Source of the DNA: an uncultured Phycisphaerales bacterium
GTDB lineage: Bacteria > Planctomycetota > Phycisphaerae > WQYP01
Assembly (NCBI GenBank): GCA_903845195.1
Contig: CAIMWO010000040.1
Span: 1 to 64,000, forward strand
DNA: 64,000 nucleotides
Direction: 5' to 3'
The first letter of the stretch is position 1. Every line of letters starts with the position of its first letter. Positions 1 through 64,000 of the stretch are shown one piece after another. The notes under the pieces are model-generated. The model searched no databases, had not been told where the DNA came from, and saw nothing but the letters and a program-made list of their open reading frames with translations. Made by a program: the position numbers and the translations under genes.

Positions 1-1
1 C

Positions 2-112
2 GACTATGTGGCCAAAGACCGTGCGGCCCTGATGCACCGACTCGATCAAGCTTTGAACTGGGTCACCGACCGCGCCGCCGACAATCAACGCACCTGCACC
101 ATAAAGCAGTAA
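2..112 (+). CDS. C-terminal tail of a CDS truncated by the window start (unknown product)
   Basis: Frame 2 is open from the first base and reads DYVAKDRAALMHRLDQALNWVTDRAADNQRTCTIKQ*; too short to identify. Confidence 0.4.
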   Translation, partial: DYVAKDRAALMHRLDQALNWVTDRAADNQRTCTIKQ

Positions 113-275
113 ACTTTTGGCAGACGCTCTAGGTAAAACGCGCCGAAATAGTCGGAATATGATCGGTATTGCAAATTGCATTTAGGAAAGCCTGCCCTGA
201 GTGGGGGATATTGCAAAATGCACGACGAATCGCCTGATCAGGCGTGGGCAGAGGCACAGGGCCGGCTGTGAAGAA

Positions 276-1751
276 CTAGCCGCCGGCGCGAGCCAGCGAC
301 GCGAACAGGTCGCCCCGGGCCTCGTAATTGGGGTACTGATCCCAGCTGGCGCTGGCAGGCGAGAGCACGATGGCTTCGATGAGTGCCGGTCGGTCGCCCT
401 CCCCCGTGCTGCCGGCGTCCCCCGCGACGGCGCGTGCCCATTGCACCGCCAGTGGCATCGCTTGCTGCAGCGTTTGTGCGTAGGCGATTCTTGCGCCGGC
501 ACATTGGACGCCGGCGGTTTTCACTTGATCGACCATCGCCTGGCCGGTCTGCCCGATCCCGATGACGCCGCCGGCGCGTTGGGCCAGCAGTTTCTCAAAG
601 GCCGATAGATCGATGTGCTTGTCGTACCCGCCGACGATGAAGATCGCGGCGCCCGGCGCAAAAGCTTTTAGCGCGGTGATGGAAGCGTCGGGACTGGTGG
701 CTTTGGAGTCGTTGTAGAAACGAAGTGTGCGAGGCGCTTCGCCAGGAATCGCAAGCTGCGTGGCGTGGACGATCTGCAGCCGATGCGCCAACCCGCCGAA
801 GTTTTCGATCGCGCGCATGGCCGCGGCGCGATCCACGGCCACCGGCAGATGATCGAGTGCCGCCAGCGCCGCACGGGCATTGGACTGGTTGTGTTCTCCC
901 GGCATCAGCAGATTCAACGTGCTGGGGCCGCGGGTCGTGTATTTGATGACCTTGCCTCGGGCCAGATGCACCCACCGGCTGATCAGGTCGTGATCGTTGT
1001 TGAGGATGGCTACATCCGCGGGTTTCTGAAACTTAAGGATGTTCTGTTTGATCGCGGCATACTCAGCCATCGTGTGATGTCGGTCGAGGTGGTTGGGGAA
1101 GAGGTTGGTGACCACCGCGATATTGGGGCTCCACTGAAGATGTGCCGTCTCTTCCAGCATGAAACTGGAAAGCTCAAGGACGATGAGATCCTGCGGTCGG
1201 ATATTGGGCAATTCCGCGAGCAGCGATTTGCCGATGTTTCCGCCGAGAAAGACGCGGTTCGATTCCGGCTGCACATTCAGTCCCGCTTTGATCGCTTCAA
1301 AAATGAGGGTCGTCGTCGTGCTCTTTCCGACGCTGCCCGTGACGCCGATGGTGAATCCGCGGCAACGTTCGAGAAAGAGGTTCATCTCCGATGTGCAGGG
1401 GATGCCGGCGCGGAGGGCCGCCTGCACAAACTCGCTCTTCGCCTTGTCCACGGCCGGGTTGGTGATGAGCAGATCGCACGCGGTGAAGTCCGCCAGATCG
1501 TGGCCGCCGAGTTTGAACGTGATGCGGTCGCCGAGGTCGGCGAGTTTCTGCACCGATTCTGCGAGTTGCTCCGCATTGGCCGTGTCCGTGACGGTCACGC
1601 GGGCCCCCTGCTCGGCCAGCCAGCGGCTGACGCCCACTCCGCCGCCGAAACGGCCGAGGCCCATGACGAGAACGCGTTTGTCTGCCAACGGAAAATGCGA
1701 GTTCATGATCTTCATCCGTGAAGGTGCAGGTGTGCGGCGGCCGGACCGCAA
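276..1751 (-). CDS. murD: UDP-N-acetylmuramoylalanine--D-glutamate ligase (start may be internal, e.g. MNSHFPLADKRVLVMG)
   Basis: Mur ligase P-loop-type motif GVTGSVGKSTTTT, ELSSFMLEE, VTNLFPNHLDRH, NDSKATSPDASITAL, GGYDKHID, VLSPASASWDQYPNYEARG. Confidence 0.9.
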   Translation of the reverse strand: MRSGRRTPAPSRMKIMNSHFPLADKRVLVMGLGRFGGGVGVSRWLAEQGARVTVTDTANAEQLAESVQKLADLGDRITFKLGGHDLADFTACDLLITNPAVDKAKSEFVQAALRAGIPCTSEMNLFLERCRGFTIGVTGSVGKSTTTTLIFEAIKAGLNVQPESNRVFLGGNIGKSLLAELPNIRPQDLIVLELSSFMLEETAHLQWSPNIAVVTNLFPNHLDRHHTMAEYAAIKQNILKFQKPADVAILNNDHDLISRWVHLARGKVIKYTTRGPSTLNLLMPGEHNQSNARAALAALDHLPVAVDRAAAMRAIENFGGLAHRLQIVHATQLAIPGEAPRTLRFYNDSKATSPDASITALKAFAPGAAIFIVGGYDKHIDLSAFEKLLAQRAGGVIGIGQTGQAMVDQVKTAGVQCAGARIAYAQTLQQAMPLAVQWARAVAGDAGSTGEGDRPALIEAIVLSPASASWDQYPNYEARGDLFASLARAGG

Positions 1752-1762
1752 AGTTTAAAAGT

Positions 1763-2725
1763 TTACTTGAAAAACCAATCCGGCTTGGGTTTTTTCCACG
1801 CCGCATCGGGAAGCTCTTCGAGCCGCTTGTACATGAGATCCTGATATTCATCCGAACGATATTCCGGGAAGACGGACAGGAAGCCGCCGTCGACCAGGAG
1901 GTCCGTACCGGTGATGAAACGTGCCGCCGGCGATGTCAGGTAGATGGCCGCCAGGGCGATGTCGGCGGGCCGGCCGCGGTACGGCAGCGCCTGGATCCGC
2001 GAGCCGCGCTTATCCGCCAGCGGCAGGAGTTCTTCGAGAATCTTTTCAGAGTACTCTTCGTGAATCGACTCGACCCACCACTTGAGTTCCTTGGGCAGGT
2101 TGGCGATCGGGCCGGGGCTTAGCGTGTTGACGCGGATGCGCCGGCCCGCAAGCTCCACCGCCATCTCGCGGCTCATGTTGATCACGGCGGCTTTTCCCGC
2201 GGCATAGAGCGTGGCGCGAAACGTCGGTCGATGCGCATTCACTGAAGCGATGTTGACGATCGATCCGCCGCCTCTCCCCCCCGTCTTTTCGAAATGCGGC
2301 ACGAGTAGCCGCGCCAGCAGCCACGTGGAACGGACGTTGGTATGAAAGTAGCGGTCAAAATCTTCCGTCTTTTCCTTGAGGATGCCGCGGGAGTTGGGAA
2401 TCGCCCCGCAGTGGACGAGCGCATGAAGACTGCCGGTATATTCGGCGGCGGTGGCGACCAGTTTCTCGACGTCCGCGACAGTCGCCAGGTCGGCGGTGAT
2501 CTTATGCACGGGCAGGCCGCGCGCCACCAACGCATCGATCCGATCCGCAAAGGGCGCATCCTGTTGATCGGAGGCGAGCACCGTAGCGCCGTTGACGGCA
2601 AAGGCTTCGGCGATCTTCGCGCCAATCCAGCCGGATGCTCCCGTGACGATCACGGAGAGTCCTTTTACGGAAAAGGCGTCGGCGATGTGCAGGGAAAGTG
2701 GGTCGGTATCCTGGAACAACTTCAC
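1763..2725 (-). CDS. SDR family NAD(P)-dependent oxidoreductase (probable GTG start)
   Basis: VTGASGWIGAKIAEAF nucleotide-binding motif, YAAGKAA (YxxxK) active site, C-terminal DLLVDGGFLSV; the upstream extension of the ORF is antisense to the neighbouring hydrolase. Confidence 0.85.
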   Translation of the reverse strand: MKLFQDTDPLSLHIADAFSVKGLSVIVTGASGWIGAKIAEAFAVNGATVLASDQQDAPFADRIDALVARGLPVHKITADLATVADVEKLVATAAEYTGSLHALVHCGAIPNSRGILKEKTEDFDRYFHTNVRSTWLLARLLVPHFEKTGGRGGGSIVNIASVNAHRPTFRATLYAAGKAAVINMSREMAVELAGRRIRVNTLSPGPIANLPKELKWWVESIHEEYSEKILEELLPLADKRGSRIQALPYRGRPADIALAAIYLTSPAARFITGTDLLVDGGFLSVFPEYRSDEYQDLMYKRLEELPDAAWKKPKPDWFFK

Positions 2726-2830
2726 GGGCGTTGGTCTCCTTGAGTGCGCTTGAGTAGGACAAAACAGCATCGCCGAGCGAAAGCGGGAATGCAAATCGCG
2801 TTGCGACTGCGGCTTTCCTACAATAGAAGG

Positions 2831-3787
2831 ATGAGCGCTGTCGCGACAACTTCGCTGGAAAAGCAACTTACCCCCCTGCCGTGGGAGTGGTTTGATTTTG
2901 CCCCGCCGCCGGAGGCCTCTTCGCCGGATTTTCCCGGTCTGCAGGTTTCGACGGGGACCGTGTTGATGGACCATCGACCGGTGCCTTACCGCGTCATCGA
3001 AATGGCGGGCGATTCGCATCGGCCCAAACTGATGCTGATGCACGGCATGGGGCTGAACATCGCCACGTTCCACGGGATCGCGGCGTATCTGCTGGCGACG
3101 CATGACCTGATCATGCCCGATTACACCTCGTTTTCGTTGCCGCACGCGTGGCCCCATGGAGGCGTCTCCGTGAAGGTGATGGCGGAAACGGTTTGTCGCG
3201 TCGCCGATGCACTGAAGATTGAGCGGCTCGCGCTGGCGGGAAATTCTCTTGGCGGCGGCATGTGCCTGATGGCGGCGCTGCAGCATCCCGATCGCATCGG
3301 CAAACTGGTCCTGACCAACCCCGCGTGTTACCCGCAGGAACTTCCCTGGATGTATCGCCTGACGCGCGTCCCGATCGTGGGCGAACTGTTCATGACCCTC
3401 TCGCCTGCGGATCGGTTCATTGCAGGCATCGAATTCATCGGCTACGTCGACAAGAGCCGCTTTGTTTTGCCGTTGCGCCAGCGATACCGCGCGCAGCTGA
3501 GCCACCGCGCCAGCCGCTATCGGCTCATGGACATGATCCGCCATCTGCCGGGCAACGAACGCGACCTCAGCTTTGCCGTGCATGTGCGGCGGCTTTGCGA
3601 GATTACGCAGCCGGTACTTCTGCTCTGGGGCATGAATGATCCGCTGCTCGATCCGGAATCCGGTCCGCGTCTGGCCAAGGACCTGCCGAACTGCCGCTTC
3701 ATCACGTTTGCCGATCTGGGACACATGCCGCACGAGGAAGCCCCGGAACGCGTGGGACCGATCATCGCGGGATTCCTCAACGGTTAG
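2831..3787 (+). CDS. alpha/beta fold hydrolase
   Basis: GNSLGG nucleophile elbow, HGMGLN oxyanion motif, C-terminal DLGHMPHEEAPE. Confidence 0.85.
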   Translation: MSAVATTSLEKQLTPLPWEWFDFAPPPEASSPDFPGLQVSTGTVLMDHRPVPYRVIEMAGDSHRPKLMLMHGMGLNIATFHGIAAYLLATHDLIMPDYTSFSLPHAWPHGGVSVKVMAETVCRVADALKIERLALAGNSLGGGMCLMAALQHPDRIGKLVLTNPACYPQELPWMYRLTRVPIVGELFMTLSPADRFIAGIEFIGYVDKSRFVLPLRQRYRAQLSHRASRYRLMDMIRHLPGNERDLSFAVHVRRLCEITQPVLLLWGMNDPLLDPESGPRLAKDLPNCRFITFADLGHMPHEEAPERVGPIIAGFLNG

Positions 3788-3830
3788 CGGAAGCATTGCC
3801 CGGTTGCATCGCTGCGGCCACAATACCGGC

Positions 3831-4208
3831 ATGAATCGCGTGGTCATGAATTACCTAGCCGTTGCCGCCGCCGGCGCCGTTGGCGCCGTGCTTCGTTTCT
3901 TTGTTGCACGCCTTTTTGCGGGTAGCACCTGGCCGATCGGCACGTTCATCATCAACATTACGGGATCGCTTTTCCTGGGCTGGTTTCTTACACGCTTCGG
4001 CGATCGAATCGAAATTTCCGAACCTCTCCGCTTGGGCATTGCCGTCGGATTTGTCGGCGCCTACACGACATTTTCCACGTACATGTTCGAGTCGGACAAA
4101 CTGATTCGGGACGGCGAGTGGCTTTCAGCATCGTTTTACCTCGCCGGCTCGCTGTTCATCGGACTTCTGGCCGTGCGCCTCGGTGCGATTGTCGCCCATA
4201 GAATGTGA
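3831..4208 (+). CDS. crcB: fluoride efflux transporter CrcB/Fluc
   Basis: GAVLRFFVARL, GTFIINITGSLFLGW, GFVGAYTTFSTYMFE are diagnostic Fluc motifs. Confidence 0.93.
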   Translation: MNRVVMNYLAVAAAGAVGAVLRFFVARLFAGSTWPIGTFIINITGSLFLGWFLTRFGDRIEISEPLRLGIAVGFVGAYTTFSTYMFESDKLIRDGEWLSASFYLAGSLFIGLLAVRLGAIVAHRM

Positions 4209-4222
4209 TGCCGGAGGGACCC

Positions 4223-4999
4223 ATGCCCATCCTTGGCGAACAAATTCTGCTCCGCGTCTATCTGCTCAACACGGACCACGCCGGTCTTTCGCCTACTTAC
4301 GAGCGCCTGGTTCGCGAAGCCCGCAAGAATAACCTCGCCGGCGCGACGGTGCTCAAGGGCATTCTCGGTTTCGGTTCGCGCGGGATGGCCCAGCCGTCGG
4401 ATTTCTCGCTCTCTTCGCCGACACCCGTCATCGTTGAAATCGTCGATGCCGCAACCCGGATCGAAGCGTTCCTCAACATCATTCTGCCGGCCATCGTTCA
4501 TCGCGGCATGCTGACGCTGGAACGCGCCGGCGTGATGCTCTACCGGCGCCGCGACGACCGTTCGCCTCCCTCCAAACCGACGCTGGAATTACTTTCCGGC
4601 GTATCGCCCCTGTCCACCGTCCCCACTCTCCACGGGAGTCTGGCCATGACTACTCAGGAAACCGGCTGCCTGCTGCGGATATTCATCGGCGAATCCGATC
4701 GCTTCGAAAAGCGCCCGCTGCACGAGGCGATCGTTCGCAAGGCCCGCGATCTCGGCCTCGCCGGCGCTACGGTCCTGCGCGGCGCCATTGGCTTCGGCGC
4801 CAATTCCGTTCTGCATACCAACAAGGTCGTCGATCTGTCGACCGATCTGCCGATCGTGATCGAAATCATCGACACTGACGCCAACATCGAAAAACTTCTG
4901 CCGCACCTGGAAGAAATGGTGCACGAAGGCATGATCACCATGGAGCATGTCCGCATCGTGCTGTATCGGCATAACCCGGCCGACGGAACGCCCGGGTAG
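4223..4999 (+). CDS. tandem fused DUF190 (PII-like) protein
   Basis: Two DUF190-like halves: LLRVYLLNTD..LAGATVLKGILGFGSRG..PVIVEIVDAATRIEAFL and LLRIFIGESD..LAGATVLRGAIGFGANS..PIVIEIIDTDANIEKLL. Confidence 0.85.
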   Translation: MPILGEQILLRVYLLNTDHAGLSPTYERLVREARKNNLAGATVLKGILGFGSRGMAQPSDFSLSSPTPVIVEIVDAATRIEAFLNIILPAIVHRGMLTLERAGVMLYRRRDDRSPPSKPTLELLSGVSPLSTVPTLHGSLAMTTQETGCLLRIFIGESDRFEKRPLHEAIVRKARDLGLAGATVLRGAIGFGANSVLHTNKVVDLSTDLPIVIEIIDTDANIEKLLPHLEEMVHEGMITMEHVRIVLYRHNPADGTPG

Positions 5000-5156
5000 T
5001 CGTTCATCCTTAGCGGTAAACACTTTCCCGTCGTCGGGCAGAAGTAGCGAAGCCGCAAGACGGAACTCTTAGCAGGCAGCATCTGCAGCGCGAAAGTGGT
5101 TACGAAAACGCATTTTTCTGGAATTCCCCTGCGTTAATCGCTACTATCTGAGGTTT

Positions 5157-5672
5157 ATGGTTGTCCGATGTTGTCTTGGCAGGGGAACCCGCGTGAGCCT
5201 CAACCGATTGCTGGTCGCCGTCGTGCTGCTCAATGTGTTAGCGTGGCCGACGCTCGGGTTCGCCTCAGCCTCCGTGTCCTCTGATCAAACTTCCGCCGCC
5301 CCCGCCAACTATCTTGAAGCCCATGAATACCACTTCGACAACGCCCGCATCCCCGGCAGCGGTTCGGTGCGGCAGAACGTGACGGCCTGGCAAGTCAGTG
5401 CCGGACGCTGGAACGGCCAGTCTCTCAACGGCCTGAGCATCGTCCTTGTCGAGTCGATTGCCGAAGACGGCCGCACGCCGCGGCAGACCAATTGCTACCT
5501 TTCACATTTCGCCACCGGAACGCAGCGCGAGGCGCTGCTGAGCGCCTTCATGTCCACCCAGCCGGAGCATTTTTCCTCGCTCCAGATTCAGAACATGCGT
5601 GTCGAGCCTGCCGCCATTTCCATCGAAATCGACGGCCAATCCGTCACACTTCATCTGGGTCTGATCGCCTAA
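5157..5672 (+). CDS. exported hypothetical protein (weak resemblance to DUF1326-type proteins)
   Basis: Signal-peptide-like N terminus LLVAVVLLNVLAWPTLGFASA; TQREALLSAFMSTQPEHFSS segment. Confidence 0.5.
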   Translation: MVVRCCLGRGTRVSLNRLLVAVVLLNVLAWPTLGFASASVSSDQTSAAPANYLEAHEYHFDNARIPGSGSVRQNVTAWQVSAGRWNGQSLNGLSIVLVESIAEDGRTPRQTNCYLSHFATGTQREALLSAFMSTQPEHFSSLQIQNMRVEPAAISIEIDGQSVTLHLGLIA

Positions 5673-6132
5673 AGTAGCGAACCGCGGGGGATACGGGGCG
5701 GGAGGCGCTGGGAATGCCCGGTGAGTATGCACGTAATGACTGGCGTGGAAAAAATCGTCTCTTTCTCTTTTCGTAAACGTTTGAAAGTGATAGCTTTTGA
5801 TAAGTCGCCCAAACGGCTGCTGTAGAGCAATTCTCAGGGGATAATAAGATCCCAAGTTGTCTCTCCTGTCACTGCAACCCTACTCTGGCCTCAGTAATTC
5901 AATTTAATCTAGAATTTTTCACATTAATCTGCTTATTATTGTAGTCGTATAGTTTATTAACAATTATACTAGCAAAGCTGCATATAGCTTGTAATAATAA
6001 AGTGTAAGCATCTTGGAATCCTCGCAGAATTCGATTCGTGACGCTGCGGATGCTCGCTTTTCGGCGATCGTCGTGGCGTGATTGTGATGGCAAAGGTGAG
6101 TTCCTGTCAGGCCGCAAAGAAGTGAGCGAGCC

Positions 6133-7269
6133 GTGCATACGTTAGCGGAAGAATCCCCTGCCCTGCGTTCGATCTGGCGGCCAGGAATCACCTCTCGGAC
6201 CGATTCGCGCGCCCGCGGCGACATTACAACTTACCGCGATCCAATCCCTCGCGTACCCGTGGCCTTTACGCTCATAGAAATTCTCGTGGTCGTCGCCGTG
6301 ATTGCCATACTGATTACTGTTCTTATTCCGGTGCTATCGAAAGCGTTGGAATCCAGCCGGCGCGCCAAGTGCGCGGCCAATCTGCATTCCCTCGGCCTGG
6401 CGATTCAGGGCTATAACGTCGACAACGGCGAATACCCGCGAACGTCGTGGCGATCCTTCAATATGCCGGCCTATACTCCCTCCTATTTTGGAAGCAATCA
6501 GGTCGTGGTTACCGCATTTAGCGGGGCACGGGGATATGACCCCTTCAATGGCAGCGCCCCCGCTGGGAATTCCACCGGCCTCTCCAGCAACGAGAGTTCT
6601 AAGCCCTACGACAACGACGTGACTGCCGCGCTCTTTCTGCTCGTACGCCAGAACCGCATAGTAGCCAAGCAATTCATTTGTCCCAGCGCTAGCAGCCCGT
6701 TTACGCCGGACGTCTACGAGCCGGGCCGCAAACGCTCCCATGGCGGATATCCCGACAACAACAAGATGGATATTTTCCCCAACTGGCGCAGCAATTTCAC
6801 CAACAAATATAACCTCTCCTACAGCTACACCATTCCCTATCCCAGCCGAACGTGGGACGAAAACGGAACTTCCGCTATGTCGGTCGGCTACCGCTATGAC
6901 TCCCGCATGAATCCGCAAATGGCTCTGGCCGCCGACCTGAACCCCGGAAATATCAAGGGAGGCGATCTTTCCACGCTGACCTTGAATGCCAATCCTTCCG
7001 TGATGGCGCTGTGGAATAGTTTGAACCACGCCCAGGCTGGCCAAAACGTACTGTACGCGACTGGCGACGTACAGTGGGCCAAGACGCCGTTCGCGGGCGC
7101 CAACGCCGACAATATTTACACCCGCGCCGCTGGTTCCTACTCTCCGACGCCGGATCGCGCCAGCGACGTCACGTATCCCTATGGCGGGAATCCGCCATCC
7201 AATGTTGTGGACAATATCCTTCTGCCCACCCAGACCGCATTGACTAACGGCACCATGACCACCTATTGA
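6133..7269 (+). CDS. prepilin-type N-terminal cleavage/methylation domain protein (H-X9-DG-like family)
   Basis: FTLIEILVVVAVIAILITVLIPVL prepilin helix; C-terminal NHAQAGQNVLYATGDVQW. Confidence 0.8.
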   Translation: MHTLAEESPALRSIWRPGITSRTDSRARGDITTYRDPIPRVPVAFTLIEILVVVAVIAILITVLIPVLSKALESSRRAKCAANLHSLGLAIQGYNVDNGEYPRTSWRSFNMPAYTPSYFGSNQVVVTAFSGARGYDPFNGSAPAGNSTGLSSNESSKPYDNDVTAALFLLVRQNRIVAKQFICPSASSPFTPDVYEPGRKRSHGGYPDNNKMDIFPNWRSNFTNKYNLSYSYTIPYPSRTWDENGTSAMSVGYRYDSRMNPQMALAADLNPGNIKGGDLSTLTLNANPSVMALWNSLNHAQAGQNVLYATGDVQWAKTPFAGANADNIYTRAAGSYSPTPDRASDVTYPYGGNPPSNVVDNILLPTQTALTNGTMTTY

Positions 7270-7328
7270 TTGACCACGCAAAGACGGCAGATCCGAATAC
7301 GGAAGTACGAACCTGCGGAGACCGACTC

Positions 7329-8291
7329 ATGCATCGCCGGCGCGGATTTACGATGATCGAATTATTGTCCGTCGTGACAATGATCGTCCTGCTGGTCGTG
7401 ATCATGGTATACGTCATCGTGGCAGCGCAGGAGAAAATGAGAATTGCGCTGTGTGCATCGAACATGCGCCAAATCGGCTTGAATATGGCGGCCTATGCAC
7501 GCGACAACCGGGGCTGGTATCCGTTGTGGGGTTATCCCGGAACCGGAGATCAAGTGGGTCTTGGGTCGGTCGGCCCTTGGACGGGGTACGACATTGCTGG
7601 AAATGCCTATAGCGGAACACCAAGCGGCCAATGGGGAACACACTTGGACCCGGTGGGAATTATGCCCTGCTTGGTGGTGTCGAAATATACCAGTTGGGGC
7701 GGCACCTATCAGACCAATGCCGGGTACTCCACGGGATGGAAAATTTACTACTGCCCCGACCTGGTGCCTTCGAACTGGTTCACGCAAACAGTTGTCAAAG
7801 ATTTTTGGGCACAGCCCAATCCACCGGCTAACAACACGCCGAATATTGGCTATCACTATTTCAATGGGAACTCGTCGGGGTGGGTCAATCTGAATACGAC
7901 TCCGAGCAATCCCGACTACTACTACACGAATAGTTATTACCGGGGCCGCGTCGTCTACAAGCCCGATGGCACACGCTATAACCCCTCCAGCGGTACGGCC
8001 TCCTTCGCCGCGGGATACATCGGTGATCCGCCCAACTGGGTTATTCTTGCGGATCGCGCCAGTTATAACCAGAGTTCGCTTTCTTGGAATACCGGGTCGG
8101 CGAATATCTTTAACATCCCCTCGATCAATCACGACAGCGGCATGAACAGCCTGTACAACGATGGTAGCGTTCGCTGGGCCTCCTTTACCACCACCCCATA
8201 CGTGGTCCCAAGTAATTGGTACAGCCTGGGCTACGGCGGAAATCCCTGGCCCAATAACGACATAGTCGTCGCCGGCCTCATTCGGCCATAG
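7329..8291 (+). CDS. prepilin-type N-terminal cleavage/methylation domain protein with H-X9-DG motif
   Basis: RRRGFTMIELLSVVTMIVLLVVIM; C-terminal HDSGMNSLYNDGSVRW. Confidence 0.85.
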   Translation: MHRRRGFTMIELLSVVTMIVLLVVIMVYVIVAAQEKMRIALCASNMRQIGLNMAAYARDNRGWYPLWGYPGTGDQVGLGSVGPWTGYDIAGNAYSGTPSGQWGTHLDPVGIMPCLVVSKYTSWGGTYQTNAGYSTGWKIYYCPDLVPSNWFTQTVVKDFWAQPNPPANNTPNIGYHYFNGNSSGWVNLNTTPSNPDYYYTNSYYRGRVVYKPDGTRYNPSSGTASFAAGYIGDPPNWVILADRASYNQSSLSWNTGSANIFNIPSINHDSGMNSLYNDGSVRWASFTTTPYVVPSNWYSLGYGGNPWPNNDIVVAGLIRP

Positions 8292-8303
8292 TTTGTCGAG
8301 TGA

Positions 8304-9098
8304 TCACTTCGCCTGAATTTCCGGAAACAATTCGCCGACAGATGTGTCTGGTGATGCGCTGCCTGACGCGCCTCCCTCGGCAGTGCTCCCGCGCGCGGCC
8401 GGCTCCGGCGCGGTTGCGTTGGACTGCGCGGGAGGCTGCTCCGGTATGGCCGGCGCGAGCATCGCGGCGCTGCTGGTGCGGGGCATCGTAAAGACTGTGG
8501 CCACCTTGAGCGCCACGACTACCGACGAAAGCAAGGTCACACAGCCGATGCCGCACAGGCCGATGATTCCCAGCGCCTGGTGACTGGAACGAAGCTGCAC
8601 GCGGCGAATCGCACGCTGCCGCGCGAAAACCTGCGCCTGGTGCGTGTTCGCATCGGGGACGGCATCAGTTGCGGCGGCATTCGGGATATCGCCGTGCGGG
8701 ACATCGGAAGGTTTGATACGCGGCGCGCCGGGCGAAGTGCCGCGCGGCTGTTCGATCGCCACGGCTTCGGCCGCAATCGGCTCGGGCATCATCGACGCCA
8801 GCGGATGCAGAACGGCCGCCGCACGCGCTGCCGCTGCCCGGAAAAGACGCGGATGAGCGTTGCCACGGGCCGGCGGCGTCAGCACGTCGAGAACCGTCGG
8901 ACGAATGGAAAACGGGTCCTCGCGCCAGCGGCCCAACGGAACCGTCTGGGCCACCAGATGGTCTTCCCGATCGGCAGCGCCAAAATTGGTGATCTTGGCA
9001 CGAAGCAACGTCCCGCAGCGTTCGCAGCGGACGAGGAAATCCAGCAGGTCCGGTGGAACCTGCGTCGCCCGGCCGCACGCCGGACATATACATTTCAT
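8304..9098 (-). CDS. zinc-ribbon membrane protein, hypothetical
   Basis: N-terminal CICPACGRATQVPPDLLDFLVRCERCGTLLRA (two CxxC pairs), one TM segment IIGLCGIGCVTLLSSVVVALKV. Confidence 0.65.
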   Translation of the reverse strand: MKCICPACGRATQVPPDLLDFLVRCERCGTLLRAKITNFGAADREDHLVAQTVPLGRWREDPFSIRPTVLDVLTPPARGNAHPRLFRAAAARAAAVLHPLASMMPEPIAAEAVAIEQPRGTSPGAPRIKPSDVPHGDIPNAAATDAVPDANTHQAQVFARQRAIRRVQLRSSHQALGIIGLCGIGCVTLLSSVVVALKVATVFTMPRTSSAAMLAPAIPEQPPAQSNATAPEPAARGSTAEGGASGSASPDTSVGELFPEIQAK

Positions 9099-9202
9099 GC
9101 GGACCTCCGAAGATGACCACCCGCACCGTCCATCGGGTGAAAGGGAAGGGGTCATCAGGAGAGGCAAAAAATGTGATTACAATATTGATAGGCGATGGAT
9201 TA

Positions 9203-9841
9203 TCAGACGTAACAGCGGTGCTCGCCGATGTATTTGACTACCGAAACAGGGGTGTAATAGTCGATCGAAAGCCCGGCCTTGACCCGCTGACGGATCTCGG
9301 TGGCGGAAATCGCGATCAGCGGCGTATCCAGAAGCGCCTGCTGAAACTGCCGGAAGATTTGCTCTCCCAAATGGTTACGCACCGCGTCCAGATCGGCATC
9401 TCGGCCCGTATCACCCGGCGGACCCAGAACCGACGTCCTAGGCAGGATGGCCACGCCGACGGCGGCAAGCAAGTCCGTAACGCGATGCCACGTGTGAAAC
9501 CGGGCAAGCTGATCGGCGCCGATCAGTAACACCATATCGCCACCGTACTTACGTTTGAGGATATCCACGGTATCGAACGTATAACTCGGTGGCTCGCGGA
9601 GCAGTTCGCAATCGTCGACGGCAAATCGCGGCTCCGAAGCAATCGCCAACCGCACCATCTCCAACCGCTGCTGAGGTTCCGTACCGCCCGTTGCCGCACC
9701 GCCCAGTTTGTGCGGCGAGATGCGCGCGGGAATGAACACCACCCGATCCGCCTTGAGCAATTCCATCGCCCGTTGCGCAGTAATCAGGTGCCCGAAGTGG
9801 ATCGGATCAAACGTGCCGCCATAAAGAACCGTCAGAGGCAT
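9203..9841 (-). CDS. nadD: nicotinate-nucleotide adenylyltransferase
   Basis: LYGGTFDPIHFGHL, PSYTFDTVDIL, LIGADQLARFHTWHR, ISATEIRQRVKAG. Confidence 0.93.
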   Translation of the reverse strand: MPLTVLYGGTFDPIHFGHLITAQRAMELLKADRVVFIPARISPHKLGGAATGGTEPQQRLEMVRLAIASEPRFAVDDCELLREPPSYTFDTVDILKRKYGGDMVLLIGADQLARFHTWHRVTDLLAAVGVAILPRTSVLGPPGDTGRDADLDAVRNHLGEQIFRQFQQALLDTPLIAISATEIRQRVKAGLSIDYYTPVSVVKYIGEHRCYV

Positions 9842-9871
9842 GGAAGCATTATAAGGGAGAATTCGTTAAGG

Positions 9872-9904
9872 CAGAATTCAGAATTCGGAGTTCAGAATTC
9901 AGAG
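9872..9904. repeat. stutter repeat family A (AATTCAGAATTCGGRRTTCARAATTCAGA)
   Basis: Direct reading: cagaattcagaattcggagttcagaattcagag; reverse-complement copy at 46758..46791. Confidence 0.7.
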
Positions 9905-9975
9905 TAATGGCGGGAACCGCGGCGCGCCACTACTCCGAGCGACCAACCTATGGGTGGTCGGTACAATGTCTGTCG

Positions 9976-10518
9976 ATGAAACGCCGCCTGTTCAACATCC
10001 TCGTCGCCTTCTCGCTTCTGCTCTTCGTTGTGACGGTGGGGCTGTGGCTGCGGAGCTATTGGACGACAGACCATATTCTTCTTCCCAAACCAGGTATGTA
10101 TCAACGCTGGAGTATCCAGTCATATCTCGGACGACTCGGTTGTTCGACGCTGAAAATGGATCGTCCCATTCCCGACCCGTCTTATTGGTACACTCGCAAC
10201 GTAGACGATGAAGATCAGTACGACCTAATCCGAGGGGCGGGAGAGTTTAAATGGACAGGTTTTGGAAACTATCGACAGACAATTGCTGGTGGGAAAACGC
10301 TCTACTACGAGCAATTCTATTATGTTCCGTACTGGTTCCCCGTACTTCTGTCTGCAATTCTGCCGTGGATATGGATCGTGAAAATTCGGAATTGGCGGCA
10401 GCATCGAAGGGGGATGTGCAGGAAGTGCGGCTATGACCTCCGCGCCAGCAAAGACCGCTGTCCGGAGTGCGGGGCATCAGTGTCCGTTTCAACTGGAGAA
10501 TCTCATGAAACAAGTTGA
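9976..10518 (+). CDS. membrane protein with C-terminal 'CGYDLR' zinc ribbon
   Basis: N-terminal TM, C-terminal MCRKCGYDLRASKDRCPECG. Confidence 0.75.
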   Translation: MKRRLFNILVAFSLLLFVVTVGLWLRSYWTTDHILLPKPGMYQRWSIQSYLGRLGCSTLKMDRPIPDPSYWYTRNVDDEDQYDLIRGAGEFKWTGFGNYRQTIAGGKTLYYEQFYYVPYWFPVLLSAILPWIWIVKIRNWRQHRRGMCRKCGYDLRASKDRCPECGASVSVSTGESHETS

Positions 10519-10870
10519 GCTTGACTATCTGACACCACAAAAGAAGAAAATCAGCCTTCAGGCGCGTGTGGGACTGATATTTGCCATCGCTCCGTTCTTC
10601 CTGTTTTGCGTCGTGGAGTTCTTCTTATTTAATGATGAAACGCAATTCAATTCTTACCAAGATGCTGCGATGACTGTGGGAATTTTGGGCTGTCCGATCA
10701 TTGCTGTGGTGCTGGGGCAATTGGCGCTGCGTCGAATGAAGCGGGATCCGAATCTGCGCGGCAGAGGTCTGGCGATAGCGGCGCTTACACTAGGCGGTTT
10801 ATGGCTCGGTTTCTGGCTTTTCGCGATCGGCGCCCACGTGGTGATGTGGGTCAACAGTCTGGGTACTTGA
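10505..10870 (+). CDS. small membrane protein (DUF4190-like)
   Basis: Two TM segments, GCPIIAVVLGQLALRRMKRDPNLRGRGLAIAALTLGGLWLGFWL; overlaps the preceding CDS by 14 nt. Confidence 0.7.
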   Translation: MKQVELDYLTPQKKKISLQARVGLIFAIAPFFLFCVVEFFLFNDETQFNSYQDAAMTVGILGCPIIAVVLGQLALRRMKRDPNLRGRGLAIAALTLGGLWLGFWLFAIGAHVVMWVNSLGT

Positions 10871-11069
10871 GCTGTGAAAATGAATTTCGCGCGGTTTACT
10901 TTCGTTGCCTCACGTATGGCAAGCTGATTTTCGTCATGGTCGAATCCATGACGTAAGAGTCTTACGCCGACGTTCAGTGGAATTGGCCGCACCTCGTCAG
11001 GTATAGTGAACTCAACGGCTGCCCTTTCGCAGCCGAATCTTTGCAAGCAGGCGTTCGAGCCTGACCTTC

Positions 11070-11660
11070 ATGCCTTCCCAAATCCACCAGCGGCGTCTGG
11101 CCCTCGAAGCGGCCCGCCTCATGGTTGAGCGGATCGAAACCGAGTATCTCCACGCCAAGGAACGGGCCATCCTCCTGCTCGGATTGCCCTACAACACGCC
11201 GTACCCGACGAACAAACAAATCAAGGAATGCATCGCCCAACTGACGCGCAAACAGATGGGTTCGGAGGCGATGGCGGGTCGGCTGCGCCTGATGCGGGCG
11301 CTGGCCGAGGAACTCATGACCGTCCTGGAGGACTTCGATCCGTACCTGATCGGCTCGACGCTCAGCGGCCAGATCCGCAGTTCCTCTGATATCGACCTGC
11401 ACGTGTACTGCCACCATTTTCTGGAAGTGAAGGAGCGGCTACGCAGCTTCGGCTACGAAGAGGTCGCCGAGGAGTTGGTGGAGAATCAGAAGGGAGCTTT
11501 CGTCCACCTGCGCTGGCTGGAGCAAGACATCCCCGTCGAGATCACCATCCATACCTGGGAACAACGCGGCGAAGTGATGATCTCCAGCGTCACCGGCAAG
11601 GCGATGAAACGTGCCGATCTCGAAGAGGTACGCAGACTTTTCGGAAAGGGGTCAGCTTAG
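11070..11660 (+). CDS. nucleotidyltransferase domain protein
   Basis: Pol-beta-like NTase signature LIGSTLSGQIRSSSDIDLHVY. Confidence 0.7.
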   Translation: MPSQIHQRRLALEAARLMVERIETEYLHAKERAILLLGLPYNTPYPTNKQIKECIAQLTRKQMGSEAMAGRLRLMRALAEELMTVLEDFDPYLIGSTLSGQIRSSSDIDLHVYCHHFLEVKERLRSFGYEEVAEELVENQKGAFVHLRWLEQDIPVEITIHTWEQRGEVMISSVTGKAMKRADLEEVRRLFGKGSA

Positions 11661-11696
11661 AGCGGGAATCTCCGTTTGAACGCGGTGGCAAAATAG

Positions 11697-11727
11697 AAAC
11701 GGGGCGTTCGATGTGAACGCCCCGTTT
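11697..11727. terminator. bidirectional intrinsic terminator
   Basis: 13-bp perfect stem AAACGGGGCGTTC-gatgt-GAACGCCCCGTTT between convergent genes. Confidence 0.85.
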
Positions 11728-11752
11728 GCTTGATGGCCGGTATGCGATGTAC

Positions 11753-12148
11753 TTATTTCTTGGGCTCTTCCGGTTTCTTGGGTTCTGCCGGCGCCTTTTC
11801 GGTCACCTTGATGTCGAGGGCGCGGAGGTGTTCGGAGTAGATCCATTTCACTTCGACCTTGTCGCCGACGTGGAGTTCCTTGATCTTGGCGACGATGTCC
11901 TTGTCGAAGCCGCCGCCGTCCTTGGGGTTGCCGCCGATCCATTTGGGGAAGAATATTTCCGTCGTGCCGTCGGCGGACTTAGCGCCGAAGCAGGTGGTGG
12001 TGGCGTTGACGATTTTCTTGGTGACCGTGCCGGTGAAGGTGCCGGTGTCGCCTTCTTTTCTCTCGGCGTCGGCGGCGCGGGCCACCGCTACAGCGAACAG
12101 GGAAATGGTCAGGATCGTGATCAGGCAGACGAAACGACGGGTTAGCAT
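11753..12148 (-). CDS. exported small hypothetical protein
   Basis: Signal peptide LTRRFVCLITILTISLFAVAVARA; Lys/Glu/Pro-rich C terminus. Confidence 0.6.
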   Translation of the reverse strand: MLTRRFVCLITILTISLFAVAVARAADAERKEGDTGTFTGTVTKKIVNATTTCFGAKSADGTTEIFFPKWIGGNPKDGGGFDKDIVAKIKELHVGDKVEVKWIYSEHLRALDIKVTEKAPAEPKKPEEPKK

Positions 12149-12370
12149 GACGGGTTCCTTTCAGCTAGTGGCGGCTTCATAACTCCAAAAAGTCGCCGGA
12201 AACAACTGATTGTCAATCCGAAACCGGGGTTATGAAACAGCTTACAAGGTTTTCAGCCCGCGGCAATCGCGGGCGAGAGGTGTTTTGATTATAACGCAAA
12301 GATTCGCGATAACTTGCGGGAGTTGAAAATAACCGGTGTTTTGTTCGTAGTGAACTAAGGAGGCGTACGT

Positions 12371-14065
12371 ATGGTGACGGCGACCGGCATAAAGGATGTG
12401 GCGAATTCCGCGGTAACGCTCGATGCCCGGGGATATTTTTCAAAAAGCGGCCGGACGATTGTCCCGGTCGGCGTGAATTACTGGCCGGGCTCGTGCGGCG
12501 TGGAGATGTGGCAGGCCTGGCCGGAACAGGAAATGCAGCACGATCTGGACGTGATGCGCAACCTCGGCCTCAATTGCGTGCGTTTCTTCCTGCGCTGGCC
12601 GGATTTCGAGCCCGAACTGGGCCGCTACGAAGAGGGCATGTTCGACCGCCTGCGAAAATACATGGGCTGGTGCGCCCAGCGCGGAATGCTGATCCACCCC
12701 TCACTGGTGATCGGCGGGATGAGCGGCGGAAATTTCTGGCCGCGGGGCAAAGATCATCGAAACCTCTTCGCCGATCCGCTCATGGTCGAGCGCAGCGCCG
12801 CGTATTGCGGCAAGGCGGCGGGAGTGCTGGCGCCGTTTCGCGAGAACATGATTGCGCTGGACCTGGGCAACGAGTTGGGCATCCGCGACGCATGGGAAGC
12901 GCCGCCGGCCGCCATCCGCCACTGGTGCCAGACCGTTACCGACGCCATCCGCGCCGCCTGCCCGCACACGCTGATCGTCAACGGTCTCGATAGCGGGCAA
13001 GTCAGCGTCGATTACGGCTGGCGGCTCGGCGAGCAGCCGGGCACCGATTTCTACAGCGCCCACACCTATCCGGTGCCGGGCTGGAACGTGGTGCCTTTCG
13101 ACGGCATGACCGATCCGGTCTGCCAGGCCATCCTCCCGTTCAACGTGCTCGCCTCGCGCGCGTTCGGTCCGGTGATGGTGCAGGAATTCGGCACGATTCT
13201 CACCAACGGCAAGCCGGAATGTGAGTCGTACCTGAAAGCGGTGCTGCCGGCGTGCATGAAGAACGGAGCTAATGGATTCCTGTGGTGGTGCTTCCGCGAC
13301 GTCAGTGCGCAAGTGCATCCTTATATAAAGGGCGGCTTCGAAGGGCGGCTGGGACTGGTCGATGCCCAGGACCGCGTGAAGCCTTCCCTGGAATGGGCGA
13401 TGGACTATTTTCGCTCGTTGAACACACAGCCGTTGCCGGAGCGTCCGGCGGCTCAGATCGCGCTCTACTGGCCGCGGGAATATTACAAGCGCGATAACGA
13501 ACGCAATCCCGGCAACGATCCGTCCAATCAGTTCCGCCGCATGATCGCCGCCTATCACCTGCTGACCCAGATGGGCCACAACGTGGGGATTGCCCGTGGC
13601 GACTTGCCCTTTGATCCGGCGCTCAAGACGCTGCTGATCACCGGCGCGGCGCTCACCAGCGTTGAGAGCCGCGATCTCGAAGCCTGGGTCCGCCGCGGCG
13701 GACGGGTGCTCTGGAGCGGTCCGACGTGGTCGCAGTGGACCACCAGTTGCGATGCGCTGATCGGTGCGCAACCGGTGGACATCCGCATGCCCAAAGGGAT
13801 CACCGTGACGCTTTTTGGCGAAAAATGGTCGCTCAACAATCATCCCTCCGATGGACGCGTCGCGGCGCGCGTAACGACCGCCAAGGTCCTGGCCATTTCC
13901 GATGATGGCCTGCCCACACTGCTGTCCAATGCGCTCGGCGATGGGAAAGTCGTCACGGTTCTGGCCACCGTCGAAGACACGATCGCTCATACCGTGGATC
14001 GCGCAGCCCGCGACCGCTGGCGGCAATGGTATGATGGACTGCTCACGGAATTGGCCGCGAAATAA
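12371..14065 (+). CDS. glycoside hydrolase, GH5/cellulase-like TIM barrel with C-terminal Rossmann-like domain
   Basis: VGVNYWPG, LNCVRFFLRWPDFEP, ALDLGNELG (acid/base), VMVQEFGTIL (nucleophile), GFLWWCFRD. Confidence 0.75.
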   Translation: MVTATGIKDVANSAVTLDARGYFSKSGRTIVPVGVNYWPGSCGVEMWQAWPEQEMQHDLDVMRNLGLNCVRFFLRWPDFEPELGRYEEGMFDRLRKYMGWCAQRGMLIHPSLVIGGMSGGNFWPRGKDHRNLFADPLMVERSAAYCGKAAGVLAPFRENMIALDLGNELGIRDAWEAPPAAIRHWCQTVTDAIRAACPHTLIVNGLDSGQVSVDYGWRLGEQPGTDFYSAHTYPVPGWNVVPFDGMTDPVCQAILPFNVLASRAFGPVMVQEFGTILTNGKPECESYLKAVLPACMKNGANGFLWWCFRDVSAQVHPYIKGGFEGRLGLVDAQDRVKPSLEWAMDYFRSLNTQPLPERPAAQIALYWPREYYKRDNERNPGNDPSNQFRRMIAAYHLLTQMGHNVGIARGDLPFDPALKTLLITGAALTSVESRDLEAWVRRGGRVLWSGPTWSQWTTSCDALIGAQPVDIRMPKGITVTLFGEKWSLNNHPSDGRVAARVTTAKVLAISDDGLPTLLSNALGDGKVVTVLATVEDTIAHTVDRAARDRWRQWYDGLLTELAAK

Positions 14066-14091
14066 CGCAGACATGTTTAGCGGGTAGAACT

Positions 14092-14652
14092 ATGGCGAAA
14101 ATCTATACCAAATTCGGCGACCAGGGGCAGACCGTACTCTTCGACGGTGAGCGCGTCCGCAAGGATCATCTGCGCATCGAAACCTACGGCACAGTCGATG
14201 AGTTCAACAGCCATCTCGGTCTGGCCATCGTCGACTGCCGCCATGAGAAACTGCGGGCGATCCTCACGACCCTGCAAAATGAATTGTTTGATCTCGGCGC
14301 CGATCTCGCCATGCCCATCGACGCCGAGATGGTGCTGGGCAAGATCAAACGCATCGGCGCTGCACATGTCGGCTTTCTGGAGCAGACTATCGACGCCGTG
14401 ACCGCGGAACTGCCCCCGCTGAAACGATTCGTGTTGCCCGGCGGTGGCGTGACTGCCGCGCGGCTGCACGTCGCACGCACCGTCTGCCGCCGCTCCGAAC
14501 GCCTGCTGGTGACCCTGATGGCCGAAGAAAACGTCGGCGACCAGCCGCTGATCTACCTGAATCGCATGGGTGATCTGCTTTTCACACTGGCCCGCTGGGC
14601 CAACAAGCTCGATGGCATTAATGATGTGGAATGGGGCGCGGAGGGCGGGTAA
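14092..14652 (+). CDS. cob(I)alamin adenosyltransferase, PduO type
   Basis: YTKFGDQGQT, YGTVDEFNSHLGLA, FVLPGG, ARTVCRRSER, YLNRMGDLLFTLAR. Confidence 0.9.
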   Translation: MAKIYTKFGDQGQTVLFDGERVRKDHLRIETYGTVDEFNSHLGLAIVDCRHEKLRAILTTLQNELFDLGADLAMPIDAEMVLGKIKRIGAAHVGFLEQTIDAVTAELPPLKRFVLPGGGVTAARLHVARTVCRRSERLLVTLMAEENVGDQPLIYLNRMGDLLFTLARWANKLDGINDVEWGAEGG

Positions 14653-14798
14653 CAACGAGTTAGCAGGAATAAAACGGCAGGAAGTACGTTTTCACCGTGG
14701 CGCGCCATGTGGCTGACCGTCTTGCTTCTTGATCCTTGCTTCTTAATTCTTGCTTCCCAACCTGCTACACTGAAGAACCCTTTACGAAAGGACGTGGC

Positions 14799-15284
14799 AT
14801 GGCAGAGCACAGTGGGGTTTCCCGGCGCGGAGTATTACAAGGCGCGGCGTTGGCGGTCGGCGGCGCTATCGTCCTGCCGGCGCTGACTGCTTCCTCTGCC
14901 GATGCGGCCGACGCCCCCGCCAAGGTTCTGCCGGATAAAGACGGCTGGCTGGCGACGATGAAAGTCGCAGATCTCAAGAACAATTCGCTGCATGCCGTGG
15001 ACGGCCAACCCGTCGCGCTGGCACGCGGCGAAAAGACCGTCATTGCCCTGTCGACCATCTGCACGCATAAGGGCTGCAAGGTGGCACCCTCGAAGCGCGA
15101 CCAGAGCCTCTTCGAATGCCCCTGCCACCGGGCGCGATTTGATGCCCAGGGCGATGTAAAACACGGCCCGGCGGGATCACCTTTGTCGCGGCTGGCCATC
15201 CGCCTGAAGGATGGCGTGATCGAAGTGAACGTCAAGACCAAGGTCAAAGCGGATGACAAGGCCGGGTCGATCGAAGTCGAGTGA
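14799..15284 (+). CDS. Tat-exported Rieske [2Fe-2S] protein
   Basis: Tat motif SRRGVLQ; Rieske boxes CTHKGC and CPCHRARFD. Confidence 0.88.
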   Translation: MAEHSGVSRRGVLQGAALAVGGAIVLPALTASSADAADAPAKVLPDKDGWLATMKVADLKNNSLHAVDGQPVALARGEKTVIALSTICTHKGCKVAPSKRDQSLFECPCHRARFDAQGDVKHGPAGSPLSRLAIRLKDGVIEVNVKTKVKADDKAGSIEVE

Positions 15285-15375
15285 AACGCTTTGATGGCGA
15301 TGACTCGCCGATCCGCGGATAATCGACCAACGTCTTGTGCCAGTGGAATCATGCTCTTTTGAAAAGCGAGCGGAC

Positions 15376-15861
15376 ATGGAAGGACTTTCGCGACGTGAAA
15401 TATTGGGAACAGCTGTCAGCCTGACGGTCCTCGGCGTGACGGCCGGCGTCACCGGTTCCCTCGGCGGCTGCGGGCTCATCCAAGAGAAGGAAATCCCTCC
15501 CAAAGTGACCACCGGCGTGGTGAACGTCGGGCCGGCAAAGGATTTCCCCGCCGGCGGCGCGAATACCAAATTCTGGGAACTCTACGGAATCGTTCTGACG
15601 AATGATTCCGGCACCGTCCTGGCCGTACGGCCGCGGTGCACCCACAAGGGCTGCCTCGCCACCTGGCAGGCCGACCATCAGCGCTTCGGATGCCCCTGCC
15701 ACGGCAGCCAATTCGACATGCTCGGCAAGGTACTCAAGGGACCGGCGGTCAGGAATCTCCCTTCGGTGGTCGCCGAAAAGCAGCCCGACGGTACGCTCGC
15801 GGTCGATCTGACCAAACTCTACGCCGCCGAATCCGCCCTCGGGTTCAAACCGAAAGGTTAA
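15376..15861 (+). CDS. Tat-exported Rieske [2Fe-2S] protein, probable lipoprotein
   Basis: Tat motif SRREILG, lipobox-like LGGC, Rieske boxes CTHKGC and CPCHGSQFD. Confidence 0.88.
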   Translation: MEGLSRREILGTAVSLTVLGVTAGVTGSLGGCGLIQEKEIPPKVTTGVVNVGPAKDFPAGGANTKFWELYGIVLTNDSGTVLAVRPRCTHKGCLATWQADHQRFGCPCHGSQFDMLGKVLKGPAVRNLPSVVAEKQPDGTLAVDLTKLYAAESALGFKPKG

Positions 15862-15983
15862 TAGCCGTAGGCCGAACCTGCTGCCCGCGGCGCTTTTGTC
15901 CGCGGCATCCGGCGGCTATACTTCCTCAGCCAAAAGCGCCGGGAAGTCTGCCGGCGAAACTCGAAGTGGAGCGAGCCAAACGC

Positions 15984-16517
15984 ATGAAAATCGAAGATGT
16001 CATCGAACTTTCCGAACCGAAGCTCACCAGCTTCGAAAATATGTTCATCCCGGCCGTTCTCGCCGGGCTTGGCACCACCATCCGCCATCTGCGCCTCTCC
16101 ATGTTCGGCACCCACCGCACCATGCAGTACCCCGAGGAACGCCGCGAACAAAAATCCGTCTTCAATGGCGGCATGGACACGCAGCGCTACCGCGGCGTGC
16201 ACCGCCTTAACCGCGATGAACAGGGCCGCGTCAAATGCGTCGCCTGCTTCATGTGCGCCACCGCCTGCCCCGCCCACTGCATCCACATCGTCGGCGAACA
16301 GGCCCCCTGGTCCGACCGCGAAAAATATCCCGTCAAATTCGATATCGACGAACTCCGCTGCATTTATTGCGGCATGTGCGAAGAAGCCTGCCCCGTCGAC
16401 GCCATCGAACTCACCTACGAATACGACATGGTCGGCCTGACCCGCTCCGAAATGATCTTCGACAAGGAAAAACTCCTCGGCGTCTACGACCGCACGGTCG
16501 AAAAGAAACCGATGTGA
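15984..16517 (+). CDS. nuoI: NADH-quinone oxidoreductase subunit I (8Fe ferredoxin-type)
   Basis: CVACFMCATACPAHCI and CIYCGMCEEACPVDAIELT, NuoI-type spacing and length. Confidence 0.88.
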   Translation: MKIEDVIELSEPKLTSFENMFIPAVLAGLGTTIRHLRLSMFGTHRTMQYPEERREQKSVFNGGMDTQRYRGVHRLNRDEQGRVKCVACFMCATACPAHCIHIVGEQAPWSDREKYPVKFDIDELRCIYCGMCEEACPVDAIELTYEYDMVGLTRSEMIFDKEKLLGVYDRTVEKKPM

Positions 16518-16630
16518 GCCCAGTCCATATCCAGCAATCCCACTGAAACCCACTGCTTTTCCGGCACGCAGGCCGGCGCGACCTCTATACTGATGTGATG
16601 GGGAACTTTTCCACATTGACGGAGGCGCGT

Positions 16631-17017
16631 ATGAAAACCTTCAGCAAACACGTGCTTGGTGTTGTGGGCAAGAAGTCGCAGAAAAATCGTTCCGATTGGA
16701 AGGGCCGCGATACCGGCACGCGCCGCGGCGGCTACGCCAAGAATAAAGACCATCTCGGCTCCGACCAGGATCGCACGATGAGCGCCAAGCCCAGCGGCAC
16801 CCGCGATGAATTCGGATCGCGCCACAATCAGGACCAGCGCACCGCGGCCCAGATAAGAATGGGTCGCCAGAACGGCCATGGCTATGATCCGTCGTTCCGC
16901 GAAACCAGCCAGGATGTTCGCACCAGGCGCGGCCGCGGGAACACCGAACAATACCGGGCGAAGAAAAAGAATCGCAGCCGCAAGCCTCCGGCACGCATCG
17001 CGCTGGTGCCGCCGTGA
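16631..17017 (+). CDS. very basic hypothetical protein
   Basis: ORF with ATG preceded by ggagg; Arg/Lys/Gly-rich composition, no recognised domain. Confidence 0.45.
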   Translation: MKTFSKHVLGVVGKKSQKNRSDWKGRDTGTRRGGYAKNKDHLGSDQDRTMSAKPSGTRDEFGSRHNQDQRTAAQIRMGRQNGHGYDPSFRETSQDVRTRRGRGNTEQYRAKKKNRSRKPPARIALVPP

Positions 17018-17050
17018 CGGTCTGCCGCGCCGGATGGGCGGCGCGGACTA

Positions 17051-17443
17051 TTACCCTCCCCGGCTGGTTCGCCACCAGTCAGGCAGACGGGGATTGAAGA
17101 GTCTCCATCCGACGCCGTGGTACGACGGGCGTCGCATTTCCCACGGCACGAGCACCAGCGTCACGGCCGCGGAGAGCAGATACACCAGTGGCCAGGTGAT
17201 GGCGCTGAAGAAAATCGCGCTCGCCGCCAGCGAGAGAAAGACCGCCGCCCAAATCAACTCCGGGAGGCGCGGAATGCGAAATACGTTGCAGAACAGAAAA
17301 AAGTGAAGTGTGACAAACGCGATGGAAAGGCTGAGCCACCGGTCCACCGGCGCCATACTCGCGGTGGCGACCGCGCCGAGAACGATCGCCAGGATGTCGC
17401 GCATCGAGATGCGAAAACCGGGAGCGAACTTCGGTTGGTCCAT
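17051..17443 (-). CDS. conserved membrane protein, hypothetical
   Basis: FRISMRDILAIVLG, HFFLFCNVFRIPRLPELIWA, RRPSYHGVGWRLFNPRLPDWW; recurring motif layout. Confidence 0.65.
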   Translation of the reverse strand: MDQPKFAPGFRISMRDILAIVLGAVATASMAPVDRWLSLSIAFVTLHFFLFCNVFRIPRLPELIWAAVFLSLAASAIFFSAITWPLVYLLSAAVTLVLVPWEMRRPSYHGVGWRLFNPRLPDWWRTSRGG

Positions 17444-17458
17444 GCTTAGTCCCGCGCA

Positions 17459-19093
17459 TCAATCCGCACGCAGCGCCTTGCCCGCCCCCGAAATCGGCGT
17501 GACTTCCACCGCTTCGAAAGTCACCGCTGCGTTATGCGCGCCCAGTCCGCATCGCTTCTCATCGTCCAGCTTCCACGGCGTGTACCGCGAAAGATCTTTG
17601 TAATCCGTCTTATATTCAATCAGCGGCTTGTCATCGAATACCACGCGGATCACGTCCTTGCGGATCTGCACCAGCGCCACATGCCGCTTGCCGTTGGCCA
17701 GGGTGATCGGGGTGATGGTGGGATTGTCCTTGGCGATCTTGTTGCGCACGCGCTCCAGGCGTGCTTCGCCCTTGGTGTCCAGTGAGACGCCGAACGATTC
17801 GCCGCGGACGTGCAGGAGAATCGCCACCGGCCCGTCGCCTTCGGTGCGGGTGAACGCCACGCGCAGGTCGAACTCCTCCGGCGGGTCGTAGGGAAGTAGA
17901 ATCCGCGCGTATTTGGTTGAATCACACGCCAGTGCTCCATTGGCCAGCCGCCATCTCCCAGCCACGGAATCCTTCGAGGGATCGATCGCCGAAAGTAGGT
18001 TGTCCGCGGGCGCCGTCGCCGCGGTAGACCTGCCGGACGCAGGACCGGTAGTGGCCCCGACGGCGTTCGTGTGAACCGTTGCCGCGGTCGCGGAATTGTT
18101 AGGCACTGTCAGTCGCGACTGAATCCGTGTCAGTGTGATTCCTGAAATGTTGGCCTGTGCGACGGCATACCAGTGCCGGGCGCGGATCAACGCCGACGCC
18201 TGCCCCCGCCCCGAAAGCTTCTCCGCATACCCCCACCACAGATCCGCTAACTCCACCTGCCTGAGCGGATCGGTCGGTGCCAGCATTTCGCGCTCGGCCA
18301 AGATCCGCAGCGCCGCATCATCCGACTTGGCCAAGTGCGCCAGCCCCGCATCAAAGTCGCCTTTGCTTAAGCAGCAGTAGCGGCCGACGACCAGGTGTGC
18401 TGCCGCATCGTCTGGGGATTTTTCCAACCGGCCTAGTGCTATCTGAGCCTGCCCAATCTCCCCCGCCACGGCCCGCAAATCCGCCAGCCGCGGTTGCAGC
18501 GCCGCCACCAGCGCCACCCGCCGCGTCTTGTTTGCCGCCGCTTCCGCCAGATTGACCAGAGCGCTCAATGCTTCGCCGTTGTCGGCGGCGATCGCCGACT
18601 CCGCCAAGTCCAACGACAGTCGCGCCAGCGTCTCCTGCTGGCTGACCGTCGTCGCGGAAATTGACACCGCCACCAGCGCCTTGCGTTTGAATTCCAATAC
18701 GTCGATACGAAACCCTGCACCCAGAATATCCACGGCCCGACAGGCGGTATCGCCGTCTCCCACCCCCGCCGCCAGGTCGCCAGCTTCGATCAGCAGCACG
18801 AATCGTGCGGCCAGATCATCGTGCGTCGCCAGCGCCTCCTGTAACAGCCGGCGCGCCAGCGCCTGCCGATCCTCCGCGGACTTTTTGGCGAAATCTTCTT
18901 TGAACAGCGAGTGGATCAAATCCTTGGCGTGGCCCTGGGCCGCCGCATCAGGCAGCGGTTGAAGCGCGGGCTGCGAAGCGGCTACGGACGTTGGCATCGA
19001 TGCCGGAGGAGCTTCTGCATAAAGTGGTATTGCATACGCGAGCAGGGCAAGCACGATCACATAGCGCGTCGCTTTCACCGGTGAACATCTCAT
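17459..19093 (-). CDS. exported hypothetical protein with planctomycete-type 'ADLWWGYAEK..RARHWYAVA' region
   Basis: Signal peptide VIVLALLAYAIPLYA; FDAGLAHLAKSDDAALRILAERE..VELADLWWGYAEK..ARHWYAVAQANISG. Confidence 0.65.
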   Translation of the reverse strand: MRCSPVKATRYVIVLALLAYAIPLYAEAPPASMPTSVAASQPALQPLPDAAAQGHAKDLIHSLFKEDFAKKSAEDRQALARRLLQEALATHDDLAARFVLLIEAGDLAAGVGDGDTACRAVDILGAGFRIDVLEFKRKALVAVSISATTVSQQETLARLSLDLAESAIAADNGEALSALVNLAEAAANKTRRVALVAALQPRLADLRAVAGEIGQAQIALGRLEKSPDDAAAHLVVGRYCCLSKGDFDAGLAHLAKSDDAALRILAEREMLAPTDPLRQVELADLWWGYAEKLSGRGQASALIRARHWYAVAQANISGITLTRIQSRLTVPNNSATAATVHTNAVGATTGPASGRSTAATAPADNLLSAIDPSKDSVAGRWRLANGALACDSTKYARILLPYDPPEEFDLRVAFTRTEGDGPVAILLHVRGESFGVSLDTKGEARLERVRNKIAKDNPTITPITLANGKRHVALVQIRKDVIRVVFDDKPLIEYKTDYKDLSRYTPWKLDDEKRCGLGAHNAAVTFEAVEVTPISGAGKALRAD

Positions 19094-19250
19094 CGATGCA
19101 TTCCTTTGGACAAACCGCGTTGACGGGACCATGGTAATGGCGCGCCAATTATTCGAGCAAGCGGAAAGCGCCACTAATATTCAAGATCGGAAGTGTGGCC
19201 GCCGTTTCCTACGCCGCTTGGCGTTGGACGGCAGGATGATAGAATAGAAA

Positions 19251-20483
19251 ATGCACAGGCGACGCAGGGAACGCGTTGCGGATTGCGTACGGTCCGGCCG
19301 GGAAGAATTGCCGGAGCGCACGCCACGGAGTCACCTGCTGGTGAGTGAAGTAGAAAAAGCTGTGGGAGCGGTAAAACCTTCGTTACCGTTGGTGCGCCTT
19401 CCCATCGAGAAACCGCAATTGGCAGTGGACTTTCTCCATGCCCGTTCCCATGGCGTGATGGATCTCATCGCCCATTTCTGGGAACGCCTTCCGCAGACCC
19501 CCCCCCTGCAGCGCGGCGACCTGCATCTCGTGGCCGCGCTGGACCGGGTTGATGAATCGACTATTAAAGATATAACGCTACAAACATTAGATATCGACCG
19601 GTTGTCCGGAGTGATGCTCTACGTGCCGAAGGCCTACCGGGCTGACGTGCTGGCGCTGAACCAGGAAACCGCCGAGGCATTCGTCGGTTATATCCGCCAA
19701 CTCGGCGCCGGTAATGGGGGGGCCACGGGCAGCAATGGTTCACCTTCCACCAATGACGGCAAACCAGACCCAGAGAGCCCACCCGCAACAGAGTCCGGAG
19801 CCGCCACGGGTGATCGATCTGCAGACAATGGGCGAGAGAAGAATTATAATATATTGTCAATAATAGACTTATGTGGATCTCGCCCCACTGTTGATCTCGA
19901 TGCGGCGAGAATGTCTCCGGACGCCCCGGCAACGGCGGCAATCGATTTTCTCAGCGGCACCGCCGAGGGCCTCGGCTGGATGGTGCCGGCGCTCTTGCCG
20001 CTGGTGCGTAAACGTGCGCCGGTTCGTCAGTTGATCAACGTCGTCATGCAACTTCCCGCCCAGGTATCCGCGGCGACGGATCCTCAGGTGCGTATCGCGC
20101 GGACCGAAGACTTACCGGCACTCAACCGCTGGCGGCGTCAATACAACGATGAGCGCGGGATTCTCTTCGATGCAGATCTGGATGCCGCAGTTGAGACCCA
20201 ACGGGTGTTCGTCTACGAGTACGACAAGCAGGTCGTGGCGCTGGCGAAGTTCGATCTGGAATTGCAAAATCTCATTGAAATTGGGGGGGTATACACGTTC
20301 CCGGAGTTCCGCAAGAAGGGCTTTGGTGTCAGGATCGTTGGGGATTTGGCGTGTCGAATTCGGGCCAAGGGGAAGATTCCGACGCTCCAGGTGGATCAGG
20401 AAAACGCTCCGGCCCTCAAGCTCTATGGCGGTGCGGGTTGGAAGACAAAGGGTAAACTCGCCCGCGTCTGGTTGACCGGCTAA
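19251..20483 (+). CDS. GNAT family N-acetyltransferase (start uncertain)
   Basis: C-terminal GNAT core VRIARTEDLPALNRW..GGVYTFPEFRKKGFGVRIVGDLA..ALKLYGGAGW. Confidence 0.75.
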   Translation: MHRRRRERVADCVRSGREELPERTPRSHLLVSEVEKAVGAVKPSLPLVRLPIEKPQLAVDFLHARSHGVMDLIAHFWERLPQTPPLQRGDLHLVAALDRVDESTIKDITLQTLDIDRLSGVMLYVPKAYRADVLALNQETAEAFVGYIRQLGAGNGGATGSNGSPSTNDGKPDPESPPATESGAATGDRSADNGREKNYNILSIIDLCGSRPTVDLDAARMSPDAPATAAIDFLSGTAEGLGWMVPALLPLVRKRAPVRQLINVVMQLPAQVSAATDPQVRIARTEDLPALNRWRRQYNDERGILFDADLDAAVETQRVFVYEYDKQVVALAKFDLELQNLIEIGGVYTFPEFRKKGFGVRIVGDLACRIRAKGKIPTLQVDQENAPALKLYGGAGWKTKGKLARVWLTG

Positions 20484-20562
20484 CTCCGCCGCGTTCCCTT
20501 CAGGCCCGCTCCTGTTCACCCCACGTTCAATGAATCGCCGCCCCCGAAAGCGATCCCCATCA

Positions 20563-20578
20563 TGTTCCACGTGGAACA
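20563..20578. promoter_or_regulatory. parS-like centromere site
   Basis: Perfect 16-bp palindrome TGTTCCACGTGGAACA, two substitutions from TGTTTCACGTGAAACA, directly upstream of parB. Confidence 0.85.
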
Positions 20579-20633
20579 ATTCTCGAAATGAATTGAATAC
20601 ACTATTGACGCCGGCGCGAGCGAAGCGTAAAAG

Positions 20634-20649
20634 GGTTCCACGTAGAACA
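20634..20649. promoter_or_regulatory. second, degenerate parS-like site
   Basis: GGTTCCACGTAGAACA, two mismatches to the site at 20563. Confidence 0.65.
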
Positions 20650-20671
20650 TGTTCGAGAAAGGAGTCTCACG

Positions 20672-21673
20672 ATGGCTGTCAAAGATCGTCCGCGTCTGGG
20701 CCGGGGTCTCAAGAGTCTGATTTCCTCGCCCGTGGTGATCGATGCCTCTTCCTCCCCTGCCGGGCATAACGGTGATGGACGGGCGGTCATCGGAAGCATC
20801 TCCGAGGGTGGGGTCGCCATTGTCGACGAAGGGGCGGCGAATGAACGTCTGATTCAACTCTCCTTAGACCTGATCGACGCCAACCCGCACCAGCCGCGGG
20901 AAAAGATGGACCCGCTCCAGCTTCAGGAACTCGCCGCCTCGATCAAAGCCTCTGGCATTCTTCAACCTATTATTGTCCGCCCGGAAGCCGGCGGAAGATT
21001 CCAACTGGTCGCCGGGCATCGGCGAACCGAGGCCGCCCGACAAGCCGGCCTCACGACAATTCCCGCGATTGTGCGGGTCGATTCCACCGATGAACTCCAA
21101 GCCGAGTGGGCGCTGATCGAGAACATTCACCGCGAGGATCTCAACGCCATCGAGCGTGCCCGGGCCTTTCGCAGCTTCATCGACACCTTTAACCTCACCC
21201 ACGCCAAGGCTGCCGAACGCCTGGGACTCGACCGCGCCACAGTCTCCAATTTCCTCCGCCTGCTGGAACTGAACCCCGGCGTCCAAGACCTCGTCTCCCG
21301 CGGCATTCTTTCTGCAGGTCATGCCAAGGTGCTGGCCGGCGTGACGGACTCCTCACTCCAGGACCGTCTCGCCAATCAGGTTGTTACCGAGAGCCTAAGC
21401 GTGCGGAAACTAGAAGAGCTTATCGCAACCCCCGATCAAATGGGTGGAACCAAAGGATCGTTGGATGGACAACAAACAACCACGGACGTGGCTGGCCACA
21501 AACGCACCCTCGTCGCCAAATCTCCGCATATCCTCGACCTGGAACAGGAGCTCTCACGAAAGCTGGGCACCAAGCTCAGGATCTTCCCCAGCAAAAAGAA
21601 AAATACCGGCAAGATCGTCATCCAATACTTCAGCCTCGATGAGTTCGATCGCATCGTGGAAAAATTTAACTGA
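20672..21673 (+). CDS. parB: ParB/Spo0J family chromosome partitioning protein
   Basis: RPRLGRGLKSLI, NPHQPRE, GILQPIIVRP, LVAGHRRTEAARQAGLTTIPAIV, ENIHREDLNAIERA; RBS aggag. Confidence 0.93.
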   Translation: MAVKDRPRLGRGLKSLISSPVVIDASSSPAGHNGDGRAVIGSISEGGVAIVDEGAANERLIQLSLDLIDANPHQPREKMDPLQLQELAASIKASGILQPIIVRPEAGGRFQLVAGHRRTEAARQAGLTTIPAIVRVDSTDELQAEWALIENIHREDLNAIERARAFRSFIDTFNLTHAKAAERLGLDRATVSNFLRLLELNPGVQDLVSRGILSAGHAKVLAGVTDSSLQDRLANQVVTESLSVRKLEELIATPDQMGGTKGSLDGQQTTTDVAGHKRTLVAKSPHILDLEQELSRKLGTKLRIFPSKKKNTGKIVIQYFSLDEFDRIVEKFN

Positions 21674-22120
21674 GAGCGGCTTCATTCCCCCAAGCAGCTG
21701 GACTCAACCCGCTTTCGATGCGCAATCGGCGGCTTGAAAACCGCTTGGTCACGTTTGTCGGCCGCAATACCCACACAAGTCGAAATTCCTGCATGAAATA
21801 CTGAATGATGAACGGAATAGGGGGGCACTATGCACTTGGACCCAGCAACATGGCTTTGCAATCCCGATTCTATATTAGTATAATAGTTGGTTCATCCGCT
21901 GTTTGTCGCCATCGCGTCGTATTCTCCCACCCTTTATCAGGCGTGAGGGAATTATGGATCTTAAGGTCAGGAAAGAATCAGACGACTTGTATAACACGCT
22001 GGTCGTACTAAAGCAGCAGTAAGCGGCTGACTTAGACGCTTCGTTCCAAGGACCGATCAAGCGCCGCGCTAGAAGTCCGCGGCTACGTCTTTGCGGGTGG
22101 TGCGGATTTGCCACCAAGAC

Positions 22121-25100
22121 ATAATGGAGAGCAACAAAGTGGTCAAACAGATACGACATTGGATTACCAAACCTACTGCGTCGTCGAGACGCACCGCTAC
22201 TCTGCCCCCAACCTACGAAAATTTGCAGACCATCGCAGGCATCGCCAGTTCGTGCCGTGATGTGAATGCTCACCCGCCGGTCTCCGCCGCTTCACCCCCG
22301 TCGCAGGCCTTACGAGATCATCCGAGGATGACTCTCCTGTTGCACTACGTCTTTGCCCTCCTGGTGGTAACGGCCACACTGGGACTTCGCTGGACCTTGA
22401 ATCCGCTGATCGGCGACAACACCCCTCTGATCGCGCTCTACCTGGCGCCAACCATCATCGCGGCATGGTACGCCGGACTCGGCCCCGCCATCCTGTGCAT
22501 CGGTCTCGGCCTGTTGCTGGGTGACAAAGTACTTGCCGATCCGAACGTCCCACTGCTCGGCAAGATCGTACGTGACTTCGTGTTTGTCATCGAGTCCCTG
22601 CTCATCGCCTGGTTCATCTGCAATCGCCGCAGCGCAGAAGAAACCGTGCGGCGACTTTTCGAAACACCTGAACTCCACTCCGACGATCTGGCCAAGTGGG
22701 TCAGGAAGAACGGCCTTCTGGGACGCTGGGGTCTGCTGATAGGAGTCGTATTTATCACCGCGATATTTACGGCCTACGAAATCATCCAGGAATTCTCTCG
22801 CCCGGGTTTGTCCAAATGGCAATCGCACTGCCTCAGTATCGTGATGGTTTCTCTTATCAGCGGCATCATACTGTTTCGACTGCGCAGCATGATTCAACAG
22901 CAGTTTTCGGTCATCGTAAGAATGGTCCGCGAGCTGCAGCAGCGCAAAGCGGAAGCGGCCAAGCTGGCCCTCGTGGCCAGCTACACCGATCACGCCGTGA
23001 TGATCATCAACAACGCGGGAGCCATCGAATGGGTCAATACGGCATTTGAAGGCATAACGGGGATCCCCGCGGTCGACACGACGGGTCGCCGAGTCTTCGC
23101 CCTGCTGGAGAGTCTGCAGGTTGAGACGTCTGTTATACACGCCATTCGCGACTCTTTTGCCGGCGGCGAGCGGCTCAAAGTGGAAGCCATCACCCTGACA
23201 CCCTCCCAACGCCAGGTCTGGCTTTCCTTTGAAGTTCTGCCGATTCCCGCCGCCGCCGGCGATGCGCCGACGCTCGCCGTGATCGCCGAGGACATCACGG
23301 AACTCAAGCGTTCCGAAGCAGCGCTGCGGGACAGTGAGCAGCGCTTTCGCCGGTTGATTGAGCAATCCGTCGATGCCGTGTTCGTACACGATTTCGACGG
23401 ACGTTTCGTGGAGGCCAACCCGCGCGCCTGCGAATGGCTTGGGTATTCGCGCGCCGAATTACTGACGATGCAGGTCAGCGACATCGAAGTCTGCAACACC
23501 GCCGAGCAGGTCCGAACCCAGCTCGCGGAACTGCAGAACTCGCCCCTCGATACACCGCCCATAAACCTCGACTGCATCAGCCGGCGGAAGGATGGTTCCA
23601 CGTTCCCCTCCGAAGTCCGGATCGGCATAATCGAAACCGGCGGTCAGCGGCTGGTGCTCGCCACCGTTCGCGACGTCACTGCGCGCCGCCAGGTCGAAGC
23701 CCAATTGCGCTTGGCCCACGATGAACTCGAGCGACGCGTCACCGAGCGCACCTCCCAGCTGGCCCTGTCCAATATCCATCTCCAGGGAGAAATCGACGAA
23801 CGCTCGCGCGTCGAGGAAGACCTGCATCATTCGCGGCAGATGCTGCAGATCGTGCTCGATCATATCCCGCAGCGCGTCTTCTGGAAGGACCGTGACTTAC
23901 GCTACCTTGGTTGCAACCGGCGGTTCGCACAGGATGCCGGCGTGGAGGATCCCCAGGCCATCGTGGGCAAGACCGATTACGACCTCGCCTGGAAGATCTC
24001 CGCCGACCAGTATCGCGCGGATGATCGATCGGTGATTCAAACCGGCGTGTCCAAACTCCATTTCGAGGAGCCCCTGGTCAACCGGCAGGGGGCGCATCGC
24101 TGGCTGCAGACCTGCAAAGTCCCGCTGCGCGGCAGCGCCGGAAATATCATCGGCATGATCGGCACCTTCGAGGACATCACCGATCGTAAGAGCGCCGAAG
24201 AGTCGCTGCGCCAGGCACGCCGGGATGCAGAGCAGGCCAACCGCGCCAAGAGCGAATTCCTCGCCCGGATGAGCCATGAGATTCGCACGCCGCTCAACGG
24301 CGTGATCGGCATGACCGGCCTCCTGCAGGATACGACGCTGAATCGAGAGCAAACCGAATACGCACGCCTCGCCCAGTCCTCCGCCGAAGCGCTGCTGGAA
24401 CTGGTCAATGACATTCTAGATTTTTCCAAAATCGAGGCCGGAAAAATGGAACTGGATTACACCGATTTTGATTTGCATCTCGCGGTCGAACAACCGATCT
24501 CCCTGCTCATCTCCAAAGCCCGCGCCAAAGGTGTCGATCTGAAATGCTTCGTGGAGGCCCCCGTGCCCACTCTTCTCCGCGGCGATGTCCACCGCCTCCA
24601 ACAGATTCTCCTCAACCTGATCAGCAATGCGGTCAAGTTCACCAGGCAAGGCGAAATTGTCGTCCGCTGCGCCGTCGAAAAAGAAGATGCCGAGCGCACC
24701 ACGGTGAGATTCTCGGTCACCGATACCGGCATGGGCATCCCGGAAGATCGCGTCGAACGCCTCTTCAAGAGCTTCTCCCAGGTCGATTCCTCAACCACGC
24801 GACAGTACGGCGGGACCGGCCTTGGTCTGGTCATTTCCAAACAGTTGACCGAATTGATGGGCGGCCAGATCGGCGTCAACAGCCGCTTGAACCACGGCTC
24901 AACGTTCTGGTTCGTCGTCCCCTTCGAACGCACTCGTGCCCATGAGGAGGCCGCCATGACTCACCTTGATCCGACTGAATCCAGCGCACCGGCCGGGTAC
25001 AGCGGTAACGCCTGTGACGCTGCCGCTTCGCCGCAGAATCCGTCGCCGTCCGTCACCGGGGGCAAGCGAATTCTGCTGGTGGAGGACAATCTGGTGAATC

Positions 25101-25852
25101 AAAAGGTTGCCGCAAAATACTTGGAACGCGCCGGCTACATTTACACGATCGCCAGCAACGGGCAGGAAGCCCTCGATGTCCTGATCCGGGAATATTTCGA
25201 CCTGGTGTTGATGGACTGCCAGATGCCTGTGATGGATGGTTTCGAGGCCACGCGCTGCATTCGCGATTTGCAGGCTCATGGTCGCCTGGCCGGGCGTATG
25301 CCCGAACAGCACCTGCCGATCATCGCGCTGACCGCCAGCGCCGTATTTGGCGACCGCGAAGCCTGCCTCAACGCCGGCATGGATGATTACCTCACTAAAC
25401 CGCTCAGCCGGGAAGCCATGTTGCAGACGATGGACCCTCTCCTGGAGAAGTATTCTCCAGCCGTCATGGACCAATCCGCCAGGCCTGCACCCGTGGATTT
25501 CGCCACGATTCTTGGAAATTGCTCGGGGGATTTCTCCTTCATCACGGAGTTGCTCGACTCTTTCAAAGTTCAGGCGGATCGGGATCTGGACGCGATGCAA
25601 CAGGCTCTGGCCGCGCAGGACGCCGCCGCCCTGGGCAGCGCGGCACACAGCCTCAAAGGCGCGGCGGCCTATCTGGCTGCCGAACCGTTGCGCAAGATGG
25701 CGGAGAGTTTGGAAAGATCCGGGCGAAACGCCGCCCTCGCCGGAACAGAACAAGCGGTCGTCCAAATGCAGAATGAGATCGACCACTGTCTCGAATACAT
25801 CCGGAATTGTGTGAATCAGGCTACTGACGCCGATCGGTTGAGAAATGCATGA
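22121..25852 (+). CDS. hybrid sensor histidine kinase/response regulator with DUF4118-like TM region, PAS domains and Hpt (start may be 22328)
   Basis: [25 protein letters not shown] motifs, H-box [29 protein letters not shown], receiver [25 protein letters not shown]-terminal Hpt [10 protein letters not shown]. Confidence 0.9.
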
Positions 25853-25910
25853 CGCCGTTGAACCCGGCGCGGAAATATAAAGTGAGGCATTGGAGTTTGA
25901 TGGGGACGCA

Positions 25911-27698
25911 ATGAGTACGATTTTGGTGGTCGATGATTCTGTATTTTGCCGGGAAGTGGTTTCGCACGCACTGCGCTACGAAGGATACGAAGTGTACGTC
26001 GCGGCCAACGGGCGCGAGGCCCTCGAATTGGTGCAACGTCAGGCCGTGGATTTTATGATCGTGGACAACGAAATGCCGGAGATGGACGGACTCACCTTTC
26101 TGCGATTTGCCAATAAGCTCCCGCAGTGGTGTCAGATTCCCGTCATCATGCTCACGGCCATCTCGGATGAACAAAAGGTGGTTACGGCGCTGCAGTTGGG
26201 CGCGGTCGACTATCTGCTCAAACCGGCGTTCTCGGTCCCGAAACTGCTGGAGCGGCTTCGCAAATGGCTGCCCCTCAAGGAACTCCGGGCATTGTCTCCG
26301 GCAGAGCGGGCTGCCGTCGAGGTATGCACGGCCGTCCATGCACCGCCTGCGGTGATGGCGCCGCCTACGGTCGTCTCCTCCCCAGTCCCTGCGCAAGCTG
26401 CCGGAACATCGGCCGGCGTTCCCGCCTGGCCAAAACTCCTGACCCGAAAAGAAACACTGGATCGGGCCGATCGCATCACCGCCGCCAAGACCATCGCCGG
26501 CGTCGTTTCGGAAATTATGGCCCTGGCCAACTCCCCGCGTGCCGCCCTGTCAGACATGGTCCGCATCATCGAGAGTGACCCCATCCTGGCGACACGCATA
26601 TTGCACCTGGCCAACTCCGCGGCTTACTCCGGCGCACGCACACGCATCACCTCGCTGGAAGATGCCGCGCGCAACATTGGCTCGCGCGGCATCCTGGACA
26701 TGGCCATGTCCGTCGGCATCTTCAATGAGTTTCCCCCCGACGAATCCGACGGCTTCAACAGCATACGCTGCTGGCAACATTCGTTTGCCGTCGCCGACCT
26801 GATGACCCTCCTGGCTCCCAAGCAGGAATCGCAGCACGGCGCCGCGCAACGCCTCACCGGCTTGTGCCACGACCTCGGAGAAATTCTCCTGCGCCAGCAT
26901 TTCACCCCGATGTACGACCAGATCCTCGAATTTTCGGCCATCCACCGCCTGCCGCTGCACGAGGTCGAAGCGACGGCGCTGGGCGTGCGCCATCCGGAAC
27001 TGCTGGGCCGTCTGCTGGCGCACATGGGTTTGCCGGCGACGGTGATGCAGTCCATCCGCGAGTTCCATGAAGCACAATTCTCCGGCCAATATGCCGACCT
27101 GCGCCCGCAGGCCATGGCGCTGCACGTCGCCAATCAGCTTGCCCACGGATTGCTTCTGGCCGCTTCCACGCACGAAACCGTTTCCCCGATCAGCCGCACC
27201 CAATGGCGCTCGCTCGCCGGCGATGGCCCGCCGCCGCTGCTCGATATCGTCAGCAAACGCTCTGAAATCATTGCCTCTACCAACGTCCTCACGCGTCTGC
27301 CCGCCATCGAGGAAAAACGTCTGCTGACACCGATCCTTCCCCGCGCCAGCATGCGCCTCTGGTATTACCGCCCGGAAAATTACGTGGAACTCGATCCTCT
27401 CGGATGTGCACTGTCGTTCCTAAGCGATGTCACGATCTCGCCGCGGCTTCCGCATGAGGGCGAATGGGCCGAACTGGATGGTCTGGTCGTCGTGGGCGTC
27501 CGCGCCGGCGTCGCACCGCTCATTCCCGCAGCGCTCGCACAGGCTTGTGCCGATGCCCAGCGCCCGGAGCTTCCAATTCTCGCACTCTCCGGCCAGGGCG
27601 ATCCCCCGGAATCAGACGGCCCCCTCACGTTCCGCAGCTACCCCATCAGCTTGCGCGATGTGTACGAGTGGATCAAAAACTCAATCGAAGAAATCTGA
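25911..27698 (+). CDS. response regulator with receiver and HDOD domains
   Basis: ILVVDDSVFCREVV..VDNEMPEMDG..LKPAF; HDOD IIESDPILATRILHLANSAAY..AARNIGSRGI. Confidence 0.88.
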   Translation: MSTILVVDDSVFCREVVSHALRYEGYEVYVAANGREALELVQRQAVDFMIVDNEMPEMDGLTFLRFANKLPQWCQIPVIMLTAISDEQKVVTALQLGAVDYLLKPAFSVPKLLERLRKWLPLKELRALSPAERAAVEVCTAVHAPPAVMAPPTVVSSPVPAQAAGTSAGVPAWPKLLTRKETLDRADRITAAKTIAGVVSEIMALANSPRAALSDMVRIIESDPILATRILHLANSAAYSGARTRITSLEDAARNIGSRGILDMAMSVGIFNEFPPDESDGFNSIRCWQHSFAVADLMTLLAPKQESQHGAAQRLTGLCHDLGEILLRQHFTPMYDQILEFSAIHRLPLHEVEATALGVRHPELLGRLLAHMGLPATVMQSIREFHEAQFSGQYADLRPQAMALHVANQLAHGLLLAASTHETVSPISRTQWRSLAGDGPPPLLDIVSKRSEIIASTNVLTRLPAIEEKRLLTPILPRASMRLWYYRPENYVELDPLGCALSFLSDVTISPRLPHEGEWAELDGLVVVGVRAGVAPLIPAALAQACADAQRPELPILALSGQGDPPESDGPLTFRSYPISLRDVYEWIKNSIEEI

Positions 27699-27745
27699 TC
27701 GCCCCGTCGCGCAGCGTGTTGGCGTCTGTCGAGGCGCGCGTTCAT

Positions 27746-29392
27746 TCAAGGCCCCTTGCCTGGCGCAGTAATGCCGCCGTCGCTCGGTGCGGGACCGGCT
27801 CCACCGCCCCGAGTTGCCGGCGGTGGCATCATCATGTTCATCATCGCCATTTGCCCAGCCTCTGTGAACAGCACAAACGGAGTGCCGACATCCACGTAAA
27901 GATACTTCGCCTCGGCATTAGCCTTGGCGCTCCACGTGATCGCCTGTCCCGCGAGGCTCGTGTGAAGCTGTTTCATTTTTTCCGGTGGCAGCGGCGGCAT
28001 CTGGCCCGAACTTTCCGCCGCGCTCAGGCATGCATCCAGATCAATCGACCCGGTGCACAATTTTGAAATTTCACCCTTGGCCGGAAGCGCCGCGACCGCA
28101 TCGACGTGCTGTCCGTCATCATCTGCAATGGAAAACGTCAGTATTCGTCCGTGCTGTACCACATCAATCGTCGTGAGCTGCTTTCCCTTTACGAGTTGGG
28201 TGAGCCGTGAAATTGCCTGGCCCGCGGCATTCTTATAGCTGGTGAACGCCATCACGTCGCCGTCGCCGCTGTCTTTATTGGCGGCATTGAGTTCGGTGGC
28301 GATTTCCTGCATTTCCTTTGCCGCGTCCACATCATGCCCATACTGATTGACCAGGTAGAGTACGGGTTTTCTGGCGGTGATTTGCACGGCCATCGACTGG
28401 GCATCCGCCCCAGTGAAAAGCTGGACGAATCGAGTCATCGCTGCTCGAATCTTCGGGTTCGCTGCCGCACCGGGCTTCTTGTCCGCAACTGCATCATCGG
28501 GAATCTTGGCCATGAGGGTACTGGCCCAGTTGGCCGCTTCGGCATTGGGATAGGCGATGTGCATCTGTGCCACCACATCAGCCGGAAACGTCGGACAGGG
28601 AAATCTGCGGGCTTCTGCCAGTTCCACCGGCATCAACCAGAGTTCCATGTGAACATTCTTCTCATCTCTGCCGATGGCCAGAGAAAAGCGATCAAATTTG
28701 TTCGCGCAAGATTCAAAAAATTCGATTCCCATCTTCTCGCCCGCGGCCTCGGCGGCGCTGGTCGGGGATTTCTTTGGTCTGGATTCTTCAAACATTGCCT
28801 TCAATTTCGTCGGCGCGACTTTCCGTGCCGCGGCCAAATCCAGCGAGAGCAGCGCCAACCGCCCCGGACGTGTATAGTCCTTCGCGAAAATGTCATCCTT
28901 GATCGCTGCCAGTAAATCCGTCGCGCCCTGGTACATCATCAGATAATTAGCTGTGCGGCGGAATTTGACATTTCCCAGCGAAACCATGTCCGCATGCCCA
29001 TCCGTCACTACGCCGCCCATCTTGGCAAAAGATTCCACCCCGGCCTTGCCCTCCGCCACCGGGAACATGAGCACCGCGCCGTCCTGCGTGGTGATCTTCT
29101 CGCCGCCAATGAAAACCAGGCCGATCGGCTTGTCGCCCTGCAATCCGCCGGGCCCGATGAACGGAAAATTTCCCTCGATCATCGCCCGCGGATCCAGCGG
29201 AATCGGTATGCCCAGATCTGCAATCAGTTTCTTGAGTTCATTGAAGGACGCCACTGAAACGCGTCCGATCGGCGCCGCGCTGGGCGCCGGCCCGGATGCG
29301 GAAGCCTTCGGCTCCTCGGCCCGAGCGGCCAGTGTCCCCGCACCCGCCAGACAGAGCATGATTGCCAGTGAAGTCTTGCGGAAGAGTTTCAT
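27746..29392 (-). CDS. exported hypothetical protein
   Basis: Signal peptide KLFRKTSLAIMLCLAGAGTLAARA; long single ORF without antisense competitor. Confidence 0.65.
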   Translation of the reverse strand: MKLFRKTSLAIMLCLAGAGTLAARAEEPKASASGPAPSAAPIGRVSVASFNELKKLIADLGIPIPLDPRAMIEGNFPFIGPGGLQGDKPIGLVFIGGEKITTQDGAVLMFPVAEGKAGVESFAKMGGVVTDGHADMVSLGNVKFRRTANYLMMYQGATDLLAAIKDDIFAKDYTRPGRLALLSLDLAAARKVAPTKLKAMFEESRPKKSPTSAAEAAGEKMGIEFFESCANKFDRFSLAIGRDEKNVHMELWLMPVELAEARRFPCPTFPADVVAQMHIAYPNAEAANWASTLMAKIPDDAVADKKPGAAANPKIRAAMTRFVQLFTGADAQSMAVQITARKPVLYLVNQYGHDVDAAKEMQEIATELNAANKDSGDGDVMAFTSYKNAAGQAISRLTQLVKGKQLTTIDVVQHGRILTFSIADDDGQHVDAVAALPAKGEISKLCTGSIDLDACLSAAESSGQMPPLPPEKMKQLHTSLAGQAITWSAKANAEAKYLYVDVGTPFVLFTEAGQMAMMNMMMPPPATRGGGAGPAPSDGGITAPGKGP

Positions 29393-29540
29393 GGTGGGCT
29401 CCTTTCGTGAAACCTGTTGTTGGAGAAATGTTTGTGGCCATGGTAATCCGCGCGCGAATAAATGACGAGAACTCTCTGCTGAATTCTGCCGACAGCCATG
29501 ACTGGAGATGAGTAGTTTGCCGTTCTACTTCCGGCTAAAG

Positions 29541-29611
29541 CTGGGGGACTAGGATTCGAACCTAGACAAACAGAACCAAAATCTGCTGTGCTACCATTAC
29601 ACCATCCCCCA
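29541..29611 (-). tRNA. tRNA-Gln (anticodon TTG)
   Basis: Reverse strand TGGGGGATGGTGTAATGGTAGCACAGCAGATTTTGGTTCTGTTTGTCTAGGTTCGAATCCTAGTCCCCCAG; 7-bp acceptor, D arm, anticodon TTG, TTCGAATC T loop. Confidence 0.95.
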
Positions 29612-30030
29612 GTGGATGGATGACCGGCGGAAAACGTCTGACACTTGCCGCCGGTCTGTATCGCCTGCATATCGGGGCTTTCCCGTTACTGCAGCCAAGA
29701 CTCCAGATCGTACCCGACACCGCACGCGAGGGTCAATCCGTCACAATCATCACTTTCAACGCCCCCATTCTTCGCCCTCGTGGGAATTACCGGACCTCCC
29801 AGCATAAACCACAAAGTTGAAGAATTTCATTACTCGCCTGCCGAGATCGGAGTATCCTAATAGTGTCGCTCGCATCTCTTCTCGACCAGCCTCGTAGGCT
29901 ATAGTGAGTGGTTTGCCGCATCCTCGCACTCTTGGGCTTCGGAGTCGGTTACCCCATGACCTTGCTTCCTTCCAGCCTCTCGTCCCATGTACCCCATGAT
30001 TCCTCCGGGTCAACCGCCGGCATGGCAGGC

Positions 30031-31191
30031 ATGGATCGCGAAACCGCGGCCCTTCGCTGGGCCGATGACGGGCGGCACGTCCTCAAAAATTCCGGCGCCT
30101 ACGAATGGTGGTACTTTGAAGCCATCAGCCCCTCCGGCGACGGCATCGTCTTCGCCCTCTTCGAAGGTCTTCCTTTCCATCCCCAATATCTCGCCCGCAT
30201 CCACCGCCATTCACACCGCCCCGGCGCAACACCGTTCGATCGTCTCGGCCCCGAACTGCTCGCCGCGTATTACCCCGCCGCCTACATCGCCGTCTACCAG
30301 GGCGGCAAACGCGTCGCCCAGTCCCTCAACCTTTTCCCGCCCGGCTCCATCGTCGGCGAACCGCAAATGCCCGATATCCGCATCGGCCCCAACCGCATGA
30401 CCCTCCGTCAGGACGGCACCTTCGGCATCATCGCCCGCGGCTATCCCTTCGATATCGTTCGTGCCCAGCCGCGGCCTTCGCGCGACCAGGTCATCACCGC
30501 CAAACTCACCTTCGCGCCCAGTTTCCCCGGTACCGCGCATGTTCGCAGTTTCCGCCCCAACGGTCCCGACGGCGCCCAGCACACCTGGGTCCTTGCCGCA
30601 CCGCATGGCCGCATGACCGGCAACGTCCAGGTCATCGATAACAAAGAAGGATTCTGCCGCCTTGATGTCCGCATCGACGCCCTCGGCTATCACGATCATG
30701 TCTACGGCCAGGGCGGTCTCGGACAAGGCCTCAACAAAATGCTCTGGGGTTATCTCCAGGGCGATAACTGGACCGCCGCCTGGCATCATTCCGTCCCGCG
30801 CTCCGGCGCCCGCGATCACGCCGACGGCCTGGTCATCTTTGAAAAAGGCGCCCTCCCCGTCGTCCTCGAAGGCCCGTCCGTACGCCTCGAACATCGCCAG
30901 CTCACGCCTTGGTTCCTCGGCCATCCCGAGCAACTCGCCATGCACGGCTCCAACACGCAGGGCCTGCCGATCGAATTTCAAGTCCATAACGATACCATCA
31001 TCGACACTGCCCCCTTCCACACGCGCCTCGCCGCCACCGGCTCGCTCAACATCCCCGGCTATCGCCAGTACGTCGGCCGCGGCAGCACGCACGTCATGAA
31101 CGTCCGCCGCCTGCGCTGGCCCATCCTCTCCGACATTGTCCTCATGGCCGCCACCCCCGTCTCCCGCGACGACCCCCTCTGGTGTGAGTAA
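30031..31191 (+). CDS. CrtC/AttH-like lipocalin-type protein (carotenoid 1,2-hydratase-like), tentative; start uncertain
   Basis: EWWYFEAISPSGDGIVFALF, DALGYHDHVYGQG, LWGYLQGDNWTAAWH resemble the CrtC family. Confidence 0.55.
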   Translation: MDRETAALRWADDGRHVLKNSGAYEWWYFEAISPSGDGIVFALFEGLPFHPQYLARIHRHSHRPGATPFDRLGPELLAAYYPAAYIAVYQGGKRVAQSLNLFPPGSIVGEPQMPDIRIGPNRMTLRQDGTFGIIARGYPFDIVRAQPRPSRDQVITAKLTFAPSFPGTAHVRSFRPNGPDGAQHTWVLAAPHGRMTGNVQVIDNKEGFCRLDVRIDALGYHDHVYGQGGLGQGLNKMLWGYLQGDNWTAAWHHSVPRSGARDHADGLVIFEKGALPVVLEGPSVRLEHRQLTPWFLGHPEQLAMHGSNTQGLPIEFQVHNDTIIDTAPFHTRLAATGSLNIPGYRQYVGRGSTHVMNVRRLRWPILSDIVLMAATPVSRDDPLWCE

Positions 31192-31240
31192 CGCACACCC
31201 AACAGGTCGGCACAGGCGCCTTTCCGAATATCAGTTTACC

Positions 31241-31726
31241 TCATCCCCGCGTCTCACTTAGAAGGCGCGGTTGTTCTTGGTTGCCGCCCAGCGCTCGCAA
31301 CATGGCGAGTATCCGCAGCAGATACACCACACTTACCAGCACCACCAGAAATGCCGCCCCCCAGTTTGAATCTCCCCATTCAAATGTCCACCGATACTCC
31401 GCCCCTCCCTGCAGATGGCTCCCCGCCGTCGGCCCGTACCAAATCGCATGGCCGAGGACTGGAATGACCGCGATCGGAATCAGCACATCGTACTTGGAAT
31501 GAAAACGTTTCGTGTCTATTCCATGAGTCGCGCAAACGTTCTTCAACGCCTTGTAGATCCGATATAACACCACCAAGGCGACTATTCCCAGCACGACCAG
31601 CCCGCCGCTAAGACCAGGAAGCGATATGCTCGATGTCTCACCGTGATATTCCCAATGGATGCAGGCCAGCAACAACAAGAAAATGCTGATCCACGGAAGG
31701 TCTTTTACGCGTTGAATAATCGTCAT
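31241..31726 (-). CDS. membrane protein, hypothetical
   Basis: Three to four TM segments. Confidence 0.5.
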   Translation of the reverse strand: MTIIQRVKDLPWISIFLLLLACIHWEYHGETSSISLPGLSGGLVVLGIVALVVLYRIYKALKNVCATHGIDTKRFHSKYDVLIPIAVIPVLGHAIWYGPTAGSHLQGGAEYRWTFEWGDSNWGAAFLVVLVSVVYLLRILAMLRALGGNQEQPRLLSETRG

Positions 31727-31820
31727 GGGTTTACCTCCGGAAATCCCTCGCCTCCCGCGCTTTGTCATCCAACGAGTTTTGTGATCACATCATCCGAGTC
31801 AATAATTGCTCGGGTCCCAT

Positions 31821-33167
31821 TCAGGATTTCGCCGCGGCAAACGCCCCCTTGGCCACGTCGATCGTCGCATCGATATCCCCCTCCGTGTGCGCTGTGGAAA
31901 TAAACCACGACTCAAACTGGCTCGGCGGCAGCATCACGCCGCCATCCAGCATCACCTTGAAAAACCGTGCATACGCCGCCGTATCGCATGCCAGTGCTTC
32001 TGCATAATTTTGCACCACCGGCGAACCTTCCTGCTTCTTACTGGCCGCTTCGTTCTTCAGGAAGAACGGCGTAATCATCGATCCCACCCGCTGCACCGCC
32101 ACCGCTACCCCCGCCGACTTGGCCGCCTCGATCAATCCCGTCTCCATCCGCGCCCCCAGCGCCTCGAGTTGCGAATACGCGTTGCCATCGGCCAGTAATT
32201 CCAGCGTGGCGATCCCCGCCGCCATCGCCAGCGGGTTGCCCGAGAGCGTTCCCGCCTGGTAGATCGGCCCGGCCGGCGAAACCTGGTTCATGATCTCCGC
32301 CTTCGCACCGTACGCGCCCACCGGCAACCCGCCCCCGATGATCTTCCCCAGGCAGGTGATGTCCGGCCGCACGGAGTACAACCCCTGCGCCCCGCCGTAC
32401 GCCACGCGGAATCCCGTCATCACTTCATCAAACAGCAGCATCGCCCCATGCTTGTCGCACAATTCCCGCAAACCCTGCAGATATCCCGCCACCGGCGCTA
32501 CGACCCCGATGTTTCCGCAGATCGGTTCCACCATCACTACCGCTATCCGCGCCCCGTGTTCCGCAAACACCTTCGCTGCCGCTTCCAAATTGTTATACGC
32601 CACCACCAACGTATTGGCCGTCACCGCCTCGGGCACGCCGGGACTCGACGGATGCCCGTGCGTCGTCGCGCCTGATCCCGCCTCCACCAGCAACGCATCG
32701 ACGTGTCCGTGATAGCATCCCGCGGCCTTTACGATCAAATCGCGCTTCGTCACGCCGCGCGCCAGCCGCACGGCGCTCATCGTCGCTTCGGTCCCTGAGT
32801 TCACGAACCGCACCATCGGTACGTGACCCATCGCCTCGGCGATCAGCGCCGCCAATCTTATTTCGGGTTCCGAGTTGCATCCGTAACTCGATCCCTTGTC
32901 GATCTGTTTGGCCACCGCCGCCCGCACGGTAGGGGGGCAATGACCCGCAATCAGCGGCCCATAGCTCATCACGTAATCAATGTACGAATTATTATCCGCA
33001 TCAATCAGCCGCGCGCCCTTCCCCTCCTTGATGAACACCGGCGACATCCCCACCGACTTAAACGACCGCACCGGAGACGATACGCCCCCTGGCATAAGCT
33101 TCACCGCTTCGGCGAATAGCTTCTCGGATTTTGCGTAACGATTCTTGGGTTTCGCGCTCTTGGCCAT
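31821..33167 (-). CDS. hemL: glutamate-1-semialdehyde 2,1-aminomutase
   Basis: PGGVSSPVRSF, MVRFVNSGTEATMSAVRLARG, CYHGHVDALLVEAGSG, LLFDEVMTGFRVA, CLGKIIGGGLPVGAYG, AGTLSGNPLAMAAG. Confidence 0.96.
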   Translation of the reverse strand: MAKSAKPKNRYAKSEKLFAEAVKLMPGGVSSPVRSFKSVGMSPVFIKEGKGARLIDADNNSYIDYVMSYGPLIAGHCPPTVRAAVAKQIDKGSSYGCNSEPEIRLAALIAEAMGHVPMVRFVNSGTEATMSAVRLARGVTKRDLIVKAAGCYHGHVDALLVEAGSGATTHGHPSSPGVPEAVTANTLVVAYNNLEAAAKVFAEHGARIAVVMVEPICGNIGVVAPVAGYLQGLRELCDKHGAMLLFDEVMTGFRVAYGGAQGLYSVRPDITCLGKIIGGGLPVGAYGAKAEIMNQVSPAGPIYQAGTLSGNPLAMAAGIATLELLADGNAYSQLEALGARMETGLIEAAKSAGVAVAVQRVGSMITPFFLKNEAASKKQEGSPVVQNYAEALACDTAAYARFFKVMLDGGVMLPPSQFESWFISTAHTEGDIDATIDVAKGAFAAAKS

Positions 33168-33284
33168 AGCCCAAAAGCATACTCGGAACCGCCTTCACCT
33201 GCGAGACCCAACCCGCTCCATGCCCATTGAAGGGAGAAAATCCACCCCTTCCGCCAATCGGCTTCCACGCGTTAACATGCTTTC

Positions 33285-34067
33285 ATGAAAGCACTTCCCA
33301 GAAATCTCCTCTTTCTGGCGACCGCCCTGCTCCTGGGCGCCGCAGTCATTATGGGTCTGCGCTGCCCGCATACCACGATCGGCGCGCGGCTCCTCGCGGC
33401 GTTCGAAAAATCGCATCCCTCCCAGCATCTTCGCGCCGCCCTGCCCATTCTCGATGACCTCCCCGACCCCGCCGAAGTTCGACAAATCGCCGCCGAAGAA
33501 TTCACTTCCGGTGTCGGCTACGGTCCCGGTCGCACCGCACTTACCGAAACCGACGATGCCCGCTGGATCGCCGGCCCCGGATTTGAATTCCTCTGGCGAC
33601 CCCATCACCTATCAACCCTGTCCATTGACGACCCCCAATCCCAGCGCCAGCTCGCAGACGCGTTCTACGCCAGCGGCGTTCTCGCCGACAAACCTCATGA
33701 CCTCACCCGCACCGCCCTCAGCGAAATCCACTCCTGGACCGGCGAACAACAATTGCTCCATTGGATTCAGGCCGACCGCGCCCTCCTCGCCCGCACCGAT
33801 GACCCCGTCCGCGCTGCCCGCGAAGCCCTGCTCCTCCTCCAGCCCTCCCCCGACGGCATCATTCTTCATTTCGCCAGCGACCAACACAACTTCTACGCCT
33901 GGTCGCCCGCCGACCAACCCCGCCTCTGCCAACTCGCCGCCTTCGATTCCCGCGGCCAACAACTCTTTCTCGGACACCTCACCCTCATCGAAGACCTTCC
34001 CCCCGCGCGCACCCGCCTCCTCCTCTACACCCTCGCACTCCGCGCTACAAATAATCTTGAGCCTTGA
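33285..34067 (+). CDS. hypothetical protein with N-terminal TM/signal anchor
   Basis: LLFLATALLLGAAVIMGL N terminus; no recognised domain. Confidence 0.5.
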   Translation: MKALPRNLLFLATALLLGAAVIMGLRCPHTTIGARLLAAFEKSHPSQHLRAALPILDDLPDPAEVRQIAAEEFTSGVGYGPGRTALTETDDARWIAGPGFEFLWRPHHLSTLSIDDPQSQRQLADAFYASGVLADKPHDLTRTALSEIHSWTGEQQLLHWIQADRALLARTDDPVRAAREALLLLQPSPDGIILHFASDQHNFYAWSPADQPRLCQLAAFDSRGQQLFLGHLTLIEDLPPARTRLLLYTLALRATNNLEP

Positions 34068-34088
34068 ACCATCATCCGTTCCATTGCG

Positions 34089-34568
34089 TTACCGACCCTC
34101 CGCCCATGCCCGCTCCACTTCCCGCGCCAACCTCACCGCCCCTTCCCCTACGCCCTTCAGCTCAAACACCCGCTCCTCTTCCACGTCGCCCGCTTCAATC
34201 ACCACGTTCAGATAGTCCGCCGGCAATAATCCTGCAATCTTCTCCGCCCACTCCACCACCACCAACCCATCGGATGTCAGCAACTCCTCAAATCCCACCG
34301 CCGCAAAATCATCCGACCCGCTGATCCGGTATGCATCCAGGTGATATACCGGCTTGGACCCCGAATAAATGTTCATCAGCACGTATGTCGGAGACGATAC
34401 CAGCGCCGGGTCATTCACTCCCGCCCCTTGCGCAATTCCCCGGGTCAGGTGCGTCTTTCCCGCCCCCAACGTCCCGTGCAACGCCAGCGTCATATTGACC
34501 GGAGCCAGCCGCCCCAGTAGCTTTCCCAATGCCTCGGTTTCTTCAACACTATGCGTAACCATCTTCAT
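34089..34568 (-). CDS. tsaE: tRNA (adenosine(37)-N6)-threonylcarbamoyltransferase complex ATPase subunit TsaE
   Basis: LHGTLGAGKTHLTRGIAQGAG, SSPTYVLMNIY, YHLDAYRI, VVVEWAEKI. Confidence 0.93.
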   Translation of the reverse strand: MKMVTHSVEETEALGKLLGRLAPVNMTLALHGTLGAGKTHLTRGIAQGAGVNDPALVSSPTYVLMNIYSGSKPVYHLDAYRISGSDDFAAVGFEELLTSDGLVVVEWAEKIAGLLPADYLNVVIEAGDVEEERVFELKGVGEGAVRLAREVERAWAEGR

Positions 34569-34758
34569 GGAAAGATAATAACGACTTTATGAGTCCTCGA
34601 CAGCCCGCAGCATCCTAAACTTCTACGTGACTTGCTCTCCTCCATGAGATATCGTGGAAGCCACTCCCTCACCCTGACGATAAGATCAAGGCAGTGTGAT
34701 CTCGTGGCACCAACCTCGATGGGGCAACTATCGGCTTGCAGGCAAACTGGAATTGGAA

Positions 34759-36114
34759 ATGACGAACGTAAACATGACGAGCGAAAACGCTAACCGCGCG
34801 TCAGATCCGCGACGCTCACCTGATCCCGCCGGCCAGCCGCACTCCCCATCCGGCGCCTGGCATGGCCTTCCACCGGAACCCAAACTCCTCGAATGGGTCC
34901 TCCGCCATCGGTTCGCCAAAGAGCCCGAATTCCGTAACACCTCCCATGCCATTTCCTGGACCGCGGAGCTTGTCGATTTCCTCATCGCCGGCCCCAATGA
35001 CCAACACGCGCCCGAAGATGTCTTCCCGCGCCTCCGCTGGGGCGGACAATTCGTCTTCGCCAGCCATCACCGCAATGCCGTCACCGAAACCTATCGCCAA
35101 TTCGCCGACTGGCTCGGCGGCGGTGGTTGGGTCATCGAACAGACCCCCGCCACCCTCTGGAAATATCCCTTCGGTATCCGCATCCCCGGTCTCGGCCGCC
35201 CCGTTCATTACTTCGTCGCCCGCAAAGTCATGCTCGTCCGCCCCGGCGAATCCAGCGAACGCTTCACCTATAACGTTCATCTCCTCCGCAACGCGGACAT
35301 CGGCCAATACGTGGTTTGTAAACAGGTCCCCACCACCGAACGTGTGTTAGCACGCCTCAAGGAAAAATTCCCCGAGGCCGATCCCGAAACTCTCCGCCGC
35401 CGTGCCCGCAAATTCACCGAAAAAATCTTCCCCGTCTTCCTCACCCGGGAAACCGCCATCCTCAAACTGCTGCAGCGCGATCTTCCCCCCCAGTTCCGCG
35501 AAAAAGTCCCCCGCGTCCTCCATGCCGAACAGGATGCCCAGGGCTACGTCCGTACGCTGCATCTCAACTGGCTCCGCAACGGCGGCAAACCCATCACGCA
35601 GCTCGAATTCGCCCGCCAGTCCGCCGAACTCCTCGCCGCCCTCCACGATGACGCCAAGGTCATCCACCTCGACCTGCGCCTCGACAATTTCGTCCTCACC
35701 GAAAGCGGAGTAGGCTTCGTCGATTTCGGTTCCGCCGTCCGCGTCGGCGAAAACTTCCCCGAAGCCTCGCTCCTCTCCACCCTCTTCGAAGAAATGATGC
35801 GCACCAGCCAGATCCAACGCATGCTCGGGAAAATGACCGAGGGCGGCATGGTCACTTCCGAGGAAATCCGCAACAGCTACCAGCGCATCGACAAGGCCGT
35901 CGATTTCTTCTACCTCGCCATCCAAATCAACGCCCCCCATTCCAACCCCGACTTCAAGGGCCTCATCAAGTTCAACCCCGACAGCCCCGAAGCCGCCGAA
36001 CTCGCCAAACTCACTGAACAGATCCTCCGTCCCGAAGACCCCAGCACTCCCGCATTCAAATCCGCCTGCGACATCCTCGCCGGCATCCGCGCCATCGAAA
36101 AAAAACTCTCCTAG
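34759..36114 (+). CDS. LPS-kinase/RIO-like protein kinase
   Basis: ETAILKLLQRDLP..LLAALHDDAKVIHLDLRLDNFVLTESGVGFVDFGSAVRVGE (HxDLxxxNF and DFG). Confidence 0.65.
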   Translation: MTNVNMTSENANRASDPRRSPDPAGQPHSPSGAWHGLPPEPKLLEWVLRHRFAKEPEFRNTSHAISWTAELVDFLIAGPNDQHAPEDVFPRLRWGGQFVFASHHRNAVTETYRQFADWLGGGGWVIEQTPATLWKYPFGIRIPGLGRPVHYFVARKVMLVRPGESSERFTYNVHLLRNADIGQYVVCKQVPTTERVLARLKEKFPEADPETLRRRARKFTEKIFPVFLTRETAILKLLQRDLPPQFREKVPRVLHAEQDAQGYVRTLHLNWLRNGGKPITQLEFARQSAELLAALHDDAKVIHLDLRLDNFVLTESGVGFVDFGSAVRVGENFPEASLLSTLFEEMMRTSQIQRMLGKMTEGGMVTSEEIRNSYQRIDKAVDFFYLAIQINAPHSNPDFKGLIKFNPDSPEAAELAKLTEQILRPEDPSTPAFKSACDILAGIRAIEKKLS

Positions 36115-36134
36115 CCTTGCGTGGAAACGCAAGG
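36115..36134. terminator. hairpin immediately after stop codon (GGAA tetraloop)
   Basis: CCTTGCGT-ggaa-ACGCAAGG, 8-bp perfect stem; no T tract. Confidence 0.5.
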
Positions 36135-36257
36135 CCTCCCGCGCTCCCCCCGTCGGGCCGTTCCTTGCGCAAGGATCGTCATGCAAATGCTGTGAGGTCT
36201 TTCACCACAGAGCCACACACCCGTGTTCATTAGAGCGCTTCGCCGTATACTTCTCCC

Positions 36258-36923
36258 ATGAATCTTCTCATCGCCACAACCAATCCCGGCAAAGTCCTCG
36301 AGATCCAGCATGAACTCGATCTCGCCGGCCTGCACGATTCCTTCCGCATCCTCTCGCTCAAAGATTTCCCGCCCTTCCCCGACTGCGTCGAAGACCGCCC
36401 CACCTTCATCGGCAACGCCACCAAGAAAGCCCGCCACTTCGCACACCTCGCACAGGCCCTCACCCTCGCCGACGATTCCGGTCTCTGCATCGATGCCCTT
36501 TCCGGCCGCCCCGGCGTCCTCTCCGCACGCTATGCCGGCGCCAATGGAGGGGGCGGGAGTGGGGGGGGAGACCGTCACGCCATCGACGCCGCCAACAACG
36601 CCAAGGTCCTGGCCGAACTCGAACCCATCCCCGACGACCAGCGCCAGGCCCAGTTCGTCTGCGCCCTGGCCCTGGCCACGCCCAGTGGAGGAGGCGTCGA
36701 TCTGGCCGTCATGGTCGATGAAGTCCCCGGCGTCATGCTCCGCGCCCCTCGCGGCGCCAACGGCTTCGGCTACGACCCCCTCTTCTTCTTCCCCCAGTTC
36801 AACAAAACCACCGCCGAACTCGACATGGCCACGAAATCCCAAATCTCCCACCGCGGCAAAGCCCTCCGCCGCATGCTCGCCTGGCTCAAAGAAAATCACT
36901 CCCGACTCCCGGCCTTGAAATAA
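36258..36923 (+). CDS. rdgB: XTP/dITP diphosphatase (non-canonical purine NTP pyrophosphatase)
   Basis: LIATTNPGKVLEI, TFIGNATKKA, ADDSGLCIDALSGRPGVLSARYAG, GFGYDPLFFF, SHRGKALRRM. Confidence 0.94.
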   Translation: MNLLIATTNPGKVLEIQHELDLAGLHDSFRILSLKDFPPFPDCVEDRPTFIGNATKKARHFAHLAQALTLADDSGLCIDALSGRPGVLSARYAGANGGGGSGGGDRHAIDAANNAKVLAELEPIPDDQRQAQFVCALALATPSGGGVDLAVMVDEVPGVMLRAPRGANGFGYDPLFFFPQFNKTTAELDMATKSQISHRGKALRRMLAWLKENHSRLPALK

Positions 36924-37001
36924 CCACGACGACACGACGGCCACGACGGGATACACTAATGCCTGAATTGTACTGGCGTCGCGTCGTCGTGGTTGAGAAA
37001 C

Positions 37002-37583
37002 ATGTTCAAACTGATCAGAGAAACCCCCTGGATCAAGGAATGGCAAACCCCTTGGGGCACGTACATCGATTCCAAGCTCCGCTGGCTCGCCATCGAGCCC
37101 AGTGCCGACACGTTCCTCGCCGCCTGGCGCGCCGCATCAGAACCCGAAAAATTCGACCTTGAAGCCGCCTTCGAGTTCTATCCCTACGAACTCGAAGAGG
37201 ATATCCAGCACATCCTCGAAACCATCGCCCGCGAAGATCAACCCCGCGCTCAGCGCATGGCCCAAAAACTCTTCCGCGCCGATTCCGTACTCTCCCCCGA
37301 TCAGCAGCGCTTCCTCGACGCCCTCGGCCAATACCTCCAGGACACCTCCGCCCCCATGCGCCTCGTCGGCGAGAACAAATGGTTCGCCGCCTACGCCAAC
37401 GAGTCGGGCTTCCACATCGACACCCGCATCACTTCCCCCTTCGACATGCCCACCGACGAAGAACTCCAGCAGCACGCCGACGCCAGCCTCTCCCTCGCCT
37501 ATAAACGCCTCCTTGATGTGGTGATCGCCAACAAGTATCTCCTCGAACCCCGCCCCGGCGAGCAACCCTTCCCATCGCTGTAG
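37002..37583 (+). CDS. hypothetical protein
   Basis: Intact 193-aa ORF, no recognised domain. Confidence 0.5.
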   Translation: MFKLIRETPWIKEWQTPWGTYIDSKLRWLAIEPSADTFLAAWRAASEPEKFDLEAAFEFYPYELEEDIQHILETIAREDQPRAQRMAQKLFRADSVLSPDQQRFLDALGQYLQDTSAPMRLVGENKWFAAYANESGFHIDTRITSPFDMPTDEELQQHADASLSLAYKRLLDVVIANKYLLEPRPGEQPFPSL

Positions 37584-37609
37584 AAACGGCTGCCCGATTG
37601 AATGCTAAA

Positions 37610-37650
37610 ATGGAACTTCCAGGCCGAAGATATCGACCCAGAAGTTCCAT
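37610..37650. terminator. inverted repeat between convergent genes
   Basis: ATGGAACTTC ... GAAGTTCCAT (10 bp, 21-nt loop). Confidence 0.55.
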
Positions 37651-37666
37651 GGTTTAAACACACTTA

Positions 37667-39286
37667 TTAACGCCCGGGCGAGCCGCGCATTGTGGGTATT
37701 CCGGATGCCGCACGCACCGGCGCGGGTTGTACGGCTGGTGCCGCGGGCGCTGCGACCGGCGCCGCCGCGGCCGGAGCCACATGTACCGGCGCTGAAGGAG
37801 CAGTCGCCTGCGGCGGAGCAACGCGAATAGGTGGCTGCGTCATCATCGGCCGCTGCATTTCCGCCGCTCGCGGTTGAATGGCTGGTACCGGTGCCGTCTG
37901 AATGGACTGCGGCGCCACGGGCGCTGCGGGCTGAACCCGTGGTGCCGGTGCTGCCTGATGATTCACCGGCCGCGGCGCTTCAATGGCCCGCGGTGTAACT
38001 GTCGGAACCACCGCGGGTGTCGGCAAAGCACGATCGCGCCGTTCCATATTCGGTAATTGACGAACCGCTTGCGGCCCATTCGGCTGAATCGTCGTGGTCG
38101 GCGCTGCCTGATGAATCACGGGCCGCGGTGCTTCAACCGTACGCGGTTTAATTGTCGGAGCCGCCGCGGGTGCCGGCAAAGCACGATCGCGCCGCTCCAT
38201 ATTCGGCAACGGACGAACTGCTTGCGACCCACTCGGCTGAACCGTCGCAGTCGGCGCTGCTGGACGAATCATCGGTGGCAGCGTACGCCCCTGCGTCGCC
38301 TGCCCGAAACGCGTCTCCGGCATCGGCCGCACCTGATGCGCGGTCGGCAACATCGGAATCGGCTTCGCCACGTTGTGTGTCCAGGGGCGTCCCGTGTTGG
38401 CTGTTGCCCGGTTCGTATTCCCATGGATCACGGTGTTATTGATCGTGGTGCGCGTCACCTGCACGCCGCCGTTACCGCGAATATCCCGTCCTGCACTCGT
38501 GCGAACGTCGCGGTCATGATCGTGCCGCCAATTCGCGCCAACGCTCACATACCGATGGCCCCAGTCGCAATCGTTATTCAGCCATCCGCCGATCTGCAAC
38601 CCGATGCCGAAGAAGATGGGCGCCGGCCGCTCATACACCGGACGCTCCACATACACGATCTGCGGATCGTACACCGGCACATAAATCACGTCCGGACGCG
38701 CCGGCTCAATGCACACCGCACCGTTGTCCGCAAACACCTCTTGCTGTGCCGTCGTCTGCAATGTCCCCGCCGCCTGCGCCTGCAACCGCAGCCGCTGAAC
38801 CGACGCCATCACATCTTCCTGCTGATTCACAAATGCCGCGCCCAGCGCCTGCGTCCATTCCAGGTGATCGTTCATGTTCTGCAGCACCGTCGGATAATGC
38901 ACCAGCGCCTTGATCGACGAATCCCAGCTCTGCACATCGATCGCCTGTTCGCTCGGCTGCGGATTGGCCGCCAGCCAGCGCTGGGCCAGCACGATCTCCG
39001 TCGGATACGTCGCCGCCGGCAGCACCTGCGCCAGCAGCGGATCCGGATACAACGCGATCGGCGCGACCAGCTGATCGATCTGCGCATCGGTCAATCTTTC
39101 CGCCACCGGTGGCGCGTACGTCACCTGCGGCTGGGTGTAAGTCGTATAGTTCGTCGGATAGTTCGCCGAAGGATACGCCGGGGTGTATTCACCCGCATAC
39201 GTCTGGGCGCACGCCGCCTGAAGCAAACCGCTCACGACCAATCCGCCACCCAGAAGCATCATCCGCATACTCAAGTTCGTTCTCAT
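37667..39286 (-). CDS. DUF3300 domain protein with Pro/Gln-rich repeated C terminus
   Basis: LTDAQIDQLVAPIALYPDPLLAQVLPAATYPTEIVLAQRWL..WDSSIKALVHYPTVLQNMNDHLEWTQALGAAFVNQQEDVMASVQRLR. Confidence 0.9.
   Translation of the reverse strand: MRTNLSMRMMLLGGGLVVSGLLQAACAQTYAGEYTPAYPSANYPTNYTTYTQPQVTYAPPVAERLTDAQIDQLVAPIALYPDPLLAQVLPAATYPTEIVLAQRWLAANPQPSEQAIDVQSWDSSIKALVHYPTVLQNMNDHLEWTQALGAAFVNQQEDVMASVQRLRLQAQAAGTLQTTAQQEVFADNGAVCIEPARPDVIYVPVYDPQIVYVERPVYERPAPIFFGIGLQIGGWLNNDCDWGHRYVSVGANWRHDHDRDVRTSAGRDIRGNGGVQVTRTTINNTVIHGNTNRATANTGRPWTHNVAKPIPMLPTAHQVRPMPETRFGQATQGRTLPPMIRPAAPTATVQPSGSQAVRPLPNMERRDRALPAPAAAPTIKPRTVEAPRPVIHQAAPTTTIQPNGPQAVRQLPNMERRDRALPTPAVVPTVTPRAIEAPRPVNHQAAPAPRVQPAAPVAPQSIQTAPVPAIQPRAAEMQRPMMTQPPIRVAPPQATAPSAPVHVAPAAAAPVAAPAAPAVQPAPVRAASGIPTMRGSPGR
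37951..38260 (-). repeat. tandem repeat inside DUF3300 gene, about two copies of a 153-bp (51-codon) unit
   Basis: ctgcctgatgattcaccggcc at 37951 and ctgcctgatgaatcacgggcc at 38104; encodes QAVRxLPNMERRDRALPxPA..PRxxEAPRPVxHQAAP twice. Confidence 0.85.
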
Positions 39287-39558
39287 GGCCTGCCCTTTCC
39301 TGATTCTGTCCCGAACACCCGTAAAGCTCTCATCAACCTCTTGAATGACACCCACAATCACACACGGTTTGTTAGTTATCACTCCGAAATAGTCAGCGCT
39401 ACGGAACTAATAAACCCGCGACGGATTCGCAATAACGCGGTCCGACGGGGTTATTTATACATAATAATGAATTAGCTGCAGGTAATGATGTACCCGCCGC
39501 GAGAAACGCCGCCCCCATTCCTCGTTCATCGCTCAACGTTCATCGTCTTCCCAGCCCC

Positions 39559-40509
39559 TCACTCCTTCACCAACGTCCAGCTCGCATCCGGGTTGTACTC
39601 CGTGATCTTCTTCGCCGCATCGCTCGTCTCCTGCCCCAGGTCTTTCTGATAGATCTTCCCCTGGTGATTCACGATGAACGTCATCACCCCCGAATTGCCG
39701 TATTGTGCCGGCCACGCCACCAGGGCGAATCCCGCGATCATGTTCCCATTGATCACGTAGTCATACTTGCCGCCTGGCGCCGCCGCTCCCTGCTTCTTCA
39801 GAATATGATAGTAGTACCCGTGGAACGGCTGCCGCCCGCTGCCCTTCTTGAACGTATATCCTTCCTGCGACGCCTGCGCCATCATCGGCCCGAACGGGCT
39901 CTGCTGCTCCCCCGGCTTCGTTTCCCAATACAATCCGTCCTGAGCCCCCGGCGTGCTCAGAAAATGTTGCGCATACTTCAGCACGCCCGATCCGTCGCGC
40001 TCCACGCTGGCATACTCCCGCTGCGCCTGCAGATACACTTTGCATTCGTTGATCACCGCCAGCTCATCGTGCCCGATCCGCCGCGTCAGAATTTCCTGCT
40101 TCCCCGCCGCCGTGTCGAAGTACCATTTCCCGGCGGCATTCTTCACCACGGGAATCGGAAACGGCCAATCCTTCACGCCGATATGCAAAATGCTCGTGCT
40201 ATCGTCTTTCTTCTCCAGGCGATTCTGCTCCGTGGCAATCCGCCCCAGCGCCTCGAATCCCCGCGCATCCTCCACCTTGTCCCCCGAGAGCAACTGCTTC
40301 GACACCGGGCCCAGAATCTTGTCCACCTGCCCATGATCCTGCGCCTTGGCGGCCGCCAGCAACGCCTCTACCGCCGCTCCATCGGAATCAAATACCGTTT
40401 GCTCATCCCACGGCTGACCGCCTACCTGCACGGCCGCCGTCTGCGTCCCAACGCAACCCGCCAGCGCCACGAGCAAAACGATTCCCACGCCTCGCCAGAC
40501 ATTCTTCAT
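39559..40509 (-). CDS. DUF2950 domain lipoprotein
   Basis: Lipobox LVALAGC; DWPFPIPVVKNAAGKWYFDTAAGKQEILTRRIGHDELAVI; GYYYHILKKQG; NSGVMTFIVNHQGKIYQKDLG. Confidence 0.9.
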   Translation of the reverse strand: MKNVWRGVGIVLLVALAGCVGTQTAAVQVGGQPWDEQTVFDSDGAAVEALLAAAKAQDHGQVDKILGPVSKQLLSGDKVEDARGFEALGRIATEQNRLEKKDDSTSILHIGVKDWPFPIPVVKNAAGKWYFDTAAGKQEILTRRIGHDELAVINECKVYLQAQREYASVERDGSGVLKYAQHFLSTPGAQDGLYWETKPGEQQSPFGPMMAQASQEGYTFKKGSGRQPFHGYYYHILKKQGAAAPGGKYDYVINGNMIAGFALVAWPAQYGNSGVMTFIVNHQGKIYQKDLGQETSDAAKKITEYNPDASWTLVKE

Positions 40510-40584
40510 ATTCGCAACTCGCTTTCCCATAGCCATAGCATTCTGTCTTCGTGTTTTCGTGATGAACATTCCTGCCATTCCGAC

Positions 40585-41790
40585 TCAGTGTCCGTGCCTG
40601 TCGCGGTCAGGATGGCCCATCTTCTGCGGACCATTTTGCGGAACGACCTGCGCCGGCACTGGCGGCGGCGCGTGCGGTGGTTCATGCGGCGACTCATGAA
40701 CATTCGGTCGGCTCGCCCGGCCGCGTTCCACCTCATGCTGCACATCCGCGCGGTTCTCATACCCGCCGAAAACATGCAGCTCCGGCGTATTCGCCTGCAC
40801 CGAACCCGTGACCTGCCCCCCGTGTACCTGCACCGTCACGCCCGTCTGTGCCGGCCAGCCGCGCCGGTCGTCGTCGCGCCGGATCATCGTCGCCGGCAGC
40901 CGTGGCGTAGCCTTCACGGGATCGTGCGCCCACGGCCTCACGACCACGCGCTCCACATGCACGTCTCGCGCGCGTTCCCGCTCCCGTACATCCCGCTCAA
41001 AAACAATTCGATTCCCCTCGTAGCGCCAGTCGCGATGCCACCCGCCGCCCACAGCCACCCAATGATCGTGCCAGTCAATATCATTGTTCAGCCATACGCC
41101 GATCGCAAAACCGCTCCCAAACGAAATGAATGATGCCACCGCCACCCGCGGATGCCCGATCCACGGCCGCTGCACAAATATCACCTGCGGATCGTACACC
41201 GGCACGTACAGCACCAGCGGATTCACCGGCACAATGCGAATGCCATCATCCGCTGCCAGCACCTCCTGCTGCTGCGTGTTCAGCAGCGCCCCAGAGGCCT
41301 GCGCCTGCACGCGCAGCCGCTGAATCGACGCCATCACGTCCGCCTGCTGATTCACAAATGCCGCCCCCAGCGTCTGCGTCCATTCCAGGTTGTCGCTCAT
41401 CGTCTGCAGCACCGAGGGGTAATGCGCCAAGGCCATCACCGATGGGTCCCAGTTCTGCCGTGCAAAATCCGCGTCCGTCGCCTGCGGATACGCCCGCACG
41501 AAACGCGCCGCCGTCACGACCTCCAGCGGATAAGTCGCTGCCGGAAGAATCTGCGCCAGCAGCGGGTCCGGATAGAGCGCGATCGACATCATCAACTGAT
41601 CGATTTGTTCATCCATCAGCCGATCCGCCACCGCCGTCTGCGCCACCACCGGCGGCGAAGAGTACACTGGCGCACTGCCGTACGGAACATAGGTCTGCGC
41701 CGCCGCGCTCTGCGCACACGCACCTGCAGCCGCCAACACCATCGCCGCCGAAATACCGCGGCCCAATGCCACCCTGCTGATCGCTGACAT
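40585..41790 (-). CDS. DUF3300 domain protein (second copy)
   Basis: LMDEQIDQLMMSIALYPDPLLAQILPAATYPLEVV..LQTMSDNLEWTQTLGAAFVNQQADVMASIQRLR. Confidence 0.9.
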   Translation of the reverse strand: MSAISRVALGRGISAAMVLAAAGACAQSAAAQTYVPYGSAPVYSSPPVVAQTAVADRLMDEQIDQLMMSIALYPDPLLAQILPAATYPLEVVTAARFVRAYPQATDADFARQNWDPSVMALAHYPSVLQTMSDNLEWTQTLGAAFVNQQADVMASIQRLRVQAQASGALLNTQQQEVLAADDGIRIVPVNPLVLYVPVYDPQVIFVQRPWIGHPRVAVASFISFGSGFAIGVWLNNDIDWHDHWVAVGGGWHRDWRYEGNRIVFERDVRERERARDVHVERVVVRPWAHDPVKATPRLPATMIRRDDDRRGWPAQTGVTVQVHGGQVTGSVQANTPELHVFGGYENRADVQHEVERGRASRPNVHESPHEPPHAPPPVPAQVVPQNGPQKMGHPDRDRHGH

Positions 41791-41950
41791 TCGTTCTCCT
41801 CTTCGCCAGATGCTCGCCGCGGATCTTTCGCGGCCTAATTACCCGACACCTCAACCGCCCCTTGGTGAGTTCACCCATCCCATGATCATATACCTGTCAA
41901 CGCGTCAAACCCCGCCAAGTTCCGCGATTCCCCCTTCCTCCTCCTCCCGC

Positions 41951-41988
41951 AAAAACACAGAAACCCGCAAGATCCTTCTCGCGGGTTC
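41951..41988 (-). terminator. intrinsic terminator downstream of fab cluster (minus strand)
   Basis: Minus strand AACCCGC-gagaaggatctt-GCGGGTT followed by TCTGTGTTTTTG. Confidence 0.7.
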
Positions 41989-42037
41989 CTCCTACGCACA
42001 AAAATAAAAGGACGGACTAACGGCCAGCGGCCGCTCG

Positions 42038-43291
42038 TCAGACCTTCCCCACCAGCAAACTCGTGTTATGCCCGCCGAATCCAAAGGAATTCGACATCGC
42101 ATACTTCACTTGGGCCTGCCGCGCCACCAGTGGCACGTAATCCAGATCGCACCCGTGCTCCAAGTCCGGCTCTTCCAGATTGATCGTCGGCGGCAGCACG
42201 CCGCGCGACAGCGCCAGTGCCGTAATCACCATTTCGATCCCACCCGATGCCCCCAGCGAGTGTCCCAGCGCCGACTTCGTCGAGCTGATCGCCACTTTCT
42301 TGGCCGCCGCGCCGAACACCACCTTGACCGCCCGGGTCTCGGCCGCATCGCCCAGGTCCGTCGACGTCCCGTGGGCGTTGATATATCCGACCTGTTCCGG
42401 ATTGATTCCTGCTTCTTTGATCGCTTTGGCCATCGCTGCGGCGGCACCCGCGCCATTTTCGTCCGGCGCCGTAATGTGACAGCCGTCGCCCGTCGCGCCG
42501 ACCCCCACCACTTCGCCGTAAATCTTCGCGCCGCGCGCCTTGGCGTGTTCAAATTCTTCCAGCACCACCACTCCGGCGCCTTCCGACATCACAAACCCGT
42601 CGCGGTTCTTATCCCACGGGCGGCTGGCCTTGGTCGGCGCATCGTTCCGCGTGGAAAGCGCCCGCAATGCACAGAATGCTGCCAGACCCAGCTTGGTCAT
42701 GGCCGCTTCAGAGCCGCCCGCCAGCATCACGTCCGCATCATCATATTGAATCGTTTTGTAGGCATCGATGATCGCGTTGCCCGCCGTCGCGCACGCCGTG
42801 GCCGTCGCCGAGATCGGCCCCTTCAGCCCCCATTGAATCGACAGATTGCCCGCACATGCATTGACCATCAGCTTCGGCACCGTGAACGGGCTCACCCGCC
42901 GCACGCCCTTGGCCAGCAGCACATCGTATTCCTGCTCCATCGTCTCGATGCCCCCGATCCCCGATCCGACGATCACCCCTGCCCGATCCCGGTTCACCTT
43001 CGAAAAATCAATCCCCGAATCCTGCACCGCATGCATCCCGGCGCACAACCCGTACAGCGAAAACCGATCCAGCCGCCGGATTTCCTTGGGCTCCAGCAGC
43101 TTCGTCGGGTCAAAATCGTCTGCCGTGATTTCCCCCCCGATCCGCACCGGATAATTCTCGATCCCCTGGATCCGGCTCAACGTCTTGATCCCGCTGTGGC
43201 CCTCCAGCAGGCGGTTCCAGAATGGCTCCAGGTCCTCGCCCAGTGGCGTAACCACCCCCAGGCCCGTAATGACAACGCGACGTTTGGCCAT
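42038..43291 (-). CDS. fabF: beta-ketoacyl-ACP synthase II
   Basis: KRRVVITGLGVVTPLG, ATACATAGNAIIDAYKTIQ, INAHGTSTDLGDAAE, STKSALGHSLGASGG, SNSFGFGGHN. Confidence 0.96.
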   Translation of the reverse strand: MAKRRVVITGLGVVTPLGEDLEPFWNRLLEGHSGIKTLSRIQGIENYPVRIGGEITADDFDPTKLLEPKEIRRLDRFSLYGLCAGMHAVQDSGIDFSKVNRDRAGVIVGSGIGGIETMEQEYDVLLAKGVRRVSPFTVPKLMVNACAGNLSIQWGLKGPISATATACATAGNAIIDAYKTIQYDDADVMLAGGSEAAMTKLGLAAFCALRALSTRNDAPTKASRPWDKNRDGFVMSEGAGVVVLEEFEHAKARGAKIYGEVVGVGATGDGCHITAPDENGAGAAAAMAKAIKEAGINPEQVGYINAHGTSTDLGDAAETRAVKVVFGAAAKKVAISSTKSALGHSLGASGGIEMVITALALSRGVLPPTINLEEPDLEHGCDLDYVPLVARQAQVKYAMSNSFGFGGHNTSLLVGKV

Positions 43292-43383
43292 GATCTTCGA
43301 AGAAGAAAAAAGCAAGACAACAGAAGCAAGAAGGGCGTTACCGCACGGCTTCTTGCTTCTTGCGTCTTGCTTCCTGCTTCCGC

Positions 43384-43647
43384 TTACTCCTGCGTCTTCT
43401 GCTTGGCTGCTACCGACTTGATGTAGTCGATCGCCTGCCCGACGGTCTGAATCTTCTCGGCTTCTTCATCCGGAATGGACATTTCGAATTCGTCTTCGAA
43501 TTCCATCACCAGCTCGACCGTGTCGAGGCTGTCCGCATTGAGGTCGTTGATGAAGCTCGTGTCGCGGGTGATTTCCGCTTTGTCCACGCCCATCTGCTCG
43601 GCCACGATGTCGATAACCTTCTGCTCGATTTCGTCGATTTCAGCCAT
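43384..43647 (-). CDS. acpP: acyl carrier protein
   Basis: [45 protein letters not shown] (DSL phosphopantetheine site). Confidence 0.97.
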
Positions 43648-43792
43648 GTGTTCTGGCCTCCTGATCCTATGAGTTCCAATCGGTATAAATGGGCTCAATC
43701 ACCCAAGATAGAGACCCGATAGCCTACCCAATCCTGTCCACTTTGGCAAACGACTCTGACAACTGGCCACTGGCCACTGACAACTGACCGCC

Positions 43793-44533
43793 TCACATCG
43801 TCATCCCGCCGTCCACTGCGATCACCTGCCCGGTAATGTAGCCGGCCTTGTCGCTGGCCAGAAATGCCACCATCGCCGCGATGTCCTTCGTCTCGCCGAA
43901 GCGACGCAACGGAATGATCTCCAGCACCTTCTCCTTGATCTGCGGCGGCAGCACGTCCGTCATGTCCGTAGTGATGAATCCCGGCGCCACGCAATTCGCC
44001 GTCACCTGCTTGCCTGCAAGCTCCCGCGCAATCGACTTGGTCATCCCGATCAGCCCCGCCTTCGAGGCCGCATAATTCACCTGCCCGGCATTGCCGATCA
44101 TCCCCGCCACCGAACTGATATTGATAATCCGCCCCCATTTCGCCCGGATCATCGTCCGCGTCGCCGCCCGGCACGACACAAACGCCGACTTCAAATTCGT
44201 GTTCAGCACATCATCCCAATCCTTGTCTTCCATCCGCATGAACAGCCCGTCGCGCGTGATCCCCGCATTATTCACCAGCACGTCCATCCGGCCATGTTTC
44301 TCGATCGCCTTCTCAATGCTCGCCGTCAGTGCCGCGGAATCCGCGATATCCACCGCCTCGGCCTCCACGCTCCCACCCTTCTCCGCCGCCGCCTTCACTA
44401 CCCCCTCCAGTTTTTCCTTGTTCCGCGCCACCGCGACGACATGAAACCCGTCCGCCGCCAGCGCCAGCACAATCGCCTCACCGATCCCCCGCGATCCCCC
44501 CGTCACATACGCCACCCGCTTCTCATTCGCCAT
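43793..44533 (-). CDS. fabG: 3-oxoacyl-ACP reductase
   Basis: YVTGGSRGIGEAI, NNAGITRDGLFMRM, YAASKAGLIGMTKSIAREL, GYITGQVIAVDGGMTM. Confidence 0.96.
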   Translation of the reverse strand: MANEKRVAYVTGGSRGIGEAIVLALAADGFHVVAVARNKEKLEGVVKAAAEKGGSVEAEAVDIADSAALTASIEKAIEKHGRMDVLVNNAGITRDGLFMRMEDKDWDDVLNTNLKSAFVSCRAATRTMIRAKWGRIINISSVAGMIGNAGQVNYAASKAGLIGMTKSIARELAGKQVTANCVAPGFITTDMTDVLPPQIKEKVLEIIPLRRFGETKDIAAMVAFLASDKAGYITGQVIAVDGGMTM

Positions 44534-44582
44534 ATGAAATTCCTTCTCTCAATAATCTTCGTGGTCTTCGTGGTTACGTCTC

Positions 44583-45506
44583 TCACGTCGCCGTAGTCGT
44601 CAACCCTTCCGTCGTCGCATACGTCTCCACCGGCGCTCGCCGGTCGATTTTCTTCATCATCCCCGTCAGCGTCCGACCCGGGCCCACCTCCACCCAGTTC
44701 GTCACGCCCAACCCCCGCAGCGTCTCAATCCCCTGGCACCACCGCACCGGAGAAACCACCTGGTCCACCAGCAACGCCTTGATCGATTCCGTATCCCCGT
44801 GCACCTTGCCCGTCACGTTGCTGATCACCGGCACCCGGCCCGTTGTGAACCGCACCCCCGCCAGCACCTCTTTCATCTGCTCCGCCGCACTCTGCATGAA
44901 CGGCGAATGAAACGCCCCCGCCACCTTCAGCGGAATGCTCCGGCATCCCTTCGCCTCGGCAATCTTCGCCGCGCGCTCACACGCCCCGATCGCCCCGCTC
45001 AGCACAATCTGCCCCGGCGTGTTGTAATTCGCCGGCACGATCACTTCGCCCTGCCCCGCCTCCGCACAGATCGCCGCCGCCGTCGGTTCATCGGCCCCCA
45101 ATAGCGCGAGCATCGTGCTCGGCCCGGCCTCCGCCGCCGCCTGCATCAACTGCCCGCGCGCCCGCACAATCTTCAACCCGTCCTCAAACGAAAACACCCC
45201 CGCGATGTGCAATGCCGTGTACTCGCCCAGCGATAACCCGGCAGCAAACTCCGGCGCCTTGGCCTTGCCCAACTCCAGCAACGTCTCCCAGATCGCCGCA
45301 CTGGTCACAAATATCGCCGCCTGCGCCACATCCGTCTTGTTTAGTTGTTCTTCCGGCCCTTCAAAGCAAATTTTCGATAGCGAAAACCCCAGCGCCCGAT
45401 CCGCCTGGTCGTACACCCGCCGCGCCACGCCGAACCCGGCATAAAAATCCTTCCCCATCCCCACATGCTGGGCGCCTTGACCGGGACATAAGAGAGCCGT
45501 GCTCAT
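44583..45506 (-). CDS. fabD: malonyl-CoA:ACP S-malonyltransferase
   Basis: LLCPGQGAQHVGMGK, AAGLSLGEYTALHIAG, KVAGAFHSPFM, PVISNVTGKVH, VEVGPGRTLTG. Confidence 0.96.
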   Translation of the reverse strand: MSTALLCPGQGAQHVGMGKDFYAGFGVARRVYDQADRALGFSLSKICFEGPEEQLNKTDVAQAAIFVTSAAIWETLLELGKAKAPEFAAGLSLGEYTALHIAGVFSFEDGLKIVRARGQLMQAAAEAGPSTMLALLGADEPTAAAICAEAGQGEVIVPANYNTPGQIVLSGAIGACERAAKIAEAKGCRSIPLKVAGAFHSPFMQSAAEQMKEVLAGVRFTTGRVPVISNVTGKVHGDTESIKALLVDQVVSPVRWCQGIETLRGLGVTNWVEVGPGRTLTGMMKKIDRRAPVETYATTEGLTTTAT

Positions 45507-45612
45507 CGTGTACATATTCCTTGTGAAAAAGGCTCAAGGTCCAATTTTCAATTTTCAAGATCCGAGACAATCCTTTGGTCTTTGAAACTTGAAAATTGAT
45601 AATTGAAACTTC

Positions 45613-46605
45613 TTACAGCTTAACCGTCACGCCCGCCCACGTCAGCCCCGCGCCGAAGCCCACCATGATGATCCAGTCGCCCGGCCCGCAGCGCCCGGCC
45701 TTCATCGCCTCGTCCAGCGCGATCGGCACGCTCGCCGCACTCGTGTTCCCGTAACGGTCGATGTTCACGAACACCTTGTCCTTCGGGAATCCCATCTTTT
45801 CCGTCGCAGAATCGATGATCCGCTGATTCACCTGGTGCGGCACCACCAATTTCACCGTGTCCGCCGTCAGCCCGCACGATTCCATCGATAACCGCAGGCT
45901 CTCGGTCATCTGGTGCACCGCGAACTTGTACACCTCGCGGCCGTTCATCTTCAAATAATGCTGCCGGGTGTTCACCGTCTCGGCCGTCGCCGGGTTGCGC
46001 GACCCGCCCGCCGGAATCGAGATGAAATGCCAGCCGTGCCCGTTGGCCCCCAGGTTGAACGCCTGCACGCCGCGGGTCGGATCGTCCGATGCGCTCAGCA
46101 CCGCCGCCCCTGCCCCGTCGCCGAACAGAATGCACGTGTTGCGATCCGTGTAATCGATAATCTTGGAAAGTGTCTCCGCCCCGATCACCAGCACATGCTT
46201 GTACGCCCCGTTCTGGATGAATTGCGCCCCCGTCGCCAGTGCATAGACAAACCCCGAACAGGCCGCGTTGATGTCGAACGCCCCGATGTGCTTCTCGATC
46301 CCCAATTCATGCTGCACGATGCACGCCGTGCCCGGCGTCTGAAATTCCGGCGTCAACGTGCCGACGATGATCAGGTCGATGTCCTGTGGTGACAGTTTGG
46401 CCGATTCGAGCGCGCGCTTGGCCGCCAGAACCGCCAGGCTGGCCGTAGTTTCGCCCGGCGAAACGATCCGCCGCTCGCGCATCCCCGTCCGCTGGAAGAT
46501 CCACTCATCGCTGGTCTCGACCATTTTTTCGAGGTCAGCATTGGTCAACCGCTTTTCGGGCAGTGCACATCCGGTCCCGGCAATGATGGCGCCAAATTGA
46601 GGCAT
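45613..46605 (-). CDS. fabH: beta-ketoacyl-ACP synthase III
   Basis: AIIAGTGCALPEKRLTN, SDEWIFQRTGMRERR, FDINAACSGFVYALATG, VVPHQVNQRIID, DRYGNTSAASVPIALDEA. Confidence 0.96.
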   Translation of the reverse strand: MPQFGAIIAGTGCALPEKRLTNADLEKMVETSDEWIFQRTGMRERRIVSPGETTASLAVLAAKRALESAKLSPQDIDLIIVGTLTPEFQTPGTACIVQHELGIEKHIGAFDINAACSGFVYALATGAQFIQNGAYKHVLVIGAETLSKIIDYTDRNTCILFGDGAGAAVLSASDDPTRGVQAFNLGANGHGWHFISIPAGGSRNPATAETVNTRQHYLKMNGREVYKFAVHQMTESLRLSMESCGLTADTVKLVVPHQVNQRIIDSATEKMGFPKDKVFVNIDRYGNTSAASVPIALDEAMKAGRCGPGDWIIMVGFGAGLTWAGVTVKL

Positions 46606-46757
46606 TTCGCAGCCACTCCATGAAAAAAGGCCAAGAATATCCACAATAAACCCAGTAGACGCAAGATGCAAACGCCCCCAAGTCGTCACTCGCCATCACC
46701 CACAACCCCGGGATCATGATGACCGAGGACCGAAGAATCGCCTCAGCGATCACCCCC

Positions 46758-46791
46758 GATTCTGAATTTTGAATTCCGAATTCTGAATTTA
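46758..46791. repeat. stutter repeat family A (second copy, reverse orientation)
   Basis: gattctgaattttgaattccgaattctgaattta; reverse complement matches 9872..9904. Confidence 0.7.
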
Positions 46792-46887
46792 CCCAGCTTC
46801 GGCGATACACTAGGCGATACACTATTGGATCGGAATGCCCCAAACGCCCCGAATCAAATAGAGATCAGATATTGAGAGGAAGCCGCC

Positions 46888-47028
46888 ATGTCGAAAGAAA
46901 CGCCCAAGCCCATGACCGTCCGCGACCGCCTGAAGAGCAAGCCCAAAGAAAAGACCAAGCCCAAGTCCCAGGAAAAACGCATCCCCAACGCCATCGGCAA
47001 GCTCACCGGGAACCGCTCGCATTGGTGA
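46888..47028 (+). CDS. candidate 46-aa basic small protein
   Basis: Below the ORF-track cutoff: MSKETPKPMTVRDRLKSKPKEKTKPKSQEKRIPNAIGKLTGNRSHW*; gaggaa ahead of ATG. Confidence 0.45.
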   Translation: MSKETPKPMTVRDRLKSKPKEKTKPKSQEKRIPNAIGKLTGNRSHW

Positions 47029-47216
47029 GACGGGTGCTCAATCGCCGGGGGCGGTTAAGACGGCGGCAGCGGAACAGGAATTCCGGCTGGGCCGGGGCGG
47101 GGGGGGGTGACACTTCTATTTCAGCCAGACGGTCGCCTCACGCGAATTTTGCGGGCGCCATTCGTGCTGCTATACTTTGACCTCCAAACGATGGGGCATA
47201 TAAAAGGGTCTTATAC

Positions 47217-47750
47217 ATGGCGATCAATCACCCGGCCGCAGCCAAGCTCAAAGAGAAATTCCCGAACGTCAAGTTCACCGGAACGGAGTTCAAGGGCGAC
47301 GTGCAGATCGTCGTGCCCAAAGAGCACCTTCTGGAAGTGATCAAATATCTGAAGGACGATGCTTCGCTCAACTACAACATGGTCAGCGACATTTCCTGCG
47401 TCGATTATCTGAATTATCCCGGAGCGCCGGCCAATGGGCGCTTCGGTTTGGTGTACGTTTTGAATTCGATCGCGATGGGCGGGGGCGATGGCACGCCGCG
47501 GCTGATTCTGCGGGTGTTCGTCGATGAGCCGGGGCTGGAAGTCGATTCCCTGGTGCCGCTGTACGCCGGGGCCGAATGGCTGGAACGTGAAGTTTACGAC
47601 ATGTTCGGCGTCAAGTTCCGCGGCCATCCGGATCTGCGGCGAATCCTCACCTGGGACGGCTTCAAAGCCCATCCCCTGCGGAAAGATTACCCCGTCACCG
47701 GCCGCGGCGAACGCGAAGAATATCCCATCCTCTCCCGCGACTCGGCGTAA
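47217..47750 (+). CDS. nuoC: NADH-quinone oxidoreductase subunit C
   Basis: YNMVSDISCVDYL, VPLYAGAEWLEREVYDMFGVKFRGHPDLRRILTWDGFKAHPLRKDYPVTGRGERE. Confidence 0.94.
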   Translation: MAINHPAAAKLKEKFPNVKFTGTEFKGDVQIVVPKEHLLEVIKYLKDDASLNYNMVSDISCVDYLNYPGAPANGRFGLVYVLNSIAMGGGDGTPRLILRVFVDEPGLEVDSLVPLYAGAEWLEREVYDMFGVKFRGHPDLRRILTWDGFKAHPLRKDYPVTGRGEREEYPILSRDSA

Positions 47751-47758
47751 CGACCTAA

Positions 47759-47861
47759 TAGAAAATGTAAAATAGAAAATAGAAAAAGCTGATGCCTCGG
47801 TGGAAATTCCCAACGCGGCGACAGCCCATTTTTCTATTTTACATTTCCTGTTTTCTATTTC
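47759..47861. repeat. stutter repeat family B, inverted pair (possible bidirectional terminator)
   Basis: AAATGTAAAATAGAAAA (47763-47779) / TTTTCTATTTTACATTT (47830-47846), 17-bp perfect complement between convergent nuoC and lepB. Confidence 0.75.
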
Positions 47862-49679
47862 TTACCTGATGAATCTCATTTCGCCCGCGTTGGGAACAAG
47901 CGGAAGTTCGACGCTGGGCGCTGGCCGGTAGCCGGCGGGCCAGTAGACAAAGAACGCTTTCCCGAGAAGGTAGCGTTTGGGGACGATGCCCTGGCGGATA
48001 CCCAGGTCGTCGAGCGGCGGGTAGATGTCCGCCCAGCTTCGTCCGTCGTCGGACCTTCGGGAGTTGTCCCCCAGGGCGAAGAACTCGTCGGGCCCCAGCG
48101 TCAGGGGATTGCCCATCGTGGCCGTGCCGGGGCCGCTTGGAAATCGGCTCTTGGACTCCGGTCGCGGGCGTGCGACGCTCTGGGTGTAATAAAGATCGCG
48201 GCCCAACTTGAGGTGGCCGATGGTGCAGGCCCCGCCGACCTGGATACGTATTTCCGGCTTGCTCAGGAAGAGCGCGCGATCCCGATTCGGCTCTTCCTTT
48301 TCGATCTCCGCCCTCTCGCGCAATGCGTCGGCGGCCGTCCAGGGCGGCGCGTGTACCAGCAGCAACTTGCCATTCACCAGAAACTGCACCGAATGATCGA
48401 CGTTGCACAGCACGACGTGATAGCCCGTCCCGGCTTTGGGCAGGGGGGTGTCGGTGGCCGGGATACTTCTGATACTCTCCCAGAGGCGGGTCGAAATGTT
48501 GTATTTGACCAGTTCAATGCCCGCGCTGCTCCAGGTGAGTTTGTATTGATTTCGCGGCGCCCCCAGCACCATCGCCAGCGATTGTCCGGCTGCCTCCGCA
48601 GGCGTCCAGGTGCATTCGAGTCGAAGATCGCCGACGCGCAGCAGATCCGTCGCAGGGAGGTCGTTGACATCGCGGTTGTAGCCGAGAATATTGAAGGCGT
48701 AGGGATCTTCGACGGAAAATTGAAGCAGGCCGGCGGTAGCTGCGGGATATTGGATGACGGGCCCACGGATATCCCACTCGTTGGCGTGTGGACCGGCGCC
48801 TTTCCAGGGGTTGTGCCAGCTATCACCGGTGGAGCGGGGTATGCCTTCATCGATGGGATAGTAGTCATTGTCATAGACCAGTTGCCAGAGTTTATCCTGG
48901 ATGAACAGGGGCTTGCGCGCGATCGTGCGGTATTCGGGTCCGGTCTTTCCTCCGGTGGGATCGGGCGGCGCGACGTAGATATCGCCGTTGATGATTTCGA
49001 TGGTTTCCCCCGGCCGGCCGATGAGGCGCTTGATGTAATTGTTCTGGGCTTCGCGGGGTTCCTTGAAGACGATGACGTCCCAGCGCTGCGGATCGAAGAC
49101 CGAGTAAAGGTACTTGAAGACGAGGATGCGGTCGCCGTTATTCGTCCAGGCGAAAGACGCGTTCCCGGAACGGTTTCGGGCATCGAAGGCCGTCGGCCGG
49201 GTGTCGATGTACTGCGGCAGTGAGGTGGGATCGATGTTGAAGCCGCAGTTGGGACAAAGGGTGGCACGCTCATCGCACGGGATGTTGTCGTTGCGGACGA
49301 GATCGGGCCGCTTCACTCCGGCGACGCCCCAACGGGCGCCGTTCTTATCGTAGACGTATTGGAAGCCCAGATTGGCATCGACATCAAAGTGATACCCGCA
49401 CTCGGGGCAAGTCGCTTTGAAGTGAGCGCCGAGCAGTGTCGGAGCCATGGAACCGGTGGGAATGACGAACGCTTCGAGGACAAACGCGCGAAACGTCAGC
49501 GCCAGGATCAGCGCGATGATAATCGCTTCGACGGTGTCGATCAGGCTCCCCAGCGTGTTCTCAGCCTTGGGCGCCGGCATCTTTGCGGCCGGCGCCGCAG
49601 TGGGCGCGCCGCCGGCCGAAAGAGCCGCCAATTCCGCCGGCGGCAACGAAGAAGGTTTGGACGACATTGGTTCGGTCAT
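47862..49679 (-). CDS. lepB: signal peptidase I with zinc-ribbon and large central insertions
   Basis: IPTGSMAPTLLG (Ser box), CPECG..CPNCG insert, YIKRLIGRPGETIEI (Lys box), about 250-aa insert, FFALGDNSRRSDDGR. Confidence 0.92.
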   Translation of the reverse strand: MTEPMSSKPSSLPPAELAALSAGGAPTAAPAAKMPAPKAENTLGSLIDTVEAIIIALILALTFRAFVLEAFVIPTGSMAPTLLGAHFKATCPECGYHFDVDANLGFQYVYDKNGARWGVAGVKRPDLVRNDNIPCDERATLCPNCGFNIDPTSLPQYIDTRPTAFDARNRSGNASFAWTNNGDRILVFKYLYSVFDPQRWDVIVFKEPREAQNNYIKRLIGRPGETIEIINGDIYVAPPDPTGGKTGPEYRTIARKPLFIQDKLWQLVYDNDYYPIDEGIPRSTGDSWHNPWKGAGPHANEWDIRGPVIQYPAATAGLLQFSVEDPYAFNILGYNRDVNDLPATDLLRVGDLRLECTWTPAEAAGQSLAMVLGAPRNQYKLTWSSAGIELVKYNISTRLWESIRSIPATDTPLPKAGTGYHVVLCNVDHSVQFLVNGKLLLVHAPPWTAADALRERAEIEKEEPNRDRALFLSKPEIRIQVGGACTIGHLKLGRDLYYTQSVARPRPESKSRFPSGPGTATMGNPLTLGPDEFFALGDNSRRSDDGRSWADIYPPLDDLGIRQGIVPKRYLLGKAFFVYWPAGYRPAPSVELPLVPNAGEMRFIR

Positions 49680-49699
49680 GCGTTCCTGTCAGTACAATA

Positions 49700-49789
49700 C
49701 AAAATGCAAAATAGAGAATAGAAAATAGAAAAACTTTCGCACCTTCTCGCGGCTTTTTCTATTTTCTATTTTACATTTTCTATTTTTAA
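49700..49789. repeat. stutter repeat family B, second inverted pair
   Basis: AATAGAAAATAGAAAAA (49717-49733) / TTTTTCTATTTTCTATT (49754-49770), 17-bp perfect stem, 20-nt loop; downstream of lpd. Confidence 0.8.
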
Positions 49790-51186
49790 TGTCCTTCCGC
49801 GGCACTCGCCGCCGCTTCCATCACCACTTCACTCAGCGTCGGATGTGCGTGAATCGTGCCGGCAATTTCATTCTTGGTGCATTCGAGCCGTTTGGCCAGC
49901 ACCAGCTCGGCCAGCATGTCGGTGACGTTCGAACCGATCAGGTGCGCCCCGAGAAGCTCGCCGTCGTCCTTGCGGAAGATGAGCTTGACGAACCCGTCCG
50001 TGGCGTTGATGGCCTGCGCCTTGCCGTTGACGCTGAAGTTGTATTTTCCGATTTCGTAACCGATGCCCTGCTCTTCGCATTGCGTTTCCGTCAGGCCCAC
50101 CGACGCCACCTGTGGCTCGCAGTAAGTGCAGCCGGGAATGAGCGTGTAATCCATTTCGCGCTTGCTGATCGCGAACATCCGCTCAATGGCGATCTTGGCT
50201 TCCATCGTCGCCACATGCGCCAGCCACGGCGGGCCGATGACATCGCCGGCGGCCCAGATGCCCGGGATATTCGTTTGAAAATCCTTCCCCACCTTGATGT
50301 GATTCTTGACGATCTCGGGGGTGCACGCCGGCGCGAAGAGGTTTTCCCAATTGCCCTGCACGCCAACGGCCACGAGCACTTTATCCGCCTCGATGGTTTC
50401 CTGTTTGTTCGTCTCGGTATTGGTCAGCGAGACTTTGACGCCGCGCTCGGTCGCTTCGAGCTTGTCGGTCTTGGTGCGCGTCCGCACGTCGATGCCGCGT
50501 TTCTTGAAGATGGCTTCCAGGCGCTCGGAAACGTCGTGATCTTCGATGGGCAGTATCTTCGGCATCATCTCAATGAGCGTGATTTTGCTGCCAAACGTGC
50601 CGTAGATGTACGCAAATTCCACGCCGATAGCCCCCGCGCCGATGATGGCCAGACGCTTGGGAATCTCCTTGAGGACCATCGCCTCGCGGCTCGTGATGAT
50701 GTTCTTCCCGTCGGGCTTGAGCCCGGGAATTTCGCGGTTGCGCGCCCCGGTGCAGATCAGAATGTTCTTGGTCTCCAGCGTCTGGGTCACTTTGCCTGAA
50801 GCGTCCTGCACTTCCACAACGCCCGCCTTGGGAACGAACGCGGTTCCTTTGAAGGTTGAGACCTTCCCTTTCCTGAAGAGAAATTCGATCCCCTTGGAAA
50901 GGTTCCCTGCGACGGTGCGGGACCGCCCCACGACTTTGCTCCAGTCGAACTTGCCGGTGTCGACGGCCATGCCGTAGTTCGGGGCCTCATGTTTGATTTC
51001 GTCGAAAAGATGGGCATCGCGAAGCAGGGCCTTAGTCGGAATGCAGCCCCAGTTCAGACAGATCCCCCCGAGTTCCGCGCGTTCAACGCACGCCACGGTT
51101 TTGCCGTGGTTGGCGGCATGGACGGCAGCTTCGTAACCTCCGGGACCAGACCCGATAACGACAACATCAAAGACCTGACTCACCAC
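49786..51186 (-). CDS. lpdA: dihydrolipoyl dehydrogenase
   Basis: VVIGSGPGGYEAAVHAA, GGICLNWGCIPTKALL (redox CxxxxC), AIIGAGAIGVEFAYIY, GIWAAGDVIGPPWLAH, HAHPTLSEVVMEA. Confidence 0.96.
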   Translation of the reverse strand: MVSQVFDVVVIGSGPGGYEAAVHAANHGKTVACVERAELGGICLNWGCIPTKALLRDAHLFDEIKHEAPNYGMAVDTGKFDWSKVVGRSRTVAGNLSKGIEFLFRKGKVSTFKGTAFVPKAGVVEVQDASGKVTQTLETKNILICTGARNREIPGLKPDGKNIITSREAMVLKEIPKRLAIIGAGAIGVEFAYIYGTFGSKITLIEMMPKILPIEDHDVSERLEAIFKKRGIDVRTRTKTDKLEATERGVKVSLTNTETNKQETIEADKVLVAVGVQGNWENLFAPACTPEIVKNHIKVGKDFQTNIPGIWAAGDVIGPPWLAHVATMEAKIAIERMFAISKREMDYTLIPGCTYCEPQVASVGLTETQCEEQGIGYEIGKYNFSVNGKAQAINATDGFVKLIFRKDDGELLGAHLIGSNVTDMLAELVLAKRLECTKNEIAGTIHAHPTLSEVVMEAAASAAEGH

Positions 51187-51427
51187 TCGCGGGCTCCACT
51201 ACTGAGATTGAAAACGAACGGCAAATTGTATGCGAAGACGCTGCAGGAGCAAAACGGCCAGAAGAAAGTGCAGGACACGAATCTCATGAAAGAGTACGAG
51301 CATGAACCGACCTGCAGATTTCGCGGGGTGCCATCATTTTTCTAGAGGGCGAATCGTGCGGCTGGCAGTAATATAGTGGAACATTCATTTCGTTGGCTGG
51401 CATTGGGACAAATTGAAGGAGTACCGT

Positions 51428-54007
51428 ATGACTTGGCGGAAGATTGCAGCGTGGATGGGTGGCGTGTTGCTGGTGGTGGTGGCGGGGGGGGCGGGAAGGG
51501 CGGCTTGTGCCGCCGAACCCGCAGCGACGCAGGCAGGAACAGGTGTGCGGGCCGAAGGACGGCGGTGGGAGGCGTTGCCGGCGGGGGTCTGCAGCGTGTT
51601 TTTGGGACCGGACCAGCGCCGCTGGTTCGTCAAAAAGCCAGGGGATGGGGCGATAGACTTGGATGCGATCAAGAAGCAGGTTGCCGCGGAATGGCGCAAG
51701 CCGGCGCCGCTGCTCATCGATTGCTGGCCGGCGATGTTCGAGAAAAGTGGCGCAGTGTGGCTGGTGACGCGGGATTGCCGTCTGCTGTTGCGGTACGACG
51801 GTGAGCACTGGGTGGATCACGAGGCGCACAATCCACCCGAGGTGCCGGGAGGCTTCGTCGGTGTTTGTCCGGGCCATGGTTTGTCCGGAAACCGCGAACA
51901 CAACCTGGAAGTCGGCGGGGTCCGGTTTTTTATTGAATCGACCGGGATCAGTGCCTACGACGGAAAGGAATGCGCGTTTCAGCCGTTCGTGACCGGGGGA
52001 AGCAAGTCGTACACCGATCCGGTGGCCTTGTTGCCAGAGAAGGGCGGAAAGAGCGTGTTGGTGCTCCAGTCGCGTCCGACGACGTATTTGTGGCGATACC
52101 GCGCGGGGCAGTGGTCACAGGTCGATTTTCCGTGGAAGGGATACGTTTCGGGCGCCGCCGTGGGCCCGGACGGTTCGTTGTGGGCGAATTTGAACGAGAA
52201 AGTTGTGACGATACCGCTGGAGGGCGGCAAAGGTGGCGAAGATGCGCCAGCGAAGGGCGATTTGGCGCGTGCGGAGCCTTCGCCTCTCAAGATCAAGGAT
52301 TGGGATGTGAACCAATATCATCCGAGTCTGTGGCAGGACCAGACAGGGGATATCCATGTGGGCCTTTCGATGCTTCCGGTGGAGATCTGCAAGGAGCAGC
52401 GCGGGGTACTTTTGGTGAAGCCGGACGGAAACATGAAGTTTTTGCCCGGGATAGCAACACCGACCAAACCGATTGTTCACAGGAGTTCAGTTTCCGGCGT
52501 GGGTGACGAGAGTTGGTGGTACACCACGACCGTCGTCGGCCCGGCGCAGATGTGGCGTGCGAATCTGGCGGTCGATCCACCGACGCAAGAGAAAATGGGA
52601 GTCATTGGATTCCAATTTGTGCAGGAGGTGGCGGACGATGGAACGGTGTTTGTGAGCGCGGGCGATCCGTTGAATTCGAGTTGGCGGATGCCCCAGACTG
52701 ACGGAATCAACGCGATCATCGGGTACAAGCCCGCCGCGCCCGACGATCGACCGATGCTTCAGCCCAAGACGCTTGAAGTGGGGGGTTCACTGGCCGTGGC
52801 GAGCGATGGGGCCATGTGGGCCCCGATCCCGGACCAAGGGCTGTGCCGATATGACGGCATGGCGTGGCGGCCCATGGTTGGCGCCACGGTGCCGGCGGGC
52901 ATTCTGATTCCGGGGCACGAAGGAACGATGCTGCAATGGTACCGATTTCGGATGGAGGTGCCGGAGTCCTTTGCGCTGATCGACGCCGGGAAACGCCTTG
53001 AGGGTCAGGATCTGATGGCGCTGATTCGCGATAATCGCCAGGCGTTTGTGAAAGCGTGCGGGGGGCTGATGGAACCGGCCGTGTGGGATGTGACACAGGA
53101 GCGGTTCGGCGGCGTAAGCAAGACGACCGGGCAACCGGTGATGGGCGGTTGGAGCGTGGCGGTGGACAAGGGCGGGCGCGTGTGGATGGTGATCGATCAC
53201 AAGTTGCGGGTGCTCGATGCTACACGGACCTGGACGGAGTTGCAGTGGCCGGCGGGCGCGGACCCGCAACCGAATCTCCCGAATCAAATGGAAAGAGGTC
53301 CCACGACGGTCGTTCGTGTCGGCGATGGAGTGTACGTGGCGGATATGACCTTGGCGAAGGGGCTCAAGCATTCTTCAGGTGGAGTCCCGGCGCGGGCGTA
53401 TTTCGTCACGCTGCAGGATGGGAAGGCGAATTGGGCGGACGCACTGGAAGTTCCTGCGGCCAATGACCAGATGTTTCGGGCGCCGGACGGTGCATTGTGG
53501 ATTGCTTTTCGGCGGGAGACGCAAGGCAAACCGCCGTGGACGAATGTTAAGAATGTTCTGGCGCGCGTGGATGGGAACGCCGATCCGAAGGAGTACGTCT
53601 TGCCCGCCGAGCCGGTGCTGCTGGACCGGTCGGGAATTCTGTGGCTGGCGGCTGGCGGTAGCTACGTGGATATTCATGATGGGGCGTTCAGCCTATGGAA
53701 GGATGGGGAGATTGTCGGGCACGTGAGTGTCCCGGGGGTGTGGACCGGCAAGTCGATCGTTGCGGACAAGCCCGGCTCGGTATGGGTACTGACGAACATC
53801 GGATTGCACCATCTGGTGGCCGAAGGCGCAAGCAAGCCCTTCGATTACCAGGTGAAGACCTTTGGAATCGTGACTGACCCGACCGGCGATGTATTTAATT
53901 CGACGCTTGCGGTATGCGACCAGGGACTCGTGCTGGGAACGTACTACAACGGGGAGGATCATCTCACGCACCATCGCCTGCACTTGATCCCGACGGCGGC
54001 AAAGTAA
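51428..54007 (+). CDS. exported large hypothetical protein, probable beta-propeller
   Basis: Signal peptide with G-tract-encoded VVVAGGAGRAACA; recurring GPDGSLWANL / SDGAMWAPI / DKGGRVWMVI / PDGALWIAF blades; RBS aaggag. Confidence 0.65.
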   Translation: MTWRKIAAWMGGVLLVVVAGGAGRAACAAEPAATQAGTGVRAEGRRWEALPAGVCSVFLGPDQRRWFVKKPGDGAIDLDAIKKQVAAEWRKPAPLLIDCWPAMFEKSGAVWLVTRDCRLLLRYDGEHWVDHEAHNPPEVPGGFVGVCPGHGLSGNREHNLEVGGVRFFIESTGISAYDGKECAFQPFVTGGSKSYTDPVALLPEKGGKSVLVLQSRPTTYLWRYRAGQWSQVDFPWKGYVSGAAVGPDGSLWANLNEKVVTIPLEGGKGGEDAPAKGDLARAEPSPLKIKDWDVNQYHPSLWQDQTGDIHVGLSMLPVEICKEQRGVLLVKPDGNMKFLPGIATPTKPIVHRSSVSGVGDESWWYTTTVVGPAQMWRANLAVDPPTQEKMGVIGFQFVQEVADDGTVFVSAGDPLNSSWRMPQTDGINAIIGYKPAAPDDRPMLQPKTLEVGGSLAVASDGAMWAPIPDQGLCRYDGMAWRPMVGATVPAGILIPGHEGTMLQWYRFRMEVPESFALIDAGKRLEGQDLMALIRDNRQAFVKACGGLMEPAVWDVTQERFGGVSKTTGQPVMGGWSVAVDKGGRVWMVIDHKLRVLDATRTWTELQWPAGADPQPNLPNQMERGPTTVVRVGDGVYVADMTLAKGLKHSSGGVPARAYFVTLQDGKANWADALEVPAANDQMFRAPDGALWIAFRRETQGKPPWTNVKNVLARVDGNADPKEYVLPAEPVLLDRSGILWLAAGGSYVDIHDGAFSLWKDGEIVGHVSVPGVWTGKSIVADKPGSVWVLTNIGLHHLVAEGASKPFDYQVKTFGIVTDPTGDVFNSTLAVCDQGLVLGTYYNGEDHLTHHRLHLIPTAAK

Positions 54008-54106
54008 GCCAACCGCCGAATGTGCCGCGACCAGAATACGGCGCCCAGAAAACCAAAGGGGCAAAGCCCCTCGTTATTTTTCGTCGGCACTCTTGGGAAT
54101 TATGTA

Positions 54107-54667
54107 ATGGACCAACTGAAGGTTGCCCTGAAAGAATGGAACCTCCTCAACAACGCACTCCTGGATGGAACGCAGGCCATCCTGTTGCGCAAGGGCGGAA
54201 TTCTCGAAGCCAACAACGAGTTCGAACTCGAATACAAAAAATTCCTCCTCTTCCCGACCTTCGTCCATCAGGACCCGCGCATGGTCAAGCCGGAGTGGCG
54301 GGCGGGGATCACCAGCGTGCGCGCGGAGCCGGAGACGATTGAGATTCGCGGCTATGCCGAGGCGGCAAAGATTTTCGAGGTGCCGGACCGGCCCGCGATG
54401 GACAAGCTGTTCGATCTGCACATCTGGGATGTGCCGCTGATCGATATGCGGTTCAGTTATCGTCCGGAGAAGCCGTTGTACCTGGTGGTGGTGCGCGCAT
54501 TCCGGTTGCCGCGTCCGGTGGTGATCCCAAATATGCTGGAATACGCCGGCTGCAAAAGCTGGGTGCCGCTGGAGCAGGAGATCGACGTAACCGGCGCGGC
54601 GCCGGCAACGGGCGAGGATCAGATCGCGGCCTTGCTGGGGCGCATCAGCAGAACATTCGCGCGGTGA
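54107..54667 (+). CDS. DUF1802 family protein
   Basis: LKEWNLLNNALLDGTQAILLRKGGILE, FLLFPTFVHQ, KPEWRAGI. Confidence 0.85.
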   Translation: MDQLKVALKEWNLLNNALLDGTQAILLRKGGILEANNEFELEYKKFLLFPTFVHQDPRMVKPEWRAGITSVRAEPETIEIRGYAEAAKIFEVPDRPAMDKLFDLHIWDVPLIDMRFSYRPEKPLYLVVVRAFRLPRPVVIPNMLEYAGCKSWVPLEQEIDVTGAAPATGEDQIAALLGRISRTFAR

Positions 54668-54745
54668 GCGGCAAAAATAACGCGAGCCGGCGTAATACCA
54701 CCGCCGGCCCGCGCACTTCATGAAATCTCAGCGAATGCTTCCGCA

Positions 54746-55540
54746 TCAAGCCTTACGGCGGCGGGCGATCAAACCGACCGCGCCCAAGGCCAACAGCGAC
54801 AGGGATGCCGGCTCCGGCACGCCGGGGTTGCCGCCCGGAGGCGGCGCAATGTTCGTCGTAAGGGTGAAAATGAAATCGTTATAATCGCCCTTGCCTTCAT
54901 ATTTGTTGGTCTTTGACGAAAGGTCTTCCACGCCGATCAGGTATTTCTCCACTCCCGCGGTCAGGTCGACGCCGAAAATGGCAAAGTGCTGATTCTTCGT
55001 GTCCTTGTTGGAATTGAGGGCGGAGTTCATGTAATACGTCCCGCCCGGTCCTTGGATGTACAGGCCCCACGAGGCCGAGGGATTGAATACTTCATCCGCG
55101 CCCACCAAAGGGCTGTCCGATCCGGTCCAGATCGGATGCAACACGCTTGCGTTCGTCGTGTCGTACCAGCCCACCACGTTGGAGCCCGCGTTACCGGCGA
55201 TCTCCAGTTTGAGCGAACCCGCATCGGTGTCCGCCGTATCGTGCGTGAAGTGCATGTTCAGGTCAGCCTTCCCCGCATTGCCGCCACTGTTCTTGTAACC
55301 GTACCAGGGAAGGTGCACGGTGTTGGGTGCGCCCGCGTAGTTGCTGTTGACGTAATAGCCGATGTCCTTGTGGGAACCATCGAGGGACTTGTTGTCCCAG
55401 AACGGATTGCCGTTTTCGTTCACGGTGCCGTAAGTCTGGAAGCCGGTGTTGACGCTCGACCCGACCACGGTATCAGCAAAGGCCGCACTGCCGGAGGCGA
55501 CGATCGCCGCGGCCACGAGGACTAGATAACGGTTCTTCAT
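54746..55540 (-). CDS. PEP-CTERM sorting domain protein
   Basis: Signal peptide; C-terminal VPEPASLSLLALGAVGLIARRRKA; EGKGDYNDFIFTL. Confidence 0.92.
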   Translation of the reverse strand: MKNRYLVLVAAAIVASGSAAFADTVVGSSVNTGFQTYGTVNENGNPFWDNKSLDGSHKDIGYYVNSNYAGAPNTVHLPWYGYKNSGGNAGKADLNMHFTHDTADTDAGSLKLEIAGNAGSNVVGWYDTTNASVLHPIWTGSDSPLVGADEVFNPSASWGLYIQGPGGTYYMNSALNSNKDTKNQHFAIFGVDLTAGVEKYLIGVEDLSSKTNKYEGKGDYNDFIFTLTTNIAPPPGGNPGVPEPASLSLLALGAVGLIARRRKA

Positions 55541-56015
55541 AGAATCTCTCCCATCCAAAAGGATGACTACCCGAAACCACTTTTATTCAGCGCGCAGTAC
55601 ACCTGCACGCGTTGGGATCGCGTTTGACTCACGTTTGCCGATTGACGCCTTCGTCGGCGCGCAACGGCCCGGATGTGCTGCAGCCCATCGTGAAAACACG
55701 ATGTCCGCGGCCTTCAATCGGTGCGTCGCTATGTTCCTGGGAATTGAACCCGGCTCGGGTTCGATGGTGGGGCTTTTCTCTCTCTCCCGCCAAATTCCCG
55801 CCCGCGCGCTATCGCACGGACCCTCAAACTTACCCCGCCCGCCAGCGCGTGCAAACGAATCATGAGAAATTTGCGAGAATTCAATCGCACGGATTTTGCC
55901 GCGTAAACATCGGCCCACAACAGGCTTGCAGCAAATGCCCCCGAACCATGGACCGGTAACGATTAGCCGCGGAAATGCCTCTGCGTTTGCCCAGCTTGCG
56001 TGATCGTAACGCGCG

Positions 56016-56699
56016 TCACAGTACGCTTAATCGCGCCGGCTCGGTGAATGGAAAAATCGCGTGATGTTTCAGGACGTTCACCAGCGCCGGCGTCCCCTGC
56101 GTGCGGGCAAAATCCCATTCCCGCTGCGTGATCCCCACGAGTTGCATCAGATCGACCACGCCGCTCGCCAATTCAAACCGTGGACCAAATGCCTCCGGCG
56201 TCGTAACAATCAGATGCGTCAGCCCAGCCCCGGCAGCAGAACCCTCGCCACGTCCGGGAATGATCCCGCCCAGCTCAATGCGATCGTCGAGTTCGACCAG
56301 ATGCCCCTCAAGCACTTCGCTGGCCACCAGCAATTGCACAGCCATCAGCCAATGCAGAATCGGAATGGCCCACGAAGATTGGCTGCGTGTCTGCAAAAGA
56401 AATTCAAACCCCAATCCGCTGAATTGGCGCGGATCGACCGTCTCGGGATTTTCTCCCCACGGATTGCTCATGCCCGAGCTGATGTACGCCCAGCTCGGCC
56501 GTGCATCGGTGGGGGGGCACTCAAATACGCCGTGCGTCAGGTACCGCGGATCAGGGTCCGATGTGCCAAGCTTTTCAAAAGTCGTTTTCGGAATGGCATA
56601 GATCCCCGGTCCCAAATCCCCCAGCATCCCGCGATAGATCTCCTCTTCGCGCTGGGCCCACACCCCTTCAAACCATTTCTGCCACGCCGCTTCATTCAT
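56016..56699 (-). CDS. suppressor-of-fused (SUFU)-like domain protein
   Basis: LTHGVFECPPTDARPSWAYISSGMSNPWG, LGFEFLLQTRSQSSWAIPILHWLMA, GLTHLIVTTPE resemble bacterial SUFU proteins. Confidence 0.6.
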   Translation of the reverse strand: MNEAAWQKWFEGVWAQREEEIYRGMLGDLGPGIYAIPKTTFEKLGTSDPDPRYLTHGVFECPPTDARPSWAYISSGMSNPWGENPETVDPRQFSGLGFEFLLQTRSQSSWAIPILHWLMAVQLLVASEVLEGHLVELDDRIELGGIIPGRGEGSAAGAGLTHLIVTTPEAFGPRFELASGVVDLMQLVGITQREWDFARTQGTPALVNVLKHHAIFPFTEPARLSVL

Positions 56700-56795
56700 G
56701 CGGGCATTCTACCGATTCGCCCCCGCCTGTCAGCCCAACGCCTTGACATTCATTGCCGACACCCTATGACTACTGCACTGATGGAGGATCGACTG

Positions 56796-57836
56796 ATGAT
56801 TCATAAGCAAATCGAATTTCACAACGTGGCGGAGCTCCAGACCCGGTCCGTCTCGCCGGGACTATTCTTGAGCCGCTATCCGACCAAGGTCTGCAAGACT
56901 ATGACGCAGTTAGGTCAGATCGCCGCTCGCGTCTCCAGCGGCGTCGAATTGCGCTTCGTCACCGATGCCGAGTGGGCCAACATCACGCTGTCCGCACATA
57001 ACGAATACCCCTGGGCCTCCAACGGCACCATCGACTTGTACAAAGGGGATTACTTCTGCGGCCGCCACACCGTGCCGGAAGGACAACGCTACACCCTCAA
57101 ATTAAGCATCCCGCCACTGCTTCGCGAACTTACCCTCGAGGCCGGCAAAGATGCCCGCTTTTCGCCCGACGTCTGGAGGCTCGTACTCGGTAACGCCGAT
57201 TTCGTGTTTCATGAACTCAACAACGTCGGCCGGCCCGTGCGCCCGCCGCAGAAGGACGAAAAACCTGCCCTGCGCTGGCTCGCCTATGGCTCCTCGATCA
57301 CCAACGCCGCACCCGACGGCTATGTCCAGCATGCCGCCCGATTCCTCGGCGTCGATCTCCTCAACAAAGGCCTCTGCGGCTCCTGCTTCTGCGAACCCGA
57401 AACCGCACGCCACCTCGCCAAAAACGAGCAGTGGGATTTCGCCACTCTCGAACTGGGCGTGAACATGCGCTGGGCCTGCACCGGCGAAGATTTCGCCCGC
57501 CGCGCCGCCGAATTCATTTCGATCTTCCGCCGCGCCCAGCCCCAAAAACCGATCGTCCTGCTCACCATGTTTCCCAACAGCGACGACTTTCGCAAAACCC
57601 CCACCCAAGACACTACGCGAAACCGCGAGTACCGCCAGGCCCTGCGCGACATCGTCACCAAAGCCGGCCCCCGCTCAAACCTGCACCTCATCGAAGGCGA
57701 TCAAATACTCACCCGTTTCACCGAACTATGCAGCGACGGCGTCCACCCCGCCCCCTTCGGCCACATTCTCATGGCCCACAACCTCGCCCCCCTCCTGCAA
57801 CCACTGCTCCGCAAAGTGCCCCCGCACAACCACTGA
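56796..57836 (+). CDS. SGNH/GDSL hydrolase family protein
   Basis: LAYGSSITNAA (block I), ATLELGVNMRW, C-terminal CSDGVHPAPFGHILMA (DxxH); RBS ggag 9 nt upstream of ATG. Confidence 0.8.
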   Translation: MIHKQIEFHNVAELQTRSVSPGLFLSRYPTKVCKTMTQLGQIAARVSSGVELRFVTDAEWANITLSAHNEYPWASNGTIDLYKGDYFCGRHTVPEGQRYTLKLSIPPLLRELTLEAGKDARFSPDVWRLVLGNADFVFHELNNVGRPVRPPQKDEKPALRWLAYGSSITNAAPDGYVQHAARFLGVDLLNKGLCGSCFCEPETARHLAKNEQWDFATLELGVNMRWACTGEDFARRAAEFISIFRRAQPQKPIVLLTMFPNSDDFRKTPTQDTTRNREYRQALRDIVTKAGPRSNLHLIEGDQILTRFTELCSDGVHPAPFGHILMAHNLAPLLQPLLRKVPPHNH

Positions 57837-57890
57837 TCCTTCCCCCGCGACCCCACCCTCAGAGCCGTGCGGCTACGCCGCCGGCCCGCA

Positions 57891-58553
57891 TCACCGTTTC
57901 CGCACCAACATAAACCCCGCGCCCACCGTTGCGATCATCGCATCGACCCGCGCATCGTCCCGGATCTTCAGATTCAGCGCATGCATCTTGCTCGTGGCCG
58001 GGTCGTAGTCGGCCGATTCGCTGTTCGGCCCACTGCCCAACACATTATCCATCGCGATCAGCCCGCCGGGACGAAGCAACTTCAGCACCCCTTCGTAGTA
58101 GGCGTCATACGCTTCCTTGTCAGCGTCGATGAACGCAAAATCAAAAGTCCCCGCCCCGCCCTGCAGCAGCAGCGTTTCCACAGTCTTCAATGCCGGGGCA
58201 AGACGCAAATCGATCTTCCCCGCCACGCCCGCCTCGCGCCAGTACCGCCGCCCGATCGCGGTCCACTCCTCGCTGATGTCGCAGGCGATCAGTTTTCCGT
58301 CCGCAGGCAGCGCCAGGGCCACGCACAACGCGCTATACCCCGTGAACGTGCCGATTTCGATCGCCTTCTTCGCCCCGATCAACTTGACCAGCAGCGAAAG
58401 CAGCGCCCCCTGGTCCGAACTGATCTGCATCCCGCCGTGCGGAATGCCCGCAGTCTCCGCCCGCAAACGCTTCTGCACGTCCGGTTCGCGCAGCATTTCC
58501 TCGTTGACATACCGTGCCACGGAATCCGAAGCTACCAGTGATTTGAATGCCAT
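57891..58553 (-). CDS. O-methyltransferase (class I SAM-dependent)
   Basis: AIEIGTFTGYSALCVALALP, FDFAFIDADKEAYDAYYEGVLKLLRPGGLIAMDNVLGSG. Confidence 0.92.
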   Translation of the reverse strand: MAFKSLVASDSVARYVNEEMLREPDVQKRLRAETAGIPHGGMQISSDQGALLSLLVKLIGAKKAIEIGTFTGYSALCVALALPADGKLIACDISEEWTAIGRRYWREAGVAGKIDLRLAPALKTVETLLLQGGAGTFDFAFIDADKEAYDAYYEGVLKLLRPGGLIAMDNVLGSGPNSESADYDPATSKMHALNLKIRDDARVDAMIATVGAGFMLVRKR

Positions 58554-58698
58554 GCGGCACCTCCGTGGCCAATAGTGTAATGCGTTTGGGGCAAGAATTA
58601 AGGATTCGTATGATGCGCCTCCCCCAGATTTTTCGCAGACAATCCCCTCACCTGCAAAAAAGAAGCATGGCCGTGATCTTCACCCCATTTCACGTTCC

Positions 58699-58738
58699 AT
58701 TATTTGTGTTTATTCGTGATCATTTGTGGCCAATTTAT
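58699..58738. repeat. stutter repeat family G (TTTGTGTTTATTYGT..)
   Basis: attatttgtgtttattcgtgatcatttgtggccaattta; related copy at 62993..63027. Confidence 0.5.
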
Positions 58739-58773
58739 CGTCGTCCTCAATCCGCCCGAACGACTCGCAAACG

Positions 58774-59175
58774 TTACTTCTGCCGGGCCAGCTCAGCATC
58801 AGCATCCGCCACCGTCAGGCGATTGCGCGCCAGACATTCCTCGGAAAGCTTCACTTTGGCCTGAATAATCGCCGACTTGGCAGCCTCTGAATGCTCGACC
58901 AACTCGGCCAGCGTCGCCTTCTTCTCGGCTTCGTTGGCGGCCTTCTGACGAGCCGCCTCAGCCTCGGCCGCTTTCGTCGCGGCTTCCGCGGCCGCGGTCT
59001 TCAAACGGTCCGCAGTGTTGGCCGCTTCCTCGGCCTGCGCCTGAAAACGCAAAATGATCGCATTCACTTCGCGAAACGGATTGTCCAAATCCTTCGGCGC
59101 CGCCGCCATCGCACTCGGCACAACCGCCAACAAGGCCAAAGACACCACCGCGCTTCGTAGGCAAACCTGCATCAT
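58774..59175 (-). CDS. exported Ala/Glu-rich coiled-coil protein
   Basis: Signal peptide SAVVSLALLAVVPSAMAA; heptad-like AEEAANTADRLKTAAAEAATKAAEAEAARQKAANEAEKKA. Confidence 0.6.
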   Translation of the reverse strand: MMQVCLRSAVVSLALLAVVPSAMAAAPKDLDNPFREVNAIILRFQAQAEEAANTADRLKTAAAEAATKAAEAEAARQKAANEAEKKATLAELVEHSEAAKSAIIQAKVKLSEECLARNRLTVADADAELARQK

Positions 59176-59313
59176 GTGATCACTCCGGATCTGGAATGGC
59201 CGGCCACGCACCCTCGCGCCGCCGATGCTCATGAGTATACCTCCCCCGGCCCCCGGGACAATGGGGCATCGCCAGATCGGCCGAGTCGCCATCGGTTCGG
59301 TTCGAACTTCAAG

Positions 59314-59335
59314 CCCAGGGATTGCAATCCCTGGG
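59314..59335. repeat. 22-bp perfect palindrome
   Basis: CCCAGGGATTGCAATCCCTGGG. Confidence 0.8.
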
Positions 59336-59400
59336 GCCCGCGCACTCGATTGCCCATTCAAACGCCGTGTTCTGAGCATCTTGCTCATCAATAGATGCAC

Positions 59401-59817
59401 TTACTTCGCACGCACCAGCAGCACCGGCACGCTCACGCGATGCTGCACCGCCGTGGCCGTCGCGCCCAGCACCAAATCCCCCAGCCACTTGTGTCCGTGT
59501 GTGCTCATGGCGATCAAATCGCAGCAGCATTCAGAAGAATACTTGATGATCTCCTTCGCCGGATCGCCGTACGCCAGGTGTGTCGTCACCTGCAACCCTT
59601 CCGATGCCAATTCCGTCTTGACGCGATCCAGGTAACGCTGGTCATCCGTGACTTCCGGGCTCACGGCCTCATCGCCGAACTGCCGCCCCGCCCATCCATC
59701 CACCACATGCATCAGCACCACCCGCGCCCCGCACAACGTCGCCAGAATCTTCACGTGCGCCAGCACCGCGCGATCCACATCCGACGCGTCCAACGGCACC
59801 AGTATCATCTTATACAT
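59401..59817 (-). CDS. universal stress protein (UspA family)
   Basis: MILVPLDASDVDRAVLAHV, DLIAMSTHGHKWLGDLVLGATATAVQHRVSVPVLLVR. Confidence 0.93.
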   Translation of the reverse strand: MYKMILVPLDASDVDRAVLAHVKILATLCGARVVLMHVVDGWAGRQFGDEAVSPEVTDDQRYLDRVKTELASEGLQVTTHLAYGDPAKEIIKYSSECCCDLIAMSTHGHKWLGDLVLGATATAVQHRVSVPVLLVRAK

Positions 59818-59955
59818 TCACCACCTCACCATGATTCTAGGTGAGACCACCGCGTTTAGACAGTATCGGCGCATCGCCCCAGCCTTCCGTGACGCCCCGC
59901 CGCCACTCCGGTAAAATGCCCGTCTGCCGTTTCAGTGGGAAACATGAGGATATCA

Positions 59956-61152
59956 ATGGCCGACGCACGCCACGAAAATACCCGCGCACCCGTTCCTCGC
60001 GCAACCGCAGCGCAAGACCGCCAATTCTGGATCGGCGTAGTCGATCGCCTCGCCCGACCCGTCCTCACCGCCTTCTCCCGCGGCCAATTCAAAAAAACGT
60101 TCCCCGTGCAAAGCGGCGGCAAGGATGATCGCAGCAAGTTCGCACACCTCGAAGCCCTCGGCCGCCTGCTCACCGGCATCGCGCCATGGCTCGAGACCGG
60201 CACCTCCGCCCAAGACTCTTCCGACGAAGCGAAGTGTCGCACAGAATTCGCCGCCCTGGCGCGCCACGCTATCGCCGCCGGCACCGATCCCCAATCCCCT
60301 GATTACCTCAACTTCGAAACCTTCGGCCAACCCCTCGTCGACGCCGCCTTCCTCGCCCACGCGCTGCTCCGCGCCCCCGTCGAACTGTGGCACAAACTCG
60401 ATGCCCCGGTCCGCACCCGCGTGATTGATGCACTCAAACTCACCCGCAAAACCACGCCCCCCATGTGCAATTGGCTCCTCTTCAGCGCCATCATCGAAGC
60501 CTTCCTCTTTTCCGTCGGCCACGAGTGGCAACCCGAAACCGTCGACCTCGCCCTGCAAAAACACGAGGAATGGTACAAAGGCGACGGCGCCTATGGCGAC
60601 GGCCCGCACTTCCACTGGGACTACTACAACTCCTTCGTCATCCAGCCCATGCTCATCGACGTGCTGGCCATCCTCGGCGATCAGCGGCCCGACTGGCAGC
60701 AAATGAAATCCCCCGTCCTCCACCGCGCCCAACGTTTCGCCGCCGTCCAGGAACGGCTCATTTCCCCCGAAGGAACTTTCCCACCCCTCGGTCGATCCCT
60801 CGTCTATCGCTTCGGCGCTTTCCAACTCCTGGGCCAGATCGCCCTGCGTCACGAATTGCCGCCCGACATTTCCCCCAGCCAGGTGCGCTGCGCCCTCACC
60901 GCCGTCATTCGCCGCACGATCGCCGCCGAAGGCACCTTTGATGCCGAGGGATTTCTACGCATCGGCTTCTGCGGCCACCAGCTCGGCGTCGCCGAACCGT
61001 ACATCAGCACCGGCAGCCTCTACCTCTGCGCTGCAGGTCTGCTGCCCCTGGGCCTGCCCGCGAGCGATCCTTTCTGGTCAGATCCTTATGCCGAATGGAC
61101 CAGCCGCCGCATCTGGTCCGGCCAGGACATGCCCGCCGATCACGCAATCTGA
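59956..61152 (+). CDS. DUF2264 domain protein
   Basis: CNWLLFSAIIEAFLFSVG, WYKGDGAYGDGPHFHWDYYNSFVIQPMLIDVL, GTFPPLGRSLVYRFGAFQLL. Confidence 0.9.
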   Translation: MADARHENTRAPVPRATAAQDRQFWIGVVDRLARPVLTAFSRGQFKKTFPVQSGGKDDRSKFAHLEALGRLLTGIAPWLETGTSAQDSSDEAKCRTEFAALARHAIAAGTDPQSPDYLNFETFGQPLVDAAFLAHALLRAPVELWHKLDAPVRTRVIDALKLTRKTTPPMCNWLLFSAIIEAFLFSVGHEWQPETVDLALQKHEEWYKGDGAYGDGPHFHWDYYNSFVIQPMLIDVLAILGDQRPDWQQMKSPVLHRAQRFAAVQERLISPEGTFPPLGRSLVYRFGAFQLLGQIALRHELPPDISPSQVRCALTAVIRRTIAAEGTFDAEGFLRIGFCGHQLGVAEPYISTGSLYLCAAGLLPLGLPASDPFWSDPYAEWTSRRIWSGQDMPADHAI

Positions 61153-61234
61153 GCGCAGGGATTGCCTATTTCGCAAATGTGGTAACATATTCGCTGAGAC
61201 ACAGGAGAGTTGGATCATTCACAATTGTATCCAA

Positions 61235-61265
61235 TTGACTTTTCTCCGGCCTTTTCTGGTATAAG
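61235..61265 (+). promoter_or_regulatory. sigma70-like promoter, TTGACT-N19-TATAAG with extended -10 (TGG)
   Basis: TTGACT at 61235, TGGTATAAG at 61257. Confidence 0.55.
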
Positions 61266-61336
61266 ATATAGATAAGAAGGAGGCCTCCTCAAGCTGCACC
61301 AACGCTGGTCGATAACACAAGTAGGAGGAGATAAAC

Positions 61337-61531
61337 ATGATGAACCTTAGTGAATATCTTCGCGGACAGTTGCAGGAAGCCTGCAGTGCCGAAAACAAGT
61401 GGTATTGCAGCCAGTACTTCGGCTACGAAATCACCGATCCCAAGACGCTCCTCGAGTACTACATCAAACACGGCGGCACGCAGCACTTCGCCCAGCAACA
61501 CCAAAAAGAACTCGAGTGCTCCAGCCGCTGA
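61337..61531 (+). CDS. 64-aa small protein
   Basis: MMNLSEYLRGQLQEACSAENKWYCSQYFGYEITDPKTLLEYYIKHGGTQHFAQQHQKELECSSR; strong SD taggaggag. Confidence 0.75.
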   Translation: MMNLSEYLRGQLQEACSAENKWYCSQYFGYEITDPKTLLEYYIKHGGTQHFAQQHQKELECSSR

Positions 61532-61603
61532 TCGCAGCCCGTAGCCGGCACCGCATACCCCAGCCCGCCCCGCGCGTTCAGCGCGCTCCCCAAATCATAC
61601 TTG

Positions 61604-62638
61604 TCATGACCGAGGCGCATCAGTATTCGTCTGATCCGCTGTCAGCGAATTCCACGTCTGAAATCCAGCATAAACATTTTCCGGCCGCGCGCCAGGCCCG
61701 AATTCCATCTGCGCGATGACCCCGCCATTGCGGCACAGCGCGCGGTGAACATCTCTGACCGCCTGCGCAACTTCATCCGTGGTTCCCCGAACTAGCAGAT
61801 GTTGCCGATCCAGCTCCCCCCAGAACGTCAGCTTCCCCGCAAACCGGCCCACCTCTTCCACCCCCATGCAGAAGAGCTGCGAATTCAGCGCATCGAGTCC
61901 CAACTCGATCAGGTCTGGAATGATGTCGAGGATGTACCCGTCAGAGTGCATAAAGATTTTCTTGTGATGGCGGTGCGCCAGCTCGATGTAGTCCCGATAC
62001 AGCGGCTTGAAGATCGCCCGCCACACCCGCGGCGAAATCAACAGTGAACGCTGGGCGCCCCAATCATCCATGAACATCAGGGCATCAACCTCCGTGCGCG
62101 CCCAGATCTCCAGCTTCTTCAGATAAAACTGATGCAGCCGCTGGATCAGCGCCATCAACGCCGGCTCTTCGGCCGCCAGGTCGAGCATCGCATTTTCCGA
62201 GCCGCGCAGAAATTGAACCCGCTCCCACGGCCGCGGACAGCAACCCGCCAGCACAAACTGTTCCGTGCCGCGGCAAAAGCCATTCACCGCGTCTACATCC
62301 ACGCTGAGCAATTCCACCGGCTCGCGGACCTTCGCCAGATCCTCCCACTCGGCGATCAGCGGCCGCTTGATCTCCCCGATCACGCCTTGCTGCACGTTGG
62401 TAAAGGTGCAGCCCCATTCGTCGCGGTATTCGCCCACTGCATAAGGATCGCCGCTGACACCCGTCGGCGTTTTCAAAAAAGACGGGGCCGTGCGGATATC
62501 AGGAGGAAAGTCCGCATGAATCTTCGCCAGTTCCTGCGGATATCGAGCCGTCGCCCACGGAAGAGTCCAAAGCTGCCGCGGAATCCGCCCCGGCCCGTCA
62601 AATTCCAGCGTCTTCAGGACAATCTCGCGCGAGGTCAT
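61604..62638 (-). CDS. uroporphyrinogen decarboxylase/methyltransferase family protein
   Basis: LIQRLHQFYLKKLEIWARTEVDALMFMDDWGAQRSLLISPRVWRAIFKPLYRDYIELAHRHHKKIFMHSDGYI..LNSQLFCM. Confidence 0.82.
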   Translation of the reverse strand: MTSREIVLKTLEFDGPGRIPRQLWTLPWATARYPQELAKIHADFPPDIRTAPSFLKTPTGVSGDPYAVGEYRDEWGCTFTNVQQGVIGEIKRPLIAEWEDLAKVREPVELLSVDVDAVNGFCRGTEQFVLAGCCPRPWERVQFLRGSENAMLDLAAEEPALMALIQRLHQFYLKKLEIWARTEVDALMFMDDWGAQRSLLISPRVWRAIFKPLYRDYIELAHRHHKKIFMHSDGYILDIIPDLIELGLDALNSQLFCMGVEEVGRFAGKLTFWGELDRQHLLVRGTTDEVAQAVRDVHRALCRNGGVIAQMEFGPGARPENVYAGFQTWNSLTADQTNTDAPRS

Positions 62639-62818
62639 GGCAAGTGCCTTTTCGTAGAGGGATGAAGAATCGCAATGAAAGCCACTGCAGGATAATCGTT
62701 CCGCCACGAATTGAATAATCCGCCCATGACCCTAGTAACGTATTGCAAACCAGTAGCGTTCCTCCCTGTTCCGGTTCTCTTTGTGGGTTCTTCCAGCAAA
62801 TTGGTCGGGCCTGTTTTT

Positions 62819-62928
62819 CAGCCCGTAGGGCTGGTAGATGATAGCCGGGGGCAGAGCGAGCGACCGTAGGGAGCGAGCGCCGCCCCCGGTATCCATCGCC
62901 ACATTTCTCGCGGACTCCGCAGGAGTCC
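62819..62928. repeat. candidate dispersed structured intergenic repeat (three consecutive hairpins)
   Basis: CAGCCC-gta-GGGCTG; CCGGGGGC-(agagcgagcg..gagcgagcgcc)-GCCCCCGG; GGACTCC-gca-GGAGTCC. Confidence 0.6.
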
Positions 62929-62992
62929 CACCCACCCCGAAATACCCCAACGTTGAATCCCCAACCACGCGACAGAAGTATTGGCTGCCCCG

Positions 62993-63027
62993 TCTTTGTG
63001 TTTATTTGTCCATCTGTAACTAATTTA
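62993..63027. repeat. stutter repeat family G (second copy)
   Basis: tctttgtgtttatttgtccatctgtaactaattta. Confidence 0.45.
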
Positions 63028-63068
63028 CGTCGGTCAGCGCTGCAGCACGGGAATCCCCGCCCCCACCC

Positions 63069-64000
63069 TCATTTCTTCCCCATCGCCATCTGCACCAGCA
63101 GATAAACATCCAATCCCGTAATCAACCCCGCGCACGCCCACCCCGCAGCCTTCATCCCCCATCCGTTCACGTACCGCCCCATGATCCGCCGGCTGCTCGT
63201 GAAATGCATCAGCGGAATCATCGCCAGCGGCAACTGAATCCCCAGCACCATCTGGCTGAAATTGAGCAACTTCGTCACCGTCCCGTCCCCGTACATCCCG
63301 ATCACAATCACCGCCGGCACAATCGCCAGCAACCGCGTGATCAGCCGCCGCAACCACGGCCGGATCTTCCACGCCATGAACCCCTCCATCACCACCTGCC
63401 CCGCCAGCGTCCCCGTCACCGTCGAACTCTGACCGCTCGCCAGCAATGCCACCGCAAACAGCACGCTCGCCAGACCCGTCTTCAGCAGCGGCGCCAGCGT
63501 CAGATACGCCACCTGAATCCAGTCTGTATCATCATTGATCGCAATCAGCCCGCCATGCCCGTCGGGCAACCCGCCCCCGCCGCCGTTCAACTGCGGAAAG
63601 AAAGTCATCGCCGCCAGAATCATGATCGACGCGTTCACCATAAACGCCAGCGATAGCGCCACCACCGAATCGATCGTGTTGAATTTGATCGCCCGCTTTA
63701 TCGACGCATCATCCCGCTGATACCGCCGCGATTGCACGATCGCACTGTGCAGATACAAATTGTGCGGCATCACCGTCGCACCGATGATCGCTATCGCCAG
63801 CGCCAGCATCCCCTCCTGCCCCAGCGACGGCGTCACGATCGACTTGCCGATCTCCAGAAAATCCGGCCGCGTCTGCGGCAGCACGACGATCTCCATGAAG
63901 TAACACCCGCCGATGGTCGCCACCAGCACCAGGATAAACGCCTCAATCTTCCGAAACCCCAGCTTCTGCAGTGACAGCAGCATCACTACATCCGCCGCCG
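63069..64000 (-). CDS. Nramp family divalent metal transporter, N terminus cut by window end
   Basis: GATVMPHNLYLHSAIVQSR (Nramp signature), ASGQSSTVTGTLAGQVVMEGF; frame still open at 64000. Confidence 0.93.
   Translation of the reverse strand, partial: AADVVMLLSLQKLGFRKIEAFILVLVATIGGCYFMEIVVLPQTRPDFLEIGKSIVTPSLGQEGMLALAIAIIGATVMPHNLYLHSAIVQSRRYQRDDASIKRAIKFNTIDSVVALSLAFMVNASIMILAAMTFFPQLNGGGGGLPDGHGGLIAINDDTDWIQVAYLTLAPLLKTGLASVLFAVALLASGQSSTVTGTLAGQVVMEGFMAWKIRPWLRRLITRLLAIVPAVIVIGMYGDGTVTKLLNFSQMVLGIQLPLAMIPLMHFTSSRRIMGRYVNGWGMKAAGWACAGLITGLDVYLLVQMAMGKK

Follow-up and report, generated by a model that had tools for sequence, protein, structure and literature searches.

Leaders in which the Shine-Dalgarno (SD) sequence is masked have been described, among them ROSE-like RNA thermometers (PMC3669281) and the translational riboswitch platforms of the SAM-I class treated in work on Xanthomonas (PMC7270179). 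The leader analyzed here precedes a gene for a 64-aa protein in a 64,000-nt stretch of DNA from an uncultured Phycisphaerales bacterium, hereafter the window. It shares with the two systems an anti-SD strand within the 5' leader, which here is predicted to pair with the ribosome-binding site. It differs from them in having no aptamer, Rfam match, conserved hairpin or predicted temperature response, and in being made up by one 6-bp helix that closes a long loop. If it worked as a switch, it would be a further case in which the SD is masked, from a lineage with few strong SDs. The features of the locus are as follows.

61235-61240, plus strand: TTGACT, -35-like hexamer, read directly
61257-61265, plus strand: TGGTATAAG, extended -10-like element TGG-TATAAG, read directly
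61278-61289, plus strand: AGGAGGCCTCCT, perfect 12-nt palindrome in the leader, read directly
61285-61290, plus strand: CUCCUC, predicted anti-SD strand, predicted to pair with 61325-61330
61323-61330, plus strand: AGGAGGAG, Shine-Dalgarno sequence, read directly; opening energy 6.3 kcal/mol
61337-61531, plus strand: 64-aa ORF with an N-x-W-Y-C-S...P..L..Y core and four predicted helices (from relatives, alignment and model)
61350-61365, plus strand: start of the coding region, competing for the SD mainly through UAUCUUC at 61356-61362 (from folding)

The locus is probably a single-gene unit with its own promoter, encoding a member of a small, unnamed family of helical proteins, in which masking of the SD is constitutive and modest at most. 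A sigma-70-like promoter would give rise to a leader of ~65 nt, and a strong SD would then direct translation of the 64-aa, all-helical protein. The SD (AGGAGG at 61323-61328, within TAGGAGGAG) ahead of the ATG at 61337, and the ORF of 64 codons starting there, are both found where the initial annotation placed them. The promoter had been described as TTGACT-N19-TGGTATAAG. Both elements are present, but the gap to TGGTATAAG is of 16 nt, and it is the -10 hexamer TATAAG that lies 19 nt from TTGACT. A 19-nt spacer is long for sigma-70; because of this spacer, and of a -10 ending in G, the pair was not listed in an ordinary sigma-70 promoter scan (spacers of 16-18 nt). Such pairs are rare in this GC-rich genome: sites of the type TTGAC[ACT]-N15-20-TATAA[TG] are two in the 269 kb sampled, one being the 61235 pair, and TTGAC-N17-TGGTATAAG, allowing up to one mismatch, occurs at a single site in the whole 4.6-Mb assembly. 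By these motifs, a sigma-70-like promoter specific to the 64-aa gene is plausible. Transcription is predicted to start at ~61272, which would place the palindrome at about +7 to +18. The ORF is flanked upstream by a gene for a DUF2264 protein (59935-61152), downstream by a gene on the other strand for a URO-D-like, weakly MtaA-like protein (61604-62707). A terminator-like stem with a T-rich tail can be drawn on the minus strand at 61273-61291; such stems are no commoner than in shuffled sequences.

The palindrome AGGAGGCCTCCT was correctly reported as perfect over its 12 nt. Perfect palindromes of this length are found 22 times in the window, vs. ~16 expected at 4^-6 per position. The symmetry of the sequence, and its location directly after the -10, would suit a DNA operator (about +7 to +18) recognized by a dimeric repressor, and a palindrome without a loop is better fitted to a DNA site than to an RNA hairpin. 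Against this stand the number of such palindromes in the window, the lack of an adjoining regulator gene, and the finding that AGGAGGCCTCCT has no second exact copy genome-wide, one copy with a single mismatch being located elsewhere. An operator family serving a regulon is thus unlikely, the palindrome being unique in the genome, and an operator for this gene is itself quite unlikely.

In RNA starting at ~61272, CUCCUC (61285-61290) is predicted to pair with GAGGAG (61325-61330), one or two bases off the register initially proposed. The probability of this pairing varies with the 3' end of the RNA, being 0.98 when this lies at 61345, 0.91 at 61365, 0.07-0.10 at 61380, 0.80-0.88 at 61400 and ~0.4 at 61450. 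The initial annotation had the CCTCCT half of the palindrome pairing either with its own AGGAGG or with the true SD, so that the two pairings could switch translation. The second arm is supported by the predictions for short transcripts, in the shifted register; the first is not, the hairpin of the palindrome reaching 4 bp at most (probability 0-0.17), because a perfect palindrome has no loop. The SD is also predicted to pair with the start of the coding region (61350-61365), with probabilities up to 0.63 (0.61-0.63 for RNA ending at 61380). Both the anti-SD strand and the coding region cover the SD, and hence do not make up an on/off pair.

A true translational switch, in which CUCCUC holds the SD off and the on-state partner is its own AGGAGG, the first codons, a protein or another RNA, is unlikely. 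In its favor are the strong masking predicted when the RNA stops at 61345 or 61365, the competitor in codons 7-9 that prevails in RNA ending at 61380, and the drop in the cost of opening the SD, from 6.3 to 2.9 kcal/mol, upon replacement of CCTCCT in silico. Set against these, besides the weak self-hairpin, is the ordinary character of the fold. The leader is not more stable than its dinucleotide shuffles (z +0.7 for 61268-61380, and -0.9, +0.3 and -0.4 for three segments of different extent), the SD is masked as strongly in 13% of mononucleotide and 19% of dinucleotide shuffled leaders, and among 30 genes with an SD in the 269-kb sample of the genome, 10 have one that is as costly to open, or costlier. 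No temperature response of the SD was seen in silico between 10 and 55 C, the mean unpaired probability staying at 0.22-0.26, and an RNA thermometer was accordingly rejected. A scan of the leader against Rfam, at gathering and at permissive thresholds, gave no match. Among the traits of an SD-sequestering switch, a leader strand pairing with the SD is present, while an SD-freeing alternative of comparable stability, and conservation of the pairing in the three distant relatives, are absent.

Strands of this type also arise by chance. Of random 51-nt stretches drawn from the window, 2.6% contain a 6-mer complementary to the SD, compared with 3.7% of dinucleotide shuffles of this leader, and a 6-nt SD complement was found in one of 31 other SD genes sampled. 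A number of such leaders is therefore expected by chance in a whole genome; mildly unusual is solely the location of the SD complement inside a perfect palindrome, together with a second AGGAGG. Genome base rates refer to 269 kb taken as stretches, with ORFs called by a simple procedure rather than by a trained gene finder. Few genes of this bacterium seem to carry a strong SD, AGGAG or GGAGG being in SD position in 31 of 185 long ORFs (window plus stretches L021-L031).

Searches for the 64-aa protein identified homologues, the absence of which would have spoken against the initial annotation. Two Phycisphaerae MAGs from a different family, and a single virus-like contig, encode relatives that are 38-50% identical. 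The first MAG (G120) carries a 111-aa ORF (L005:1327-1662, minus strand; 44% identity, E 5e-11), the second (G165) a 95-aa ORF (L006:1495-1782, plus strand; 42% identity, E 4e-10). In both, the domain is present in two tandem copies within one ORF; the second is the shorter of the two, with the C-terminal GGA..FA part missing. The third relative, 79 aa long and 44% identical, is encoded at L018:2959-3198 by the IMG/VR contig 3300025316_000027 (44.9 kb; IMGVR_UViG_3300025316_000027). All share the core N-[RK]-W-Y-C-S...P..L..Y, and N, W, Y, C, S, P, L and Y are invariant in the alignment. Judged from sequence, the 64-aa ORF is a real gene. The G120 and G165 ORFs differ at 26, 24 and 48 first, second and third codon positions, respectively, over 87 codons; since third positions show about double the differences of either other position, the gene is real and constrained as a protein. 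Other candidate relatives were set aside: matches in G189 (E 0.009, inside a frame of 1170 aa) and G367 (17 residues) as chance, and also a plasmid tblastn match on Shewanella secE/nusG (E 0.1).

The statement that the protein has no recognisable family applies to profile and sequence searches against Pfam, NCBIfam, PHROGs, PADLOC and PDB, in which no match was above cut-off, but must be revised in the light of the relatives found. The latter are likewise devoid of Pfam, NCBIfam, PHROGs or PADLOC families above cut-off. The N-R-W-Y-x-S helix of one relative has a weak likeness to the C-terminal segment of DUF4032 (PF13224; E 0.02, 15 bits). The score is however below the 23.8-bit cut-off, ~24 residues are covered, and the window protein itself is unmatched. 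PvuII and polyubiquitin matches in PDB are at chance level. AlphaFold predicts helices at residues 4-15, 18-28, 35-45 and 49-62 of the window protein (pLDDT 80.6), and the same helix order, with an extra short N-terminal helix, in the phage-like relative (pLDDT 80.4); both models have a pTM of 0.57-0.60 and few sequences behind them. The models suggest a compact four-helix fold. No match at E<=0.001 was obtained when the models were compared by Foldseek with PDB and BFVD, and assignment of a function by fold was rejected, as neither solved nor viral structures matched. From size and predicted fold, an accessory adaptor or binding role may be guessed; four members being known, any statement on function is weak. 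If the family is as described, it represents a small, conserved, Cys-containing target.

Neither AGGAGG nor CCTCC is found in the 110 nt upstream of the start codon in any of the three relatives (G120, G165, phage-like), and the CCTCCT strand, whose conservation the initial annotation had made decisive, is thus missing from all of them. The sole leader fragment, a CTCCT, lies ahead of the phage-like relative, where no SD-like word is present. Genomes of relatives of the same family contain just 18-31-nt pieces of leader DNA, at chance level. The relatives being distant, the absence of the arrangement weighs only moderately against a switch; covariation cannot be claimed, and distant relatives would be compatible with a young element in this genome. 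In 2.9 million viral contigs, AGGAGGCCTCCT-N25-50-AGGAGG has 10 matches. One features an ATG at SD distance, opening a frame of 29 codons, and three are GGAGG-rich repeats. None is clearly a gene leader, a result which counts against a switch and led us to reject the idea of a widely used leader motif.

The first AGGAGG is a perfect SD hexamer within the leader, and might act as a standby or decoy ribosome site, or serve a leader peptide. This is highly improbable, as no ATG, GTG or TTG lies at usable distance downstream, which led to rejection of the leader peptide, and the hexamer is not common to the relatives.

As a whole, what the initial annotation observed is partly confirmed, and its interpretation partly supported. 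A three-way switch is poorly supported, being superfluous for what is seen and contradicted in its self-hairpin arm; alternative pairing as a control of translation is not supported, given a fold no stabler than shuffles and a level of masking ordinary for SD genes of this genome. At best, the leader mechanism is a modest, ordinary masking of the SD. In the single-gene unit that we favor, CUCCUC would partly mask the SD in nascent RNA until it is displaced by ribosomes or by the first codons pairing with the SD instead, and the leader would set a basal translation rate rather than act as a dedicated switch.

The family appears to be sporadic in Phycisphaerae genomes, and is represented in one phage-like element. 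A search of 27 other genomes from the same family and order, and of 391 others sampled across the phylum, did not recover the 64-aa protein; within the class, the family is present in 3 of 397 genomes, source genome included. Neighbours differ at each chromosomal locus (window, G120, G165); the DUF2264/URO-D-like pair of the window is not shared by the other two, and assignment of a function by neighbours was rejected. The GC3 of the gene (0.72) is between those of its neighbours (0.76 and 0.70), hence GC3 gives no compositional sign of recent transfer. The sporadic occurrence, the lack of a fixed neighbourhood and the copy on a virus-like contig point to a mobile accessory gene, probably spread by horizontal transfer.

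The 79-aa relative has tRNA-Leu and tRNA-Arg on its two sides, as part of a cluster of five tRNA genes, and HNH endonuclease genes close by. It is thus placed like the small accessory proteins found near phage tRNA/HNH clusters. In contrast, the other three members are lone chromosomal genes, with no adjoining phage genes seen. The contig encodes tRNAs, several HNH endonuclease-like ORFs and a head-closure/endonuclease-like protein. No match to TerL_ATPase (PF03354) was obtained on it, and the case for its being viral therefore depends on IMG/VR and on its HNH, tRNA and connector content. If the assignment is true, the family connects a phage-like element with the Phycisphaerae, a class about whose phages little is known. 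A broader picture, in which a mobile helical family with the WYCS core, single or doubled, circulates among planctomycetes and their phages, and has here come under a newly arisen SD/anti-SD/SD control, with the anti-SD strand and the first codons as alternative partners of the SD, is very doubtful. The window itself has a single tRNA gene, tRNA-Gln (TTG), on the minus strand at 29540-29611, which is also its only Rfam match.
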